Positions 1 through 45,948 of a stretch of DNA of 45,948 bases are shown piece after piece (position 1 is the stretch's first letter; each line of letters begins with the position of its first letter). This DNA is from Oscillospiraceae bacterium. Its GTDB lineage: Bacteria > Bacillota > Clostridia > Oscillospirales > Ruminococcaceae. Below the pieces are notes generated by a model. The model was not told the origin of the DNA and ran no database searches. It saw only the letters and a program-made list of their open reading frames with translations. The position numbers and the translations under genes are program-made. The DNA is taken from the NCBI GenBank assembly GCA_018110925.1, contig JAGAZJ010000008.1, positions 1-45,948 of the forward strand. Direction: 5' to 3'.

Positions 1-59
1 CTGCACGCTTGCGCAATAGATCCTAAGTCTATCGTGTCTGCCAATTCCACCATATCCGC
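1..59 (-). tRNA. tRNA-Leu (anticodon TAG), 3' part cut off by the window edge
   Basis: Read on the minus strand, the sequence starts GCGGATATGGTGGAATTGG at position 59, a typical tRNA-Leu 5' end with the long D-loop region. It continues through an anticodon stem ATAGA/TCTAT with loop CTTAGGA, giving anticodon TAG (reads CUA and related Leu codons). The long variable arm begins just before the window edge, so the T-arm and acceptor 3' strand lie outside. Confidence 0.93.
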
Positions 60-82
60 AATGTGTATCTGACAGGTCTACA

Positions 83-111
83 TTATAGCATAACGGCGGG
101 TGTTTGTCAAT
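83..111 (-). promoter_or_regulatory. Consensus sigma-A promoter of the tRNA-Leu gene
   Basis: On the minus strand there is TTGACA (111-106), a 17-nt spacer and TATAAT (88-83), a perfect match to the housekeeping consensus. It ends about 24 nt upstream of the tRNA 5' end, as expected for a stable RNA gene. Confidence 0.93.
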
Positions 112-188
112 ACACGGCACGAACAAAAATTTGTCAGGCGCATCGTTGCGCCGCTTCAGCCGCCTTCAAAACTTTTTTTAAAAAAGTC

Positions 189-217
189 TTGATTTTTATC
201 CGACTATATGATATAAT
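189..217 (+). promoter_or_regulatory. Sigma-A promoter for the SRP RNA gene
   Basis: TTGATT (189-194), a 17-nt spacer and TATAAT (212-217). The stretch just upstream (171-188) is an A/T-rich near palindrome that could act as an UP element. Predicted transcription starts near 224, about 25 nt before the paired end of the SRP RNA. Read-through could also serve the TPR gene and dnaX. Confidence 0.88.
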
Positions 218-249
218 AGTCTATGTCACATCAGGAGAGATCCGATATA

Positions 250-355
250 TAGGTGTGCGGGCCCTGTGCAACAAAACACCGTGAACCATGTCAGGCGGGG
301 AACCGAGCAGCATTAAGCGGTACGTTTCGTGTGCCGCAGCAAGCCTGCACACCTA
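250..355 (+). ncRNA. ffs: Signal recognition particle RNA, small bacterial (4.5S-like) form
   Basis: The ends pair perfectly (TAGGTGTGC at 250-258 with GCACACCTA at 347-355), giving one long hairpin. The apex holds the conserved domain IV: GTCAGG (290-295) opposite GAGCAGC (305-311), closed by CGG-GGAA-CCG with a GGAA tetraloop. This is where Ffh binds. There is no room for an Alu domain between promoter and helix, so it is the short form. A T-run at 364-371 follows and may end transcription. The position upstream of dnaX matches the Firmicutes scr/ffs locus. Confidence 0.92.
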
Positions 356-400
356 TGTACCGGATTTTTTTCTACATTCTGAGTACGGATATGGAAGTAA

Positions 401-1330
401 ATGAAAAAACTTTTTTTAAAAGACCTCTTTTCATATATATTCATAGTGCATAAAAAGGCGGCGATCCTGACACTGCCTGTTTTCTGTCTGCTTGCCTATC
501 CTGCGGCGAGACTGTACCTGCATCTGTTCGGCTATGTGTATGTGCCCGAGTCGGTGGGCTTTGTGGCGTATTTCCTTGCCGTGCTGCTGGTGATACAGCT
601 TGTGCTGTCATCGGTATATACGGTGCAGTTCATCGTGAGCAATGAGGATCTGTCGGAATTTGACAAGTCGCTCCTGTCGGGCAAATTCAGGGGTCCGGCG
701 GTACGCACGCTCATTTATCACAGCCTGAGCGAGATAAATGACAAGCATGATTATCAGTCAGCGCTGAATGACCTGAAAGCGCTTGAAGATACGGAACTTT
801 CCGAGATCGAGCAGGGCGTTGTGGGGTTTTATTCCGCCGTGTGCTATACAGGCCTCGGCTATTCCGTACACGCCGCCAACAGCGCAGTCAGGGCTGTCAA
901 GGCGGGAGTTGCGGAGCCTGAGTCGCTCATGCTTGCCGCAAGGGGATATGCCGGTGCGGGCAACTATGAGCAGTCGAGAGAATGCTATGACGTTTTGTGT
1001 GATATAGCCGCTGAGAGCTTTTCGTTCCCGACGGCTTTCTGCGAGGCAGGGGATGTGTGCCTCAAAAGCGGCAAAGGAGAGGACGCTTACAGGTTCTTTC
1101 ACAGATCACTTGAATATGGGCTGTCTGTGGCGGCGGCACAGGGCGGACTTGCTCTTGCCTGCATTTTAAAAGGAAATATCGACGAAGCGGTGGGCTGGTA
1201 TCGCCTTGCTCTGCTGAGCAGGATACCTGACCCCGACGATTACAGGATAGTCTGCGAGCAGGTTTGCAGGGCATCGGGGCTTGCCCCGGATGTGCTTGAC
1301 AAGGCTCTGCGGGAAAGTGTGGAAAGGTAG
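401..1330 (+). CDS. Membrane-anchored tetratricopeptide-repeat protein
   Basis: A 309-residue protein. Start ATG 401 is preceded by GGAAG (393-397) at good spacing. After a basic N-terminus there are two hydrophobic segments (about residues 20-44 and 53-78), then a soluble region (about 95-309) rich in TPR-like helix pairs with alternating Ala/Gly/Tyr positions, such as the ones around AARGYAGAGNYEQS and LACILKGNIDEAVGWY. The layout suggests a cytoplasmic TPR scaffold tethered to the membrane; binding partners cannot be read from the sequence. It sits between the SRP RNA and dnaX, one base upstream of the dnaX start, so the two are probably co-transcribed. The TPR assignment is by pattern; the specific function is unknown. 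Confidence 0.8.
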   Translation: MKKLFLKDLFSYIFIVHKKAAILTLPVFCLLAYPAARLYLHLFGYVYVPESVGFVAYFLAVLLVIQLVLSSVYTVQFIVSNEDLSEFDKSLLSGKFRGPAVRTLIYHSLSEINDKHDYQSALNDLKALEDTELSEIEQGVVGFYSAVCYTGLGYSVHAANSAVRAVKAGVAEPESLMLAARGYAGAGNYEQSRECYDVLCDIAAESFSFPTAFCEAGDVCLKSGKGEDAYRFFHRSLEYGLSVAAAQGGLALACILKGNIDEAVGWYRLALLSRIPDPDDYRIVCEQVCRASGLAPDVLDKALRESVER

Positions 1331-1331
1331 T

Positions 1332-2912
1332 ATGTATCAGGCGCTTTACAGAAAATACAGACCTGTGACATTCACTGATGTCATATCACAACAGCATATA
1401 ACCACTACCCTGCAAAACCAGATAATGAGCGGCAGGACTGCTCACGCCTATCTGTTCACGGGGTCGAGGGGAACGGGCAAGACCACCTGTGCCAGGATAT
1501 TCGCAAAGGCGCTCAACTGTGAGAACAGCGTGAACGGCGAGCCGTGCAACGAGTGCGATATATGCAAGGCGGCGGATAATTTTGCCCTGTCGGACATAAT
1601 CGAGATAGACGCCGCATCCAACGGCAGTGTCGATGACGCAAGAGAACTGCGTGAAGCCGCACTCTACACCCCTGAGCGGTGCAGATACAAGATATACATA
1701 ATAGACGAGGTGCATATGCTGTCCAAGGACGCATTCAATGCGCTTCTCAAAATAATAGAAGAGCCCCCCGCACACGTCAAGTTCATCATGGCAACGACGG
1801 AGCTGCACAAGGTTCTGCCCACGATACTTTCACGCTGTCAGCGCTTTGACTTCATGCGTGTGAAGACCGGGGACATTGCTCAGAGGATAAAGAGCATAGC
1901 CGAAAAAGAGGGCATAAAGATAGATGATGACTCAGCCGAGCTTATCGCAAAGACCGCAGACGGCGGAATGAGAGATGCCCTGTCCATACTTGACAGATGC
2001 ATCGCATTCAGCACGGACATAACAGTGGATGCGGTATCCGAGGCTACGGGGATAGCCGGCAGGGGATACCTGTTCAGGCTGTCGGAGGGCATCATAGACA
2101 AAGACCCTGCGGCGTGCCTTGACGTGATAAACGAGCTTTATGTACGTTCAAAGGACATGGCAAGGCTGTGCGAAGAGCTTGTGCTCCAGTTTCGCAACAT
2201 CCTTATCGCAGTCACCGCCCCTCAGAGGACGAATATAATAATATGCCTGCCGAGCGAGCTCGAACAGATAAGGACTATGGCGTCAAAGACCGATGCTCTG
2301 CGCATCATGAGCATCATAGATGCTCTGGGCGAGTGTACACAGCGCATGAGAGGTTCTCTCAACAAACGCATCGACATGGAGATGTGCGTGATAAGGCTCT
2401 GCTCCGACAGCTCTGACAGCGAGGATGTAAGGCGGCTCGACACAAGGATATCCGAGCTTGAAGGAAAGCTCAGGTCGGGCAGTTTCGCCCCTGCCGCAGG
2501 CGACAGGGCGCCCGAGCGCAGGATGCCCCTGAATGTTGCTCCCTCAAGTCTTGTATACATCGAAAAATGGCAGGCTGTGTGCGACCGCATCAACGCCGAG
2601 GATACATCCATAGGTGTGAATATGGGCGGTTCCAGCGGCTATACACAGGGCACGAGCCTTATAATAAATTCCTCGAAGCCCCTTCTCAAAGGGCTTTTGA
2701 CAAGGGAATACAACAAAAACCGCATCCTCGGCATAGTTGCCGATGCTACGGGGTTCAGGCTCGAAAAGATACTTGTCGGGTACAAGCCCGAGCTTGACAG
2801 GAGCGGTGCTCCGCAGCCCGAGGAGGAGAAAAAAGAAGAAGCGCCTGCCGTGGCGCTTGACGATATACTTGCCAGAGCGCAGGAGAACGGTGTGGAAGTC
2901 ACCGGGGCTTAG
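1332..2912 (+). CDS. dnaX: DNA polymerase III subunits gamma/tau
   Basis: A 526-residue clamp-loader ATPase of the replicative polymerase. I start it at ATG 1332 (MYQALYRKYRP, the conserved DnaX N-terminus) with AAAGG just upstream; an in-frame ATG at 1281 would add 17 unrelated residues inside the upstream gene. Visible motifs: Walker A GSRGTGKT (44-51), four zinc cysteines (63, 72, 75, 78), Walker B IDEVHM (124-129), sensor 1 around ATTE (154-157) and the SRC arginine-finger motif (167-169). The C-terminal third is the polymerase/helicase interaction region and ends in a charged Glu/Lys linker. It is followed by ybaB and recR, the usual Firmicutes order. Confidence 0.96.
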   Translation: MYQALYRKYRPVTFTDVISQQHITTTLQNQIMSGRTAHAYLFTGSRGTGKTTCARIFAKALNCENSVNGEPCNECDICKAADNFALSDIIEIDAASNGSVDDARELREAALYTPERCRYKIYIIDEVHMLSKDAFNALLKIIEEPPAHVKFIMATTELHKVLPTILSRCQRFDFMRVKTGDIAQRIKSIAEKEGIKIDDDSAELIAKTADGGMRDALSILDRCIAFSTDITVDAVSEATGIAGRGYLFRLSEGIIDKDPAACLDVINELYVRSKDMARLCEELVLQFRNILIAVTAPQRTNIIICLPSELEQIRTMASKTDALRIMSIIDALGECTQRMRGSLNKRIDMEMCVIRLCSDSSDSEDVRRLDTRISELEGKLRSGSFAPAAGDRAPERRMPLNVAPSSLVYIEKWQAVCDRINAEDTSIGVNMGGSSGYTQGTSLIINSSKPLLKGLLTREYNKNRILGIVADATGFRLEKILVGYKPELDRSGAPQPEEEKKEEAPAVALDDILARAQENGVEVTGA

Positions 2913-2975
2913 TTTTTCCGAGGAACACCTCTGAATATATTGAAAATCAATGAAAGAAATAAAGGAGAATCACTT

Positions 2976-3326
2976 ATGAAAGCAAGATTACCCCAGGGTA
3001 TGGGCGGACAGCAGAGTATGCAGAGCATGATAAAGCAGGCTCAGAAGATGCAGGCGGAGATCACTACCGTTCAGGAAGAGATCGAGCAGAAGACATTCAC
3101 CACCACAGCAGGCGGCGGTGCCGTTGAGATCACCATGAACGGCAGAAAGAAGGTACAGAGCCTTACCATAAGCAAGGATGTCATCGCAGACAGCGTTGAC
3201 GATCCCTCCACACTTCAGGACCTCATCATCAGCGCGGTCAATGAATGTGTGGGTCAGATAGATTCCGAGTCTGAGGACCGCATGGGCGCCATCACAGGCG
3301 GCGTTAGCTTCCCCGGCCTTTTCTGA
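2976..3326 (+). CDS. YbaB/EbfC family nucleoid-associated protein
   Basis: A 116-residue DNA-binding protein of the YbaB/EbfC family (dimeric, binds DNA and may help nucleoid organisation or recombination with RecR). Start ATG 2976 has AAAGGAG at 2961-2967; an upstream in-frame TTG (2940) lacks a site. The family core is clear: a Met/Gln-rich N-terminal helix (MIKQAQKMQAEI), TAGGGAVEITMNGRKKVQSLTI, and a Gly-rich C-terminus ending in a short GVSFPGLF tail. It lies between dnaX and recR, the conserved context of this family. Confidence 0.93.
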   Translation: MKARLPQGMGGQQSMQSMIKQAQKMQAEITTVQEEIEQKTFTTTAGGGAVEITMNGRKKVQSLTISKDVIADSVDDPSTLQDLIISAVNECVGQIDSESEDRMGAITGGVSFPGLF

Positions 3327-3339
3327 TCGAAGTTATTGA

Positions 3340-3367
3340 GGGCAGGTGCGCTGTGCCTGCCCTTTTT
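3340..3367 (+). terminator. Hairpin plus T-run between ybaB and recR
   Basis: GGGCAGG (3340-3346) pairs with CCTGCCC (3356-3362), then TTTTT (3363-3367). It has the form of an intrinsic terminator but sits only about 18 nt before the recR start, so it may be a partial terminator that lowers recR expression rather than a full operon end. Confidence 0.75.
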
Positions 3368-3384
3368 ATCAAGGAAGTGTGTTT

Positions 3385-3987
3385 ATGAACAGTACGGCTC
3401 TGCCGCTTGTCGTTCTTTCAGAGCAGTTTGCAAAGCTCCCGGGCATAGGTATGAAGACCGCTCAGAGACTTGCATATCATGTTATGAGCATGAGCGAGGA
3501 GGAAGCCCGTGCCTTTGCGGATGCGATCATCACAGCTCACAGCACCGTGAAGGAATGCTCCGTGTGCTGCAATCTCACCGAGAAGGAGCTGTGCCCTGTC
3601 TGTGACGACGACAGGAGAGACCAATCGACCATATGTGTGGTCGAGACACCCAAGGATGTGACTGCATTTGAGCGCACGAATGAGTATAACGGCGTGTATC
3701 ATGTGCTTCACGGGCTCATATCCCCCCTTGACGGGATAACCCCGGATATGATACGCATAAAGGAGCTTCTGAAACGTGTAGGGAGCGGTGACGTCACCGA
3801 GGTCATCATGGCTACAAATCCCACCGTTGAGGGCGAAGCCACGGCTATGTACATATCAAAGCTGATAAAGCCCCTCGGCGTAAAGGTCACAAGGCTCGCA
3901 TTCGGTCTGCCAGTGGGCGGCACTCTTGAATTCGCCGACGAGGTCACGCTTTTCAAGGCGCTTGAAAACAGAAGTGAGATAAATTGA
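3385..3987 (+). CDS. recR: Recombination mediator protein RecR
   Basis: A 200-residue protein, the usual RecR length. Start ATG 3385 follows AAGGAAG (3371-3377). Motifs in order: helix-hairpin-helix (LPGIGMKTAQRLAYHV, about 18-33), zinc finger with Cys 58, 61, 70 and 73, a TOPRIM domain from about residue 83 (VVETPKDVTAFE), and the C-terminal GLPVGGTLEFADEVTL segment. RecR works with RecO (and RecF) to load RecA onto SSB-coated single-stranded DNA in gap repair. It is third in the dnaX-ybaB-recR group but has its own hairpin upstream. Confidence 0.96.
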   Translation: MNSTALPLVVLSEQFAKLPGIGMKTAQRLAYHVMSMSEEEARAFADAIITAHSTVKECSVCCNLTEKELCPVCDDDRRDQSTICVVETPKDVTAFERTNEYNGVYHVLHGLISPLDGITPDMIRIKELLKRVGSGDVTEVIMATNPTVEGEATAMYISKLIKPLGVKVTRLAFGLPVGGTLEFADEVTLFKALENRSEIN

Positions 3988-4037
3988 CCCTCTGCTGTGC
4001 GAAAAATTGTGCATATCGCCAAATATTGCTTTTAGCC

Positions 4038-4066
4038 TTGACATTTGAAAGTTTATGTGATAGAAT
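4038..4066 (+). promoter_or_regulatory. Sigma-A promoter of the tRNA-Gln pair
   Basis: TTGACA (4038-4043), 17-nt spacer, TAGAAT (4061-4066). Transcription would start near 4073, about 30 nt before the first tRNA. Confidence 0.9.
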
Positions 4067-4102
4067 AGTCAAGTCGTGAGGGCGAGGACGATATGCTTTT
4101 AC

Positions 4103-4178
4103 TGGGATATAGCCAAGCGGTAAGGCAACGGACTTTGACTCCGTCATTTCGCCGGTTCAAATCCGGCTATCCCAACCA
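4103..4178 (+). tRNA. tRNA-Gln (anticodon TTG)
   Basis: Acceptor stem TGGGATA (4103-4109) pairs with TATCCCA (4168-4174), discriminator A, encoded CCA (4176-4178). The anticodon stem ACGGA/TCCGT encloses CTTTGAC, giving TTG, which reads CAA and CAG. The T-arm has GTTCAAATC. It shares one promoter and one terminator with the next tRNA. Confidence 0.97.
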
Positions 4179-4230
4179 ATCGGGATGAATAGAGAATTCG
4201 GAGGGTATCCCTTCGGACAGGCAGACATAT

Positions 4231-4306
4231 TGGGATGTAGCCAAGCGGTAAGGCACCTGACTCTGACTCAGGCATTTCCGGGGTTCGAATCCCTGCATCC
4301 CAACCA
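4231..4306 (+). tRNA. tRNA-Gln (anticodon CTG)
   Basis: Acceptor stem TGGGATG (4231-4237) pairs with CATCCCA (4296-4302), encoded CCA (4304-4306). The anticodon stem CCTGA/TCAGG encloses CTCTGAC, giving CTG, which reads CAG only. It is closely similar to the upstream tRNA-Gln and probably arose by tandem duplication followed by an anticodon change. Confidence 0.97.
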
Positions 4307-4307
4307 C

Positions 4308-4339
4308 AGCCACTTTGCTCAGCAAGGTGGCTTCTTTTT
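4308..4339 (+). terminator. Intrinsic terminator of the tRNA-Gln operon
   Basis: AGCCACTTTGC (4308-4318), loop TCA, GCAAGGTGGCT (4322-4332) with one T-G wobble, then TCTTTTT. It ends just before the ribosome binding site of feoAB, so feoAB may be partly fed by read-through from the tRNA promoter; I see no separate feo promoter. Confidence 0.88.
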
Positions 4340-4354
4340 GTTAAGGAGAATGTT

Positions 4355-6721
4355 ATGACGATAAAAGATCTTGCCTTCGGGCAGAGCGCGGTAATATCCG
4401 CCGTAGGCGGCGAAGGGGCGCTGAGACAGCATTTTCTTGATATGGGAGTTATCCCCGGCGTGAGCGTAAAGATGCTCAAAGCCGCACCGATGGGCGACCC
4501 TGTGGAGATAGAACTGCACGGGTATTCGCTGACACTTCGCCTTGAAGATGCGGCGAGGATTGATGTGACCGAGCAGGCGGCAGAGCCGCTGTCAGAGACA
4601 TCTCCCGAGGTCTGTCCCGAGCCCGATGTGAGGGAGCATCCTCAGTTGGGCGAAGAAAAGGCGCATGAACTGCATATAAAATACCTGCACGTCAGTGAAG
4701 AGCCCGTGAACAACGGCAAGCTGACCTTTGCCCTTGTGGGCAATCAGAACAGCGGTAAGACGACGCTCTTCAACACGCTCACAGGTTCAGACCAGCACGT
4801 AGGCAATTTTCCGGGTGTCACTGTTGACAGAAAGGACGGCGTGATAAAGGGATATCCCGATACAATGGTCACAGACCTGCCGGGGATATACTCCATGTCG
4901 CCGTACAGCCCCGAGGAGATCGTGTCAAGGCAGTTCGTGCTCGATGAAAAGCCCATGGCGATAATAAACATCGTCGATGCCACTAATATCGAGAGAAACC
5001 TCTATCTCACGATGCAGCTCATAGAGATGAACGTGCCTATGGTAGTGGCGCTGAATATGATGGATGAGCTGACGGGCAACGGCGGCAGTGTGGATATAAA
5101 TGCGATGGAGACGCTTCTCGGCGTGCCTGTGGTGCCTATCTCTGCGGCACTTAACAAGGGCGTGGACGAGCTTGTGGAGCACGCTGTACACATTGCGAGA
5201 TATGACGAGCGCCCCATGCGTCAGGATCTGTGCGACAAGGAACGTCACGGCGGCGCTGTACACAGATGTCTGCACGGCATGATACATCTTATCGAGGACA
5301 ATGCCAAAAGGGTGGGTCTGCCCGTAAGATTTGCCGCAAGCAAGCTGGCTGAGGGCGACAAGCTGATAGAAGAACAGCTGGGGCTGGACGACGGGCAGAA
5401 AAACGTATTGGAACAGATGATATCACAGATGGAGCGTGAACGTGGTCTTGACCGCAGTGCGGCGATAGCCGATATGCGCTTTGACTTTATATCAAAGGTC
5501 TGTGCAAGGTGCGTAAAAAAGCCGAGGGAGAGCAAGGAGAGCATCAGGAGCAGGAACATAGACAGGATACTGACAGGCAGATATACTGCCATACCCCTGT
5601 TCGTGCTGATAATGGCGGCGGTATTCTTCCTTACGTTCAACGTGATAGGTGCATTTTTGCAGGGGCTTCTCGAAACGGGCGTGGGAGCGCTGACAGACCT
5701 GGTTGACGCCGCACTGACGGATATGGGCATAAACGAAGCGATACACAGCCTTATAATAAACGGCATATTTGAGGGAGTTGGCAGTGTGCTCAGCTTCCTT
5801 CCGATAATAGTAACACTGTTTTTCTTCCTCTCCCTGCTGGAGGACAGCGGATATATCGCAAGGGTAGCGTTCTTTATGGATAAGCCCCTGAGAAAGATAG
5901 GCCTCTCGGGGCGCAGTATAGTGCCCATGCTGGTGGGCTTCGGCTGCACCGTGCCTGCTGTCATGGCCACAAGGACACTGCCCAGTGAGCGTGACAGAAA
6001 GCTCACCATACTGCTGACTCCCTTTATGAGCTGCACCGCAAAGGTGCCTATATACGGCTTCTTTGTGGATGCTTTCTTCCCTCATTACGGCTGGCTCATA
6101 ATGACGGGACTGTATTTTCTCGGCATATTGGTGGGAATACTCACATCGTTGCTTTATAAGAAGACGATATTCAGGGGCGAGGCAGTCCCCTTTGTGATGG
6201 AACTGCCGAATTACCGTATGCCGGGGGCAAAAAACGTTTTGCAGCTGCTGAAAGAAAAGTCAAAGGACTTTTTGCAGAGGGCGTTCTCCGTCATACTGGT
6301 GGCAACTGTTGTGATATGGTTCCTGAAGAGCTTTGATATGCGCTTCAACATGGTGCCCGAAAATTCCGACAGCAGCATACTTGCGGCGGCGGCAGGCGTA
6401 TTCGTGCCGCTGTTCAAGCCCCTCGGCCTCGGTGACTGGAGGATATGCGTATCCTTCGTCAGCGGATTTCTTGCAAAGGAGAGCGTGGTATCCACCCTCG
6501 GAGTGCTCTTTGCCGACGGTATAGGCACGTCGCTCACTGCATCCTCTGCGGCGGCGATGCTGGTGTTCAGTCTGCTCTATACGCCCTGTGTGGCGGCTGT
6601 GGCGGCTGTAAGGCGTGAGCTCGGCGGCAAATGGGCGGTGTCGGTGGTGGTGCTTCAATGCCTTATCGCATGGATAGCGGCGTTCATCGTTAGGATGATA
6701 CTCGTTTCCGCCGGTATGTGA
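4355..6721 (+). CDS. feoB: Ferrous iron transporter, FeoA-FeoB fusion
   Basis: A 788-residue protein that imports Fe(II) across the cytoplasmic membrane. Start ATG 4355 has AAGGAG at 4343-4348. Residues 1-71 are a complete FeoA domain (SH3-like, with LRQHFLDMGVIPG). A charged linker (72-120) leads to the FeoB GTPase: G1 GNQNSGKT (129-136), G2 around GVTVD (154-158), G3 DLPG (174-177), G4 NMMD (234-237). Two Gate-type membrane regions follow, with GFGCTVPAVMATRTL and the later SFVSGFLAKESVVSTLGVLF segment. Separate feoA and feoB genes are more common; here both are one chain, so FeoA cannot act apart from FeoB. The next gene encodes the usual small Cys-rich FeoB partner. Fe(II) uptake fits an anaerobe; no Fur box was identified. 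Confidence 0.95.
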   Translation: MTIKDLAFGQSAVISAVGGEGALRQHFLDMGVIPGVSVKMLKAAPMGDPVEIELHGYSLTLRLEDAARIDVTEQAAEPLSETSPEVCPEPDVREHPQLGEEKAHELHIKYLHVSEEPVNNGKLTFALVGNQNSGKTTLFNTLTGSDQHVGNFPGVTVDRKDGVIKGYPDTMVTDLPGIYSMSPYSPEEIVSRQFVLDEKPMAIINIVDATNIERNLYLTMQLIEMNVPMVVALNMMDELTGNGGSVDINAMETLLGVPVVPISAALNKGVDELVEHAVHIARYDERPMRQDLCDKERHGGAVHRCLHGMIHLIEDNAKRVGLPVRFAASKLAEGDKLIEEQLGLDDGQKNVLEQMISQMERERGLDRSAAIADMRFDFISKVCARCVKKPRESKESIRSRNIDRILTGRYTAIPLFVLIMAAVFFLTFNVIGAFLQGLLETGVGALTDLVDAALTDMGINEAIHSLIINGIFEGVGSVLSFLPIIVTLFFFLSLLEDSGYIARVAFFMDKPLRKIGLSGRSIVPMLVGFGCTVPAVMATRTLPSERDRKLTILLTPFMSCTAKVPIYGFFVDAFFPHYGWLIMTGLYFLGILVGILTSLLYKKTIFRGEAVPFVMELPNYRMPGAKNVLQLLKEKSKDFLQRAFSVILVATVVIWFLKSFDMRFNMVPENSDSSILAAAAGVFVPLFKPLGLGDWRICVSFVSGFLAKESVVSTLGVLFADGIGTSLTASSAAAMLVFSLLYTPCVAAVAAVRRELGGKWAVSVVVLQCLIAWIAAFIVRMILVSAGM

Positions 6722-6730
6722 GGTGGTCTT

Positions 6731-6886
6731 ATGGGAGCGATGGACATAGTGCTCATAATACTTATCGTCGCCTGCCTTGTCGGTGCGGTGGCAAGCATCA
6801 TCAGGCACAGGAGCGATCCCTGCGGAGGGTGCCATGCCTGTGACAGAAAAAACGGCTGTCCTTCGGGCAGGAACATAAAACATTAG
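6731..6886 (+). CDS. FeoB-associated Cys-rich membrane protein
   Basis: A 51-residue protein starting at ATG 6731, with GAGGTGG overlapping the feoB stop. One transmembrane helix (about residues 5-24, MDIVLIILIVACLVGAVAS) is followed by a short cytoplasmic tail with CGGCHAC and a further Cys (residues 31, 34, 37, 43). This is the pattern of the FeoB-associated Cys-rich family found after feoB in many Firmicutes, thought to take part in iron handling like FeoC. The role is inferred from family and position. Confidence 0.88.
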   Translation: MGAMDIVLIILIVACLVGAVASIIRHRSDPCGGCHACDRKNGCPSGRNIKH

Positions 6887-6911
6887 AAACAGATTAAAAA
6901 TGATAATATCC

Positions 6912-6940
6912 TTGATTTTACGATGATATAGTGATATAAT
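6912..6940 (+). promoter_or_regulatory. Sigma-A promoter of the antiporter gene
   Basis: TTGATT (6912-6917), 17-nt spacer, TATAAT (6935-6940), about 44 nt before the start codon. It probably drives the long run of overlapping genes from 6984 to 12925. Confidence 0.85.
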
Positions 6941-6983
6941 TATGAGTTGTATCATATGCATTTCATTTGATAGGAGAAATAAA

Positions 6984-7949
6984 ATGGCTATTCTAATCGA
7001 CATCGTCCTTCTTGTGGCCGGCTTCGTACTGCTGATAAAGGGTGCAGACTTCTTTGTTGACGGTGCGTCCTCACTGGCAAAAAAACTGAAAGTTCCCTCG
7101 CTCATAGTCGGTCTTACGATAGTTGCGATGGGAACAAGTGCGCCCGAGCTGGCGGTCAGCGTATCATCGGCTCTTAAAGGGAGCAATGCCCTTGCGGTGA
7201 GCAACGTCATCGGTTCAAATCTTTTCAATCTGCTCATAGTGCTGGGTGTGTGCTCGGTCATAAGACCCACATCCGTTGCGGATGAAGTTATAAAGCGTGA
7301 TTATCCTATCTCGATAGGAGCGGCTGTGCTGTTTGTCATATTCATCTTCAACGGCACTGTGGAAAGATGGGAGGGCGCTGTACTGCTCGCCTGCCTCATC
7401 GCATACATCATAGCATCTATCCTGGCGGCAAAGAAGAACATAAACAAAGATGAAGAGCCACCTGCCGATTTCAAGGCGTGGAAATGCGCCCTGTTCATAT
7501 TCGGCGGTGCAGCAGGCATCGTGTTCGGCGGCAATCTTGTGGTTGACCATGCACAGAATATTGCTCTTGCGGCAGGCATGAGCCAGGCGCTTGTCGGTCT
7601 TACCATATGCGCAGTGGGCACATCGCTCCCCGAACTCGTAACATCCCTTACCGCCGCAAAAAAGGGTGAGAACGACATGGCGGTCGGAAATGTCGTGGGT
7701 TCAAATCTGTTCAACATTCTGGGCATTCTCGGTGTTTCGGGTCTTATCAGCCCCATAACTCTCGGCGCAGATGCGGCAAGTTCAAGATTTGACAGCTTCA
7801 TTCTCATCGGCGCTTCGCTTCTGGCATTCATCTGCTGTGTCACAGGCAAGAAGATATCGAGGATACAGGGCGGCGTTATGACTGCGGCATATGTGGCATA
7901 TATGGCATTTGCGATAATGAGGAACTACGGTATCATAGGCGGTGTGTGA
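6984..7949 (+). CDS. Calcium/sodium antiporter, CaCA (YrbG-like) family
   Basis: A 321-residue integral membrane exchanger. Start ATG 6984 follows TAGGAG (6971-6976); an upstream in-frame ATG (6942) overlaps the promoter -10. Two inverted alpha repeats, the hallmark of the family, are visible: GTSAPELAVS...NVIGSNLFN (about 50-82) and GTSLPELVTS...NVVGSNLFN (about 212-244). The acidic residue of each PEL motif is the cation ligand in this family. About ten hydrophobic segments are spread over the length, with a charged cytoplasmic loop near 150-165. The family exchanges Ca2+ (or other cations) for Na+ or H+; the substrate here is not fixed by the sequence. The stop codon overlaps the next start. 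Confidence 0.92.
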   Translation: MAILIDIVLLVAGFVLLIKGADFFVDGASSLAKKLKVPSLIVGLTIVAMGTSAPELAVSVSSALKGSNALAVSNVIGSNLFNLLIVLGVCSVIRPTSVADEVIKRDYPISIGAAVLFVIFIFNGTVERWEGAVLLACLIAYIIASILAAKKNINKDEEPPADFKAWKCALFIFGGAAGIVFGGNLVVDHAQNIALAAGMSQALVGLTICAVGTSLPELVTSLTAAKKGENDMAVGNVVGSNLFNILGILGVSGLISPITLGADAASSRFDSFILIGASLLAFICCVTGKKISRIQGGVMTAAYVAYMAFAIMRNYGIIGGV

Positions 7950-8875
7950 TGTTATCGGTCATTCTTCCTGCGTATAATGAGGAAAAAAACATAGCCCCTG
8001 CGGCGGAGCGCATATCGGAAGTGCTGACCGCCGAGGGGATAGAATACGAGATCATCTTTGTCGATGACGGCTCCAAGGACGGTACATGGTCAGAGATAAA
8101 GGCCGCCTCGGTCAGAGATCCTTCCGTGAGAGGCAGACATTTCTCACGCAATTTCGGCAAGGAAGCGGCGATGTTTGCAGGACTTGACAGCGTGAGGGGC
8201 GATTGTGCGGTAGTGCTCGACAGCGACCTTCAGCATCCGCCGGAGAAGATAATCGAGATGTACAGGCTCTGGGAGCAGGGCTATGAGGTCATAGAGGGCA
8301 TAAAGGACGACAGGGGCAGTGAGAGCGTATTTCACCGCTTTGCGGCCGATTCCTTCTACGGGCTCATGAGCAGGGCGACAAAGATAGATATGTCTTCGTC
8401 CTCAGATTTCAAGCTCCTTGACAGAAAGGTAGTGGATACCCTCAACGCCATGCCCGAAAAGCACGTCTTTTTCCGTGCCATGTCATTCTGGGTGGGATTC
8501 AGGCGTGCCGAGGTGAGGTACAGTGTTCAGGCCCGCACGGCAGGCGAGAGCAAGTGGTCAACATGGTCGCTGGTAAAATATGCTCTCAACAACATAACCT
8601 CGTTTTCCGCCGCACCTCTGCATCTGATAACGGTGCTCGGCTATGCCATGCTGATAGTGAGCGTTGTGTTCGGTGTCATCTCTCTGGTGCAGAAGTTCAT
8701 GAATGTGGCACAGGAGGGCTTCACGACAGTGAACATACTCCTGCTTTTTTCCGCAAGCGTCATTATGATAAGTCTCGGCATAATAGGCTTCTATATAGAA
8801 AGGATATATGATGAGATCAAGGGCAGACCGCGCTACATCGTAGCGGAGGAATGCGGCAGTGATAACATCGGGTGA
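7949..8875 (+). CDS. Family 2 glycosyltransferase, GtrB/DPM1-like with C-terminal membrane helices
   Basis: A 308-residue enzyme. ATG 7949 overlaps the upstream TGA by one base (a GTG one codon earlier is the alternative). It has a GT-A fold with ILPAYNEEKN (5-14), FVDDGSKDGTW (37-47), the metal/nucleotide-sugar motif DSD (91-93) followed by LQHPPE, and FKLLDRKV. Two C-terminal hydrophobic hairpins (about 225-250 and 265-290) match the GtrB/ArnC/DPM1 layout. Such enzymes move a sugar from a nucleotide donor to undecaprenyl or polyprenyl phosphate on the cytoplasmic face. The sugar and final glycan are unknown and no partner flippase lies nearby. Confidence 0.9.
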   Translation: MLSVILPAYNEEKNIAPAAERISEVLTAEGIEYEIIFVDDGSKDGTWSEIKAASVRDPSVRGRHFSRNFGKEAAMFAGLDSVRGDCAVVLDSDLQHPPEKIIEMYRLWEQGYEVIEGIKDDRGSESVFHRFAADSFYGLMSRATKIDMSSSSDFKLLDRKVVDTLNAMPEKHVFFRAMSFWVGFRRAEVRYSVQARTAGESKWSTWSLVKYALNNITSFSAAPLHLITVLGYAMLIVSVVFGVISLVQKFMNVAQEGFTTVNILLLFSASVIMISLGIIGFYIERIYDEIKGRPRYIVAEECGSDNIG

Positions 8876-8879
8876 TCAT

Positions 8880-9935
8880 ATGAACTGGAAGGATAATCTC
8901 ATAAAGATAGCTCCCTATGTGGCAGGCGAACAGCCAGACAAGAGAGATTTCATAAAGCTCAACGCCAATGAAAATCCGTATCCCCCTGCTCCCGGGGTGA
9001 TAAAGGCGATAGAGGATTTCAGGGGGGCAGACCTGAAAAAATACCCCGATGCCAATGCAAGACCGCTTATGAAGGCTATTGCGGAGGATCTCGGTGTCGA
9101 TGCGGACAATGTGTTTGTCGGCAACGGCTCGGACGATGTGCTGGCGCTGTCGTTCCGTGCGTTTTTCAATTCGGACAAGCCCATAGTGTTCCCCGATATA
9201 ACTTATTCATTCTATCCCGTTTGGTGCGAGATGCTGGGCATCCCTTACAGGACACTGCCCGTGGGTGAGGACTTCAACATAAACGCAGGGGATTATAACT
9301 GTGAGAACGGAGGAGTTGTCATAGCAAACCCCAACGCTCCCACCGGCATAGGCAGGGATCTCTCCTTCATGAGAGAGATACTCGACGCTAATCCCGGCAG
9401 TGTGGTGATATCCGACGAGGCGTATGTGGATTTCGGCGGCGTATCGGCTCTGCCGCTCCTGAGAGAGTATGATAACCTGATAGTGATACGCACATTCTCA
9501 AAGTCACGCTCCATGGCGGGCATGAGGATAGGCTTTGCGGTGGGCGGTGATACGCTCATATCTGCGCTCCGTGCGGCAAAGGATTCCTATAACTCATATC
9601 CTCTGGACAGTGTGGCGATAGCCGCAGGCTGTGCGAGCGTGGCAGACAGGGCATACTTCGAGAGCACTCTGAAAAAGGTCATGGCCACGAGAGACAGGCT
9701 CACCGCCGAACTTCGTGCTATGGGCTTTGAAGTGCCCGACAGCAGCACGAACTTCCTCTTTGCTCACCACAAGAGCAGAAAAGCGGCTGATATATACGAT
9801 TTCCTCAAATCAAGGGATATCTATGTTCGCCATTTCAGAAAGCCTGAGAGGATAAGCGATCACCTCAGGATAACGATAGGCACCGATGAGGAGACCGACA
9901 GGCTGACAGCCGCTTTGCATGAGTATCTGGGGTGA
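8880..9935 (+). CDS. hisC: Histidinol-phosphate aminotransferase-type enzyme
   Basis: A 351-residue class I/II aminotransferase. Start ATG 8880 (a leftward in-frame ATG at 8859 would overlap the upstream gene). Key features: KLNANENPYPP (27-37), NPNAPTG (150-156), DEAYVDF (179-185), and the PLP lysine K208 in TFSKSRSMAGMRIG. HisC moves an amino group from glutamate to imidazole acetol phosphate in histidine synthesis. No other his gene is nearby, so this orphan copy could also act on aromatic amino acid precursors, or be CobD-like; the NPYPP N-terminal motif favours HisC. It is translationally coupled to comF. Confidence 0.85.
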   Translation: MNWKDNLIKIAPYVAGEQPDKRDFIKLNANENPYPPAPGVIKAIEDFRGADLKKYPDANARPLMKAIAEDLGVDADNVFVGNGSDDVLALSFRAFFNSDKPIVFPDITYSFYPVWCEMLGIPYRTLPVGEDFNINAGDYNCENGGVVIANPNAPTGIGRDLSFMREILDANPGSVVISDEAYVDFGGVSALPLLREYDNLIVIRTFSKSRSMAGMRIGFAVGGDTLISALRAAKDSYNSYPLDSVAIAAGCASVADRAYFESTLKKVMATRDRLTAELRAMGFEVPDSSTNFLFAHHKSRKAADIYDFLKSRDIYVRHFRKPERISDHLRITIGTDEETDRLTAALHEYLG

Positions 9936-10636
9936 TGTTTGACTTCTCGAACGGGGGCGGTGTAAGGCGCTTTCTTACAGACCTTATCTTCCCCACAAGA
10001 TGCCCGTTCTGCGACGGCTTCATAGCCTATGACAGGCTGTGCTGTGAGCAGTGCATGGACGAATGCAGGTGGACGGATGAGAACATCTGCCCTCTCTGCG
10101 GCAAATCGGTGATAAAGGGCTGTCTGTGCGGCAAGCGGCTCTATGATGCCTGCATCTGTGCCGCCTATTATGACGGCAATGCCAAAAAAGCGATAATGAG
10201 CCTTAAATACGAGCACGACACACAGGCGGCGGAGGTGTTCGGCAGAGTGCTGAGAGATATGCTCTCCGTGAGGGGCTTTGACGACATAGACACGGCAGTT
10301 CCCGTGCCTCTCCACAGGGAAAGGCTCCGTGAGCGCGGCTACAATCAGTCCGAGCTTATCGCAAGGGAGATAGTCAGGGGCACGGATATAGAGCTTCGCA
10401 CCGATGTGCTGAGACGAAAGCCGCCCCGTGCCGAACAGCACACCCTTGCGGGCAGTGAGAGAAGCGATGCCGCAAAGGAGCAGTATGAGAGCACCGGCGT
10501 TTCTCTTGAGGGGAAAAATGTGCTGCTCGTAGACGATGTGCTGACCACAGGCGCAACGCTCAATGCCTGCACCGCCCTGCTGAGAGCGCAGGGAGCGGCA
10601 AGGGTCATATGTGCGGCGGCTGTGACTGTTGAATAA
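9935..10636 (+). CDS. ComF family phosphoribosyltransferase-like protein
   Basis: A 233-residue protein. ATG 9935 overlaps the hisC stop. The N-terminal zinc region has Cys 23, 26, 37 and 40 plus a second set (52, 55, 63, 65). The C-terminal phosphoribosyltransferase fold ends with the PRPP-binding loop VLLVDDVLTTGATLNA (about 186-201). The middle carries the family motif VPVPLHRERLRERGYNQSELIA. ComF proteins help in uptake or processing of transforming DNA and in replication-fork repair. The comF position between hisC and a kinase gene is not a competence operon. Confidence 0.92.
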   Translation: MFDFSNGGGVRRFLTDLIFPTRCPFCDGFIAYDRLCCEQCMDECRWTDENICPLCGKSVIKGCLCGKRLYDACICAAYYDGNAKKAIMSLKYEHDTQAAEVFGRVLRDMLSVRGFDDIDTAVPVPLHRERLRERGYNQSELIAREIVRGTDIELRTDVLRRKPPRAEQHTLAGSERSDAAKEQYESTGVSLEGKNVLLVDDVLTTGATLNACTALLRAQGAARVICAAAVTVE

Positions 10637-10648
10637 AGGTGGATATAT

Positions 10649-11500
10649 ATGAATATCAAGGTAGCGGCGATACATGATCTTTCAGGGGTGGGACGATGCT
10701 CACTCACGGTCATACTGCCGACGCTTTCCGCTATGGGCATACAGGTCTGTCCTGTGCCCACGGCGATACTTTCGTCACATACGGGCGGCTTCGGCGAGGT
10801 CGAGATGAGAGACCTCACGGACTACATAGTGCCTGCACTTGCGCACTACAAGCGGCTCGGATATAGCTTTGACTGCATATACAGCGGGTTTCTCGCATCA
10901 AAGGATCAGGTGGATCACTGCCTTGACTTCTTTGCGGCGTATCCGGATGCGCTCAAAGTGGTAGACCCCGTAATGGCAGACCACGGCAAGCCGTACAAGA
11001 CCTGCACTCCGGAGCTCAGACACAGGATGAAGGAGCTGGCGGCGGCGGCGGACATGATAACGCCAAATCTCACCGAGGCGGCTATACTGCTGGGCGAAGA
11101 CCCGTCGTATATGCCCAAGAACAGGGCAGAGGTAAAGAGTATGCTTGCAAGGCTCTCGCATCTCGGTCCGTCAACCGTTGTCATAACAAGTGTGTATACG
11201 GGCGGTGAGTCCTATAACGCAGGATATGACTCAAAAAGCAACAAGTACTGGTGTGTTCCTTTCCGCAGGGTGAACGCAAGCTATCCCGGCACGGGCGACG
11301 TGTTCGCCTCGGTGCTGACAGGCTCGGTGCTGAAGGGAGACAGCCTGCCGATAGCTATGAACAGGGCTTCGGAGTTCCTGGAGCTTGCGATAATGACAAC
11401 ATTCAGCTATGATACTGATGTGAGGGACGGCATCATGCTCGAGAGCTGTCTTGAATATCTCACCTCACACAAGCAGATGTCGGGGTATGAGCTGTTATGA
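10649..11500 (+). CDS. Pyridoxal/pyridoxamine kinase, PdxY/PdxK family
   Basis: A 283-residue ribokinase-superfamily enzyme. ATG 10649 follows AAAGGTGG (10635-10642). N-terminal IHDLSGVGRCSLT (8-20) is the pyridoxal-kinase substrate loop, VVDPVMADHG (104-113) a conserved strand, and GTGD (214-217) holds the catalytic Asp 217 and anion hole. These kinases phosphorylate the 5'-hydroxyl of B6 vitamers with ATP, feeding PLP enzymes such as the HisC two genes upstream. The divergent Firmicutes branch usually named pyridoxamine kinase fits best. Confidence 0.9.
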   Translation: MNIKVAAIHDLSGVGRCSLTVILPTLSAMGIQVCPVPTAILSSHTGGFGEVEMRDLTDYIVPALAHYKRLGYSFDCIYSGFLASKDQVDHCLDFFAAYPDALKVVDPVMADHGKPYKTCTPELRHRMKELAAAADMITPNLTEAAILLGEDPSYMPKNRAEVKSMLARLSHLGPSTVVITSVYTGGESYNAGYDSKSNKYWCVPFRRVNASYPGTGDVFASVLTGSVLKGDSLPIAMNRASEFLELAIMTTFSYDTDVRDGIMLESCLEYLTSHKQMSGYELL

Positions 11501-11991
11501 GAATGAACATAGCGCTCATAGAGCCGCAGATACCGCAGAACACGGGAAATATCGCCCGCACCTGCGCCGTGACCGGTGCAAGGCTGCACCTTGTCAGACC
11601 CCTCGGCTTTGAGATCGACGATGCCAAACTTAAACGCGCAGGGCTCGACTACTGGGACAAGCTGGACATAACCTTTTATGAGTCACTTGACGACTTTCTG
11701 AAAAGGGTGGACGGACAGCTGTTCTTCTTTACCACAAAGGGCAGAAAACGCCATTCCGATGCGGCCTATCCCGATAACTGCTATCTTGTTTTCGGCAGGG
11801 AGGACAAGGGCCTTCCGGAGGAACTGCTGTTTTCAAACCCCGATAAATGCGTGCGCATACCCATGAGACCGACGCTGAGGAGCCTGAACCTGTCAAATTC
11901 TGCGGCGATCGCTGCATATGAGGTGCTGAGACAGTGGGACTATCCGGATATGTGCGACAGGGGCGAGCTTACAAAGTATGAGTGGGAGTGA
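11497..11991 (+). CDS. trmL: tRNA (cytidine/uridine-34 2'-O)-methyltransferase
   Basis: A 164-residue SPOUT methyltransferase. ATG 11497 forms an ATGA overlap with the kinase stop; ATG 11503 is an equally possible start. SPOUT motifs: IPQNTGNIARTC (12-23), GREDKGLPEE (about 100-109) and the C-terminal knot IPMRPTLRSLNLSNSAAIA (about 121-139). TrmL uses S-adenosylmethionine to methylate the wobble ribose of tRNA-Leu species. A tRNA-Leu lies at the window edge, but that is probably chance. Confidence 0.94.
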   Translation: MRMNIALIEPQIPQNTGNIARTCAVTGARLHLVRPLGFEIDDAKLKRAGLDYWDKLDITFYESLDDFLKRVDGQLFFFTTKGRKRHSDAAYPDNCYLVFGREDKGLPEELLFSNPDKCVRIPMRPTLRSLNLSNSAAIAAYEVLRQWDYPDMCDRGELTKYEWE

Positions 11992-12040
11992 CGGTCACTC
12001 CCTTATGATAAACGATGAGAAAACGATGAGGAGGAGCTTT

Positions 12041-12925
12041 ATGTCAAAGACCAAGATTATAACCGACTCTGCATCAGACATAAGCCGTGAGGACGAGAAA
12101 AAGTACGGCATACACATACTGTGCTTCCCGATAACGGTAGGTGACAGAAATTTCCGTGACAGAGACATAACTCCGGATGAGTATTACGGCATACTTGACA
12201 CCGCCGAGTCAATGCCCGTACACTCACAGATAACGGCTCCCGAGTTCATGGATGTGTACAGGAAGTACGCATCAGAGGGCTACACCGACATAATATATGT
12301 GTCCATCAACTCTTATGGCTCTGCGACATATCAGAACTCTCTCAGGGCAAAGGATATGTTTGCCGATGAAGAGCCCATGCTTGCATCGTCAGTGAATATC
12401 AGGTGCATAGACTCTCTCTCGTATTCCGCCACATACGGCTATCCCGTGATAGAGGCGGCTCAGGCGGCGGAAGAGGGAGTACCTGCGGATGATATAGAGC
12501 GTAAGCTCCGCTCACGCTTTGAGACCGCACAGGTATATCTTGCCTGCTACACTTTGAAATACTGCAAGAAGTCGGGCAGGATAAGCGCTGCTACGGCGTT
12601 TGCGGGGGAACTGCTGGGATTTCGCCCCATTATACTCCTCAGCGGCAAGGGCACGAAGACCGTGCGCAAGGTCAGGGGCGACAACAACGTTGTCGGTCAG
12701 CTTGTGGAGGTCTGCTGCGAGCACATAGTCAAGGGCACCGAATACGCCGTTATAGGCGGCAAGAACGATGCAAGGCGCAAGGAGCTTGCCGATGCGCTGA
12801 CAAAGCGGCTGGGATATCCGCCTCTGCCCTATGAGTTCAAGGTCGGAGGGGCAGTTGCTTCAAACGCAGGACCTGACATAGTAGCGTTTGCCATGTTCCA
12901 TACCGACACACCGGCAAATAAATGA
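12041..12925 (+). CDS. DegV family fatty acid-binding protein
   Basis: A 294-residue protein. Start ATG 12041 has AGGAGGAG (12029-12036); an in-frame ATG at 11978 inside trmL lacks a site. N-terminal KIITDSASDIS, a central SYGS...SLR region and the lysine/glycine-rich SGKGTKTVRKVRG segment are typical. DegV (FakB-type) proteins hold a fatty acid for phosphorylation by FakA; no fakA is in the window. It is the last gene of the run and is followed by a strong terminator. Confidence 0.92.
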   Translation: MSKTKIITDSASDISREDEKKYGIHILCFPITVGDRNFRDRDITPDEYYGILDTAESMPVHSQITAPEFMDVYRKYASEGYTDIIYVSINSYGSATYQNSLRAKDMFADEEPMLASSVNIRCIDSLSYSATYGYPVIEAAQAAEEGVPADDIERKLRSRFETAQVYLACYTLKYCKKSGRISAATAFAGELLGFRPIILLSGKGTKTVRKVRGDNNVVGQLVEVCCEHIVKGTEYAVIGGKNDARRKELADALTKRLGYPPLPYEFKVGGAVASNAGPDIVAFAMFHTDTPANK

Positions 12926-12929
12926 TGAT

Positions 12930-12960
12930 ACGGGGAACGGCGGCCGCTGTTCCCCGTTTT
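12930..12960 (+). terminator. Intrinsic terminator after degV
   Basis: ACGGGGAAC (12930-12938) pairs with GTTCCCCGT (12949-12957), followed by TTTT. It closes the 6984-12925 gene run and separates it from the sigma factor operon. Confidence 0.87.
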
Positions 12961-12982
12961 GCTAAAAAATTTTTTGCAAGCC

Positions 12983-13010
12983 GTTACCCTGTTATGCTTT
13001 TTTGCGTCTG
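12983..13010 (+). promoter_or_regulatory. Candidate ECF-type promoter of the sigma factor operon
   Basis: GTTACC (12983-12988), a 16-nt spacer and CGTCTG (13005-13010), about 25 nt before the sigma factor start. The ACC block plus CGTC at 16 nt is the usual architecture of ECF sigma promoters, suggesting the sigma factor transcribes its own gene. No housekeeping promoter is visible here. Motif match by eye only. Confidence 0.5.
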
Positions 13011-13034
13011 TATATGTGAAAGGGGGTACACAGT

Positions 13035-13586
13035 ATGGAGGATAATCACATTATAGAGCTGTACTGGCACAGAAATGAGAATGCGATATCCGAAAGCGAT
13101 GCAAAATACGGTGCATACTGCCGCAGTATCGCTGATAATATCCTCCGTTCACATGAAGACACCGAGGAATGTGTGAACAACACATGGTATCGTGCGTGGA
13201 ACACGATGCCGCCCGACAGACCGTCAAGGCTGGCGGCATTTTTCGGGAGGATAACACGAAATCTTGCCATAGACAGGTATCGTTCGGACAGAGCCAAAAG
13301 GCACGGAGGCGGCCAGACCGCAGTTTGCCTTGATGAGCTCGGAGAATGTATAGGCGAGGAGCAGGCGATAGAGGACAGATTGGCGCTCCGTGAAGTGCTG
13401 GGCGTGTTTCTGAGAGAACTGCCGAAAAAGCAGAGGGATATGTTCCTGTTCAGATACTGGTATATGATGCCTGTCAGCGAGATCGCAGAGAGATACGGGA
13501 TCTCGGAGGCAGCGGCGAAGATGACGCTCGGCCGTGTCAGGAAAAAGCTGAAAGACCGTCTGGAAAGCGAGGGGATAGGCGTATGA
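13035..13586 (+). CDS. ECF-type RNA polymerase sigma factor
   Basis: A 183-residue sigma-70 family factor. ATG 13035 has AAAGGGGG (13019-13026). Region 2 includes DTEECVNNTWYRAW and the -10 recognition helix FGRITRNLAIDRYRS (about 72-86). Region 4 is a helix-turn-helix, LPKKQRDMFLFRYW followed by SEIAERYGISEAAAKMTLGR. There is no region 1 or 3, as in the ECF group. The last bases overlap the next gene (ATGA), so it is co-translated with a membrane protein that probably controls it. The input signal is unknown. Confidence 0.92.
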   Translation: MEDNHIIELYWHRNENAISESDAKYGAYCRSIADNILRSHEDTEECVNNTWYRAWNTMPPDRPSRLAAFFGRITRNLAIDRYRSDRAKRHGGGQTAVCLDELGECIGEEQAIEDRLALREVLGVFLRELPKKQRDMFLFRYWYMMPVSEIAERYGISEAAAKMTLGRVRKKLKDRLESEGIGV

Positions 13587-14830
13587 CGAACAGAGATATA
13601 CTTCTTGATGTGATAGGCGACACCGATGAAGAGCTCATACCCGTCCCCGACAGGATTGGAAAGGGGAACAGGACAATGATAAGAGTATTTGCGGGAGTAT
13701 GTGCGGCGGCGATCACACTGGCCGTTGTTCTGCCGAATGTCATAAAAAAGGATGACAGCGGCATCACACAGCCGGATGTGCAGGTGTCGGAGACAACATC
13801 GACAGTGGCTGTAAAGCCGACCGAAAAGCTGAACTCAGAGGGAATGTACGGTGGCTCTATGGGCTTTGCGGGGCTCATGGCATATGATATATCCGAGCTT
13901 GATACACCGTCACCGTGGAGGTCGGATATGCAGATAGAGAATATGCCGGTATACCGCAATCTTGCCTATACGGGGGAAAGTGCCGCTTTCATCTGTGTGG
14001 GGCTCGGCCAGGAGAAGATGGCTGAGATGGCACAGCAGACCGCCGATGCGCTGGGCAAAGAGATAGAGGAGACAACGATAACATATGCAGGTGACTTCCT
14101 TGCGGACACACGGTCGGAAAAATTCAGGGACGAAGTGTTCACATATGAAGCAAAGTGCAGTGACAACACTTCCGTGACCGTGTACGGCAACGGTAGGATA
14201 TTCGTGGCGCCGGGCGAAAGCGTGCCGCTCCCGTCGGGATACAGCTTCACATACTCGGGCACAACGGCGGAGGAAGCAGACAGGACCCTTGACTATCTTA
14301 CAAAAAAGTATTCCGCATTGCTGGGATATGAAGATCCCGTATGCTATTCCGTTGCGGACAGGACATTCTCGGGGGATGAGAGCCGTTCCTACTATGTCTA
14401 TGACAAGGCGGAGGACAGCGTGCAGGATATATTCAACTTCGGTATTTCCTATGCCGAATTCTGTCCCGATGACAACGGCAATCTGATGTGCATATGGATA
14501 TACAGACCCGTTGCATACGAGTATATCGCCGATTATCCCGTCATAAGCGAGAAACAGGCAAGGAAGATGCTCACGGACGGCAGGTTTTACAGCAGTGTGC
14601 CGACAGACTATCTCAGGGGCGGCAGAGTCTCGGACGGCGATATAGAGCGAGCTGACCTTGTGTATCAGAACATGGGGGGAGAGCATCTTCAGCCGTATTA
14701 CAGGTACTACATCAGGCTGGATGACAGCTCATTCTCAATGGCAAAGGGGCTTCACAACTACGGGATATTCTATGTGCCTGCGGTGGATGAGGAATATCTT
14801 GACGAACCGCCCGTATCCGTGTATGACTGA
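13583..14830 (+). CDS. Single-pass membrane protein paired with the ECF sigma factor (possible anti-sigma/sensor)
   Basis: A 415-residue protein. ATG 13583 overlaps the sigma gene stop. A short cytoplasmic N-terminus (about 1-31, starting TNRDILLDVIGDTDEELI) precedes one transmembrane helix (about 32-52), then a Thr/Val/Pro-rich linker and a large extracellular domain rich in Tyr, Asp and Ser. Gene order and topology match anti-sigma factors that hold an ECF sigma at the membrane, but the cytoplasmic part is too short to show a known anti-sigma domain. The N-terminal sequence resembles the short sigma-interacting stretch of many clostridial ECF partners. The extracellular domain is not recognised. 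Confidence 0.75.
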   Translation: MTNRDILLDVIGDTDEELIPVPDRIGKGNRTMIRVFAGVCAAAITLAVVLPNVIKKDDSGITQPDVQVSETTSTVAVKPTEKLNSEGMYGGSMGFAGLMAYDISELDTPSPWRSDMQIENMPVYRNLAYTGESAAFICVGLGQEKMAEMAQQTADALGKEIEETTITYAGDFLADTRSEKFRDEVFTYEAKCSDNTSVTVYGNGRIFVAPGESVPLPSGYSFTYSGTTAEEADRTLDYLTKKYSALLGYEDPVCYSVADRTFSGDESRSYYVYDKAEDSVQDIFNFGISYAEFCPDDNGNLMCIWIYRPVAYEYIADYPVISEKQARKMLTDGRFYSSVPTDYLRGGRVSDGDIERADLVYQNMGGEHLQPYYRYYIRLDDSSFSMAKGLHNYGIFYVPAVDEEYLDEPPVSVYD

Positions 14831-14879
14831 GTGTGGTGCGGACATCCGCAGACCTGCCCGGAAATAATATGACAACAGC

Positions 14880-14921
14880 AGCATGGTATCTCTCTCGGCT
14901 CTTTGAGAGGGATACCATGCT
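14880..14921 (+). terminator. Long near-perfect hairpin after the sigma operon (terminator-like, no U-run)
   Basis: A 17-bp stem: 14880-14896 pairs with 14905-14921 with a single T-G wobble, around an 8-nt loop GGCTCTTT. What follows is TGTATATAATCG, not a T-run, so it is not a standard intrinsic terminator. The 217-bp gap 14831-15047 otherwise holds only A/T-rich sequence and the rpe promoter. Confidence 0.55.
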
Positions 14922-14983
14922 GTATATAATCGTATAGACAAAAAACCAAATCAGCAAAATAAAAAAATCGGTAAAAAAATATA

Positions 14984-15012
14984 TTGTAATTTTCACATAT
15001 GTGTTTTATACT
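14984..15012 (+). promoter_or_regulatory. Sigma-A promoter of the rpe-rnf operon
   Basis: TTGTAA (14984-14989), 17-nt spacer, TATACT (15007-15012). The spacer holds a perfect 10-bp palindrome CACATATGTG (14994-15003), placed where a repressor would block RNA polymerase. A/T-rich sequence upstream (14958-14983) may be an UP element. Confidence 0.75.
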
Positions 15013-15047
15013 TAAATAGGTGTACTCTACCGAAAGGAGAAGCTGTT

Positions 15048-15701
15048 TTGAATACCATAGTTTCAGCATCGATACTGAGTGCCGACCTTTGCAGGCTCGG
15101 CGATGATATAGACAGAGCCCGCAGGGGCGGCGCAGACCATATACACTTTGATGTTATGGACGGCGTTTTCGTAAACAACATCAGCTACGGCATACCCGTG
15201 CTGAAAAGTGTCAGAAAGCATACGGATATGTTCATTGACGCTCATCTGATGATAACCGACCCGTCACGCTATATAAAGGCATTTGCCGATGCGGGTGCGG
15301 ACAATATAACATTCCATATCGAGGCTGCTCCCGACCCTCTTGATACCATCGCAAGGATAGGAGCGGAGGGGAAGAAGGCAGGCATCGCAGTGAAGCCTGC
15401 TACGCCTGTCAGCAGTGTGTATGGCCTTGCAGACAAGGTCGATATGATACTCATAATGACGGTGGAGCCGGGTTTCGGCGGTCAGGGCTTCATATATGAG
15501 ACGCTTGACAAGATAAGAGAGCTGAGGGCATATCTTGACAAAAACGCTCCTCATGTGCATATACAGGTAGACGGCGGCATAAACGCCGAGACCTCCGCTC
15601 TCGTGAGAGAGGCAGGCGCCGATGTGCTGGTGGCAGGGTCTTATCTGTTTGGTGCGGAGGATATGTCTGCGGCGGTCTCTTCGCTCAGGGGCGGCAAGTG
15701 A
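15048..15701 (+). CDS. rpe: Ribulose-phosphate 3-epimerase
   Basis: A 217-residue TIM-barrel enzyme that interconverts ribulose 5-phosphate and xylulose 5-phosphate in the pentose phosphate pathway. The start is TTG 15048, with AAAGGAGA at 15033-15040; the encoded MNTIVSASILSADLCRLG is the family N-terminus. Catalytic and metal-binding segments are visible: HFDVMDGVFVNNISYG, DAHLMI, MTVEPGFGGQGF and VDGGINAET. It is first in an operon with the Rnf-like genes; the next start (GTG) overlaps its stop. The transketolase halves at 37645-39436 act in the same pathway. Confidence 0.95.
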   Translation: MNTIVSASILSADLCRLGDDIDRARRGGADHIHFDVMDGVFVNNISYGIPVLKSVRKHTDMFIDAHLMITDPSRYIKAFADAGADNITFHIEAAPDPLDTIARIGAEGKKAGIAVKPATPVSSVYGLADKVDMILIMTVEPGFGGQGFIYETLDKIRELRAYLDKNAPHVHIQVDGGINAETSALVREAGADVLVAGSYLFGAEDMSAAVSSLRGGK

Positions 15702-16600
15702 GCGGCAGAAAAGATATAGCAGGCAGTGCGGTGCTGGCGGTGTCACTCATGGCGGCAGACGGTGCGGCGGTGTACTGCTACGGGCTCCGTGCGCTGATAG
15801 TCGTGGTGATATGTGCAGGCGTGTGTGTGCTATGCGATATGATATGCACCGTGGCAAGGCGCAGGCATCTCGATCTCAGCGACCTATCCTCGCTCACCAC
15901 GGGTCTTGCGCTGGCGGCAATGTTCCCGGCATCCGTTCCCTACTGGGTGTGCGTGATGAGCTGTGTCTTCGCGGTGTGTGTGGTCAAGCACCCTCTAGGC
16001 GGTCTTGTACCGCCTGCGGCGGCAGGATATATATTTGCGGAGCTGTCATTCCCTGCGGGCGTGCTGAGATACCCCAGAATGGGCATCCTTGCTATCGGAA
16101 ATATTACGGACGGGCTTTACAGGCTGTCTGATATGAATGTGTTCTCAGACAACTCGCCGTATTCCGATTTTGAGATGATGATAGGCAGGATACCCGGCCC
16201 TATGGCGTGCGGCTTTGTGGTACTCCACGTCATATGTGCGCTGGTGCTTGTATATTCGCATAAAAGCTCGCTCACGGTCTTTCTGATGCCCGTTGTGACG
16301 ACGGTACTGTGGTGCGGTGTGTTTGACGGCGCAGACAGGGCGAGAGCCGCACTTTTCGGCGGTATGCTCGTTTTCTGCTCGGCGTATATATCCTCTGCTG
16401 TGGGATATGTGCCCGAAAAAAAGGCCTCACGGGTGATATATGCGGTCTTTCTCTCTGCTGTCACCATAGCCGTGACAGAGATATCCGCAGTCGAATCGCC
16501 TGCGGTCTATGCGTGTGTGCTGTGCGCTCCGTTCAGGACACTTGAAAAGATAACATCGGGCGGTGATGACCTACGGACAGAGCAAAAGGCGAAAAGCTGA
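15698..16600 (+). CDS. rnfD: Rnf-like membrane subunit D (divergent RnfD/NqrB family)
   Basis: A 300-residue polytopic membrane protein starting at GTG 15698, overlapping the rpe stop (GTGA). Family marks: LTTGLALAAMFPASVPYW, KHPLGGLVPPAAAGYIF in place of the canonical GG-x-G-x-N-(I/P)FNPA-x-x-GY, and IGRIPGP (162-168) for the canonical G-x-IPGS. RnfD normally carries FMN covalently on a Thr in SGAT and is part of an Na+/H+-pumping ferredoxin:NAD+ oxidoreductase. Here the motif reads SDNS (150-153), so GA is lost and Ser replaces Thr, and the NPFNPA block is eroded. It is followed by E- and A-like subunits only. Fold confident; electron-transport function doubtful. Confidence 0.85.
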   Translation: MSGRKDIAGSAVLAVSLMAADGAAVYCYGLRALIVVVICAGVCVLCDMICTVARRRHLDLSDLSSLTTGLALAAMFPASVPYWVCVMSCVFAVCVVKHPLGGLVPPAAAGYIFAELSFPAGVLRYPRMGILAIGNITDGLYRLSDMNVFSDNSPYSDFEMMIGRIPGPMACGFVVLHVICALVLVYSHKSSLTVFLMPVVTTVLWCGVFDGADRARAALFGGMLVFCSAYISSAVGYVPEKKASRVIYAVFLSAVTIAVTEISAVESPAVYACVLCAPFRTLEKITSGGDDLRTEQKAKS

Positions 16601-17160
16601 ATACAGAGGGGCTGTTCTCGCACAACCCCGTTTTTGCCGCAGGAATGGCGCTCGCTCCTGCCGTTGCGGTCACAGCCACCCTTGGCGGAGCGCTGTGCTA
16701 TGCGGCGATATTCTCGGTAGTGACGCTGGTATCGCTCTATCTGTCGTCATTCCTGCCGAGAAAGCTGCCCTATGCGCTCAGAGTCATACTCTATGCGTTC
16801 ATTGCGGCGGCGGTGTATATCCCGATAAATATACTGCTGTACGACAGGCTCTCCGACGGTCTTGCGAATGTGGGAGTGCTTCTGCCGATGATAGCCACGG
16901 GCGAGTTTGTCGTGTCGGTCTCGGAGATGAGGTTTTTCAGAAAGAAAAAGCGCTCCGAGATGGTGTGGGATATATATTTTCATATAATGGGCTATGATAC
17001 AGCGCTGATACTCCTGGGCGCCATAAGGGAGATGTCGTCTAAGGGCGAGCTTTTGAGCAATATGATAGGTGTCGTGCCGTCACTGCCCTTGCTTGCATAC
17101 CCATGCGGAGGATTTCTTCTGATAGGGCTGATAGGTGCGCTGGTGAGATATTTTTCTTAA
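16597..17160 (+). CDS. rnfE: Rnf-like membrane subunit E (RnfE/NqrD family) lacking Fe-S cysteines; probable CTG start
   Basis: Family RnfE/NqrD, six helices. The first ATG (16645) gives 171 residues but starts inside the conserved first helix. The frame is open upstream and encodes GLFSHNPVFAAGMALAPAVA, which aligns without gaps with the canonical RnfE start ([20 protein letters not shown] in E. coli). No ATG, GTG or TTG is available there; CTG 16597, overlapping the rnfD stop as CTGA, is the best start and gives 187 residues. Canonical Cys in GLCP is Ala 20, and Cys in VTNC is Glu 103 (IATGEFVV). These cysteines normally ligate the intramembrane [2Fe-2S] cluster. ILLGAIREMSSKGEL keeps the family LGSLREI motif. 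Confidence 0.85.
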   Translation: MNTEGLFSHNPVFAAGMALAPAVAVTATLGGALCYAAIFSVVTLVSLYLSSFLPRKLPYALRVILYAFIAAAVYIPINILLYDRLSDGLANVGVLLPMIATGEFVVSVSEMRFFRKKKRSEMVWDIYFHIMGYDTALILLGAIREMSSKGELLSNMIGVVPSLPLLAYPCGGFLLIGLIGALVRYFS

Positions 17161-17173
17161 AGGGGCGCTGTGC

Positions 17174-17755
17174 GTGTCTGTACTTATATCGGCGGTCACG
17201 GCGGTGATCGCATCGAATATGGTGTTTACAAGGGCTTTCGGAGTGAGCGTGGCGCTGACTGCGGCTTCAAATCCCAAAAAGCTTTTCGGCATATGTGCGG
17301 CGGTGACGTGGTTCTGCGTCACTTCGTCTGCGGCGGTATGGGCGCTTGCACATTTTGAGGGCATAGGCATAAACAGATCCTATGTGCCGATGCTCTACGT
17401 CACGGTCATAGGTGCTATATACTCGCTGACGCTTTACCTGTCGGCGGCATTCATGAAGAAGCATTTCAGAGCTGTAAAGAAATATATTCATATAGCCGCC
17501 TTCAACAGTCTTGTAATGGGTACGGCATACCTTTCATCGTCTGGCAGGGAAACGCTTGCGGAATATATCGGCTTCGGCTTTTTGTCGGGTCTGGGATTTA
17601 CCTTTGCGGCGTTCCTTCTTGCGGCGGTGAATACGAAACTTCGCTCTGACGACGTGCCGCAGGTGTTCAGAGGATACCCTGCGATAATGATATTCATCGG
17701 TGTGATATCAATGGCGATGCTCGGCATACTGGGGTATGCGCCCTCATATATGTGA
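17174..17755 (+). CDS. rnfA: Rnf-like membrane subunit A (RnfA/NqrE family) lacking Fe-S cysteines
   Basis: A 193-residue, six-helix protein; start GTG 17174 with AAAGGGG at 17159-17165. It matches canonical RnfA (190-193 residues) nearly end to end: the N-terminal helix SNMVFTRAFGVSVAL, FGFLSGLGFTFAAFLLA and the C-terminal VPQVFRGYPAIMIFIGVIS. The two cluster-binding cysteines are replaced: canonical FLGICPFLG reads AFGVSVALT (Ser 25), and canonical LITTNCAVLG reads HIAAFNSLVMG (Ser 112). Other cysteines (41, 48) lie elsewhere in helix 2. With RnfE also lacking its pair, no [2Fe-2S] site is left. The gene lies 13 nt after rnfE; no rnfB follows, unlike normal rnf operons. Confidence 0.88.
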   Translation: MSVLISAVTAVIASNMVFTRAFGVSVALTAASNPKKLFGICAAVTWFCVTSSAAVWALAHFEGIGINRSYVPMLYVTVIGAIYSLTLYLSAAFMKKHFRAVKKYIHIAAFNSLVMGTAYLSSSGRETLAEYIGFGFLSGLGFTFAAFLLAAVNTKLRSDDVPQVFRGYPAIMIFIGVISMAMLGILGYAPSYM

Positions 17756-17776
17756 TACTGAACGGAGAACAAAAGA

Positions 17777-18982
17777 ATGAGAAAAAAGAAAAAGATATTC
17801 CGCCCGAGACGGCGGTACAGGATAAAAAAGAAAAATGAAAATGCGGCAAAGATAGTGATAAGCGTGGTGGCGCTGGCGGTGCTCGTATTCGTGGGATACA
17901 GCGCAATGGGTCCTATCACCGAATATATAGAGCGTTCACGCAATGCAGAGACCGAGCCGTGGACACCGCCCTCACAGACGGATGTGCCCCCGGAAGAGAC
18001 ACCCGACACGCCGTCGCAGACTGCCGGAACGACTGCTGTCGAGCCTGAGCAGACCGAGCAGACGGTCATATCCGCAGTGCCGAGGAATGTTCACAGCGGC
18101 CGTGCGATCATGCTTGAAGACGGTGCATCAGCGGATATGCAGACACTTTCTCTTGCTCTGGACAACGCTGCCGCAGACGGATGCGGCGCCGTGATAGTGC
18201 CTTTGAAGACAGAGGGCGGTGTGTACAGGTACAAGAGCGAGCTTGAAGCTGTTTCAATGTGTGAGACGAGCCCTGTCAGGTCTGAGCTCACCGCAAAGGA
18301 GATATGCTCCGCTATAACCTCCAGAGGTCTTGTGCCCGTGGCATATGTGTCTGTGCTTACCGACAACAACAGATACGGTGCCGACAGGATCGGTGCTTAC
18401 AGATCCTCCGACGGCAAGGTGTGGGTTGACGGCAATCCTGCACTGGGCGGCAAACCGTGGATATCACCCTTTGAGGAGAGCGGCGTGACTTTGCTCTGCG
18501 ATACCATGACAGAGATAGGCAGTGCAGGATTTTCAAGGATAATATGCGGCGATTTTGTATTCCCCGAATTTGAGGAGAGAGACCTTGCTATGCTGTCGGG
18601 CGTGTCCTCGGCGGATGAACGCTCGGCAGCGGTGACTACCCTTGCGAAGCGCATGACCAATGCCGCAAGGGGCGCAGGCTCGGATATCATGATAAGGGCG
18701 ACGGCGGAGGAAGTTATCAGGGGCAGTGAGCTGTTCGTGCCCGACAAGCTGGGCGGATGTACGGTGGTGATCGACTGCGGCGATGCTTCAAGAGTGAAGT
18801 CGGTGGCAGGCAATGACATATCCACCCTCGATGCGGCGCACAAGACGACTGCTGTCTATACAGAGGCGCTCCGCCATGCGGACGGTCTGGAATGTTACCC
18901 GATGTTCAGATATACCGTGAATGCGGACCGTGTCGCAGAGGCATTTTCCGATATAGGCTGTGAGAGCTGTTATGTGTATTGA
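17777..18982 (+). CDS. Membrane-anchored putative glycoside hydrolase-like protein (DUF4015-like)
   Basis: A 401-residue protein. ATG 17777 follows CGGAGA. A very basic N-terminus (residues 1-20 with 13 Lys/Arg) and one helix (about 24-43) place the rest outside the cell. A Pro/Thr/Glu linker (about 56-98) leads to a TIM-barrel-like domain (about 108-401). KPWISPFEESGVTLLCDTM and GFSRIICGDFVFPEF resemble the WLNPY...GFDEIQFDYVRFP core of the DUF4015 putative glycosidase family, but the usual second Asp/Tyr-Arg in FDYVRFP is changed to GDFVFP, so activity is uncertain. It lies 22 nt after rnfA and overlaps miaB, so it is probably co-transcribed with the Rnf-like genes. Assignment is by remembered motifs. 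Confidence 0.7.
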   Translation: MRKKKKIFRPRRRYRIKKKNENAAKIVISVVALAVLVFVGYSAMGPITEYIERSRNAETEPWTPPSQTDVPPEETPDTPSQTAGTTAVEPEQTEQTVISAVPRNVHSGRAIMLEDGASADMQTLSLALDNAAADGCGAVIVPLKTEGGVYRYKSELEAVSMCETSPVRSELTAKEICSAITSRGLVPVAYVSVLTDNNRYGADRIGAYRSSDGKVWVDGNPALGGKPWISPFEESGVTLLCDTMTEIGSAGFSRIICGDFVFPEFEERDLAMLSGVSSADERSAAVTTLAKRMTNAARGAGSDIMIRATAEEVIRGSELFVPDKLGGCTVVIDCGDASRVKSVAGNDISTLDAAHKTTAVYTEALRHADGLECYPMFRYTVNADRVAEAFSDIGCESCYVY

Positions 18983-20342
18983 TATGGATCATAAAAAACT
19001 GGTTAGCGAGATATTCTCCCGACGTGAAGCGCCGCCGCTGTGCTGTGTGCAGAGCTTCGGATGTCAGCAGAACGTGGCTGACGGCGAGCGTATCATGGGT
19101 ATGCTCTGCGATATGGGCTGCGGCATAGCCAACGACATCGCAGATGCCGATATAGTCATACTCAATACCTGTGCCGTGCGTGAGAACGCAGAACAGAGAG
19201 TATACGGCATAATAGGCGAGCTCAAGCATTTGAAACAGGCAAAGCCCGATGCGGTCATAGGCGTGTGCGGATGTATGGCACAGGAAAAAGGCACTGTGGA
19301 CAGGATTAAGCGTTCGTACCGCCATGTGGATCTGGTGTTCGGTACCTTTGCCACAGCGGAGCTTCCCAGACTTCTCTATGAGGTGCTGACGGAGAGACAT
19401 CTTGCGGTGGACACCGAGGAGAGAAAGAACGAATGTCCCGAAAATATCCCTGTGGTGCATTCCTGTTCGTACAAGGCGGGCGTGTCCATAATGTACGGGT
19501 GCAACAATTTCTGCACCTTCTGCATAGTTCCGTATGTCAGGGGCAGAGAGCGCAGCAGACGACCCGAAAACATCATTGAGGAGATAAAGAAGCTGGCGGA
19601 CAGCGGATGCAGAGAGATAATGCTCCTCGGTCAGAATGTCAATTCCTACGGCAGAGGACTCGATGAAAAGATAGACTTCCCCGAGCTTCTTAGACGCATT
19701 GATGCGGTGGACGGGGATTTCAGGGTGAGATTTATGTCGCCCCACCCGAAGGATGCCACCAATGAGTTCTTTGACGTGATAGCGGAGAGCCGCAAGATAG
19801 CAAAGAGCGTGCATCTCCCCCTTCAATCGGGGAGCGATGATATACTGAGGCGTATGCACAGGAGCTACACTGTTGAGAAGTACATGGATATGGTTGGATA
19901 CGCAAGAAAGGTCATGCCCGACCTGTCGATAACGACGGACATCATCGTGGGCTTCCCCGATGAGAGCAGGGAGGACTTTGAAAAGACCCTTGACGTGATG
20001 CGCCGTGTCAGGTATGATAATATATATTCGTTCATATACTCAAAGCGCACGGGCACAAAGGCCGCCGATATGCCGGACAGCATCACGGACAGGGAGAAAT
20101 CCGACCGTATGGGAGAGCTCCTTGCCCTTCAGAGGAAAATATCCGAGAAGGGATACAAGCGCTTTGAGGGCAGAGTTTTCGATGTGCTGTTCGACGGCAC
20201 ATACAAGGATGATTTCATAAGCGGCAAGAGCGATGAATTCATAATCACACTGGTAAAGGGCGATCCCTCGCTCATAGGCACGATGCGGCGTGTGAAGGTC
20301 ATAAGGGCGCATAACTGGGCAGTTGAGGGCGAGCTTTTGTAA
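18972..20342 (+). CDS. miaB: tRNA-2-methylthio-N6-dimethylallyladenosine synthase
   Basis: A 456-residue radical SAM methylthiotransferase that thiomethylates i6A37 of tRNAs reading UNN codons. The start is ambiguous: GTG 18960, ATG 18972 (used, GAGAG upstream) or ATG 18984 just after the upstream stop. N-terminal UPF0004 cysteines 31, 67 and 101 bind the auxiliary cluster; the radical SAM motif CNNFCTFC (177-184) binds the second. A C-terminal TRAM domain ends in RVKVIRAHNWAVEGELL. MiaA, which makes its i6A substrate, is encoded at 27209, in the same co-directional block. Confidence 0.95.
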   Translation: MCIDMDHKKLVSEIFSRREAPPLCCVQSFGCQQNVADGERIMGMLCDMGCGIANDIADADIVILNTCAVRENAEQRVYGIIGELKHLKQAKPDAVIGVCGCMAQEKGTVDRIKRSYRHVDLVFGTFATAELPRLLYEVLTERHLAVDTEERKNECPENIPVVHSCSYKAGVSIMYGCNNFCTFCIVPYVRGRERSRRPENIIEEIKKLADSGCREIMLLGQNVNSYGRGLDEKIDFPELLRRIDAVDGDFRVRFMSPHPKDATNEFFDVIAESRKIAKSVHLPLQSGSDDILRRMHRSYTVEKYMDMVGYARKVMPDLSITTDIIVGFPDESREDFEKTLDVMRRVRYDNIYSFIYSKRTGTKAADMPDSITDREKSDRMGELLALQRKISEKGYKRFEGRVFDVLFDGTYKDDFISGKSDEFIITLVKGDPSLIGTMRRVKVIRAHNWAVEGELL

Positions 20343-20354
20343 AGGAGGATCACG

Positions 20355-20762
20355 ATGGATATAATACAGCTCACAAGAGAGCTTGGAAAGGCATTGCAGC
20401 AGGATCAGAGGTACATAAGCTATTCTGCGGCAAAAAAGGCGAACGACGCTGATGAGGCTTTGCAGAAGAAGATAACGGAGTTCCACTCAGTACAGATGGA
20501 GGCAAGGGCACTCACACAGGCAGGAGGCGAGCGTGAGGAGATACAGAAGCTCAACACACGCCTTACGGAGCTTTACAACGAGATAACCGCCAACCCGAAC
20601 ATGGTGGCGTTTGAAAAGGCAAGGGGCGATATGGACAGCGTGCTTGAGAGCATAAACTTCATCATCACCTGTGCCGCTAACGGCAACGACCCCATGACCT
20701 GCCCCGAAACACCTCCCCCGTCCTGCGGCGGAAGCTGTGCGGGCTGTTCCGGGTGCGGCTGA
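20355..20762 (+). CDS. YlbF/YmcA family regulator with a Cys-rich tail
   Basis: A 135-residue protein with a strong site AAAGGAGG (20341-20348) before ATG 20355. It is mostly helical, with FHSVQMEARALTQAGG and LTELYNEITANPNMVAFEKAR typical of the family. In Bacillus, YmcA and YlbF with YaaT form an Fe-S complex acting on RNase Y and sporulation/biofilm control, and ymcA lies next to miaB, as here. The tail carries Cys 106, 116, 124, 128, 131 and 134, which could bind an Fe-S cluster. Which paralogue it is cannot be decided by eye. Confidence 0.87.
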   Translation: MDIIQLTRELGKALQQDQRYISYSAAKKANDADEALQKKITEFHSVQMEARALTQAGGEREEIQKLNTRLTELYNEITANPNMVAFEKARGDMDSVLESINFIITCAANGNDPMTCPETPPPSCGGSCAGCSGCG

Positions 20763-20839
20763 TACTACATATGGGATAGTCTTTACGCTCGGCAGATCAC
20801 ATCTGTCGGGCAGTGAATTTTATTGAAACGGAGATAAGA

Positions 20840-23449
20840 ATGAACGTTGACCGCAGTACACTGTCGCCGATGATGCAGCAGTATTTTGATATAAAGGATA
20901 AGTACCCCGGGCATATACTGTTTTTCAGGCTCGGTGACTTCTATGAGATGTTCTTTGATGATGCGGTGGTCGTGTCAAAGGCGCTCGAGCTGACGCTTAC
21001 AGGCCGTGACTGCGGACAGGAGGAACGTGCGCCCATGTGCGGTGTTCCGTATCATGCGTGTGACGTGTATCTGAAAAAGCTGATAGACCTCGGTTACAAG
21101 GTGGCTATATGTGAGCAGATGGAGGATCCCAAGCTGGTCAAGGGCCTCGTAAAGCGTGACGTTATCAGGATAGTCACTCCGGGCACGCTCACTGACTCCA
21201 ATCTTTTGCAGGATGACAGAAACAACTTCATCGCCGCACTCTATGTAGGTAAGGACGATGCTTCGGTGTGCTTTGCGGATATATCCACCGGCACAGCGGA
21301 GCTGTTTGTGCATCACGGGCTGAAAGAGGCTGTCAAGGCGCTGCCCAACGAGCTGTCACGCTTTGCACCTGCCGAACTGCTCGTGAACGTCATGGCACAG
21401 GGGCAGGGCAGTATCATGAGCTTTGTGCATGACAAGCTGGGTCTTACGGAAACGCTCCTTACCGACAGTATGTTCTCACCTGATGAGAACGAGCCTCTGC
21501 TTCTAGCGCAGTTCTCGGCAAACAGCGTTGAGGAGCTCGGGGTGTCCCCAGAGGATGAGGTGTCGCTGTCGGCTCTGTGCGGCCTTTTCTACTACATATG
21601 CGATACGCAGAGAGCGGCTGTGGGGCGCTTTACGGAGCTTAAAGTATATGCCGACAAGCGCTTTATGGAGCTCGACCTCACTGCAAGGCGCAATCTTGAG
21701 ATATCGGAAACGATGCGCAGTAAGGAGAAGAAAGGCTCACTTCTCTGGGTGCTCGACCACACACGCACATCAATGGGCAAACGCCTGCTCAAAGCGTATA
21801 CCGAACAGCCGCTCATAAAGCCGAATGTCATAATCGACAGGCTGGGCGCCGTTGAGGAACTGGTGGGTTCACCCATAATGCTCAGTGAGATGCAGACCTC
21901 ACTTGCGGGCGTGTATGACCTTGAAAGGCTCATGACCAAGGTCATGTACAAGAGTGCCGCACCGAGGGATATAAGGGCGCTTGCCCAGACAGCAGAGATA
22001 ATGCCGCAGATAAAGGCTCTTGCGGTTGATGTGCAGTCGCCGCTGCTCCGTTCTCTGCGTGACAATATGTCAGAGCTGAGAGATATATACAACCTGGTGG
22101 ACAATGCCATAAACGACGATCCGCCCCAGATGCTGAAGGACGGCGGAGTTATAAAGGACGGCTTCAACGAGGAGCTTGACCGCCTGAGAGACATTATAAA
22201 AAACGGCAGGGGCATACTCACGGCTATCGAGGAGAGGGAAAAGGAACGCACGGGTATAAAGAGCCTGAAGATAGGCTATAACAGGGTATTCGGATATTAC
22301 ATCGAGGTCACCAAGTCCTATTATTCCCTTGTTCCCCCCGAGTATGTCAGAAAGCAGACCCTTGCCAATGCAGAGAGGTATATCACCGACGAACTGAAAA
22401 AGGCAGAGGACGATATGACCCATGCAAGTGAGCGCAGTCTTGCCCTTGAAAGCGAGATATTCGCAGAGGTGAGAGACTTCATCGCTTCACGGCTGGAGGA
22501 GGTACAGACCACCGCTCAGTCCGTGGCGGCACTTGATGTGCTTTGCTCCTTTGCGGATATATCCCTGAAAAACCGCTACACACGCCCTGATATAGCGATA
22601 GACGGCGTTATAGATATAAAGGCGGGCAGACATCCCGTCGTTGAGCAGATGATAAATTCCGAGGCATATGTGCCGAACGACGTATATCTTGACATGGGCG
22701 ACAACCGTATGGCTATAATCACAGGCCCGAATATGGCAGGTAAGTCCACATATATGCGCCAGACCGCACTGATTGTGATAATGGCGCAGATAGGGTGCTT
22801 TGTGCCTGCCGACAGTGCGCATATAACCATAGTTGACAAGATATTCACAAGAGTGGGCGCATCAGACGACCTTTCATCGGGACAGTCAACCTTCATGGTC
22901 GAGATGAGCGAAGTCGCCGACATAATAAAGAATGCCACTCCCCAGAGTCTTGTGATACTCGATGAAGTGGGCAGGGGCACATCGACATTTGACGGCATAA
23001 GCATAGCCACAGCCGTGGCAGAGCATATATCGAACAAAAAGAAGATAGGCTGCAAGACCATGTTCGCCACGCATTACCACGAACTGATAACGCTTGAAGA
23101 CAGGCTCGACGGTGTCAAGAATTACAGTATAGCTGTTCAGAGGAGCGGTGATACCATACGCTTTTTAAGAAAGATAGTTCGCGGCGGTGCCGACGACAGC
23201 TACGGCATAGAGGTAGCAAAGCTTGCCGGTCTGCCGAACACCGTGATAAACCGGGCAAAGCAGATACTCTCGGAGATAGAGAGCACGGACAGTACCCCTG
23301 TACGGCATGAAGAAAAGGAACAGGTCTCATTTGCTTCCATCGCAGAGGATGAGGTCATACGCAGGATAAAGATGACGAGCCCGGATGAATACTCCCCGAG
23401 GGAGGCATTGGTGCTGCTGCAGGAACTTTATGACTCGCTTATGAAGTGA
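20840..23449 (+). CDS. mutS: DNA mismatch repair protein MutS
   Basis: An 869-residue mismatch sensor. Start ATG 20840 follows ACGGAGA; GTG 20813 would add nine residues. Mismatch-recognition F-Y-E lies in GDFYEMF (F34, E36), the clamp and lever domains fill the middle (for example GYNRVFGYYIEVTKSY), and the ATPase has Walker A GPNMAGKS (629-636), SFSA-type loop DDLSSGQSTFMVEM and Walker B DEVGRGTSTFDG, then ATHYHEL. The C-terminus has the helix-turn-helix dimer region (GLPNTVINRAKQIL). It is paired with mutL at 25085 but separated from it by a patatin gene and a GNAT gene. Confidence 0.97.
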   Translation: MNVDRSTLSPMMQQYFDIKDKYPGHILFFRLGDFYEMFFDDAVVVSKALELTLTGRDCGQEERAPMCGVPYHACDVYLKKLIDLGYKVAICEQMEDPKLVKGLVKRDVIRIVTPGTLTDSNLLQDDRNNFIAALYVGKDDASVCFADISTGTAELFVHHGLKEAVKALPNELSRFAPAELLVNVMAQGQGSIMSFVHDKLGLTETLLTDSMFSPDENEPLLLAQFSANSVEELGVSPEDEVSLSALCGLFYYICDTQRAAVGRFTELKVYADKRFMELDLTARRNLEISETMRSKEKKGSLLWVLDHTRTSMGKRLLKAYTEQPLIKPNVIIDRLGAVEELVGSPIMLSEMQTSLAGVYDLERLMTKVMYKSAAPRDIRALAQTAEIMPQIKALAVDVQSPLLRSLRDNMSELRDIYNLVDNAINDDPPQMLKDGGVIKDGFNEELDRLRDIIKNGRGILTAIEEREKERTGIKSLKIGYNRVFGYYIEVTKSYYSLVPPEYVRKQTLANAERYITDELKKAEDDMTHASERSLALESEIFAEVRDFIASRLEEVQTTAQSVAALDVLCSFADISLKNRYTRPDIAIDGVIDIKAGRHPVVEQMINSEAYVPNDVYLDMGDNRMAIITGPNMAGKSTYMRQTALIVIMAQIGCFVPADSAHITIVDKIFTRVGASDDLSSGQSTFMVEMSEVADIIKNATPQSLVILDEVGRGTSTFDGISIATAVAEHISNKKKIGCKTMFATHYHELITLEDRLDGVKNYSIAVQRSGDTIRFLRKIVRGGADDSYGIEVAKLAGLPNTVINRAKQILSEIESTDSTPVRHEEKEQVSFASIAEDEVIRRIKMTSPDEYSPREALVLLQELYDSLMK

Positions 23450-23458
23450 GGTGTGTAT

Positions 23459-24592
23459 ATGGCGCATGATATCAAGGCCGTTGCCCTTGCTGGCGGCGGA
23501 GGTCTGGGCGCTTATCAGGCAGGCGTTATGAAGGCGCTTGTACAGCGGGATATGCTGAAGGACATACAGTGCTTTTCGGGCACATCCGTCGGTGCACTCA
23601 ATGCGGTACTCTGGTCGATAGGCGATGCTGAGCTGTCGGAGTATGTCTGGAAGAAATGGGTGGATCCCGTCGGTATGCTGGGCAAGCTCGAACGCAGTCA
23701 GTCCGGCTTTCACCCGTCGAGAGAGACGCTCAGGGCGATACTCAGGAACACAGGTGTGACGAGGATACGCCACACTGCACCTGTCTATGCCTGCGCCTAT
23801 GACATAAAGGCAGGGCGTGCGGAATACTTTTATCTGAACGATAAGCCGGAGAGCGAAATGACGGATATACTCCTTGCATCATCGGCAATATCCGTGATAT
23901 ACGAGCCTGTGAGCATCGGCGGCAGACTGTACAAGGACGGCAGTTCTTCGTTCACCTCTCCGCTTGACAACTATCCTGTCGGGATACTTTACGAAAAGGG
24001 GTACAGGGATATCCTCCTTGTGCCGCTGAGATCTGATTTTGACGGGTCTGATGTCCGTTCGTGGCACAGCCCAGCAAGGGCGGATATGTACAGCAACTTC
24101 CCCGATGCTAAAATATCCGTGCTTAAGCCCTCATGCGGCATAGGCGGTGCGGGCGGGATAGTGGATTTTTCTCCCGACAGCATCAATATGCGAATAGCTG
24201 TCGGATTTTATGACGGATATAACTTTGGCGGACGGCAGGATGAGCCTGTCCCTCCCGAGGGGCATCATGATAAAGTCATACGTTCCCTTGCAGAGAAATA
24301 TCTGCGCACTTCTGCGGATATGGAGAGCTTCATCGCCCTGAGAAAGAATAAGTATGTCACCGCCGTCAACCCGACTTTGGGCGGTCGTATGTGGTACAAG
24401 GACATATTCGAGCTTGACGGCTTTCGTATACAGTGGCACTGCAAGGTGCCCGTGGTCGGCAGGATAATGGAGAACCATTACAGGATACTCGGCAGGGATG
24501 ATGAGCTGAGAGCGTATTATTTCGATCCTGCGCACTTTATCGAGGATCTGACGATCTTCGGCGAGCAGAAAAACAAAGGGATGATAAAATGA
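23459..24592 (+). CDS. Patatin-like phospholipase
   Basis: A 377-residue serine lipid hydrolase; start ATG 23459 follows TGAGGTG. The oxyanion hole AGGGGLGAYQAG (11-22), nucleophile S43 in GTSVG (41-45) and catalytic Asp 160 in KDGSS complete the patatin dyad. There is no signal peptide or membrane helix, so it is likely cytoplasmic and acts on membrane lipids or acyl esters. The C-terminal 150 residues are not recognised. It lies between mutS and mutL, overlapped (ATGA) by the GNAT gene. No partner suggesting a CBASS-type defence (no cyclase) is present. Confidence 0.92.
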   Translation: MAHDIKAVALAGGGGLGAYQAGVMKALVQRDMLKDIQCFSGTSVGALNAVLWSIGDAELSEYVWKKWVDPVGMLGKLERSQSGFHPSRETLRAILRNTGVTRIRHTAPVYACAYDIKAGRAEYFYLNDKPESEMTDILLASSAISVIYEPVSIGGRLYKDGSSSFTSPLDNYPVGILYEKGYRDILLVPLRSDFDGSDVRSWHSPARADMYSNFPDAKISVLKPSCGIGGAGGIVDFSPDSINMRIAVGFYDGYNFGGRQDEPVPPEGHHDKVIRSLAEKYLRTSADMESFIALRKNKYVTAVNPTLGGRMWYKDIFELDGFRIQWHCKVPVVGRIMENHYRILGRDDELRAYYFDPAHFIEDLTIFGEQKNKGMIK

Positions 24593-25080
24593 GTGAGATG
24601 AGAGCATTCAGAGCGGAAGACATACCACGGATGACAGAGATATGGAACGAGGTCGTGGCTGAGGGCAATGCTTTTCCGCAGGAGGATATGCTCGACCGTG
24701 AGAGCGGTGCGGCGTTTTTTGCATCTCAGAGCTATACTGGCGTTTATGAAGATGAAGGCGAGATAAAAGGGCTGTATATACTCCACCCGAACAATGTGGG
24801 CAGATGCGGTCATATATGCAATGCCAGCTATGCCGTATCATCGGGGTGCAGAGGTCAGCATATCGGTGAGAAGCTGGTGCTCGACTGCATGGATAACGCA
24901 AAGCGTCTCGGTTTCTCGGTATTGCAGTTCAATGCGGTGGTAAAGACCAACACCCGTGCCAGAAAACTTTACGAGCGTCTGGGATTTCGGCAGCTGGGCA
25001 CGATACCGCAGGGATTTCGCATGAAGGACGGGCATTATGAAGATATATGCCCGTATTATATACAGTTAGAACAGAGGTAA
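24589..25080 (+). CDS. GNAT family N-acetyltransferase
   Basis: A 163-residue acetyltransferase. ATG 24589 overlaps the patatin stop. It has the GNAT core: MRAFRAEDIPRMTEIWNE at the N-terminus, the acetyl-CoA loop SSGCRGQHIGEKLV (about 84-97, variant of R/Q-x-x-G-x-G/A), and NTRARKLYERLGFRQLG (about 120-136). The substrate is unknown. Its position 4 nt ahead of mutL suggests co-transcription with mismatch repair genes, with no known functional link. Confidence 0.92.
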   Translation: MSEMRAFRAEDIPRMTEIWNEVVAEGNAFPQEDMLDRESGAAFFASQSYTGVYEDEGEIKGLYILHPNNVGRCGHICNASYAVSSGCRGQHIGEKLVLDCMDNAKRLGFSVLQFNAVVKTNTRARKLYERLGFRQLGTIPQGFRMKDGHYEDICPYYIQLEQR

Positions 25081-25084
25081 TCAT

Positions 25085-27193
25085 ATGCCAAAAGTCCATG
25101 TGCTTGATAAGGAGCTTTCGGAGCTTATCGCGGCAGGTGAGGTCATAGAAAGACCGAGCTCGGTGATAAAGGAGCTTGTGGAAAACTCCATCGACAGCGG
25201 AGCAAGCGTTATAACAGTGGAGATAAAGCAGGGGGGCATTACCTACCTGCGCATAACGGACAACGGGTGCGGGATGAGTTTTGATGACGTGCCTACGGCG
25301 TTTCTGCGCCATGCGACCAGCAAGCTGTCTGTAAAAGAGGATCTGGCGAAGATACTCACCCTTGGGTTCAGGGGAGAGGCACTGGCATCTGTCTGCGCAG
25401 TGTCAAAGGTGGACTGTATCACAAAGCAGAAGCACGACCCCTACGGCACTCATTATGTGATTGAAGCGGCCGAGGAGAAAGTCCATGAGCACACGGGCTG
25501 TCCCGACGGTACGACCATAATCGTAAGGGATATTTTCTACAATGTGCCCGCAAGGCTCAAATTTCTCAAAAAGGACAAATATGAGGGCACGGCGATAGCG
25601 TCTATCCTCAGCAAGATCGCCGTTTCCCACCCCGAGATATCGTTCCGTTTCATAAAGGACAACAAGCAGGAGCTTTTCACACCCGGCGACAACAAGCTGT
25701 ATTCGGCGGTGTACTCGGTGTTCGGCAAGGAGTTTGCCGCATCGCTCCTGCCTATCGACTATTCTCTTGGCGGCATAACCGTCACCGGCTACACCGTAAG
25801 ACCCGTGTGGGGGCGCAAGAACCGCACCATGCAGCACTTTTTCGTCAATGGCCGTTATGTGAAGTCACTCACCTGCATGGGGGCTATTGAAGAGGCTTAC
25901 CGCAACACCATAATGGAGGGCAAGTTCCCTGCCTGTGTTATATTCATGAATGTGCCCCCCGATGTGGTGGATGTGAATGTACATCCTGCCAAGATAGAGG
26001 TCAGATTTTCGGATGACAGACTGATATACGATGCGCTGTTCTTTGCGATAAAAAACGCCATACTGAACGAACAGCGGACGCATGAGCTTGAATTGCCCCG
26101 GCACAAGCCCACCGCATCGGATTATGCCATGCCGGTATTTACCGACAAGGGCGGTGAGCAGACAAGGATAGCGGATGACTCGGTGTCATACGACACACGC
26201 ACGGTTCGTGCGGCAGACATTGTCGAAAAGGATAATTCGCCCAGAAGAGAGGCTGTCAGCGCCGTTAAGAGGAGCGAGACTGTACATCATGATATCCGCA
26301 TAGAGGATATACCCGCGGATTTTTCGGGCAAAAAGACAGCTGTGCCCGATGAGAAAGCATTTGAGAACGCTGTGTCACAGGCGGAGAACTCGTGGGGCGC
26401 AGATACGGATTCCTCCGGAAATGCCCCCGAAAAAGCAGGGAAGGATACAGCCGCATCCGAAAGCACCGACCTTACGGAGCATATCAGCACGGGATACAGC
26501 GCAGAGGGCGAAATGGAGCGCATGACTCCCGAGCCCGCAAGAGAATTCAAATTCATTAATCAGCGTTCCTTTGAGCATGAGGAGCACTCGGAGCAGGAGC
26601 ATAAGGAAGAAGAAAACAAGGAAAAGTATTTCCGTGTAATAGGTGAAGCCTTCAGGAACTTTGCCATTGCAGAGACAGAAGACAGTATAATCATCATAGA
26701 CAAGCACGCCGCACATGAGCGTATACGCTTTGAAAGACTGAGGACAGGCAGAGAGCATCTGACAGCTCAGATGCTGCTTGAACCCGTGAAGATGCGCCTT
26801 GATTTTGATGACTATGATGCGCTGGTGAAAAACCTGCGTGTCTGCGCAGATCTCGGCTTTGTCATAGAGGCGGCGGAGCTTCCCTTCGTCATAGTAAAGG
26901 GGATACCATCAATGCTCGACCGGAACGAGGCGGACGACCTTGTGACGGAGCTTGCGCACAACTTTGCCCTGCACAGACAGGACCCCCTGCCGGAGATACT
27001 TGACGAGATGTATCATTCAATGGCGTGCAAGGGAGCAATAAAGGCTCACGATGAAACGACGACGGAGGAACTGAAAGACCTGTTTGAACAGGTGCTGTCC
27101 GATGAGAGGATAAAGTACTGTCCCCACGGCAGACCGATAATGTTTGAACTCACTAAATATGAGCTTGAAAAGCAGTTCAAGAGGATAGTATGA
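25085..27193 (+). CDS. mutL: DNA mismatch repair endonuclease MutL
   Basis: A 702-residue GHKL ATPase that couples MutS to strand removal. Start ATG 25085 with AGAGGT upstream. N-terminal motifs: KELVENSIDSGA (29-40, catalytic Glu 33), DNGCGM (59-64), GFRGEAL (94-100). A long acidic, poorly conserved linker (about 340-515) precedes the C-terminal domain with the endonuclease motif DKHAAHERIRFE (539-550, a D-x-H-A-x2-E-x4-E form), ACKGAIKAHD and CPHGRP. These show a nicking MutL, consistent with the absence of mutH and Dam-type discrimination in Firmicutes. The miaA gene follows immediately. Confidence 0.97.
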   Translation: MPKVHVLDKELSELIAAGEVIERPSSVIKELVENSIDSGASVITVEIKQGGITYLRITDNGCGMSFDDVPTAFLRHATSKLSVKEDLAKILTLGFRGEALASVCAVSKVDCITKQKHDPYGTHYVIEAAEEKVHEHTGCPDGTTIIVRDIFYNVPARLKFLKKDKYEGTAIASILSKIAVSHPEISFRFIKDNKQELFTPGDNKLYSAVYSVFGKEFAASLLPIDYSLGGITVTGYTVRPVWGRKNRTMQHFFVNGRYVKSLTCMGAIEEAYRNTIMEGKFPACVIFMNVPPDVVDVNVHPAKIEVRFSDDRLIYDALFFAIKNAILNEQRTHELELPRHKPTASDYAMPVFTDKGGEQTRIADDSVSYDTRTVRAADIVEKDNSPRREAVSAVKRSETVHHDIRIEDIPADFSGKKTAVPDEKAFENAVSQAENSWGADTDSSGNAPEKAGKDTAASESTDLTEHISTGYSAEGEMERMTPEPAREFKFINQRSFEHEEHSEQEHKEEENKEKYFRVIGEAFRNFAIAETEDSIIIIDKHAAHERIRFERLRTGREHLTAQMLLEPVKMRLDFDDYDALVKNLRVCADLGFVIEAAELPFVIVKGIPSMLDRNEADDLVTELAHNFALHRQDPLPEILDEMYHSMACKGAIKAHDETTTEELKDLFEQVLSDERIKYCPHGRPIMFELTKYELEKQFKRIV

Positions 27194-27208
27194 CCGGAGG
27201 TGACCTGG

Positions 27209-28147
27209 TTGAAGATACCTGTGCTCGTGATATGCGGCCCCACCTGCTCGGGCAAGACCGCTGTCGGCGCTGATGTGTGCAGACGGCTCGGCGGCGAGGT
27301 CATATCCGCCGATTCCATGCAGATATACAAGGGGCTTGCGATATCCACCGCAAAGCCCACAGCAGAGGAGATGCGGGGCATACCGCATCATCTTACGGAC
27401 TTTCTGCCGCCCGACGGCAGTTTCTCGGTAGCTGACTTTGCACGGCTCGCCTCGGAAAAAGCCGCAGACATACACTCACGGGGAAAACTGCCCGTGGTGG
27501 TGGGCGGAACGGGACTGTACATATCATCGCTCATTGACGGCATTGATTTTACTCATACCTCCACAGATACGGAGCTCAGACGAAAGCTCGAGGAGGAAGC
27601 AAAGACCCTCGGCTCAGAGGTGATGCATGAAAGGCTGAGGGCTGTTGATCCGTCGGCGGCTGACAGCATACACCCAAACAATGTGATAAGGGTCATCAGG
27701 GCTCTGGAGATGAATATGCTCTCCGGCCGCACCGTTGACGAAAACAAGCGCATCAGCCGTGAGACCCCCTCGCCCTATGAGGTGTGCATGATAGGTCTCA
27801 CCTGTTTTGACAGGGCAGTGCTGTATGAGCGGATAAACAAAAGGGTGGACCGTATGCTCTCGGATGGTCTGGTGGATGAGGTCAGGGCTGTCTATGAGAA
27901 ATACGACACGCGGACGGCGTTCAATGCCATAGGATATAAGGAGCTCATTCCCTATTTACAGGGTCTGTGCAGTCTTGAAGAAGCTGTTGACAGGATAAAG
28001 CAGTCAACAAGGAATTATGCCAAAAGACAGCTCACATGGTTTCGTCGTGATGCACGAATAAACTGGGTCGATACAGGCGATTATGAGCAATATGACGGAA
28101 TTTTGGAAAAATGTTTAAACATAGTGGAAAAATCGGAAATAGTGTGA
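27209..28147 (+). CDS. miaA: tRNA dimethylallyltransferase
   Basis: A 312-residue enzyme that adds the dimethylallyl group to A37 of tRNAs, making the substrate of MiaB. I choose TTG 27209 because a strong site CGGAGGTGA (27195-27203) sits 5-6 nt upstream; the alternative GTG 27200 lies inside that site and would add three residues. P-loop GPTCSGKT (10-17), ADSMQIYKG, DFTH region and the C-terminal KQSTRNYAKRQLTWFRRD segment are typical. It lies between mutL and hfq, the classic mutL-miaA-hfq order. Its last bases contain the hfq promoter. Confidence 0.95.
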   Translation: MKIPVLVICGPTCSGKTAVGADVCRRLGGEVISADSMQIYKGLAISTAKPTAEEMRGIPHHLTDFLPPDGSFSVADFARLASEKAADIHSRGKLPVVVGGTGLYISSLIDGIDFTHTSTDTELRRKLEEEAKTLGSEVMHERLRAVDPSAADSIHPNNVIRVIRALEMNMLSGRTVDENKRISRETPSPYEVCMIGLTCFDRAVLYERINKRVDRMLSDGLVDEVRAVYEKYDTRTAFNAIGYKELIPYLQGLCSLEEAVDRIKQSTRNYAKRQLTWFRRDARINWVDTGDYEQYDGILEKCLNIVEKSEIV

Positions 28148-28153
28148 TATAAT
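28125..28153 (+). promoter_or_regulatory. Probable hfq promoter (extended -10)
   Basis: TATAAT (28148-28153) preceded by TG one base upstream (extended -10), with a weak -35 TGGAAA (28125-28130) at 17 nt. It lies at the very end of miaA and would give hfq a leader of about 100 nt. Confidence 0.65.
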
Positions 28154-28262
28154 AAATATTATTTGGAAAAGTGTGTCCACAGGGGCTCACTCAAGAAAAA
28201 GAAAGGGACGATCGGACGGCTGTGCGTGAGCGCAGACCGTGATTGAAAAGGGGTGTTGACCG

Positions 28263-28499
28263 ATGAACAAGACGCTCAATCTTCAGGATGTATTCCTCAA
28301 TCAGGCAAGAAAAGAGAAAGTGCCCATAACCTGCATTCTTACCAACGGATTTCAGTTCAAGGGCATAGTCAAGGGCTTTGACAGTTACACTGTCATCATT
28401 GATGCGGAGGGCAGGCAGGAGCTTGTTTTCAAGCACGCGATATCCACCATAATCCCTGCCCGTCCCATCTCGATACTTGACGACGGCGAGAAAAGCTGA
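28263..28499 (+). CDS. hfq: RNA chaperone Hfq
   Basis: A 78-residue Sm-like hexamer subunit that binds small RNAs and A/U-rich mRNA. ATG 28263 with AAGGGG upstream. Sm1: [20 protein letters not shown] and [19 protein letters not shown]; Sm2: [13 protein letters not shown], matching the (Y/F)KHAIST signature. The short C-terminus (SILDDGEKS) is typical of Gram-positive Hfq. The 115-nt leader (28148-28262) can fold and may be the site of self-control. Confidence 0.96.
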
Positions 28500-28526
28500 T
28501 AACCGCATTAATAAGAAGGGCACAGA

Positions 28527-29990
28527 ATGAATGTCAATCAGAAAGCACTGAATTTTATCGGGCTTGTTGCGGTGCTGCTGCTGTTTGCCATTGCGATACA
28601 CCATATCGAGGCCGGTTTCAACGAACAGTACAAGACAGAGGATGCGGTGAAGTATTCCTCGGCGGATACCGTTTCGTTCAAGGGTATTTATATCCGTGAC
28701 GAAGAGGTGATAAAGAAACGCTACAACGGCGTTCTGAGTTATCCCGTCAAGGACGGCGGCAAGGTAGCGAAGGATTCTGTGGTCGCCTATCTTTACAACA
28801 GCGAGGAAGAGATAGAAACAAACCGTCACATAGAGGAGCTTGAACACGAAGTCGCACTCCTGCGCTCGGCGCAGAACCCCGGTACGGTGCAGACGGCAGA
28901 GCCTGACTTTATCTCTCCCCTGATAGCGGAGCAGTATCAGACGATAGCTTCACTGCTTGCAAAGGGCGATATAGAGGATCTGAAGGCAAGACGCGACAAT
29001 CTCTTCACACTTATGTGCATATATCAGCTGGCGATAGGCCAGGAGCAAAGCTATGACGAACGCATAGCCGATCTTTCCGCAGAGATATCCGAAAAGAGAG
29101 TTGACCGCAAGAGACCCAAGGGATCTGTGACATCACCCGATTCGGGGTACTTTGTCAGCTACACCGACGGATATGAGACCGAGCTTACCTTTGACACCGT
29201 TGATGATATAACATCCGACAGGATAAAGCAGATCATCGAGGAGGAAAAGGAACGGGACTATCACGGCAAGTATGAGATAGGCAAGCTGGTAAAGGGCTAT
29301 AACTGGAAGATAATCGGCATCGTGGACAATTCGTCGAGTGCCTTCAACCCCGGAGATACAGTAAAGCTGTCCTTTGCATCGGTGCCGGATACGGTCACGG
29401 CTACTATCGAGATGCTGAGAGATACGGATGTGCCCGAGGAAACGGTCATAGTCCTCCGCTGTGAGGAGAATACCTACGGTCTTGTGCGTCTGCGCACAGA
29501 CAGAGTGGATATGACCCTGCATGACTTTGAGGGCATAAGAGTGCCTAAGCAGGCCATAAGATTCAACAAGGACAACGAGAAGGGATGCTACATCCTGATA
29601 GGTCAGAATGTAAAATTCCGTAAAATAGACGAGATCTATGCCGAGAGCGACTATGTATTGTCCAGGATAACCTCCGACGATGAATACGTCAGCGTTTTTG
29701 ACAAGGTCATAACGAGCGGCGTCGATACTGCCGCATACTATGAGACCATAGAGGAAAATCTTGCCGCTGAGAAGAAGAATGCGGAGAGAAAGGCTATGGC
29801 GAACGGCATCACTGCCACGGAGACCACAGCGGCAGAGACCGAGGAAACGACAGAAACTCAGGAAATCTCCGAAGAAAAGGAAAACGGTGACACGGAGGAG
29901 ACCGGGGAGACAGACAAGGAAGACGACAGCGAAGAGACGGAGCCGTCGGAGGAACACGACAGTTCAGAGGGGGAGATCCGCTTTGAATGA
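28527..29990 (+). CDS. HlyD-like membrane fusion protein with an acidic tail
   Basis: A 487-residue protein; ATG 28527 follows AGAAGGG. One N-terminal helix (about 9-27) anchors it, then a lipoyl/barrel-sandwich-like half (NGVLSYPVKDGGKVAKDSVVAYLYN, about 67-91), a helical stretch (about 94-200), the second barrel half (GSVTSPDSGYFVSYTDGYE) and beta-barrel segments such as NPGDTVKLSFASVP. This resembles HlyD/RND periplasmic adaptor proteins, here facing outside in a Gram-positive cell. The last 75 residues are almost only Glu, Thr and Lys and likely disordered. No pump gene is adjacent. Similar proteins occur beside yggS-sepF in clostridia; its role there is unknown. Confidence 0.78.
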   Translation: MNVNQKALNFIGLVAVLLLFAIAIHHIEAGFNEQYKTEDAVKYSSADTVSFKGIYIRDEEVIKKRYNGVLSYPVKDGGKVAKDSVVAYLYNSEEEIETNRHIEELEHEVALLRSAQNPGTVQTAEPDFISPLIAEQYQTIASLLAKGDIEDLKARRDNLFTLMCIYQLAIGQEQSYDERIADLSAEISEKRVDRKRPKGSVTSPDSGYFVSYTDGYETELTFDTVDDITSDRIKQIIEEEKERDYHGKYEIGKLVKGYNWKIIGIVDNSSSAFNPGDTVKLSFASVPDTVTATIEMLRDTDVPEETVIVLRCEENTYGLVRLRTDRVDMTLHDFEGIRVPKQAIRFNKDNEKGCYILIGQNVKFRKIDEIYAESDYVLSRITSDDEYVSVFDKVITSGVDTAAYYETIEENLAAEKKNAERKAMANGITATETTAAETEETTETQEISEEKENGDTEETGETDKEDDSEETEPSEEHDSSEGEIRFE

Positions 29991-30675
29991 TTTGTTCTTT
30001 GAGGATATAAGGGAAAATGCCGAGCGCATAAGAGAAAACGCCGCAAGGGCTATGGCTGATGCGGGCAGGAACAATGTGCGCATAATGGCGGTGACAAAGA
30101 CAGTGCCCTGTGAAAGGGTGAACTTTGCCGCAGGTCTCGGCTTTACGCTCCTCGGAGAGAACAGAGTCCAGGAATATCTTGAAAAGCGTGATATGTACGC
30201 AGAGGGCACGGATGTTCATTTCATCGGCCATCTGCAAAGGAACAAGGTGAAGTACATAGCCGATTCGGTGAGCATGATCCATTCGGTGGACAGCATAAAG
30301 CTCGCAGAGGATATTTCACGGCATTGTGCCGCCCGCAGCAGGGTCATGGATATACTCTTTGAGGTGAACATCGGCGGTGAGGCTTCAAAAAGCGGGTTTG
30401 CCCCCGATGAGGTCACGGATGCGGCTTACATCGCAGCACAGCTTGAAGGTGTGCGCCTCATGGGCATAATGGTGATACCTCCGAGAGAGAACAGCGCAGG
30501 GTATTTTGAAAAGTCCCGCAGGCTGTTTGAGGATCTGAAGGCTGAGAAGATACAGGGCACGGATATCACGGAGCTTTCCATGGGGATGTCCGCTGACTAC
30601 GCAGAGGCGATAAGATCCGGCTCGACGATCGTGAGGATAGGCTCCGCACTTTTCGGAGCAAGATCATATAAATAA
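29983..30675 (+). CDS. PLP homeostasis protein, YggS/YlmE family
   Basis: A 230-residue, fold-III PLP-binding protein. The start is TTG 29983 with AGGGGGAG (29968-29975), overlapping the upstream stop; the longer reading frame to the left is only Arg/Lys-rich shadow of the acidic tail in another frame. PLP lysine K39 lies in IMAVTKTV, followed by GENRVQE, HFIGHLQRNKVK and LSMGMSADYAEAI. The family keeps free PLP in balance. In Firmicutes (ylmE) it starts the sepF cluster, as here. Confidence 0.94.
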   Translation: MNDLFFEDIRENAERIRENAARAMADAGRNNVRIMAVTKTVPCERVNFAAGLGFTLLGENRVQEYLEKRDMYAEGTDVHFIGHLQRNKVKYIADSVSMIHSVDSIKLAEDISRHCAARSRVMDILFEVNIGGEASKSGFAPDEVTDAAYIAAQLEGVRLMGIMVIPPRENSAGYFEKSRRLFEDLKAEKIQGTDITELSMGMSADYAEAIRSGSTIVRIGSALFGARSYK

Positions 30676-30709
30676 GAACTGAACATAAACGATGGAAGGA
30701 AGAAGAACA

Positions 30710-31162
30710 ATGAGCTTATTGGATAATCTGAAAGCTATAATCAACGATAACGGCGGTGATGACGATTACGCTGACGAGCCCGCCAATGAGAGCAGAAGCA
30801 GCTATGAAGCACCCGTTCCTCAGCAGCCGCAGGGAAGCAGGATGGTGGACGAGGAGCGCAACAGACTCAACATCTCCCTTACCGCACAGCTCAGAGTCAT
30901 ACTTGTAAAGCCCGAGAAGTTCACCGATACCAAGGAGATAGCAAATCATCTCAACAACAAGCAGACTGTCGTACTCAACCTTGAATCGACGACTCCCGAT
31001 GTAACAAGAAGGATAATTGATTTCCTCGGCGGTGTTGCATACGCAAACGGCGGCAGTATCAAGCCTGTTGCGAACAATACCTTTATCATAACTCCCTATA
31101 CCGTATCCTTTCAGGGAGATGAGCTGTCAGAGCAGCTCGAAAGCAACGGAGTCCTCCTGTAA
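30710..31162 (+). CDS. sepF: Cell division protein SepF
   Basis: A 150-residue FtsZ-membrane tether. ATG 30710 with GGAAGGAAG (30694-30702). The N-terminal amphipathic helix (MSLLDNLKAIIND), an acidic Gly/Asp linker, and the C-terminal core (RVILVKPEKFTDTKEIANHL, VVLNLESTTPDVTRRIIDFLGGVAYANGGSI) are typical. It acts at the divisome and can stand in for FtsA. It is directly followed by ylmH with no gap. Confidence 0.95.
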   Translation: MSLLDNLKAIINDNGGDDDYADEPANESRSSYEAPVPQQPQGSRMVDEERNRLNISLTAQLRVILVKPEKFTDTKEIANHLNNKQTVVLNLESTTPDVTRRIIDFLGGVAYANGGSIKPVANNTFIITPYTVSFQGDELSEQLESNGVLL

Positions 31163-31948
31163 ATGAATCTCAGAGAGCGCTTCTGCGCCGCTGAACAGTG
31201 CGACGGCGATGAAAAACTGTTCATCTCCCATGTGGGCGACATGATAGAAGCGGCAGAAAGGGGCTCACAGCGCTTCTCGGCGTTCCTTACGGAGCGTGAG
31301 AGCGGTCTGGCGGAGCGGTTCTGCGCATATTCGGGCTTTCACGGCTTTATGCTTTGGGGCGGATATGATGGCGCACAGAGGGTCATGGCGGGCTTTTTTC
31401 CCGATTATGCAGAGCCGTCGGCAGATGAATTCCCGCTTGAAAGGGTATTTATCGGCGGCAGGATGACAGGCTCTCTTTCTCACAGGGATTATCTCGGCTC
31501 GGTGCTGGCGCTCGGTCTTGAAAGGTCGATGACAGGCGATATAGTCATCACGGACGGCGGTGCATACGCCGTTATGACAGACACGGCGGCACAGCTTTGT
31601 GTGAATGAGCTGTCAAAGATAGGCAGGACGGGTGTCAGATGCAGGATATGCGGCGATGATGAGGTCATAGAGAGGCACGATGAATTTGAGAGCATATCCG
31701 CAACGGTGGCTTCGCTTCGCCTTGACTGTGTGGTCAGTGCGGCATCAAGGCTCAGCCGTGAGAAGGCGGCACAGCTTATCAGGAGCGGTATGGTCAGCGT
31801 AAGACACGTTTGTGTTAACGATATCTCGCACACGCTCGCAGAGGGCGATGTGCTGTCCATAAGAGGTCATGGACGATATATACTCCGTAAAATTGGGGAT
31901 AAAACTAAAAAAGACCGTGTACATATACTCATAGACAGATATGTATGA
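31163..31948 (+). CDS. YlmH family S4-domain RNA-binding protein
   Basis: A 261-residue protein starting at ATG 31163, right after the sepF stop, so it is probably translated by coupling. The N-terminal part has the YlmH ferredoxin-like region (GYDGAQRVMAGFFPDY); the C-terminal S4 fold (about 183-245) is seen in RLDCVVSAASRLSREKAAQLIRSG, VNDISH and LSIRGHGRYIL. YlmH binds ribosomes and helps rescue stalled or peptidyl-tRNA-bearing large subunits. The ylmG gene that usually lies between sepF and ylmH is absent. Confidence 0.92.
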   Translation: MNLRERFCAAEQCDGDEKLFISHVGDMIEAAERGSQRFSAFLTERESGLAERFCAYSGFHGFMLWGGYDGAQRVMAGFFPDYAEPSADEFPLERVFIGGRMTGSLSHRDYLGSVLALGLERSMTGDIVITDGGAYAVMTDTAAQLCVNELSKIGRTGVRCRICGDDEVIERHDEFESISATVASLRLDCVVSAASRLSREKAAQLIRSGMVSVRHVCVNDISHTLAEGDVLSIRGHGRYILRKIGDKTKKDRVHILIDRYV

Positions 31949-31972
31949 CGGCGGTGAAATGAGGTTATGGTC

Positions 31973-32518
31973 ATGATAACAGCGCAGGAAGTCCGCAAGA
32001 AGAGTTTTGAGCAGGCCAAGCTCGGTTACAGAACGGAAGAGGTGGATGATTTTCTCGATCAGATAGCTGCTCAGCTTGACGAGTTTGAGAAGAGCCACGA
32101 GGAGACCGAAAGAAAAATGGAAGTCCTTGTACAGACCGTAAGACGCTATAAGGACGACGAGGAAGCTATCAAGGACGCAATGGTGGATGCACGCCGTCAG
32201 AAGCAAGCCATTATTTCGGAAGCACAGGAGTCTGCCGAGAAGATCATAGCCGCAGCCAATGTAAAGGCTGATGAGATCGTGGGTTCAACTTCGCAGAGAA
32301 TAGAGAAGGAGCAGAAGGCTCTCGAACAGATACAGAACGAGGTCAAGAAGTTCAAGACCGGCATTCTCGCAATGTACAAGGATCATCTCAAGCTCATAAC
32401 CGCACTCCCCGCAGAGGTCGATGAGGAAGAGGAGTATGAGGAAGAAGAGGTCTATGAGGATGACGATATAGAGGCGACCAAGGTTATCAATACCGCCGAC
32501 CTCAGACTCGGCGAATGA
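31973..32518 (+). CDS. divIVA: DivIVA domain cell-division/polarity protein
   Basis: A 182-residue coiled-coil protein. I prefer ATG 31973 (GAGG at 31961-31964, 8-nt spacing) over ATG 31967. The membrane-curvature domain is ITAQEVRKKSFEQAKLGYRTEEVDDFLDQIA (conserved Phe and Arg at the tip), followed by a long heptad region (about 35-140) rich in Glu/Lys/Gln. A very acidic stretch (EEEEYEEEEVYEDDD) and ATKVINTADLRLGE end the protein. It marks negatively curved membrane at poles and septa and fits the sepF cluster. Confidence 0.93.
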   Translation: MITAQEVRKKSFEQAKLGYRTEEVDDFLDQIAAQLDEFEKSHEETERKMEVLVQTVRRYKDDEEAIKDAMVDARRQKQAIISEAQESAEKIIAAANVKADEIVGSTSQRIEKEQKALEQIQNEVKKFKTGILAMYKDHLKLITALPAEVDEEEEYEEEEVYEDDDIEATKVINTADLRLGE

Positions 32519-32523
32519 CAGAA

Positions 32524-32547
32524 GCACCGCTGATGCGGTGCGATTTT
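32524..32547 (+). terminator. Hairpin between divIVA and ileS, weak terminator
   Basis: GCACCGC (32524-32530) and GCGGTGC (32535-32541) form a perfect 7-bp stem around TGAT, followed by GATTTT. It may limit read-through from the division genes into ileS. The remaining leader (32548-32612) has no T-box features and no clear promoter. Confidence 0.6.
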
Positions 32548-32612
32548 GAGTATACGAAAACGACGGACATAGGTTCCGCTAACATAATAAGGATATCATA
32601 AGGAGAATGGCA

Positions 32613-35417
32613 ATGGCTCAGGATTACAATCAGACTCTTAATCTGCCCGATACCAAATTTGAAATGAGGGGCAATCTTGTCAAAAAAGAGCCTGTGATGC
32701 TCTCTGACTGGAACAGTAAAAGAGTTTATTACAAGATGATAGAGAAAAACTCCGCAAGACCCAAGTATGTACTGCATGACGGCCCTCCGTACGCAAACGG
32801 CGATATACATATGGGTACTGCTCTCAACAAGGTCCTCAAGGACATCATCGTGAAGCAGAAGAATATGAGCGGATACTGTTCTCCCTATATTCCCGGCTGG
32901 GATACTCACGGCCTGCCTATCGAGCTCAAAGTGTTGAAGGCGCTCGGTGTTGAGAACGGAGCCGTGCCCCAGGTCGAACTGAGAAAGAAATGCAATGAGT
33001 ACGCACATACACAGGTCAAGAGCCAGATGGAGCAGTTCAGAAGGCTCGGTGTATGGGGCGACTTTGATGACCCATATCTTACTCTCAAGCCCGAATTTGA
33101 GGCAAGACAGGTCGAGATATTCGGTGAGATGTACAAGAAGGGCTATATCTACAAGGGCTTAAAGCCCGTATACTGGTGCCCCGACTGTCAGACAGCCCTT
33201 GCCGAGGCAGAGATAGAGTATGCAAACGACCCCTGCCATTCCATATATGTAAAGTTCAGAGTTACCGATGATAAGGGGCTGTTTGCCGCAAAGGGCATAG
33301 ACGTTTCAAACACCTATTTTGTAATATGGACGACCACAACATGGACACTTCCCGGCAACCTTGCTATATGCGTTGGTCCGGAGTATGAGTACTCAGTTGT
33401 AAGCGCAGGCGGTGAGAACTATGTCATGGCCACCGACCTTGCGGCAGGTGCGCTCAGAGCAAAGGGCATAGAGGAATACACCACCCTTGCTACGTTCAAG
33501 GGCAGTGAGCTTGAATATATGAAGGCTCGTCATCCTTTTATGGAGAGAGAGTCTCTCGTTATCGTGGGCGATCATGTTACTCTTGAAAGCGGTACGGGCT
33601 GTGTACACACTGCTCCCGGCTTCGGTGTTGACGACTTTGAGGTCTGCAAGAAGTATCCCGAGATCGGCATAACCGTTCCCGTTGACGCAAAGGGTATGCT
33701 CACAAGCGAGGCAGGCAAGTATGAGGGGCTGACCACCGACAATGCAAACAAGGCTATCGCCAAGGATCTTGAAGATTCCGGTGCGCTCTTTGCACTTGAA
33801 AAGATAGTCCATCAGTATCCTCACTGCTGGAGATGCAAGAATCCCGTTCTTTTCAGAGCAACGGAACAGTGGTTTTGCTCTGTGAAGAATTTCAAGGATG
33901 ATGCGCTCAACGCAATACAGAGCGTTCAGTGGATACCCGAATGGGGCGAGGACAGGATAAAGGGCATGGTAAGCGACCGTTCCGACTGGTGCATATCCAG
34001 ACAGAGAACATGGGGCGTTCCCATACCCATGGTATACTGCAAGGATTGCGGCAAGCCCGTTGTCACCGATGAGATGATAAAGCAGGTATCCGACATATTC
34101 AGAAAGGAAGGCTCGGATTCTTGGTATATCAGACCCGCCGAGGACTTCGTACCCGCAGGTACAAAGTGCGAATGCGGCTGCACCGAGTTTATAAAGGAAA
34201 AGGATATATTCGACGTATGGTTCGACAGTGGTGTTACACACACGGCTGTTATGAAGGAGAGAGGGTTCGACGTTCCCGTTGACCTCTATCTTGAAGGCGC
34301 AGACCAGTACAGAGGATGGTTCCAGTCGTCGCTCCTCACATCCGCGGCTATCGGCTGCGGCGCTCCCTACAAAGCTGTATGCACACACGGCTGGGTAGTT
34401 GACGGTGAGGGCAAGGCAATGCACAAGTCCCTCGGCAACGGTGTTGACCCTGCCGATGTCATCAAGCAGAACGGTGCCGATATACTCAGGCTGTGGGCGG
34501 CTTCTTCGGACTATCATGCGGATGTGAGAGTGTCAAAGGATATACTCAAACAGCTTGCTGATACATATAAGAAGATAAGGAATACCGCAAGGTACATACT
34601 CGGCAATATAAGCAACGGCAGCGGATTTGACCCCGACAGGGATATGGTCGCTCCTGCCGATATGATGGAGCTTGACAGATGGGCGCTCATACGCCTCAAC
34701 GCTCTCATAGACAAGGTGAACGCAGGCTACGGGATATTTGATTTCCATGTTGTGGTACACAGCATACATAACTTCTGTGTTACAGAGATGTCCAACTTCT
34801 ATCTTGATATCATCAAGGACAGGCTCTACTGCATGGGTGAAAAGAGCCCCGAGCGCAGAAGCGCACAGAGCGCGATGTATCTCATACTCAGCGCTGTATC
34901 AAGGATGCTGGCACCCGTGCTGTCCTTTACCGCAGAGGAGATATGGTCCTATCTGCCTCACACCGCTCAGGACGACAAGGAGAGCATATTCCTCAATCAG
35001 ATGCCCGAAAAGGTCGCTGTTGATGCAGACGATGCCTTTGTTCAGAAGTGGGATCTGCTCTATGCGGTGCGCAGCATAGTGACAAAGGCTCTTGAAATAA
35101 GAAGAAACGAGAAGTTTATCGGTGCTTCGCTCGAAGCAAAGGTAACTCTTCATACATCCGACGGGGCGCTCTTTGAGAAGCTGAACGCATACAAGGACGT
35201 TCTTGCGCAGGTATTCATCGTGTCGCAGGCTGATGTACGGAATGATGACGACGGTGATATAAAGAGCGAGGACGGCACATATGATATATCCGTGACAGTC
35301 GCAAAGGCAGACGGCGAGAAGTGCGAGAGATGCTGGTGCTACTCTGAATATGTGGGCAGCAATGCGGTATATCCCACTCTCTGCAAGCGCTGCGCGGATC
35401 AGGTCGCTCAGGGCTGA
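32613..35417 (+). CDS. ileS: Isoleucyl-tRNA synthetase
   Basis: A 934-residue class I synthetase. I start at ATG 32613 (AAGGAG 32600-32605, 7-nt spacing); ATG 32607 is too close to the site. The HIGH-type motif is IHMG within PPYANGDIHMGTALNK (65-68), the editing domain includes TTTWTLPGNLA and GTGCVHTAPGFGVDD, the KMSKS-type loop is AMHKS (602-606), and a C-terminal zinc site has CERCWC and CKRC. It charges tRNA-Ile with isoleucine and clears mischarged valine. The position after divIVA and before lspA is conserved in Firmicutes. No T-box leader is seen, unusual for Firmicutes ileS. Confidence 0.97.
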   Translation: MAQDYNQTLNLPDTKFEMRGNLVKKEPVMLSDWNSKRVYYKMIEKNSARPKYVLHDGPPYANGDIHMGTALNKVLKDIIVKQKNMSGYCSPYIPGWDTHGLPIELKVLKALGVENGAVPQVELRKKCNEYAHTQVKSQMEQFRRLGVWGDFDDPYLTLKPEFEARQVEIFGEMYKKGYIYKGLKPVYWCPDCQTALAEAEIEYANDPCHSIYVKFRVTDDKGLFAAKGIDVSNTYFVIWTTTTWTLPGNLAICVGPEYEYSVVSAGGENYVMATDLAAGALRAKGIEEYTTLATFKGSELEYMKARHPFMERESLVIVGDHVTLESGTGCVHTAPGFGVDDFEVCKKYPEIGITVPVDAKGMLTSEAGKYEGLTTDNANKAIAKDLEDSGALFALEKIVHQYPHCWRCKNPVLFRATEQWFCSVKNFKDDALNAIQSVQWIPEWGEDRIKGMVSDRSDWCISRQRTWGVPIPMVYCKDCGKPVVTDEMIKQVSDIFRKEGSDSWYIRPAEDFVPAGTKCECGCTEFIKEKDIFDVWFDSGVTHTAVMKERGFDVPVDLYLEGADQYRGWFQSSLLTSAAIGCGAPYKAVCTHGWVVDGEGKAMHKSLGNGVDPADVIKQNGADILRLWAASSDYHADVRVSKDILKQLADTYKKIRNTARYILGNISNGSGFDPDRDMVAPADMMELDRWALIRLNALIDKVNAGYGIFDFHVVVHSIHNFCVTEMSNFYLDIIKDRLYCMGEKSPERRSAQSAMYLILSAVSRMLAPVLSFTAEEIWSYLPHTAQDDKESIFLNQMPEKVAVDADDAFVQKWDLLYAVRSIVTKALEIRRNEKFIGASLEAKVTLHTSDGALFEKLNAYKDVLAQVFIVSQADVRNDDDGDIKSEDGTYDISVTVAKADGEKCERCWCYSEYVGSNAVYPTLCKRCADQVAQG

Positions 35418-35914
35418 TGGCAGTGCTTTTCTGGCTCTGCATCGTTCTTGCGGCGGTGATCGACAGGGTGACGAAGATGCTTGCCGAAAGATTTGTTCTC
35501 GGCAAGACGGAAGTAATAAAGATAGGCGAGCTCGACGTGCTGTTTTTCAATATCACCCACAACACGGGGGCGGCGTTCAGCAGTTTTTCAGGCAAGACTG
35601 CGATGCTGTCCGTGTTCACGGTGGCAGCACTGATCGTGATGGTGGTGTATTTCTACCGCACAAAGTCAAAGGGCAGGCTGAAGACCATATCTATGGGTAT
35701 GATAGTGGGCGGCGGTCTCGGCAATCTATATGACAGGATAGCTTTTGGCAGGGTGACTGATTTTATCAATCTTTTTCCCTTCAATTTCGTGTTCAACTTT
35801 GCTGATATATGTGTGGTCTTAGGTGCTGTACTTCTCATGATAGTGATGCTGTTTCTTGAAAAGGAGACAGGCACGGACGGGGAGGACGGCGAAAAAGAGG
35901 CAGAAAATGGATGA
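35417..35914 (+). CDS. lspA: Lipoprotein signal peptidase
   Basis: A 165-residue membrane aspartyl protease; ATG 35417 overlaps the ileS stop. It has four hydrophobic segments, NTGAAFS (conserved N and GAAF), catalytic aspartates in GGGLGNLYDR and FNFADICV. It cleaves the signal peptide ahead of the lipid-modified Cys of lipoproteins such as the SsuA-type protein at 42778. An acidic C-terminal tail of about 20 residues overlaps the start of the next gene. Confidence 0.96.
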   Translation: MAVLFWLCIVLAAVIDRVTKMLAERFVLGKTEVIKIGELDVLFFNITHNTGAAFSSFSGKTAMLSVFTVAALIVMVVYFYRTKSKGRLKTISMGMIVGGGLGNLYDRIAFGRVTDFINLFPFNFVFNFADICVVLGAVLLMIVMLFLEKETGTDGEDGEKEAENG

Positions 35915-36818
35915 GAGGATCATTTCGCTCACAGTAACGGGTCAGGCATCACGGCTTGACAAGTTCATATCGGAGGAGACGGACATCAGCCGCTCAATGG
36001 CGGCAAAGCTCATTTCGGACGGTATGGTCACTGTAAACGGCAGGGCTGTGAACAAGAGTGCATCTCTGAAAGAGGGCGACGAGATAACGGTCGTAGTCCC
36101 TCCGCCGGAGATACTGTCCGCTGAGCCCGAGAACATTCCCCTCGACATAATATATGAGGATGACGACCTGCTTGTGGTGAACAAGCCCAAGGGAATGGTG
36201 GTGCATCCTGCGGTGGGCAATACGTCGGGAACGCTGGTCAATGCGCTGATGTATCATTGTCAGGGCAGGCTGTCGGGTATAAACGGAGTGCTTCGTCCCG
36301 GGATAGTCCACAGGATAGATAAGAATACCAGCGGTCTGTTGGTCGTGGCAAAAAATGACACGGCTCACGCAGGGCTTGCGGAACAGATAAAGGCACACAG
36401 CATGACAAGAGAATATCTTGCAGTGGCTATGGGCAGATTTAAGGAAACAGAGGGCACAGTTGATGCGCCCATCGGCAGAGACCCGTCAGACAGGCTGAAA
36501 ATGGCGGTCACTCCGAGAAACTCAAAGAATGCCGTGACGCACTACACGGTAGCAGAACAGTACAAGAACTGTGCGTTCCTGCGCCTGCGCCTTGAAACGG
36601 GCAGGACACATCAGATAAGAGTGCATATGTCACATATCGGTCACCCGATACTGGGGGACGATGTGTACGGCAAAGCGTTCAAGGGGATAGAGGGGCAATG
36701 CCTTCATGCATACAAACTGGGTTTTGTCCACCCTGTCACTTTTGAATATATGGAATGGTCGGGAGAACTCCCCCAGTATTTCCTGAGCGTTCTGGAAAAG
36801 GTAAGGAAAGATGTTTGA
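35907..36818 (+). CDS. rluD: RluD-type 23S rRNA pseudouridine synthase
   Basis: A 303-residue RluA-family enzyme. Start ATG 35907 with AAAGAGG upstream, overlapping lspA by 8 bases; a longer frame to 35856 lies within lspA and lacks homology. N-terminal S4 domain (RLDKFISEETDISRSMAAKLI), then the catalytic motif HRIDKNTSGLLVVAKND with the nucleophilic Asp, and LETGRTHQIRVHMSHIGHPILGD. It converts specific uridines of 23S rRNA to pseudouridine. lspA-rluD is a common Firmicutes pair. Which rRNA sites it modifies cannot be told. Confidence 0.93.
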   Translation: MDERIISLTVTGQASRLDKFISEETDISRSMAAKLISDGMVTVNGRAVNKSASLKEGDEITVVVPPPEILSAEPENIPLDIIYEDDDLLVVNKPKGMVVHPAVGNTSGTLVNALMYHCQGRLSGINGVLRPGIVHRIDKNTSGLLVVAKNDTAHAGLAEQIKAHSMTREYLAVAMGRFKETEGTVDAPIGRDPSDRLKMAVTPRNSKNAVTHYTVAEQYKNCAFLRLRLETGRTHQIRVHMSHIGHPILGDDVYGKAFKGIEGQCLHAYKLGFVHPVTFEYMEWSGELPQYFLSVLEKVRKDV

Positions 36819-37623
36819 GGATAAGTCGAGGATAGTCTTTTTCAGTGATATGGACGGCACACTGCTCAATCACGACAAGACTGTCTCAAAAAGAAATCTT
36901 GATGCGATCGTAAAGCTCCGCAGGGCAGGCGGTATGTTCGTAGTCGCCACAGGCAGGATAATACAGGCGACACGGCATTATTTTGAGCCTATACAGCTCG
37001 ACTGTCCCTGCATACTCTGCAATGGCGGCATGATCTATGACTGTTCAAAGGACAGCGTTGCGTGGTCGGAGTCGCTCGATAAAGGCATGGCAAGACAGGT
37101 CACGGAACAGCTCCTGGAGAGATTTCCGGAGATTTGTGCCGAGATATGCTGCCCCGATGGGATATATGATATAAACTTCAACGAAACAGAGCGTGAACAC
37201 TGGAAAAAAGCAGGCTTCACAGCTAAGATCGTGGACAGCTTCGATGATATCCCTCCGGCGGAAATATCAAAGATACTCTTTGCCTGCCCCGAGGATATGA
37301 CCGAGGAACTGGCTGAGTACTGTCGAAGCCTTGATGTGGGGGCGGACTTTGTAGTGTCAGCGCCTGTATTCACCGAGATGCTTCCCAAGAACTGCTCAAA
37401 GGGAACTGCCATGCAGAAGCTCCTGTCGCTTTACGGACTTGAAACGGCTGTTACCGTTGCCATGGGGGATTATGACAACGACATGACGATGCTGCAATAT
37501 GCAGATTTTGCGGCGTGTCCGTCAAACGCCCGTGAATGCGTGAAGGATATATGCAATGTTGTTACACAAAGCGATTGCGAGGAGGGCAGCGTTGCTGATA
37601 TTATTGATCTGGTACTTAGCTAA
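36811..37623 (+). CDS. HAD-IIB (Cof-type) phosphatase
   Basis: A 270-residue hydrolase. ATG 36811 overlaps the rluD stop; AAGGTAAGGAAAG lies upstream. Motif I FFSDMDGTLL has the nucleophile Asp and acid/base Asp, motif II is VVATGR, a Lys follows in SKGTAMQKL, and motif IV is GDYDNDMTML. The C2B cap lies between motifs II and III. Cof-type HADs dephosphorylate sugar phosphates, PLP or flavin; the substrate is unknown. The next gene has its own ribosome binding site 21 nt downstream. Confidence 0.93.
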   Translation: MFEDKSRIVFFSDMDGTLLNHDKTVSKRNLDAIVKLRRAGGMFVVATGRIIQATRHYFEPIQLDCPCILCNGGMIYDCSKDSVAWSESLDKGMARQVTEQLLERFPEICAEICCPDGIYDINFNETEREHWKKAGFTAKIVDSFDDIPPAEISKILFACPEDMTEELAEYCRSLDVGADFVVSAPVFTEMLPKNCSKGTAMQKLLSLYGLETAVTVAMGDYDNDMTMLQYADFAACPSNARECVKDICNVVTQSDCEEGSVADIIDLVLS

Positions 37624-37644
37624 CGATCAGAAAGGAAAGTTATT

Positions 37645-38487
37645 ATGGACGAATTACTCAAAAAGCAGCTTATGGTAACTGCCTGCAAGGTAAGAATGGG
37701 GATAATCGAGGGCGTATACAACGCCAAGTCGGGTCATCCCGGCGGCTCGCTCTCTATCGCCGATGTTCTCACCTACATCTATTTCCACAAGATGCACATT
37801 GATCCCAAGAACCCCAAGATGGCTGACAGAGACAGACTTGTTCTCTCAAAGGGTCACACTGCGCCCGCACTTTATTCCGTGCTGGCTCAGAGGGGCTTCT
37901 TTGATGCAGAGGAGCTCAAGACACTCAGAAAGATAGGATCCAGACTTCAGGGACATCCTGATATGAAGCATATCCCCGGTGTCGATATGACAACAGGTTC
38001 GCTCGGTCAGGGCATATCTGCAGCCTGCGGCATGGCTCTTTCGGGCAAGCTCTCCGATGACAGCTACAAGGTATACACGATACTCGGCGACGGTGAGATA
38101 GAAGAGGGTCAGGTATGGGAGGCAGCTATGTTTGCCGCTCACTACAAGCTCGACAATCTGGTTGCTGTCGTTGATAACAACGGACTTCAGATAGACGGCA
38201 AGATCACTGATGTTATGTCGCCTATGCCCATAACAGACAAGTTTGCGGCATTCGGCTGGCACGTCATCACTATGGATGCTCATGACTTTGATTCTATCGA
38301 GGCGGCATTCAATGAGGCTGAGAAGGTAAGCGGCCAGCCCACTGTGATCGTACAGAAGAGCATAAAGGGCAAGGGCGTTTCCTTTATGGAGAACCAGGTA
38401 GGCTGGCACGGAAGCGCTCCCAACAAGGAGCAGTACGAGCAGGCTATGGGCGAGCTTGAAGCCGCACTGAAAGCATTGGAGGGTTAA
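37645..38487 (+). CDS. Transketolase, N-terminal subunit
   Basis: A 280-residue thiamine-diphosphate enzyme half. ATG 37645 with AAAGGAAAG at 37631-37639. KSGHPGGSLSIADVL, DRLVLSKGHTAPALYSVLA, LGQGIS and the ThDP-binding GDGEIEEGQVWEA...VVDNNGLQ are typical. Together with the next gene it forms a complete transketolase, moving two-carbon units in the pentose phosphate pathway with Rpe (15048). Split halves are standard in many clostridia. Confidence 0.95.
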   Translation: MDELLKKQLMVTACKVRMGIIEGVYNAKSGHPGGSLSIADVLTYIYFHKMHIDPKNPKMADRDRLVLSKGHTAPALYSVLAQRGFFDAEELKTLRKIGSRLQGHPDMKHIPGVDMTTGSLGQGISAACGMALSGKLSDDSYKVYTILGDGEIEEGQVWEAAMFAAHYKLDNLVAVVDNNGLQIDGKITDVMSPMPITDKFAAFGWHVITMDAHDFDSIEAAFNEAEKVSGQPTVIVQKSIKGKGVSFMENQVGWHGSAPNKEQYEQAMGELEAALKALEG

Positions 38488-38491
38488 GATC

Positions 38492-39436
38492 ATGGCTGAT
38501 ATGGTAAAAAAGGCAACAAGAGAGAGCTATGGTGAGGCTCTCGCAGAGCTCAGCTCTGAATTCACGGATCTCATTGTTCTTGACGCTGACCTTGCGGCAG
38601 CTACAAAGACCGGTATATTCAAGAAGGCCTGCCCCGAGCGCTTCATCGACTGCGGTATCGCAGAGGCAAATATGATGGGCGTTGCAGCAGGTATCGCAAG
38701 CACTGGCAAGAAGGTATTCGCAAGCTCCTTTGCTATGTTTGCGGCAGGCAGAGCATTCGAGATAGTCAGAAACTCTATCGGCTATCCTCATCTCAATGTC
38801 AAGATAGGCGCAACCCACGCAGGCATATCTGTCGGCGAGGACGGTGCAACTCATCAGTGCAATGAGGATATTGCGCTCATGAGGTCTATCCCCGGCATGA
38901 CCATAATCAATCCTGCCGATGACGTTGAGGCAAAGGCCGCTGTAAGAGCTGCCCTTGAGTTTGAAGGCCCTGTATATATGCGATTCGGCAGACTTGCAGT
39001 GCCCGTATTCAACGACAAGGATACATACAAGTTCGAGCTCGGCAAGGGCGTTACTCTTCGTGAGGGCAGTGATATAGCCATAATCGCAACAGGCCTTATG
39101 GTAAATGAGGCTCTGAATGCCGCTGATACTCTCAAGGCTGAGGGTATCAATGCAAGAGTCATCAACATCCACACCATAAAGCCCATCGACAGAGACATCA
39201 TCATCAAGGCGGCCAAGGAAACAGGCATGATCGTTACCGCAGAGGAGCACAGCATAATCGGCGGTCTCGGCTCTGCTGTTGCTGATGTTGTTACAGAGGA
39301 ATATCCCGTTCCCGTACATAAGATCGGCGTGAACGACGTATTCGGCCATTCCGGCCCTGCTGTTGACCTTCTCAAGGAGTTCGGCCTCAGCGCTGACAAT
39401 ATCGTTGCAACGGTTAAGAAGGCTCTCGGCAAGTAA
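38492..39436 (+). CDS. Transketolase, C-terminal subunit
   Basis: A 314-residue partner subunit starting 4 nt after the first half; GGAGGG lies at the end of that gene. The pyrimidine-binding domain has FIDCGIAEANMMGVAAGIA (catalytic Glu), RNSIGYPHLNVKIGATHAG and the C-terminal regulatory domain MIVTAEEHSIIGGLGSAVADV. A strong terminator at 39452 ends the unit. Confidence 0.95.
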   Translation: MADMVKKATRESYGEALAELSSEFTDLIVLDADLAAATKTGIFKKACPERFIDCGIAEANMMGVAAGIASTGKKVFASSFAMFAAGRAFEIVRNSIGYPHLNVKIGATHAGISVGEDGATHQCNEDIALMRSIPGMTIINPADDVEAKAAVRAALEFEGPVYMRFGRLAVPVFNDKDTYKFELGKGVTLREGSDIAIIATGLMVNEALNAADTLKAEGINARVINIHTIKPIDRDIIIKAAKETGMIVTAEEHSIIGGLGSAVADVVTEEYPVPVHKIGVNDVFGHSGPAVDLLKEFGLSADNIVATVKKALGK

Positions 39437-39451
39437 TAAAATATTAATAGG

Positions 39452-39478
39452 GGGCGCACCGTGTGTGCGCCCGTTTTT
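39452..39478 (+). terminator. Intrinsic terminator after the transketolase genes
   Basis: GGGCGCAC (39452-39459) pairs with GTGCGCCC (39465-39472) around CGTGT, followed by G and TTTTT (39474-39478). It lies only 22 nt before the aroC start, so aroC likely needs read-through or a promoter I could not find. Confidence 0.88.
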
Positions 39479-39500
39479 GATTATGACAGGCGGTGTTATC

Positions 39501-40589
39501 ATGGGATCTGTATTCGGCAGGATATTTACAGTAACGACATGGGGTGAATCCCACGGAAAGGGCGTAGGAGTAGTCATTGACGGCTGTCCCGCAGGGCTTG
39601 AATTGTCTGAGGCTGATATTCAGCCCTATATGAACAGGCGAAGACCGGGTCAGTCAAAGTTCTCCACTCCGAGGAACGAAGCCGATGAAGTGGAGATATT
39701 ATCGGGCGTATTTGAGGGCAGGACTACGGGCACGCCTATCTCAATGACGGTCATGAACAGGACACAGCGCTCTGCTGATTACAGTGAGATAGCATCCTAT
39801 TACCGGCCGGGACACGCAGATTTCACCTTTGACGCCAAATACGGCTTTCGTGACTATCGCGGAGGAGGCCGTTCGTCGGGGCGTGAAACTATCGCAAGAG
39901 TTGCCGCAGGTGCAGTGGCGGCAAAGATACTCTCATCTCTCGGCATTACCGTGACGGCGTATACACGTTCGGTGGGGGATATAGAGATATCGACCTTCGA
40001 CCGTGATGAAATAATGAACAACAGGCTTTATATGCCCGATAAAGCGGCGGCAGAAAAGGCTGAGGCATATCTTGAAGAGCTGATGGCACAGAAAAACTCC
40101 GCCGGCGGAGTTGTGGAATGCATCATCAGCGGTATGCCTGCGGGCGTGGGCGAGACCGTATTTGACAAGCTGGACGCAGAGCTTGCAAAGGCTGTATTTT
40201 CAATAGGCGCCGTAAAGGGCTTCGAGATAGGCGAAGGCATGAAAGCCGCACGTCTTACGGGTCTTGAAGACAATGACGGCTTTGAGTATAAAGACGGAAG
40301 GCTGAAGAAGACATCAAATCATGCGGGCGGCATAATGGGCGGGATGAGCGACGGCTCCGATATTATCCTGCGTGCCGCATTCAAGGCTACGCCATCGGTG
40401 GCAAGCGAACAGCGCACGGTCAATAAAAACGGTGAGAATATCACCATATCCGTAAAGGGCAGGCATGACCCCATTATAGTGCCCCGTGCAGTCGTGGTGG
40501 TGGAGTGCATGACGGCAGTTACGGTGTGTGATATGCTGCTTCGCAATATGACCTCAAGGATGGACAGGATAGAGAAGTTCTATAAATAA
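39501..40589 (+). CDS. aroC: Chorismate synthase
   Basis: A 362-residue enzyme that makes chorismate from EPSP using reduced FMN, the last shikimate step. ATG 39501 (MGSVFGRIFTVTTWGESHG, the signature N-terminus) with AGGCGGTG upstream; ATG 39483 is a possible longer start. Further signatures: RRRPGQSKFSTPR, the arginine-rich FRDYRGGGRSSGRETIARVAAGA and the C-terminal RHDPIIVPRAVVVVECM. No other aro gene is nearby. Confidence 0.97.
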   Translation: MGSVFGRIFTVTTWGESHGKGVGVVIDGCPAGLELSEADIQPYMNRRRPGQSKFSTPRNEADEVEILSGVFEGRTTGTPISMTVMNRTQRSADYSEIASYYRPGHADFTFDAKYGFRDYRGGGRSSGRETIARVAAGAVAAKILSSLGITVTAYTRSVGDIEISTFDRDEIMNNRLYMPDKAAAEKAEAYLEELMAQKNSAGGVVECIISGMPAGVGETVFDKLDAELAKAVFSIGAVKGFEIGEGMKAARLTGLEDNDGFEYKDGRLKKTSNHAGGIMGGMSDGSDIILRAAFKATPSVASEQRTVNKNGENITISVKGRHDPIIVPRAVVVVECMTAVTVCDMLLRNMTSRMDRIEKFYK

Positions 40590-40645
40590 CAGCCTTGTTC
40601 ATTGACGGTCTGCTTATTTGGTTTGTGCTTCGGGGGAGTATGTAT

Positions 40646-41314
40646 ATGAAATGTTTTGGTTATTACATCGTGAAGCCCTTGCCAAAGCCCGGATGGTGTA
40701 CATTAAAGGCAGAAAGCATCCTTTCGGTAAGCGAAAACGGGCTGAGCGAAAAATTCCCCGACCTGACAAAATGCTTTTTTGTAAACTGCCCGAGGAGCAA
40801 CAGAGCAGAGTATAGGCGGTATCTTGGGCTCGATGATGACGTGTTTTCGGAGTTCTGCCGCACAGTCGCTCATCTCTTTGATGATAAGAAGCTGGCGACA
40901 GATTCAAGGTTCGTGTGTATCGAAGATATTCTAGCAGTGTCTCGCTTTCTTAGAAATGTTGAGGGCATCAGGGTAGTCGGAATATACACGGATGACGATA
41001 TTTTTGAGGAATACCGCAGTGAAGGCACATTTGACACGGTTGGTGCAGGCATGGCTCATTCACTGTCTTCCCGTAAAATCGGCTGTGATATCCTTGGCTG
41101 TGAATCCCTTGATCACGGATATTCCTGCTTTGATACCTATATCATCAACTCACTGAATGAGAAGATCGGACAGCGGGCAGAGCTTAAAGTCGATGAGCAT
41201 TCAGGGCTGTTGCAGAACACATATGAAGAAACAAAACACTTTTGCGATATGATAAGCGGAATGGGCGAGCCTGTGATATGGACACCGTTTGAGGTTTATG
41301 AGATATTGATATGA
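40646..41314 (+). CDS. Hypothetical protein, not recognised
   Basis: A 222-residue soluble protein; ATG 40646 has GGGGGAG (40632-40637) at 8-nt spacing, ATG 40640 is too close. No signal peptide or membrane helix. It has ten or so cysteines and many Asp/Glu, with short segments such as KPLPKPGWC, CFFVNCPRSNRAEYRRYLGL, VEGIRVVGIYTDDDIFEEYR and GCDILGCESLDHGYSCFDTYIINSLN. The base composition and codon choice look more A/T-rich than the flanking aroC. Bodies like this are often single orphan genes or immunity-type proteins, but nothing here proves it. Confidence 0.75.
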   Translation: MKCFGYYIVKPLPKPGWCTLKAESILSVSENGLSEKFPDLTKCFFVNCPRSNRAEYRRYLGLDDDVFSEFCRTVAHLFDDKKLATDSRFVCIEDILAVSRFLRNVEGIRVVGIYTDDDIFEEYRSEGTFDTVGAGMAHSLSSRKIGCDILGCESLDHGYSCFDTYIINSLNEKIGQRAELKVDEHSGLLQNTYEETKHFCDMISGMGEPVIWTPFEVYEILI

Positions 41315-41368
41315 GATAGTTTTATCGACTGAACGGCTTTTTCAGGTAGTGGATAGGGGAGGTATATC

Positions 41369-41803
41369 ATGATAGAAAAAATCGTAAATGCTTTTATTGA
41401 TAAGACATCAAATACCATGACAGGTCCTGTCTTGTTGAAGTCCGATAACACTGCCGATACTCAGCTTGCACAGCTTGAAGCGATACTCCCGACGATATCA
41501 TGGAGTCAGAGAACATCTCTTGAAAATCAGATAAGGCTCATTAAAAGCAGGTATAGCAGGAGAAAACTTCGTTTTGTTGAAGAAAGAGTGAGAAACGATG
41601 TCGCCCACGAGATAGTGTATGTCTCAAAGGATATGATAATTGAGAAAACGAAGCATACCGATTTCGCACCTAATGGTCTTGCTCCTGCAAACATTGTTTC
41701 TGTTATAATCAAAGTGTTCAGCCTTTGTGGTGTAGAGATCTCTCATGATATACTGAGCCTTTATGACCGGATGAACAAAACTTTGGTGAAAAAGCTTAAA
41801 TGA
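41369..41803 (+). CDS. Small hypothetical protein, not recognised
   Basis: A 144-residue, mainly helical, basic protein. ATG 41369 follows AGGGGAGG (41354-41361). No known motif is visible. Features include a Lys/Arg patch (SRYSRRKLRFVEERVRN, about 51-68) and hydrophobic ANIVSVIIKVFSLCGVEI near the end. It follows the previous unrecognised gene at 54 nt and may be co-transcribed with it. Like that gene, it looks A/T-rich compared with neighbours. Confidence 0.7.
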   Translation: MIEKIVNAFIDKTSNTMTGPVLLKSDNTADTQLAQLEAILPTISWSQRTSLENQIRLIKSRYSRRKLRFVEERVRNDVAHEIVYVSKDMIIEKTKHTDFAPNGLAPANIVSVIIKVFSLCGVEISHDILSLYDRMNKTLVKKLK

Positions 41804-41849
41804 GACACGTCCCGAAATGAACGTATATCCACCTATAAGGTAACATCAA

Positions 41850-42533
41850 ATGAAATATCCGAATATAACAAAAGCAAGATTTATTGACCGTCCAAACCGG
41901 TTTATCGCCCATGTTGATAATGAGGGAAGGACAGAGACTGTTCATGTGAAAAACACGGGACGGTGCAGGGAACTGCTCGTGCTGGGGTGCGATGTTTGGC
42001 TCACTGCTCCGGGCACATCCGGACGAAAGACAAGGTATGACCTTGTGGCGGTGCGAAAGTCAAACGGTCTGCTTGTGAATATAGACAGCCAGGCGCCGAA
42101 CAAGGCTGTTATGGAACGGCTGTCGGGATATGGATATGACAGGGTCGTTCCGGAATACGTCTATGGGAACTCACGGATAGATTTCTATATGGAGAAAGAC
42201 GATGAACGTATACTTATGGAGGTAAAGGGCTGTACTCTTGAACGGGATGGCGTGGGGTATTTTCCCGATGCGCCAACGGAAAGGGGCGTGAAGCATATCC
42301 GAGAGCTGATAAAAGCAGTGCGGGACGGATACAGAGCCGTACTTGCCTTTGTTATCCAGATGGAGGGCATAACCGAGGTAAGACCCAACGTTGATACACA
42401 TCCCGAATTCGGGGAAGCATGGAAAGATGCACTGCAGGCAGGTGTGGAGATTATTTTCTATCTTTGCCGTGTGGAGGCGGATACACTTGTCATCACGGAA
42501 AAAGTGACTTTGCCGCACTTCCGTACTTTTTGA
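41850..42533 (+). CDS. sfsA: SfsA family DNA-binding/nuclease-like protein
   Basis: A 227-residue protein; ATG 41850 with TAAGG 41836-41840. An OB-fold-like N-terminus (ARFIDRPNRFIAHV, VKNTGRCRELLVLGCDVWLTAPG) is followed by the conserved RIDFYMEKDDERILMEVKGCTL and FPDAPTERGVKHIRELI, which resemble a PD-(D/E)XK nuclease core (D, E-x-K). E. coli SfsA affects sugar-fermentation genes; its molecular action is unclear. A strong terminator follows. Confidence 0.95.
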   Translation: MKYPNITKARFIDRPNRFIAHVDNEGRTETVHVKNTGRCRELLVLGCDVWLTAPGTSGRKTRYDLVAVRKSNGLLVNIDSQAPNKAVMERLSGYGYDRVVPEYVYGNSRIDFYMEKDDERILMEVKGCTLERDGVGYFPDAPTERGVKHIRELIKAVRDGYRAVLAFVIQMEGITEVRPNVDTHPEFGEAWKDALQAGVEIIFYLCRVEADTLVITEKVTLPHFRTF

Positions 42534-42544
42534 GAGAATATTAT

Positions 42545-42587
42545 GCCGGAGGACTGCGGGTCAATACCCGCCGGTCTCCGGCTTTTT
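42545..42587 (+). terminator. Intrinsic terminator after sfsA
   Basis: Outer stem GCCGGAG (42545-42551) with CTCCGGC (42576-42582), inner stem GCGGGT (42556-42561) with ACCCGC (42566-42571), then TTTTT. Confidence 0.92.
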
Positions 42588-42639
42588 GACGTTCGGTTTC
42601 GTTCACTGTATAAAGAGTTTTCTCACTGTAAGAAACCAT

Positions 42640-42658
42640 GTCCACGCACTTCGTGGAC
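42640..42658. repeat. Small hairpin in an A/T-rich intergenic region
   Basis: GTCCACG (42640-42646), loop CACTT, CGTGGAC (42652-42658). The surrounding 42588-42712 holds no convincing gene; the minus-strand frame across it shows no coding character. It could be part of a dispersed repeat. Confidence 0.45.
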
Positions 42659-42712
42659 GCAGGGTATAGCGGTTATAGGTGTAGCATATATCAATGTCTT
42701 GATTTATTGTAT

Positions 42713-42741
42713 TTGACATTGACCCTTGCAGATGGTAATAT
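42713..42741 (+). promoter_or_regulatory. Sigma-A promoter of the ABC importer operon
   Basis: TTGACA (42713-42718), 17-nt spacer, TAATAT (42736-42741). It starts transcription about 30 nt before the substrate-binding protein gene. Confidence 0.85.
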
Positions 42742-42777
42742 AGATACAGGAAAGAAAATGACAGGGAGGAACCCGAC

Positions 42778-43875
42778 ATGAACAAAAGAAACAGACTCAC
42801 AGCACTTCTTACACTTGTGCTCCTTGCGGCGACAGGCTGCTCAAATACAGCATCTTCCGTATCGCCCGCACAGACCGATGCGGCAGCCGCTCAGGCTTCG
42901 CTGACACCCTTTGCCATAGGACATCTGCCCGCCACGGGACATATATTGTTCTTTATCGCCAAGGAGGAGGGCTTCTTTGAGCAGGAGGGACTTGATGTAT
43001 CGCTCCAGCAGTTTGACAACAATACATCCGAGCTTGCGGCTCTTGAATCCGGTAAGCTGGATGTTGCACCAATTAATGCCACCAATCTTGTAAAATTCAT
43101 AGGTGAGGGCCACGAGCTCACATCCATCGGCGGCGTCATGAGCGACGGACACGCACTGGTAGTCCGCCCCGAGGTAGTAGAGGGTGTTGCCCCGGAGGAA
43201 TACAGCCTTGAGCTTCTGCGCGGCAAGAAGGTAGTATTGCAGGCAGGCAGTACCTATGATGTTGAGTTCAGAATGGCGCTTAAACAGGCAGGTCTCACGC
43301 CCGGCGTTGATGTTGAGGTGGTATCCGCCGACAGCGGCACAAGCGCATACAATGCCCTCAAGAGCGGCGATGTTGCCGGTGCTGCGGTATATGCTCCGTT
43401 CAGGCTGAAAGCGATAAACGAGGGCAACGTTGCACTTATGTACTGCGATGAGGTGGAATATTTCGAGCATCCCATCTGCTGCCGAAGTGTCACACTTTCA
43501 TCCAACGTGAAAGCAGACCCCGACAAGTATGTTGCCTATACAAGGGCAATGATAAAGGCATCGGAATTTCTGGAGAATGAACACACAAAGTCTGCGGAAG
43601 ATGCGGCGAAATATCTTGACCTTGATGTAGAACTGCTTGAAGAAGAAACATATTTCCATTCCATAAACAATCCCGATCCCGATGAAAAGAAGACAGTTAC
43701 GTTCTACAATGCGATGAAGGAACTCGGCTATCTTGATGACAGCTCGGATATTGACATTACCCTTTCGGTAAACAATGAGATATATGAAAAGGCGCTTGAC
43801 GGGCTTCTCTCGGATGACCCTGACAACAGCTTCTACAAGGGATTGAAGGAATATCACGAGAATGCGAAGGTGTAA
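42778..43875 (+). CDS. ABC transporter substrate-binding lipoprotein, SsuA/TauA/NMT1-like
   Basis: A 365-residue lipoprotein. ATG 42778 with GGGAGGA. The signal peptide ends in LLAATGC with lipidated Cys 21 (processed by LspA). The mature part starts with a Ser/Ala/Thr linker and then GHLPATGHILFFIAKEEGFFEQEGLDVSL, the typical start of the sulfonate/nitrate/taurine/NMT1 family, with ESGKLDVAPINATN and VLQAGSTYDVEF further on. It delivers a small organic solute to the permease. Members bind alkanesulfonates, taurine, nitrate or thiamine precursors; no adjacent enzyme tells which. Confidence 0.9.
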   Translation: MNKRNRLTALLTLVLLAATGCSNTASSVSPAQTDAAAAQASLTPFAIGHLPATGHILFFIAKEEGFFEQEGLDVSLQQFDNNTSELAALESGKLDVAPINATNLVKFIGEGHELTSIGGVMSDGHALVVRPEVVEGVAPEEYSLELLRGKKVVLQAGSTYDVEFRMALKQAGLTPGVDVEVVSADSGTSAYNALKSGDVAGAAVYAPFRLKAINEGNVALMYCDEVEYFEHPICCRSVTLSSNVKADPDKYVAYTRAMIKASEFLENEHTKSAEDAAKYLDLDVELLEEETYFHSINNPDPDEKKTVTFYNAMKELGYLDDSSDIDITLSVNNEIYEKALDGLLSDDPDNSFYKGLKEYHENAKV

Positions 43876-43876
43876 T

Positions 43877-44875
43877 ATGACCGATATACAGTCAGTTGCC
43901 GTGAATTATAAGATAAATGAAGAAGACGTACAGAGTGCGGCAGACAATAAGACAGAGATCATTCACAGGGTGATAAAAAGCCCTGTGAATATCCTGTTTG
44001 CGGTGTCCTCACTTGCACTTCTTCTTCCGGATACCACAAAGGACGACAGCGGGTTCCCGCTGTATACCTTTGTGGTACTCTGTGCGGCAGAGGCAGTGTT
44101 TATCATCAGCGGTCTGTTTGCAGGTAAAAAACTGTCGGCGACGATCTCTCAGATAACAGGGATAGTGATATCTGCGATCGGGCTGTTTACCCTGCTCACT
44201 GCAAAGTTCAACATCCTGCGTGAAGAGATGTTCATATCGCCTGAGCTCGTTTTCAGAAGGCTGGTGAGTGATTCCGGCAGGATAGGGGAGGATGTGCTGA
44301 GTTCTCTTTCCGTAATGGTGAGAGGCTATTTCCCCGCACTTGTGCTGGGTATAGCTCTCGGGCTCATCTGCGGCAGGAGCAAGGCTATTTCTGCGCCCAT
44401 AACCTATGTTTCCGCATTCCTGAAACAGATACCGCCCATCGTATATATACCCTATGCAATCGCCCTGCTTCCCAAGTACAGCATGGTCAGCGTAGCGGTC
44501 ATATTCATAGCATCCTTCTGGCCGATCTTTTCGTGCACATTCACAGGTGTGTCAAATGTTGACAAGCACCACATAGACTCGGCAAAGGTATTGAAGCTGT
44601 CGACGTTTTCAACACTGGTGAATGTGGTACTGCCCGCATCTCTGCCGGAAATATTCATCGGGTGCAATCAGGGACTCACATATTCATTTATCCTTCTTAC
44701 CTCGGCTGAGATGATAGGCGGAAACAGCGGTATAGGATACTACATCAAATACTATTCGGACTTCGGTGATTTTACAAGGATAATCGTGGGCATAATAGTT
44801 ATCGGTGTGATGATATCTGTGATAACACTGATCTCGGGCAAGATACAGGAAAGGCTTCTGAAATGGAAAAGATAG
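43877..44875 (+). CDS. ABC transporter permease, SsuC/TauC-like
   Basis: A 332-residue permease. ATG 43877 follows GAAGGTG at the end of the upstream gene. After a hydrophilic N-terminus of about 40 residues come two extra hydrophobic helices (about 45-60 and 68-86), a third (about 95-117), then the BPD_transp_1 core with six helices including LPASLPEIFIGCNQGLTYSFILLTSAEMIGGNSGIGYYI, the EAA-type coupling region. The extra N-terminal helices are more than the usual six-helix SsuC core. Works with the lipoprotein and ATPase on either side. Confidence 0.9.
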   Translation: MTDIQSVAVNYKINEEDVQSAADNKTEIIHRVIKSPVNILFAVSSLALLLPDTTKDDSGFPLYTFVVLCAAEAVFIISGLFAGKKLSATISQITGIVISAIGLFTLLTAKFNILREEMFISPELVFRRLVSDSGRIGEDVLSSLSVMVRGYFPALVLGIALGLICGRSKAISAPITYVSAFLKQIPPIVYIPYAIALLPKYSMVSVAVIFIASFWPIFSCTFTGVSNVDKHHIDSAKVLKLSTFSTLVNVVLPASLPEIFIGCNQGLTYSFILLTSAEMIGGNSGIGYYIKYYSDFGDFTRIIVGIIVIGVMISVITLISGKIQERLLKWKR

Positions 44876-45672
44876 TTATAAAAAATCTGACCAAGGAATA
44901 CATTGATAACGGACGTGTTTTCAGGGCGCTCGACAATGTTTCGCTGGCGGTGCAGGACGGAGAGTTCGTCAGCATCATAGGATCCAGCGGATGCGGCAAA
45001 AGCACTCTGCTGTCTATCGTTGAGGGAATAAACACAGCCACCGAGGGTGCCGTATACATCGACGGCAAAAAAACAGAGGAAGCAGGGCTTGACCGAGGAG
45101 TAGTGTTTCAGCAATACTCTCTCTTTCCGTGGATGACAGCAAGAAAGAATGTGCGCCTGGGTATCAAGCAGCGTTTTGCTGATATGGACAAAAAGGAACA
45201 GTACCGTATCGCGGATGAGTTTCTGAAAAAGGTGGGGCTTGCTTCCGCAAAGGATAAGTACCCCATGCAGATGTCGGGCGGTCAGCGTCAGCGTGTCGCC
45301 ATAGCGAGAGCGCTTGCTATGGATACTGATATACTGCTCATGGATGAGCCTTTCGGAGCGATTGACACAAAGAACCGGGCAGACCTTCAGCAACTTCTGC
45401 TTGACCTTTGGGAGGGGGACAAGGACGGCAAGCGCAAGACCATACTCTTTGTGACACATGATATTGATGAAGCTATAATCCTGTCGGACAGGATAATCAT
45501 GATGCAGCCCGATCCGGGACATATCTACCGTGAAGTGACCGTACCATTTGTACGGCCGAGAAGCAGGGAAAAACTGGTCGGCTCAAAGGAATACAATCGT
45601 TTCAGAAATGAGCTGGTATCCCTTTTCTATGCACGGATATCGGAAAACCTGAGCGACGATTCGGAGCTGTGA
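44863..45672 (+). CDS. ABC transporter ATP-binding protein, SsuB/TauB-like
   Basis: A 269-residue ATPase. ATG 44863 overlaps the permease stop. Walker A GSSGCGKST (about 42-50), Q-loop VFQQYSLFPWMT, signature MSGGQRQRVAIARAL, Walker B ILLMDEPFGAID and H-loop FVTHDIDEAI are complete. FPWMT after the Q-loop is typical of the nitrate/sulfonate/taurine group. It powers import by the two preceding proteins. Confidence 0.95.
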   Translation: MEKIVIKNLTKEYIDNGRVFRALDNVSLAVQDGEFVSIIGSSGCGKSTLLSIVEGINTATEGAVYIDGKKTEEAGLDRGVVFQQYSLFPWMTARKNVRLGIKQRFADMDKKEQYRIADEFLKKVGLASAKDKYPMQMSGGQRQRVAIARALAMDTDILLMDEPFGAIDTKNRADLQQLLLDLWEGDKDGKRKTILFVTHDIDEAIILSDRIIMMQPDPGHIYREVTVPFVRPRSREKLVGSKEYNRFRNELVSLFYARISENLSDDSEL

Positions 45673-45721
45673 TACAAAAAAGAGGCAGGGAATACGTGCT
45701 ATGCTAATATAGAAGTTTTAT

Positions 45722-45760
45722 GCCATAGTATTTCTGATTTACAGTCAGAAGTACTATGGC
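45722..45760 (+). terminator. Long hairpin after the ABC operon (terminator-like)
   Basis: A 16-bp stem: 45722-45737 pairs with 45745-45760 with one T-G wobble, loop TTTACAG. The following bases are GTTTATATTG, a poor T-run. It is similar in build to the hairpin at 14880-14921. Confidence 0.6.
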
Positions 45761-45767
45761 GTTTATA

Positions 45768-45796
45768 TTGACTATGAAGCAATGTAATGCTATAAT
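45768..45796 (+). promoter_or_regulatory. Strong sigma-A promoter near the right edge
   Basis: TTGACT (45768-45773), 17-nt spacer, TATAAT (45791-45796). Transcription would start near 45803, with a leader of about 130 nt before the gene at 45932. Confidence 0.88.
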
Positions 45797-45829
45797 TGTT
45801 ACGAACATAAATCGGAATTTGTAGGGGCT

Positions 45830-45880
45830 ATGGATATGGACTGGAAAGACCGGGAGAAAAGCCAGGATCAGGATTCCTGA
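45830..45880 (+). CDS. Possible 16-residue leader peptide
   Basis: ATG 45830 preceded by TAGGGG, encoding MDMDWKDREKSQDQDS and then TGA. It lies inside the leader between the promoter and the next gene. It could be a real leader peptide or chance; there is no run of one regulatory codon. Confidence 0.3.
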   Translation: MDMDWKDREKSQDQDS

Positions 45881-45931
45881 TGATACAGAGCTAAGATTGA
45901 GACCGGATTAGGATTATTAGGAGAAAACAAA

Positions 45932-45948
45932 ATGGACTATGAGTATGC
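45932..45948 (+). CDS. Start of a gene cut off by the window edge
   Basis: ATG 45932 with AGGAG (45919-45923) at 8-nt spacing and a strong promoter upstream. Only MDYEY plus two bases are inside the window, so the product cannot be named. Confidence 0.7.

Follow-up and report, generated by a model that had tools for sequence, protein, structure and literature searches.

What does an Rnf membrane core do once the ligands of its electron-carrying cluster are gone? The question is raised by three adjacent genes in a 45,948-nucleotide stretch of an Oscillospiraceae genome (contig JAGAZJ010000008.1, assembly GCA_018110925.1; hereafter, the window), which encode homologs of RnfD, RnfE, and RnfA (hereafter D, E, and A). 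With about even confidence, we propose that the trio stems from duplication of an Rnf operon: the membrane core of the second copy would have turned redox-free in the Oscillospirales and would move a cation or solute by an existing gradient with a DUF4015 partner.

The trio and its neighbors all lie on the forward strand. The upstream gene, rpe (ribulose-phosphate 3-epimerase; positions 15048–15701; PF00834, E-value 7.6e-72), ends in a stop codon that overlaps the GTG start of D (15698–16600; PF03116, E-value 1.1e-32). E (16597–17160; PF02508, E-value 2.8e-24) is assigned a proposed CTG start that overlaps the stop of D (CTGA); its frame is open from 16570 to 17160, and the window sequence offers no ATG, GTG, or TTG start in that frame ahead of 16645. 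A also begins with GTG (17174–17755; PF02508, E-value 4.8e-24) and is followed by a gene for a DUF4015 protein (17777–18982; PF13200, E-value 8.9e-8) with a basic N-terminus, one hydrophobic segment recognized by eye, and then a putative glycosidase-like domain. The first-pass annotation of this DNA had described the reading frames as intact, and those of D, E, and A are indeed all open. Each protein scores above its Pfam cut-off, and the best PDB matches are RnfD, RnfE, and RnfA chains, and E and A also align with NqrD and NqrE chains; the scores fall far short of the NCBIfam rnf cut-offs.

The first-pass annotation also held that all four cluster cysteines of the A/E pair are replaced and that the alignment runs without gaps around both cysteine positions, and comparison with the solved RnfA, RnfE, NqrD, and NqrE chains bears out both statements. 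In E, the codon at the first ligand column (16654–16656; Cys25 of RnfE) specifies Ala and that at the second (16903–16905; Cys108 of RnfE) specifies Glu; in A, the columns of Cys25 (17246–17248) and Cys113 (17507–17509) of RnfA hold Ser25 and Ser112, the latter behind an invariant Asn. The window therefore retains none of the four [2Fe-2S] ligands of Rnf. The numbering of the E replacements as A20 and E103, given earlier, presupposes the CTG start at 16597; the replacements themselves stand. In Acetobacterium woodii Rnf, removal of these cysteines is reported to eliminate two Fe and to abolish activity and growth (PMC11889175).

As judged by sequence comparison, this loss is a property of a clade, not of one odd genome. 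A contig search with a single A protein as query found no locus. An alignment query yielded 51 loci but was biased to the patterns KY[VI]HISAF and M[IL][FY][TIS]G..., so an order-wide search was added, whose loci are those among the matches listed. Site counts leave out 14 loci duplicating congeneric genomes, and proteins cut at contig edges are counted only at columns where they have a letter. Of the related loci, 71 can be read at every ligand column; among these, 26 keep no cysteine, 45 keep one (usually the second of A), and none keeps two or more; the loss is complete at 14/14 loci of the window's genus and at 12 others. All four cysteines are present in 22 canonical rows (two structures and 20 Rnf loci from the window's order), a set picked after reading its cysteines and borne out by the trees, and in the best-scoring 26 loci from outside the order in a search of 391 genomes. 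On the evidence of these best 26, the cysteine-poor clade appears confined to one order. The sequences thus give good support to a loss of the cluster that A and E would hold.

Misalignment of the ligand columns was rejected, there being no gaps against either the solved chains or canonical paralogs of the same genus. Relocation of the ligands was rejected as well: only Cys41 of A (15/15 proteins) and Cys179 of E (12/14) are conserved in the window's genus, neither in a ligand column, and in the wider clade they are found in only 15/74 and 12/73 proteins; moreover, two cysteines do not make a four-cysteine site.

The D-E-A trio is a paralog of the canonical Rnf core. A D+E+A tree splits the clade from canonical Rnf (UFBoot 100), and the A proteins are monophyletic when the cysteine columns are masked and NqrE is used as root (support 0.97); the E tree, rooted with NqrD, has the same grouping with support of only 0.15. 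Of the monophyletic Cys-less clade that the first-pass annotation had anticipated, the separate clade stands, but its members are fully Cys-less at only 26 of the 71 loci. Purifying selection, likewise anticipated, is seen as dN/dS of 0.00–0.21 in 46 of 48 comparisons (the other two are saturated), a set that does not include the window's own genes. Canonical-scoring RnfA/E occur in both R. flavefaciens genomes and in 7 of 20 congeneric genomes. Among the 15 congeneric genomes that carry the trio, seven have canonical A/E and eight have no canonical A/E match, including G005 (97% complete) and G017 (99% complete), the latter also having no ApbE, RnfC_N, or FMN_bind match. The window's own genome (69% complete) contains no further PF02508 or PF03116 match and no RnfC_N match; it has ApbE and one FMN_bind match (a 142-aa frame), on another contig, which counts against a redox-free reading. 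The trio is missing from several congeneric genomes.

Gene order gives the clade a consistent setting. As first described, rnfB, rnfC, and rnfG are not in the operon, and none lies beside the trio in the window. Conservation of rpe and DUF4015 as neighbors, an expectation of the same annotation, was seen in both locus sets: rpe is labeled upstream at 45/51 loci (the remaining six begin at a contig edge within the trio) and at 33/33 loci of a second set, and DUF4015 lies downstream at 49/51 (the other two end at a contig edge) and 31/33. No other conserved neighbor was found around the trio at the 33 loci. Relatives carry an ancestor-like rnfCDGEAB-DUF4015 arrangement; in derived operons, rnfG and rnfB are not adjacent, and rnfC too is gone from most. 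An rnfC-like gene (rnfC′) persists in five related operons, and in 5/5 its product retains both 4Fe-4S cysteine sets and is missing the Gly-rich FMN/NADH loop. The series suggests a path from rnfCDGEAB-DUF4015 through rpe-rnfC′DEA-DUF4015 to rpe-DEA-DUF4015.

The downstream protein belongs to the same Pfam family as the DUF4015 putative glycosidases: PF13200 is matched in 45/45 aligned proteins, and the closest solved chain, 4s1a, is uncharacterized; no activity turned up for the present branch. The family is not otherwise associated with the trio, in that flanks of up to 1.5 kb contain no D, E, or A at 26 other loci that carry DUF4015, 25 of them from outside the order and one from within. 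DUF4015 is also present without the trio in four congeneric genomes and so does not depend on it, a point against a carrier. A search with Rfam of the window and four loci found no RNA element hinting at a substrate; it matched only one SRP RNA and two tRNAs, all three of which are in the window.

Outside the cluster, the family motifs were initially described as kept. This is true of only 17/55 canonical-invariant columns in A, 21/45 in E, and 19/52 in D; the rest are changed. In Rnf, RnfD carries covalent FMN on Thr156 and riboflavin via Asn123 and Asp249; in the window D, the FMN-Thr column is a gap, Asn123 is replaced by Pro, and Asp249 by Ala. Among 71 D proteins of the clade, the FMN column holds Thr in three and Ser in 55, Asn123 is kept in 33, and Asp249 in 54; given the last two counts, some members may still bind flavin. 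Residues tied to Na+ by work on the A. woodii complex (PMC11889175) are largely kept, namely Asn112 of A (74/74), Arg67 of E (61/73, plus nine Lys), and Glu115 of E (64/73), with Asn112, Glu115, and Arg or Lys at 67 occurring together at 62/71 loci. Other Na+-path residues of A are lost: Glu88 and Thr110 are each found in 0/74 proteins (Thr110 is Ala in 59), and Thr111 is Phe in 68/74. In A. woodii, according to the same source, T110G stops growth, T111G is without phenotype, and E115A grows as wild type (PMC11889175). The loss of Glu88, Thr110, and Thr111 counts against a carrier, and transport of Na+ as such is therefore no more than possible. Of the A residues that contact RnfB, Arg154 is kept in 4/74 proteins and Glu158 in 1/74; Lys32 is Lys or Arg in 51/74 and is not basic in the window. 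Tyr83, Lys103, His106, and Phe110 are new in the clade, each being shared by 80% or more of its A proteins.

With its electron-carrying parts lost, the trio probably serves another purpose, for example non-redox transport of ions or of small molecules. The first-pass idea of an Rnf-derived, now non-redox module gains support from the clade, the neighbors, selection, and the absence of rnfB, rnfC, and rnfG beside the trio; held against it are the single cysteine of 45/71 loci and the basic residue at Lys32 of A in 51/74 proteins. Together with its DUF4015 neighbor, D-E-A probably serves as a channel or ion-coupled carrier, a role in transport that we infer by analogy. An rnf operon would have been duplicated, and the copy would have lost the adjacency of rnfG and rnfB, mostly rnfC, and the cofactor sites. 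A and E, assumed to pair, may still alternate between inward-open and outward-open states, and the former metal site, now polar or charged (Ser, Ser, Ala, and Glu in the window), could handle a cation (Na+ or H+) or a coupled solute driven by an existing gradient, not by electrons. D might be a partner or a second pore, and the membrane-anchored DUF4015 protein may supply or sense a substrate outside. This secondary-transporter reading draws on residue retention and on published fold analogies: the A/E fold recalls Na+/H+ solute symporters (PMC12174285), and NqrB, a relative of D, resembles urea and ammonium transporters (PMC10643135).

Known systems resemble the trio in part. It shares with the Rnf complex (RnfABCDGE; A. 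woodii, Clostridium tetanomorphum) homologous D, E, and A, the rnfCDGEAB operon that DUF4015 follows in relatives, and mostly kept Asn112 of A and Arg67 and Glu115 of E. Unlike that complex, it has no adjacent B, C, or G, no A/E [2Fe-2S] ligands, and, in the window, no flavin residues in D; the clade has lost two of three RnfB contacts and coexists with canonical RnfA/E. Na+-NQR (NqrABCDEF) is also described as a paralog from a duplicated rnf operon, with rnfB lost (PMC4014512), but its membrane cofactors are retained and NqrF was acquired as a new electron input (PMC12174285), whereas the trio has lost its cofactor sites and shows no replacement electron input: its conserved neighbors are only rpe and DUF4015, with no NqrF-type input, NqrA, or NqrC among them. 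Two-subunit flavinylated Nqr/Rnf-like systems (PMC8238504, 2021; preprint PMC10979944, 2024) likewise have an NqrB/RnfD-type domain outside a full Rnf and a non-conserved FMN-Thr. In those systems, an NAD-binding domain is fused to D alongside an FMN-bind partner, a redox role is proposed, and RnfA goes unmentioned in the main text of both papers; here, D matches PF03116 only, and an FMN_bind match is missing from G017 and, in the window's genome, lies on a contig other than that of the trio.

The trio might instead transport nothing and act as a scaffold or sensor, with the DUF4015 protein or some other partner being anchored, positioned, or regulated by it at the membrane. DUF4015 is nearly always behind the trio (49/51, 31/33) yet occurs without it, as an accessory would, and the window has altered 38/55, 24/45, and 33/52 canonical-invariant columns of A, E, and D; but the central residues Asn112 (A), Arg67, and Glu115 (E) stay conserved beyond the needs of an anchor, and we consider this account rather unlikely. 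More doubtful still is redox activity by another route, in which electrons would bypass the A/E cluster through a flavin bound to D, with the two 4Fe-4S clusters of RnfC′ taking part in some genera. Both cysteine sets of RnfC′ (5/5 loci), the clade's Asp249, Asn123, and Ser at the FMN-Thr column (54, 33, and 55 of 71), and the described two-subunit redox complexes (PMC8238504, PMC10979944) speak for such a route; however, none of these D residues is in the window, no rnfC stands beside its trio, RnfC′ is missing the FMN/NADH loop, and G017 has the trio with no ApbE, RnfC_N, or FMN_bind match.

A hybrid Rnf, with the trio substituting for canonical D-E-A and borrowing RnfB, RnfC, and RnfG in trans, seems highly improbable: canonical-scoring RnfA/E are present in 7/15 trio-bearing congeneric genomes and both R. 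flavefaciens genomes, but 8/15, including the near-complete G005 and G017, have no canonical match, and the RnfB contacts of A are mostly gone. We give the least credence of all to decaying pseudogenes or an assembly artifact. E has no standard start codon ahead of 16645 in the window, and several congeneric genomes are without the trio, but dN/dS is low in 46/48 comparisons (window genes not among them), and many independently assembled genomes, including those of two cultured R. flavefaciens strains, show open frames and the same gene order.

Literature searches on Rnf without the cysteines, on paralogous or redox-free forms, and on DUF4015 together with Rnf found no paper whose title or abstract opening describes this clade. 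It is possible, at somewhat less than an even chance, that the clade is the first in the Rnf/Nqr superfamily to work without redox chemistry, with RnfA/E and RnfD, released from electron transfer once the operon was duplicated, carrying ions or solutes by means of a gradient beside a membrane-anchored glycosidase-like partner. Where Na+ crosses is disputed: work on A. woodii points to RnfA/E (PMC11889175), and for the Rnf of C. tetanomorphum and the NQR of V. cholerae, PMC12174285 recounts RnfD/NqrB as the alternative site. A natural D-E-A without cofactor sites separates redox from the ion path, and if it moves ions, path and gate could be studied alone. For annotation, a genome credited with Rnf from RnfA, RnfD, and RnfE alone may hold only the paralog. 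If our reading is true, the transport machinery of Rnf would be separable from its redox motor.

The window encodes, in order, rpe, the D, E and A genes (homologues of rnfD, rnfE and rnfA), which overlap or are closely spaced, and a DUF4015 gene, followed by genes that by eye are miaB-, ylbF- and mutS-like. All three members of the trio lie on the forward strand: D (15698–16600) matches PF03116, and E (open frame 16570–17160) and A (17174–17755) match PF02508, each well over the cut-off. The closest solved chains are RnfA, RnfE, RnfD and NqrD/E, and all three proteins score far below the cut-offs of the NCBIfam rnf models. Upstream of 16645 the E frame offers none of the codons ATG, GTG and TTG. 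The CTG at 16597, which shares the bases CTGA with the stop codon of D, sits near the ATG position of some relatives (e.g., that in genome G004), which suggests either that translation starts at CTG or that the assembly has a wrong base here. The window also holds a small bacterial SRP RNA (RF00169) at 255–353.

The [2Fe-2S] cluster of Rnf is held by four cysteines, C25 and C113 of A and C25 and C108 of E. The first-pass annotation had claimed that all four are replaced here, and this stands: misalignment was checked, and the columns align without gaps, reading Ser and Ser in A and Ala and Glu in E. Its statement that family motifs outside the redox sites are kept holds only in part, as most canonical-invariant columns are lost (A retains 17 of 55, E 21 of 45 and D 19 of 52). 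The loss extends to a clade. Among the 71 derived loci with letters at all four ligand columns, 26 retain no ligand Cys, 45 retain one and none retains two; in the window's genus the count is zero in 14/14. The surviving residue is usually the second Cys of A (45/74), the other positions being Cys in 0/74 (A-C25), 2/73 (E-C25) and 0/73 (E-C108). Given the known chemistry of the Rnf site, as described in PMC11889175, a single Cys would be unable to hold a four-Cys cluster. All four are present in each of 22 canonical rows (20 Rnf loci from this order and two structures) and, outside the order, in the 26 best-scoring loci of a search of 391 genomes of the class. The derived genes are under purifying selection, with Nei–Gojobori dN/dS of 0.00–0.21, far from the value near 1 expected of decay, in 46 of 48 comparisons (16 pairs per gene, the window's own genes left out); the other two are saturated.

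A full rnfCDGEAB elsewhere in the genome had been proposed as a check, and the window genome (69% complete) yields no further PF02508 or PF03116 match and no RnfC_N match. INDEPENDENCE from redox partners is seen in G017, a 99% complete genome that holds D-E-A and DUF4015 and has no canonical A/E, RnfC_N, ApbE or FMN_bind match. ApbE occurs in 9 of the 15 trio-bearing genomes of the genus. The window genome, in which no canonical RnfA/E was found, carries ApbE and FMN_bind matches on a different contig, separated by about 9 kb (G000:C15:51057–51863, 60806–61072), so ApbE there probably has a client other than the trio.

Within the genus (20 genomes), diverged A is found in 15, of which 14 also encode E; in the remaining one, G012, the contig ends there. 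Seven of the 15 additionally hold canonical-scoring RnfA/E (G009 has just one member of the pair), and the same contigs give RnfC_N and FMN_bind matches. The canonical pair alone occurs in 0/20 genomes and neither form in 5/20, and absences outside the loci read are soft, most genomes being MAGs or drafts. A scan of genome contigs recovered 51 loci, in records of Oscillospiraceae, Ruminococcus, Clostridia or Clostridiales; two belong to cultured R. flavefaciens strains, whose genomes both hold canonical-scoring RnfA/E as well. Among the matches listed when 295 genomes of this order were searched, more members come from two further families and, within the family, from several genera.

Three loci of one family (L205, L208, L211) carry a complete rnfC-D-G-E-A-B with a DUF4015 gene directly after it, and FMN_bind (G), FeS (B) and PF13200 all score above cut-offs. 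A second family (L206, L207, L212) shares this layout with weaker parts: G passes the FMN_bind cut-off in L212 only, the B proteins of L206 and L212 match FeS, that of L207 has matches to 4Fe-4S models only, and the DUF4015 cut-off is passed in L206 and L207, the L212 protein at that position having no Pfam match. The four ligand Cys are present in all six. An open literature search returned no paper containing both words DUF4015 and Rnf. Five derived loci (L140–L143, L210) encode rpe, an rnfC-like gene, D, E and A in that order; DUF4015 follows A in L141, L142 and L210, is not adjacent in L143, and in L140 seems by eye to be truncated where the contig ends. When a profile of the rnfC-like proteins was run on 87 stretches (covering 73 distinct places, some of them truncated upstream), no further copy turned up next to the trio; a single weak match in L061 is on the opposite strand and distant from the trio. 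Phylogeny places the derived set apart, an outcome that the first-pass annotation had named as support: the D+E+A tree (72 loci) splits canonical from derived loci on a long stem (1.18; UFBoot 100), with the rnfC-bearing derived loci and some rnfC-less ones branching beside the canonical stem (local supports 61–100). Derived A is monophyletic with support 0.97 in a tree with Cys columns masked and an NqrE root; the E tree agrees on this grouping, at a support of only 0.15. One locus, L209 (genome G228; 5400–6188 and 8017–8421), has by eye a lipoprotein-like gene between D and E, an E that retains a single ligand Cys, and, after A in the position of DUF4015, a short protein whose sequence has one hydrophobic segment.

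The conserved neighbours sought for such a clade are present: rpe is constant, and DUF4015 lies after A in 49 of 51 loci (contig edges account for the other two) and in 31 of 33 of a second set. Because DUF4015 is near-constant after A yet occurs in 18/20 genus genomes, four of them trio-less, the trio seems to need DUF4015 more than DUF4015 needs the trio. The order in L215 is rpe-DUF4015-miaB, with no D-E-A in between, and in L216–L218 miaB comes after a DUF4015 gene that lacks both rpe and A immediately upstream (only ~450 upstream bases are visible in L217). PF13200 is matched by 45/45 aligned DUF4015 relatives; the nearest solved chain, 4s1a, is uncharacterised. Although rpe accompanies the trio constantly, it is less strongly tied to it in function than DUF4015 is. 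In 11/33 loci (e.g., L087:5708–6340) clustering finds rpe separated from the operon by a MecA-like gene on the opposite strand, so rpe and D need not share a transcript there; both such genes tested (L087, L142) match PF05389.

With sites numbered as in A. woodii (74 rows for A, 73 for E, 71 for D), A has lost the RnfB contacts R154 (kept in 4/74) and E158 (1/74), the third, Lys32, being K or R in 51/74. Glu88 and Thr110 are kept in 0/74 and Thr111 is Phe in 68/74; Asn112 is kept in 74/74. E keeps Arg67 in 61/73 (Lys in nine more) and Glu115 in 64/73. New residues conserved at 80% or more include Y83, K103, H106 and F110 of A and Y83 and P85 of E. The A. woodii study (PMC11889175) reports no growth for R67A and T110G, impairment for E115Q and E115K, none for E115A, and no phenotype for T111G. 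From the retention of Arg67 and Glu115, the loss of Glu88, Thr110 and Thr111, and the new residues of A, the E ion pair is retained and the buried site of A rebuilt, a combination no less compatible with transport of a changed substrate than with that of Na+.

Flavin or 4Fe-4S redox work might persist in some genera, a possibility we rate as slight. The rnfC-like proteins retain both 4Fe-4S Cys sets (5/5), and D partly keeps Asn123 (33/71) and Asp249 (54/71); against this, the Gly-rich FMN/NADH loop of the rnfC-like proteins is gone and the window's D has neither residue. The rnfC-like proteins also lack the Cys of the AECEPY stretch, as does one canonical row, and the FMN-bearing Thr156 of D is lost (Thr in 3/71, Ser in 55/71). 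The main rival, in which D-E-A is purely a scaffold or sensor, we consider rather unlikely.

The earlier reading of an Rnf-derived, non-redox transporter or scaffold can be carried forward, with transport the likelier of the two. Beyond the Rnf ancestry, redox-site loss, selection and linkage that sequence comparison documents, we give about an even chance to what we regard as the most likely role of D-E-A, a redox-free ion-coupled carrier or channel derived from the Rnf transport core. A and E would pair and work by alternating access, the trio would transport ions or a coupled substrate, and DUF4015 would act as its partner on the outer side.
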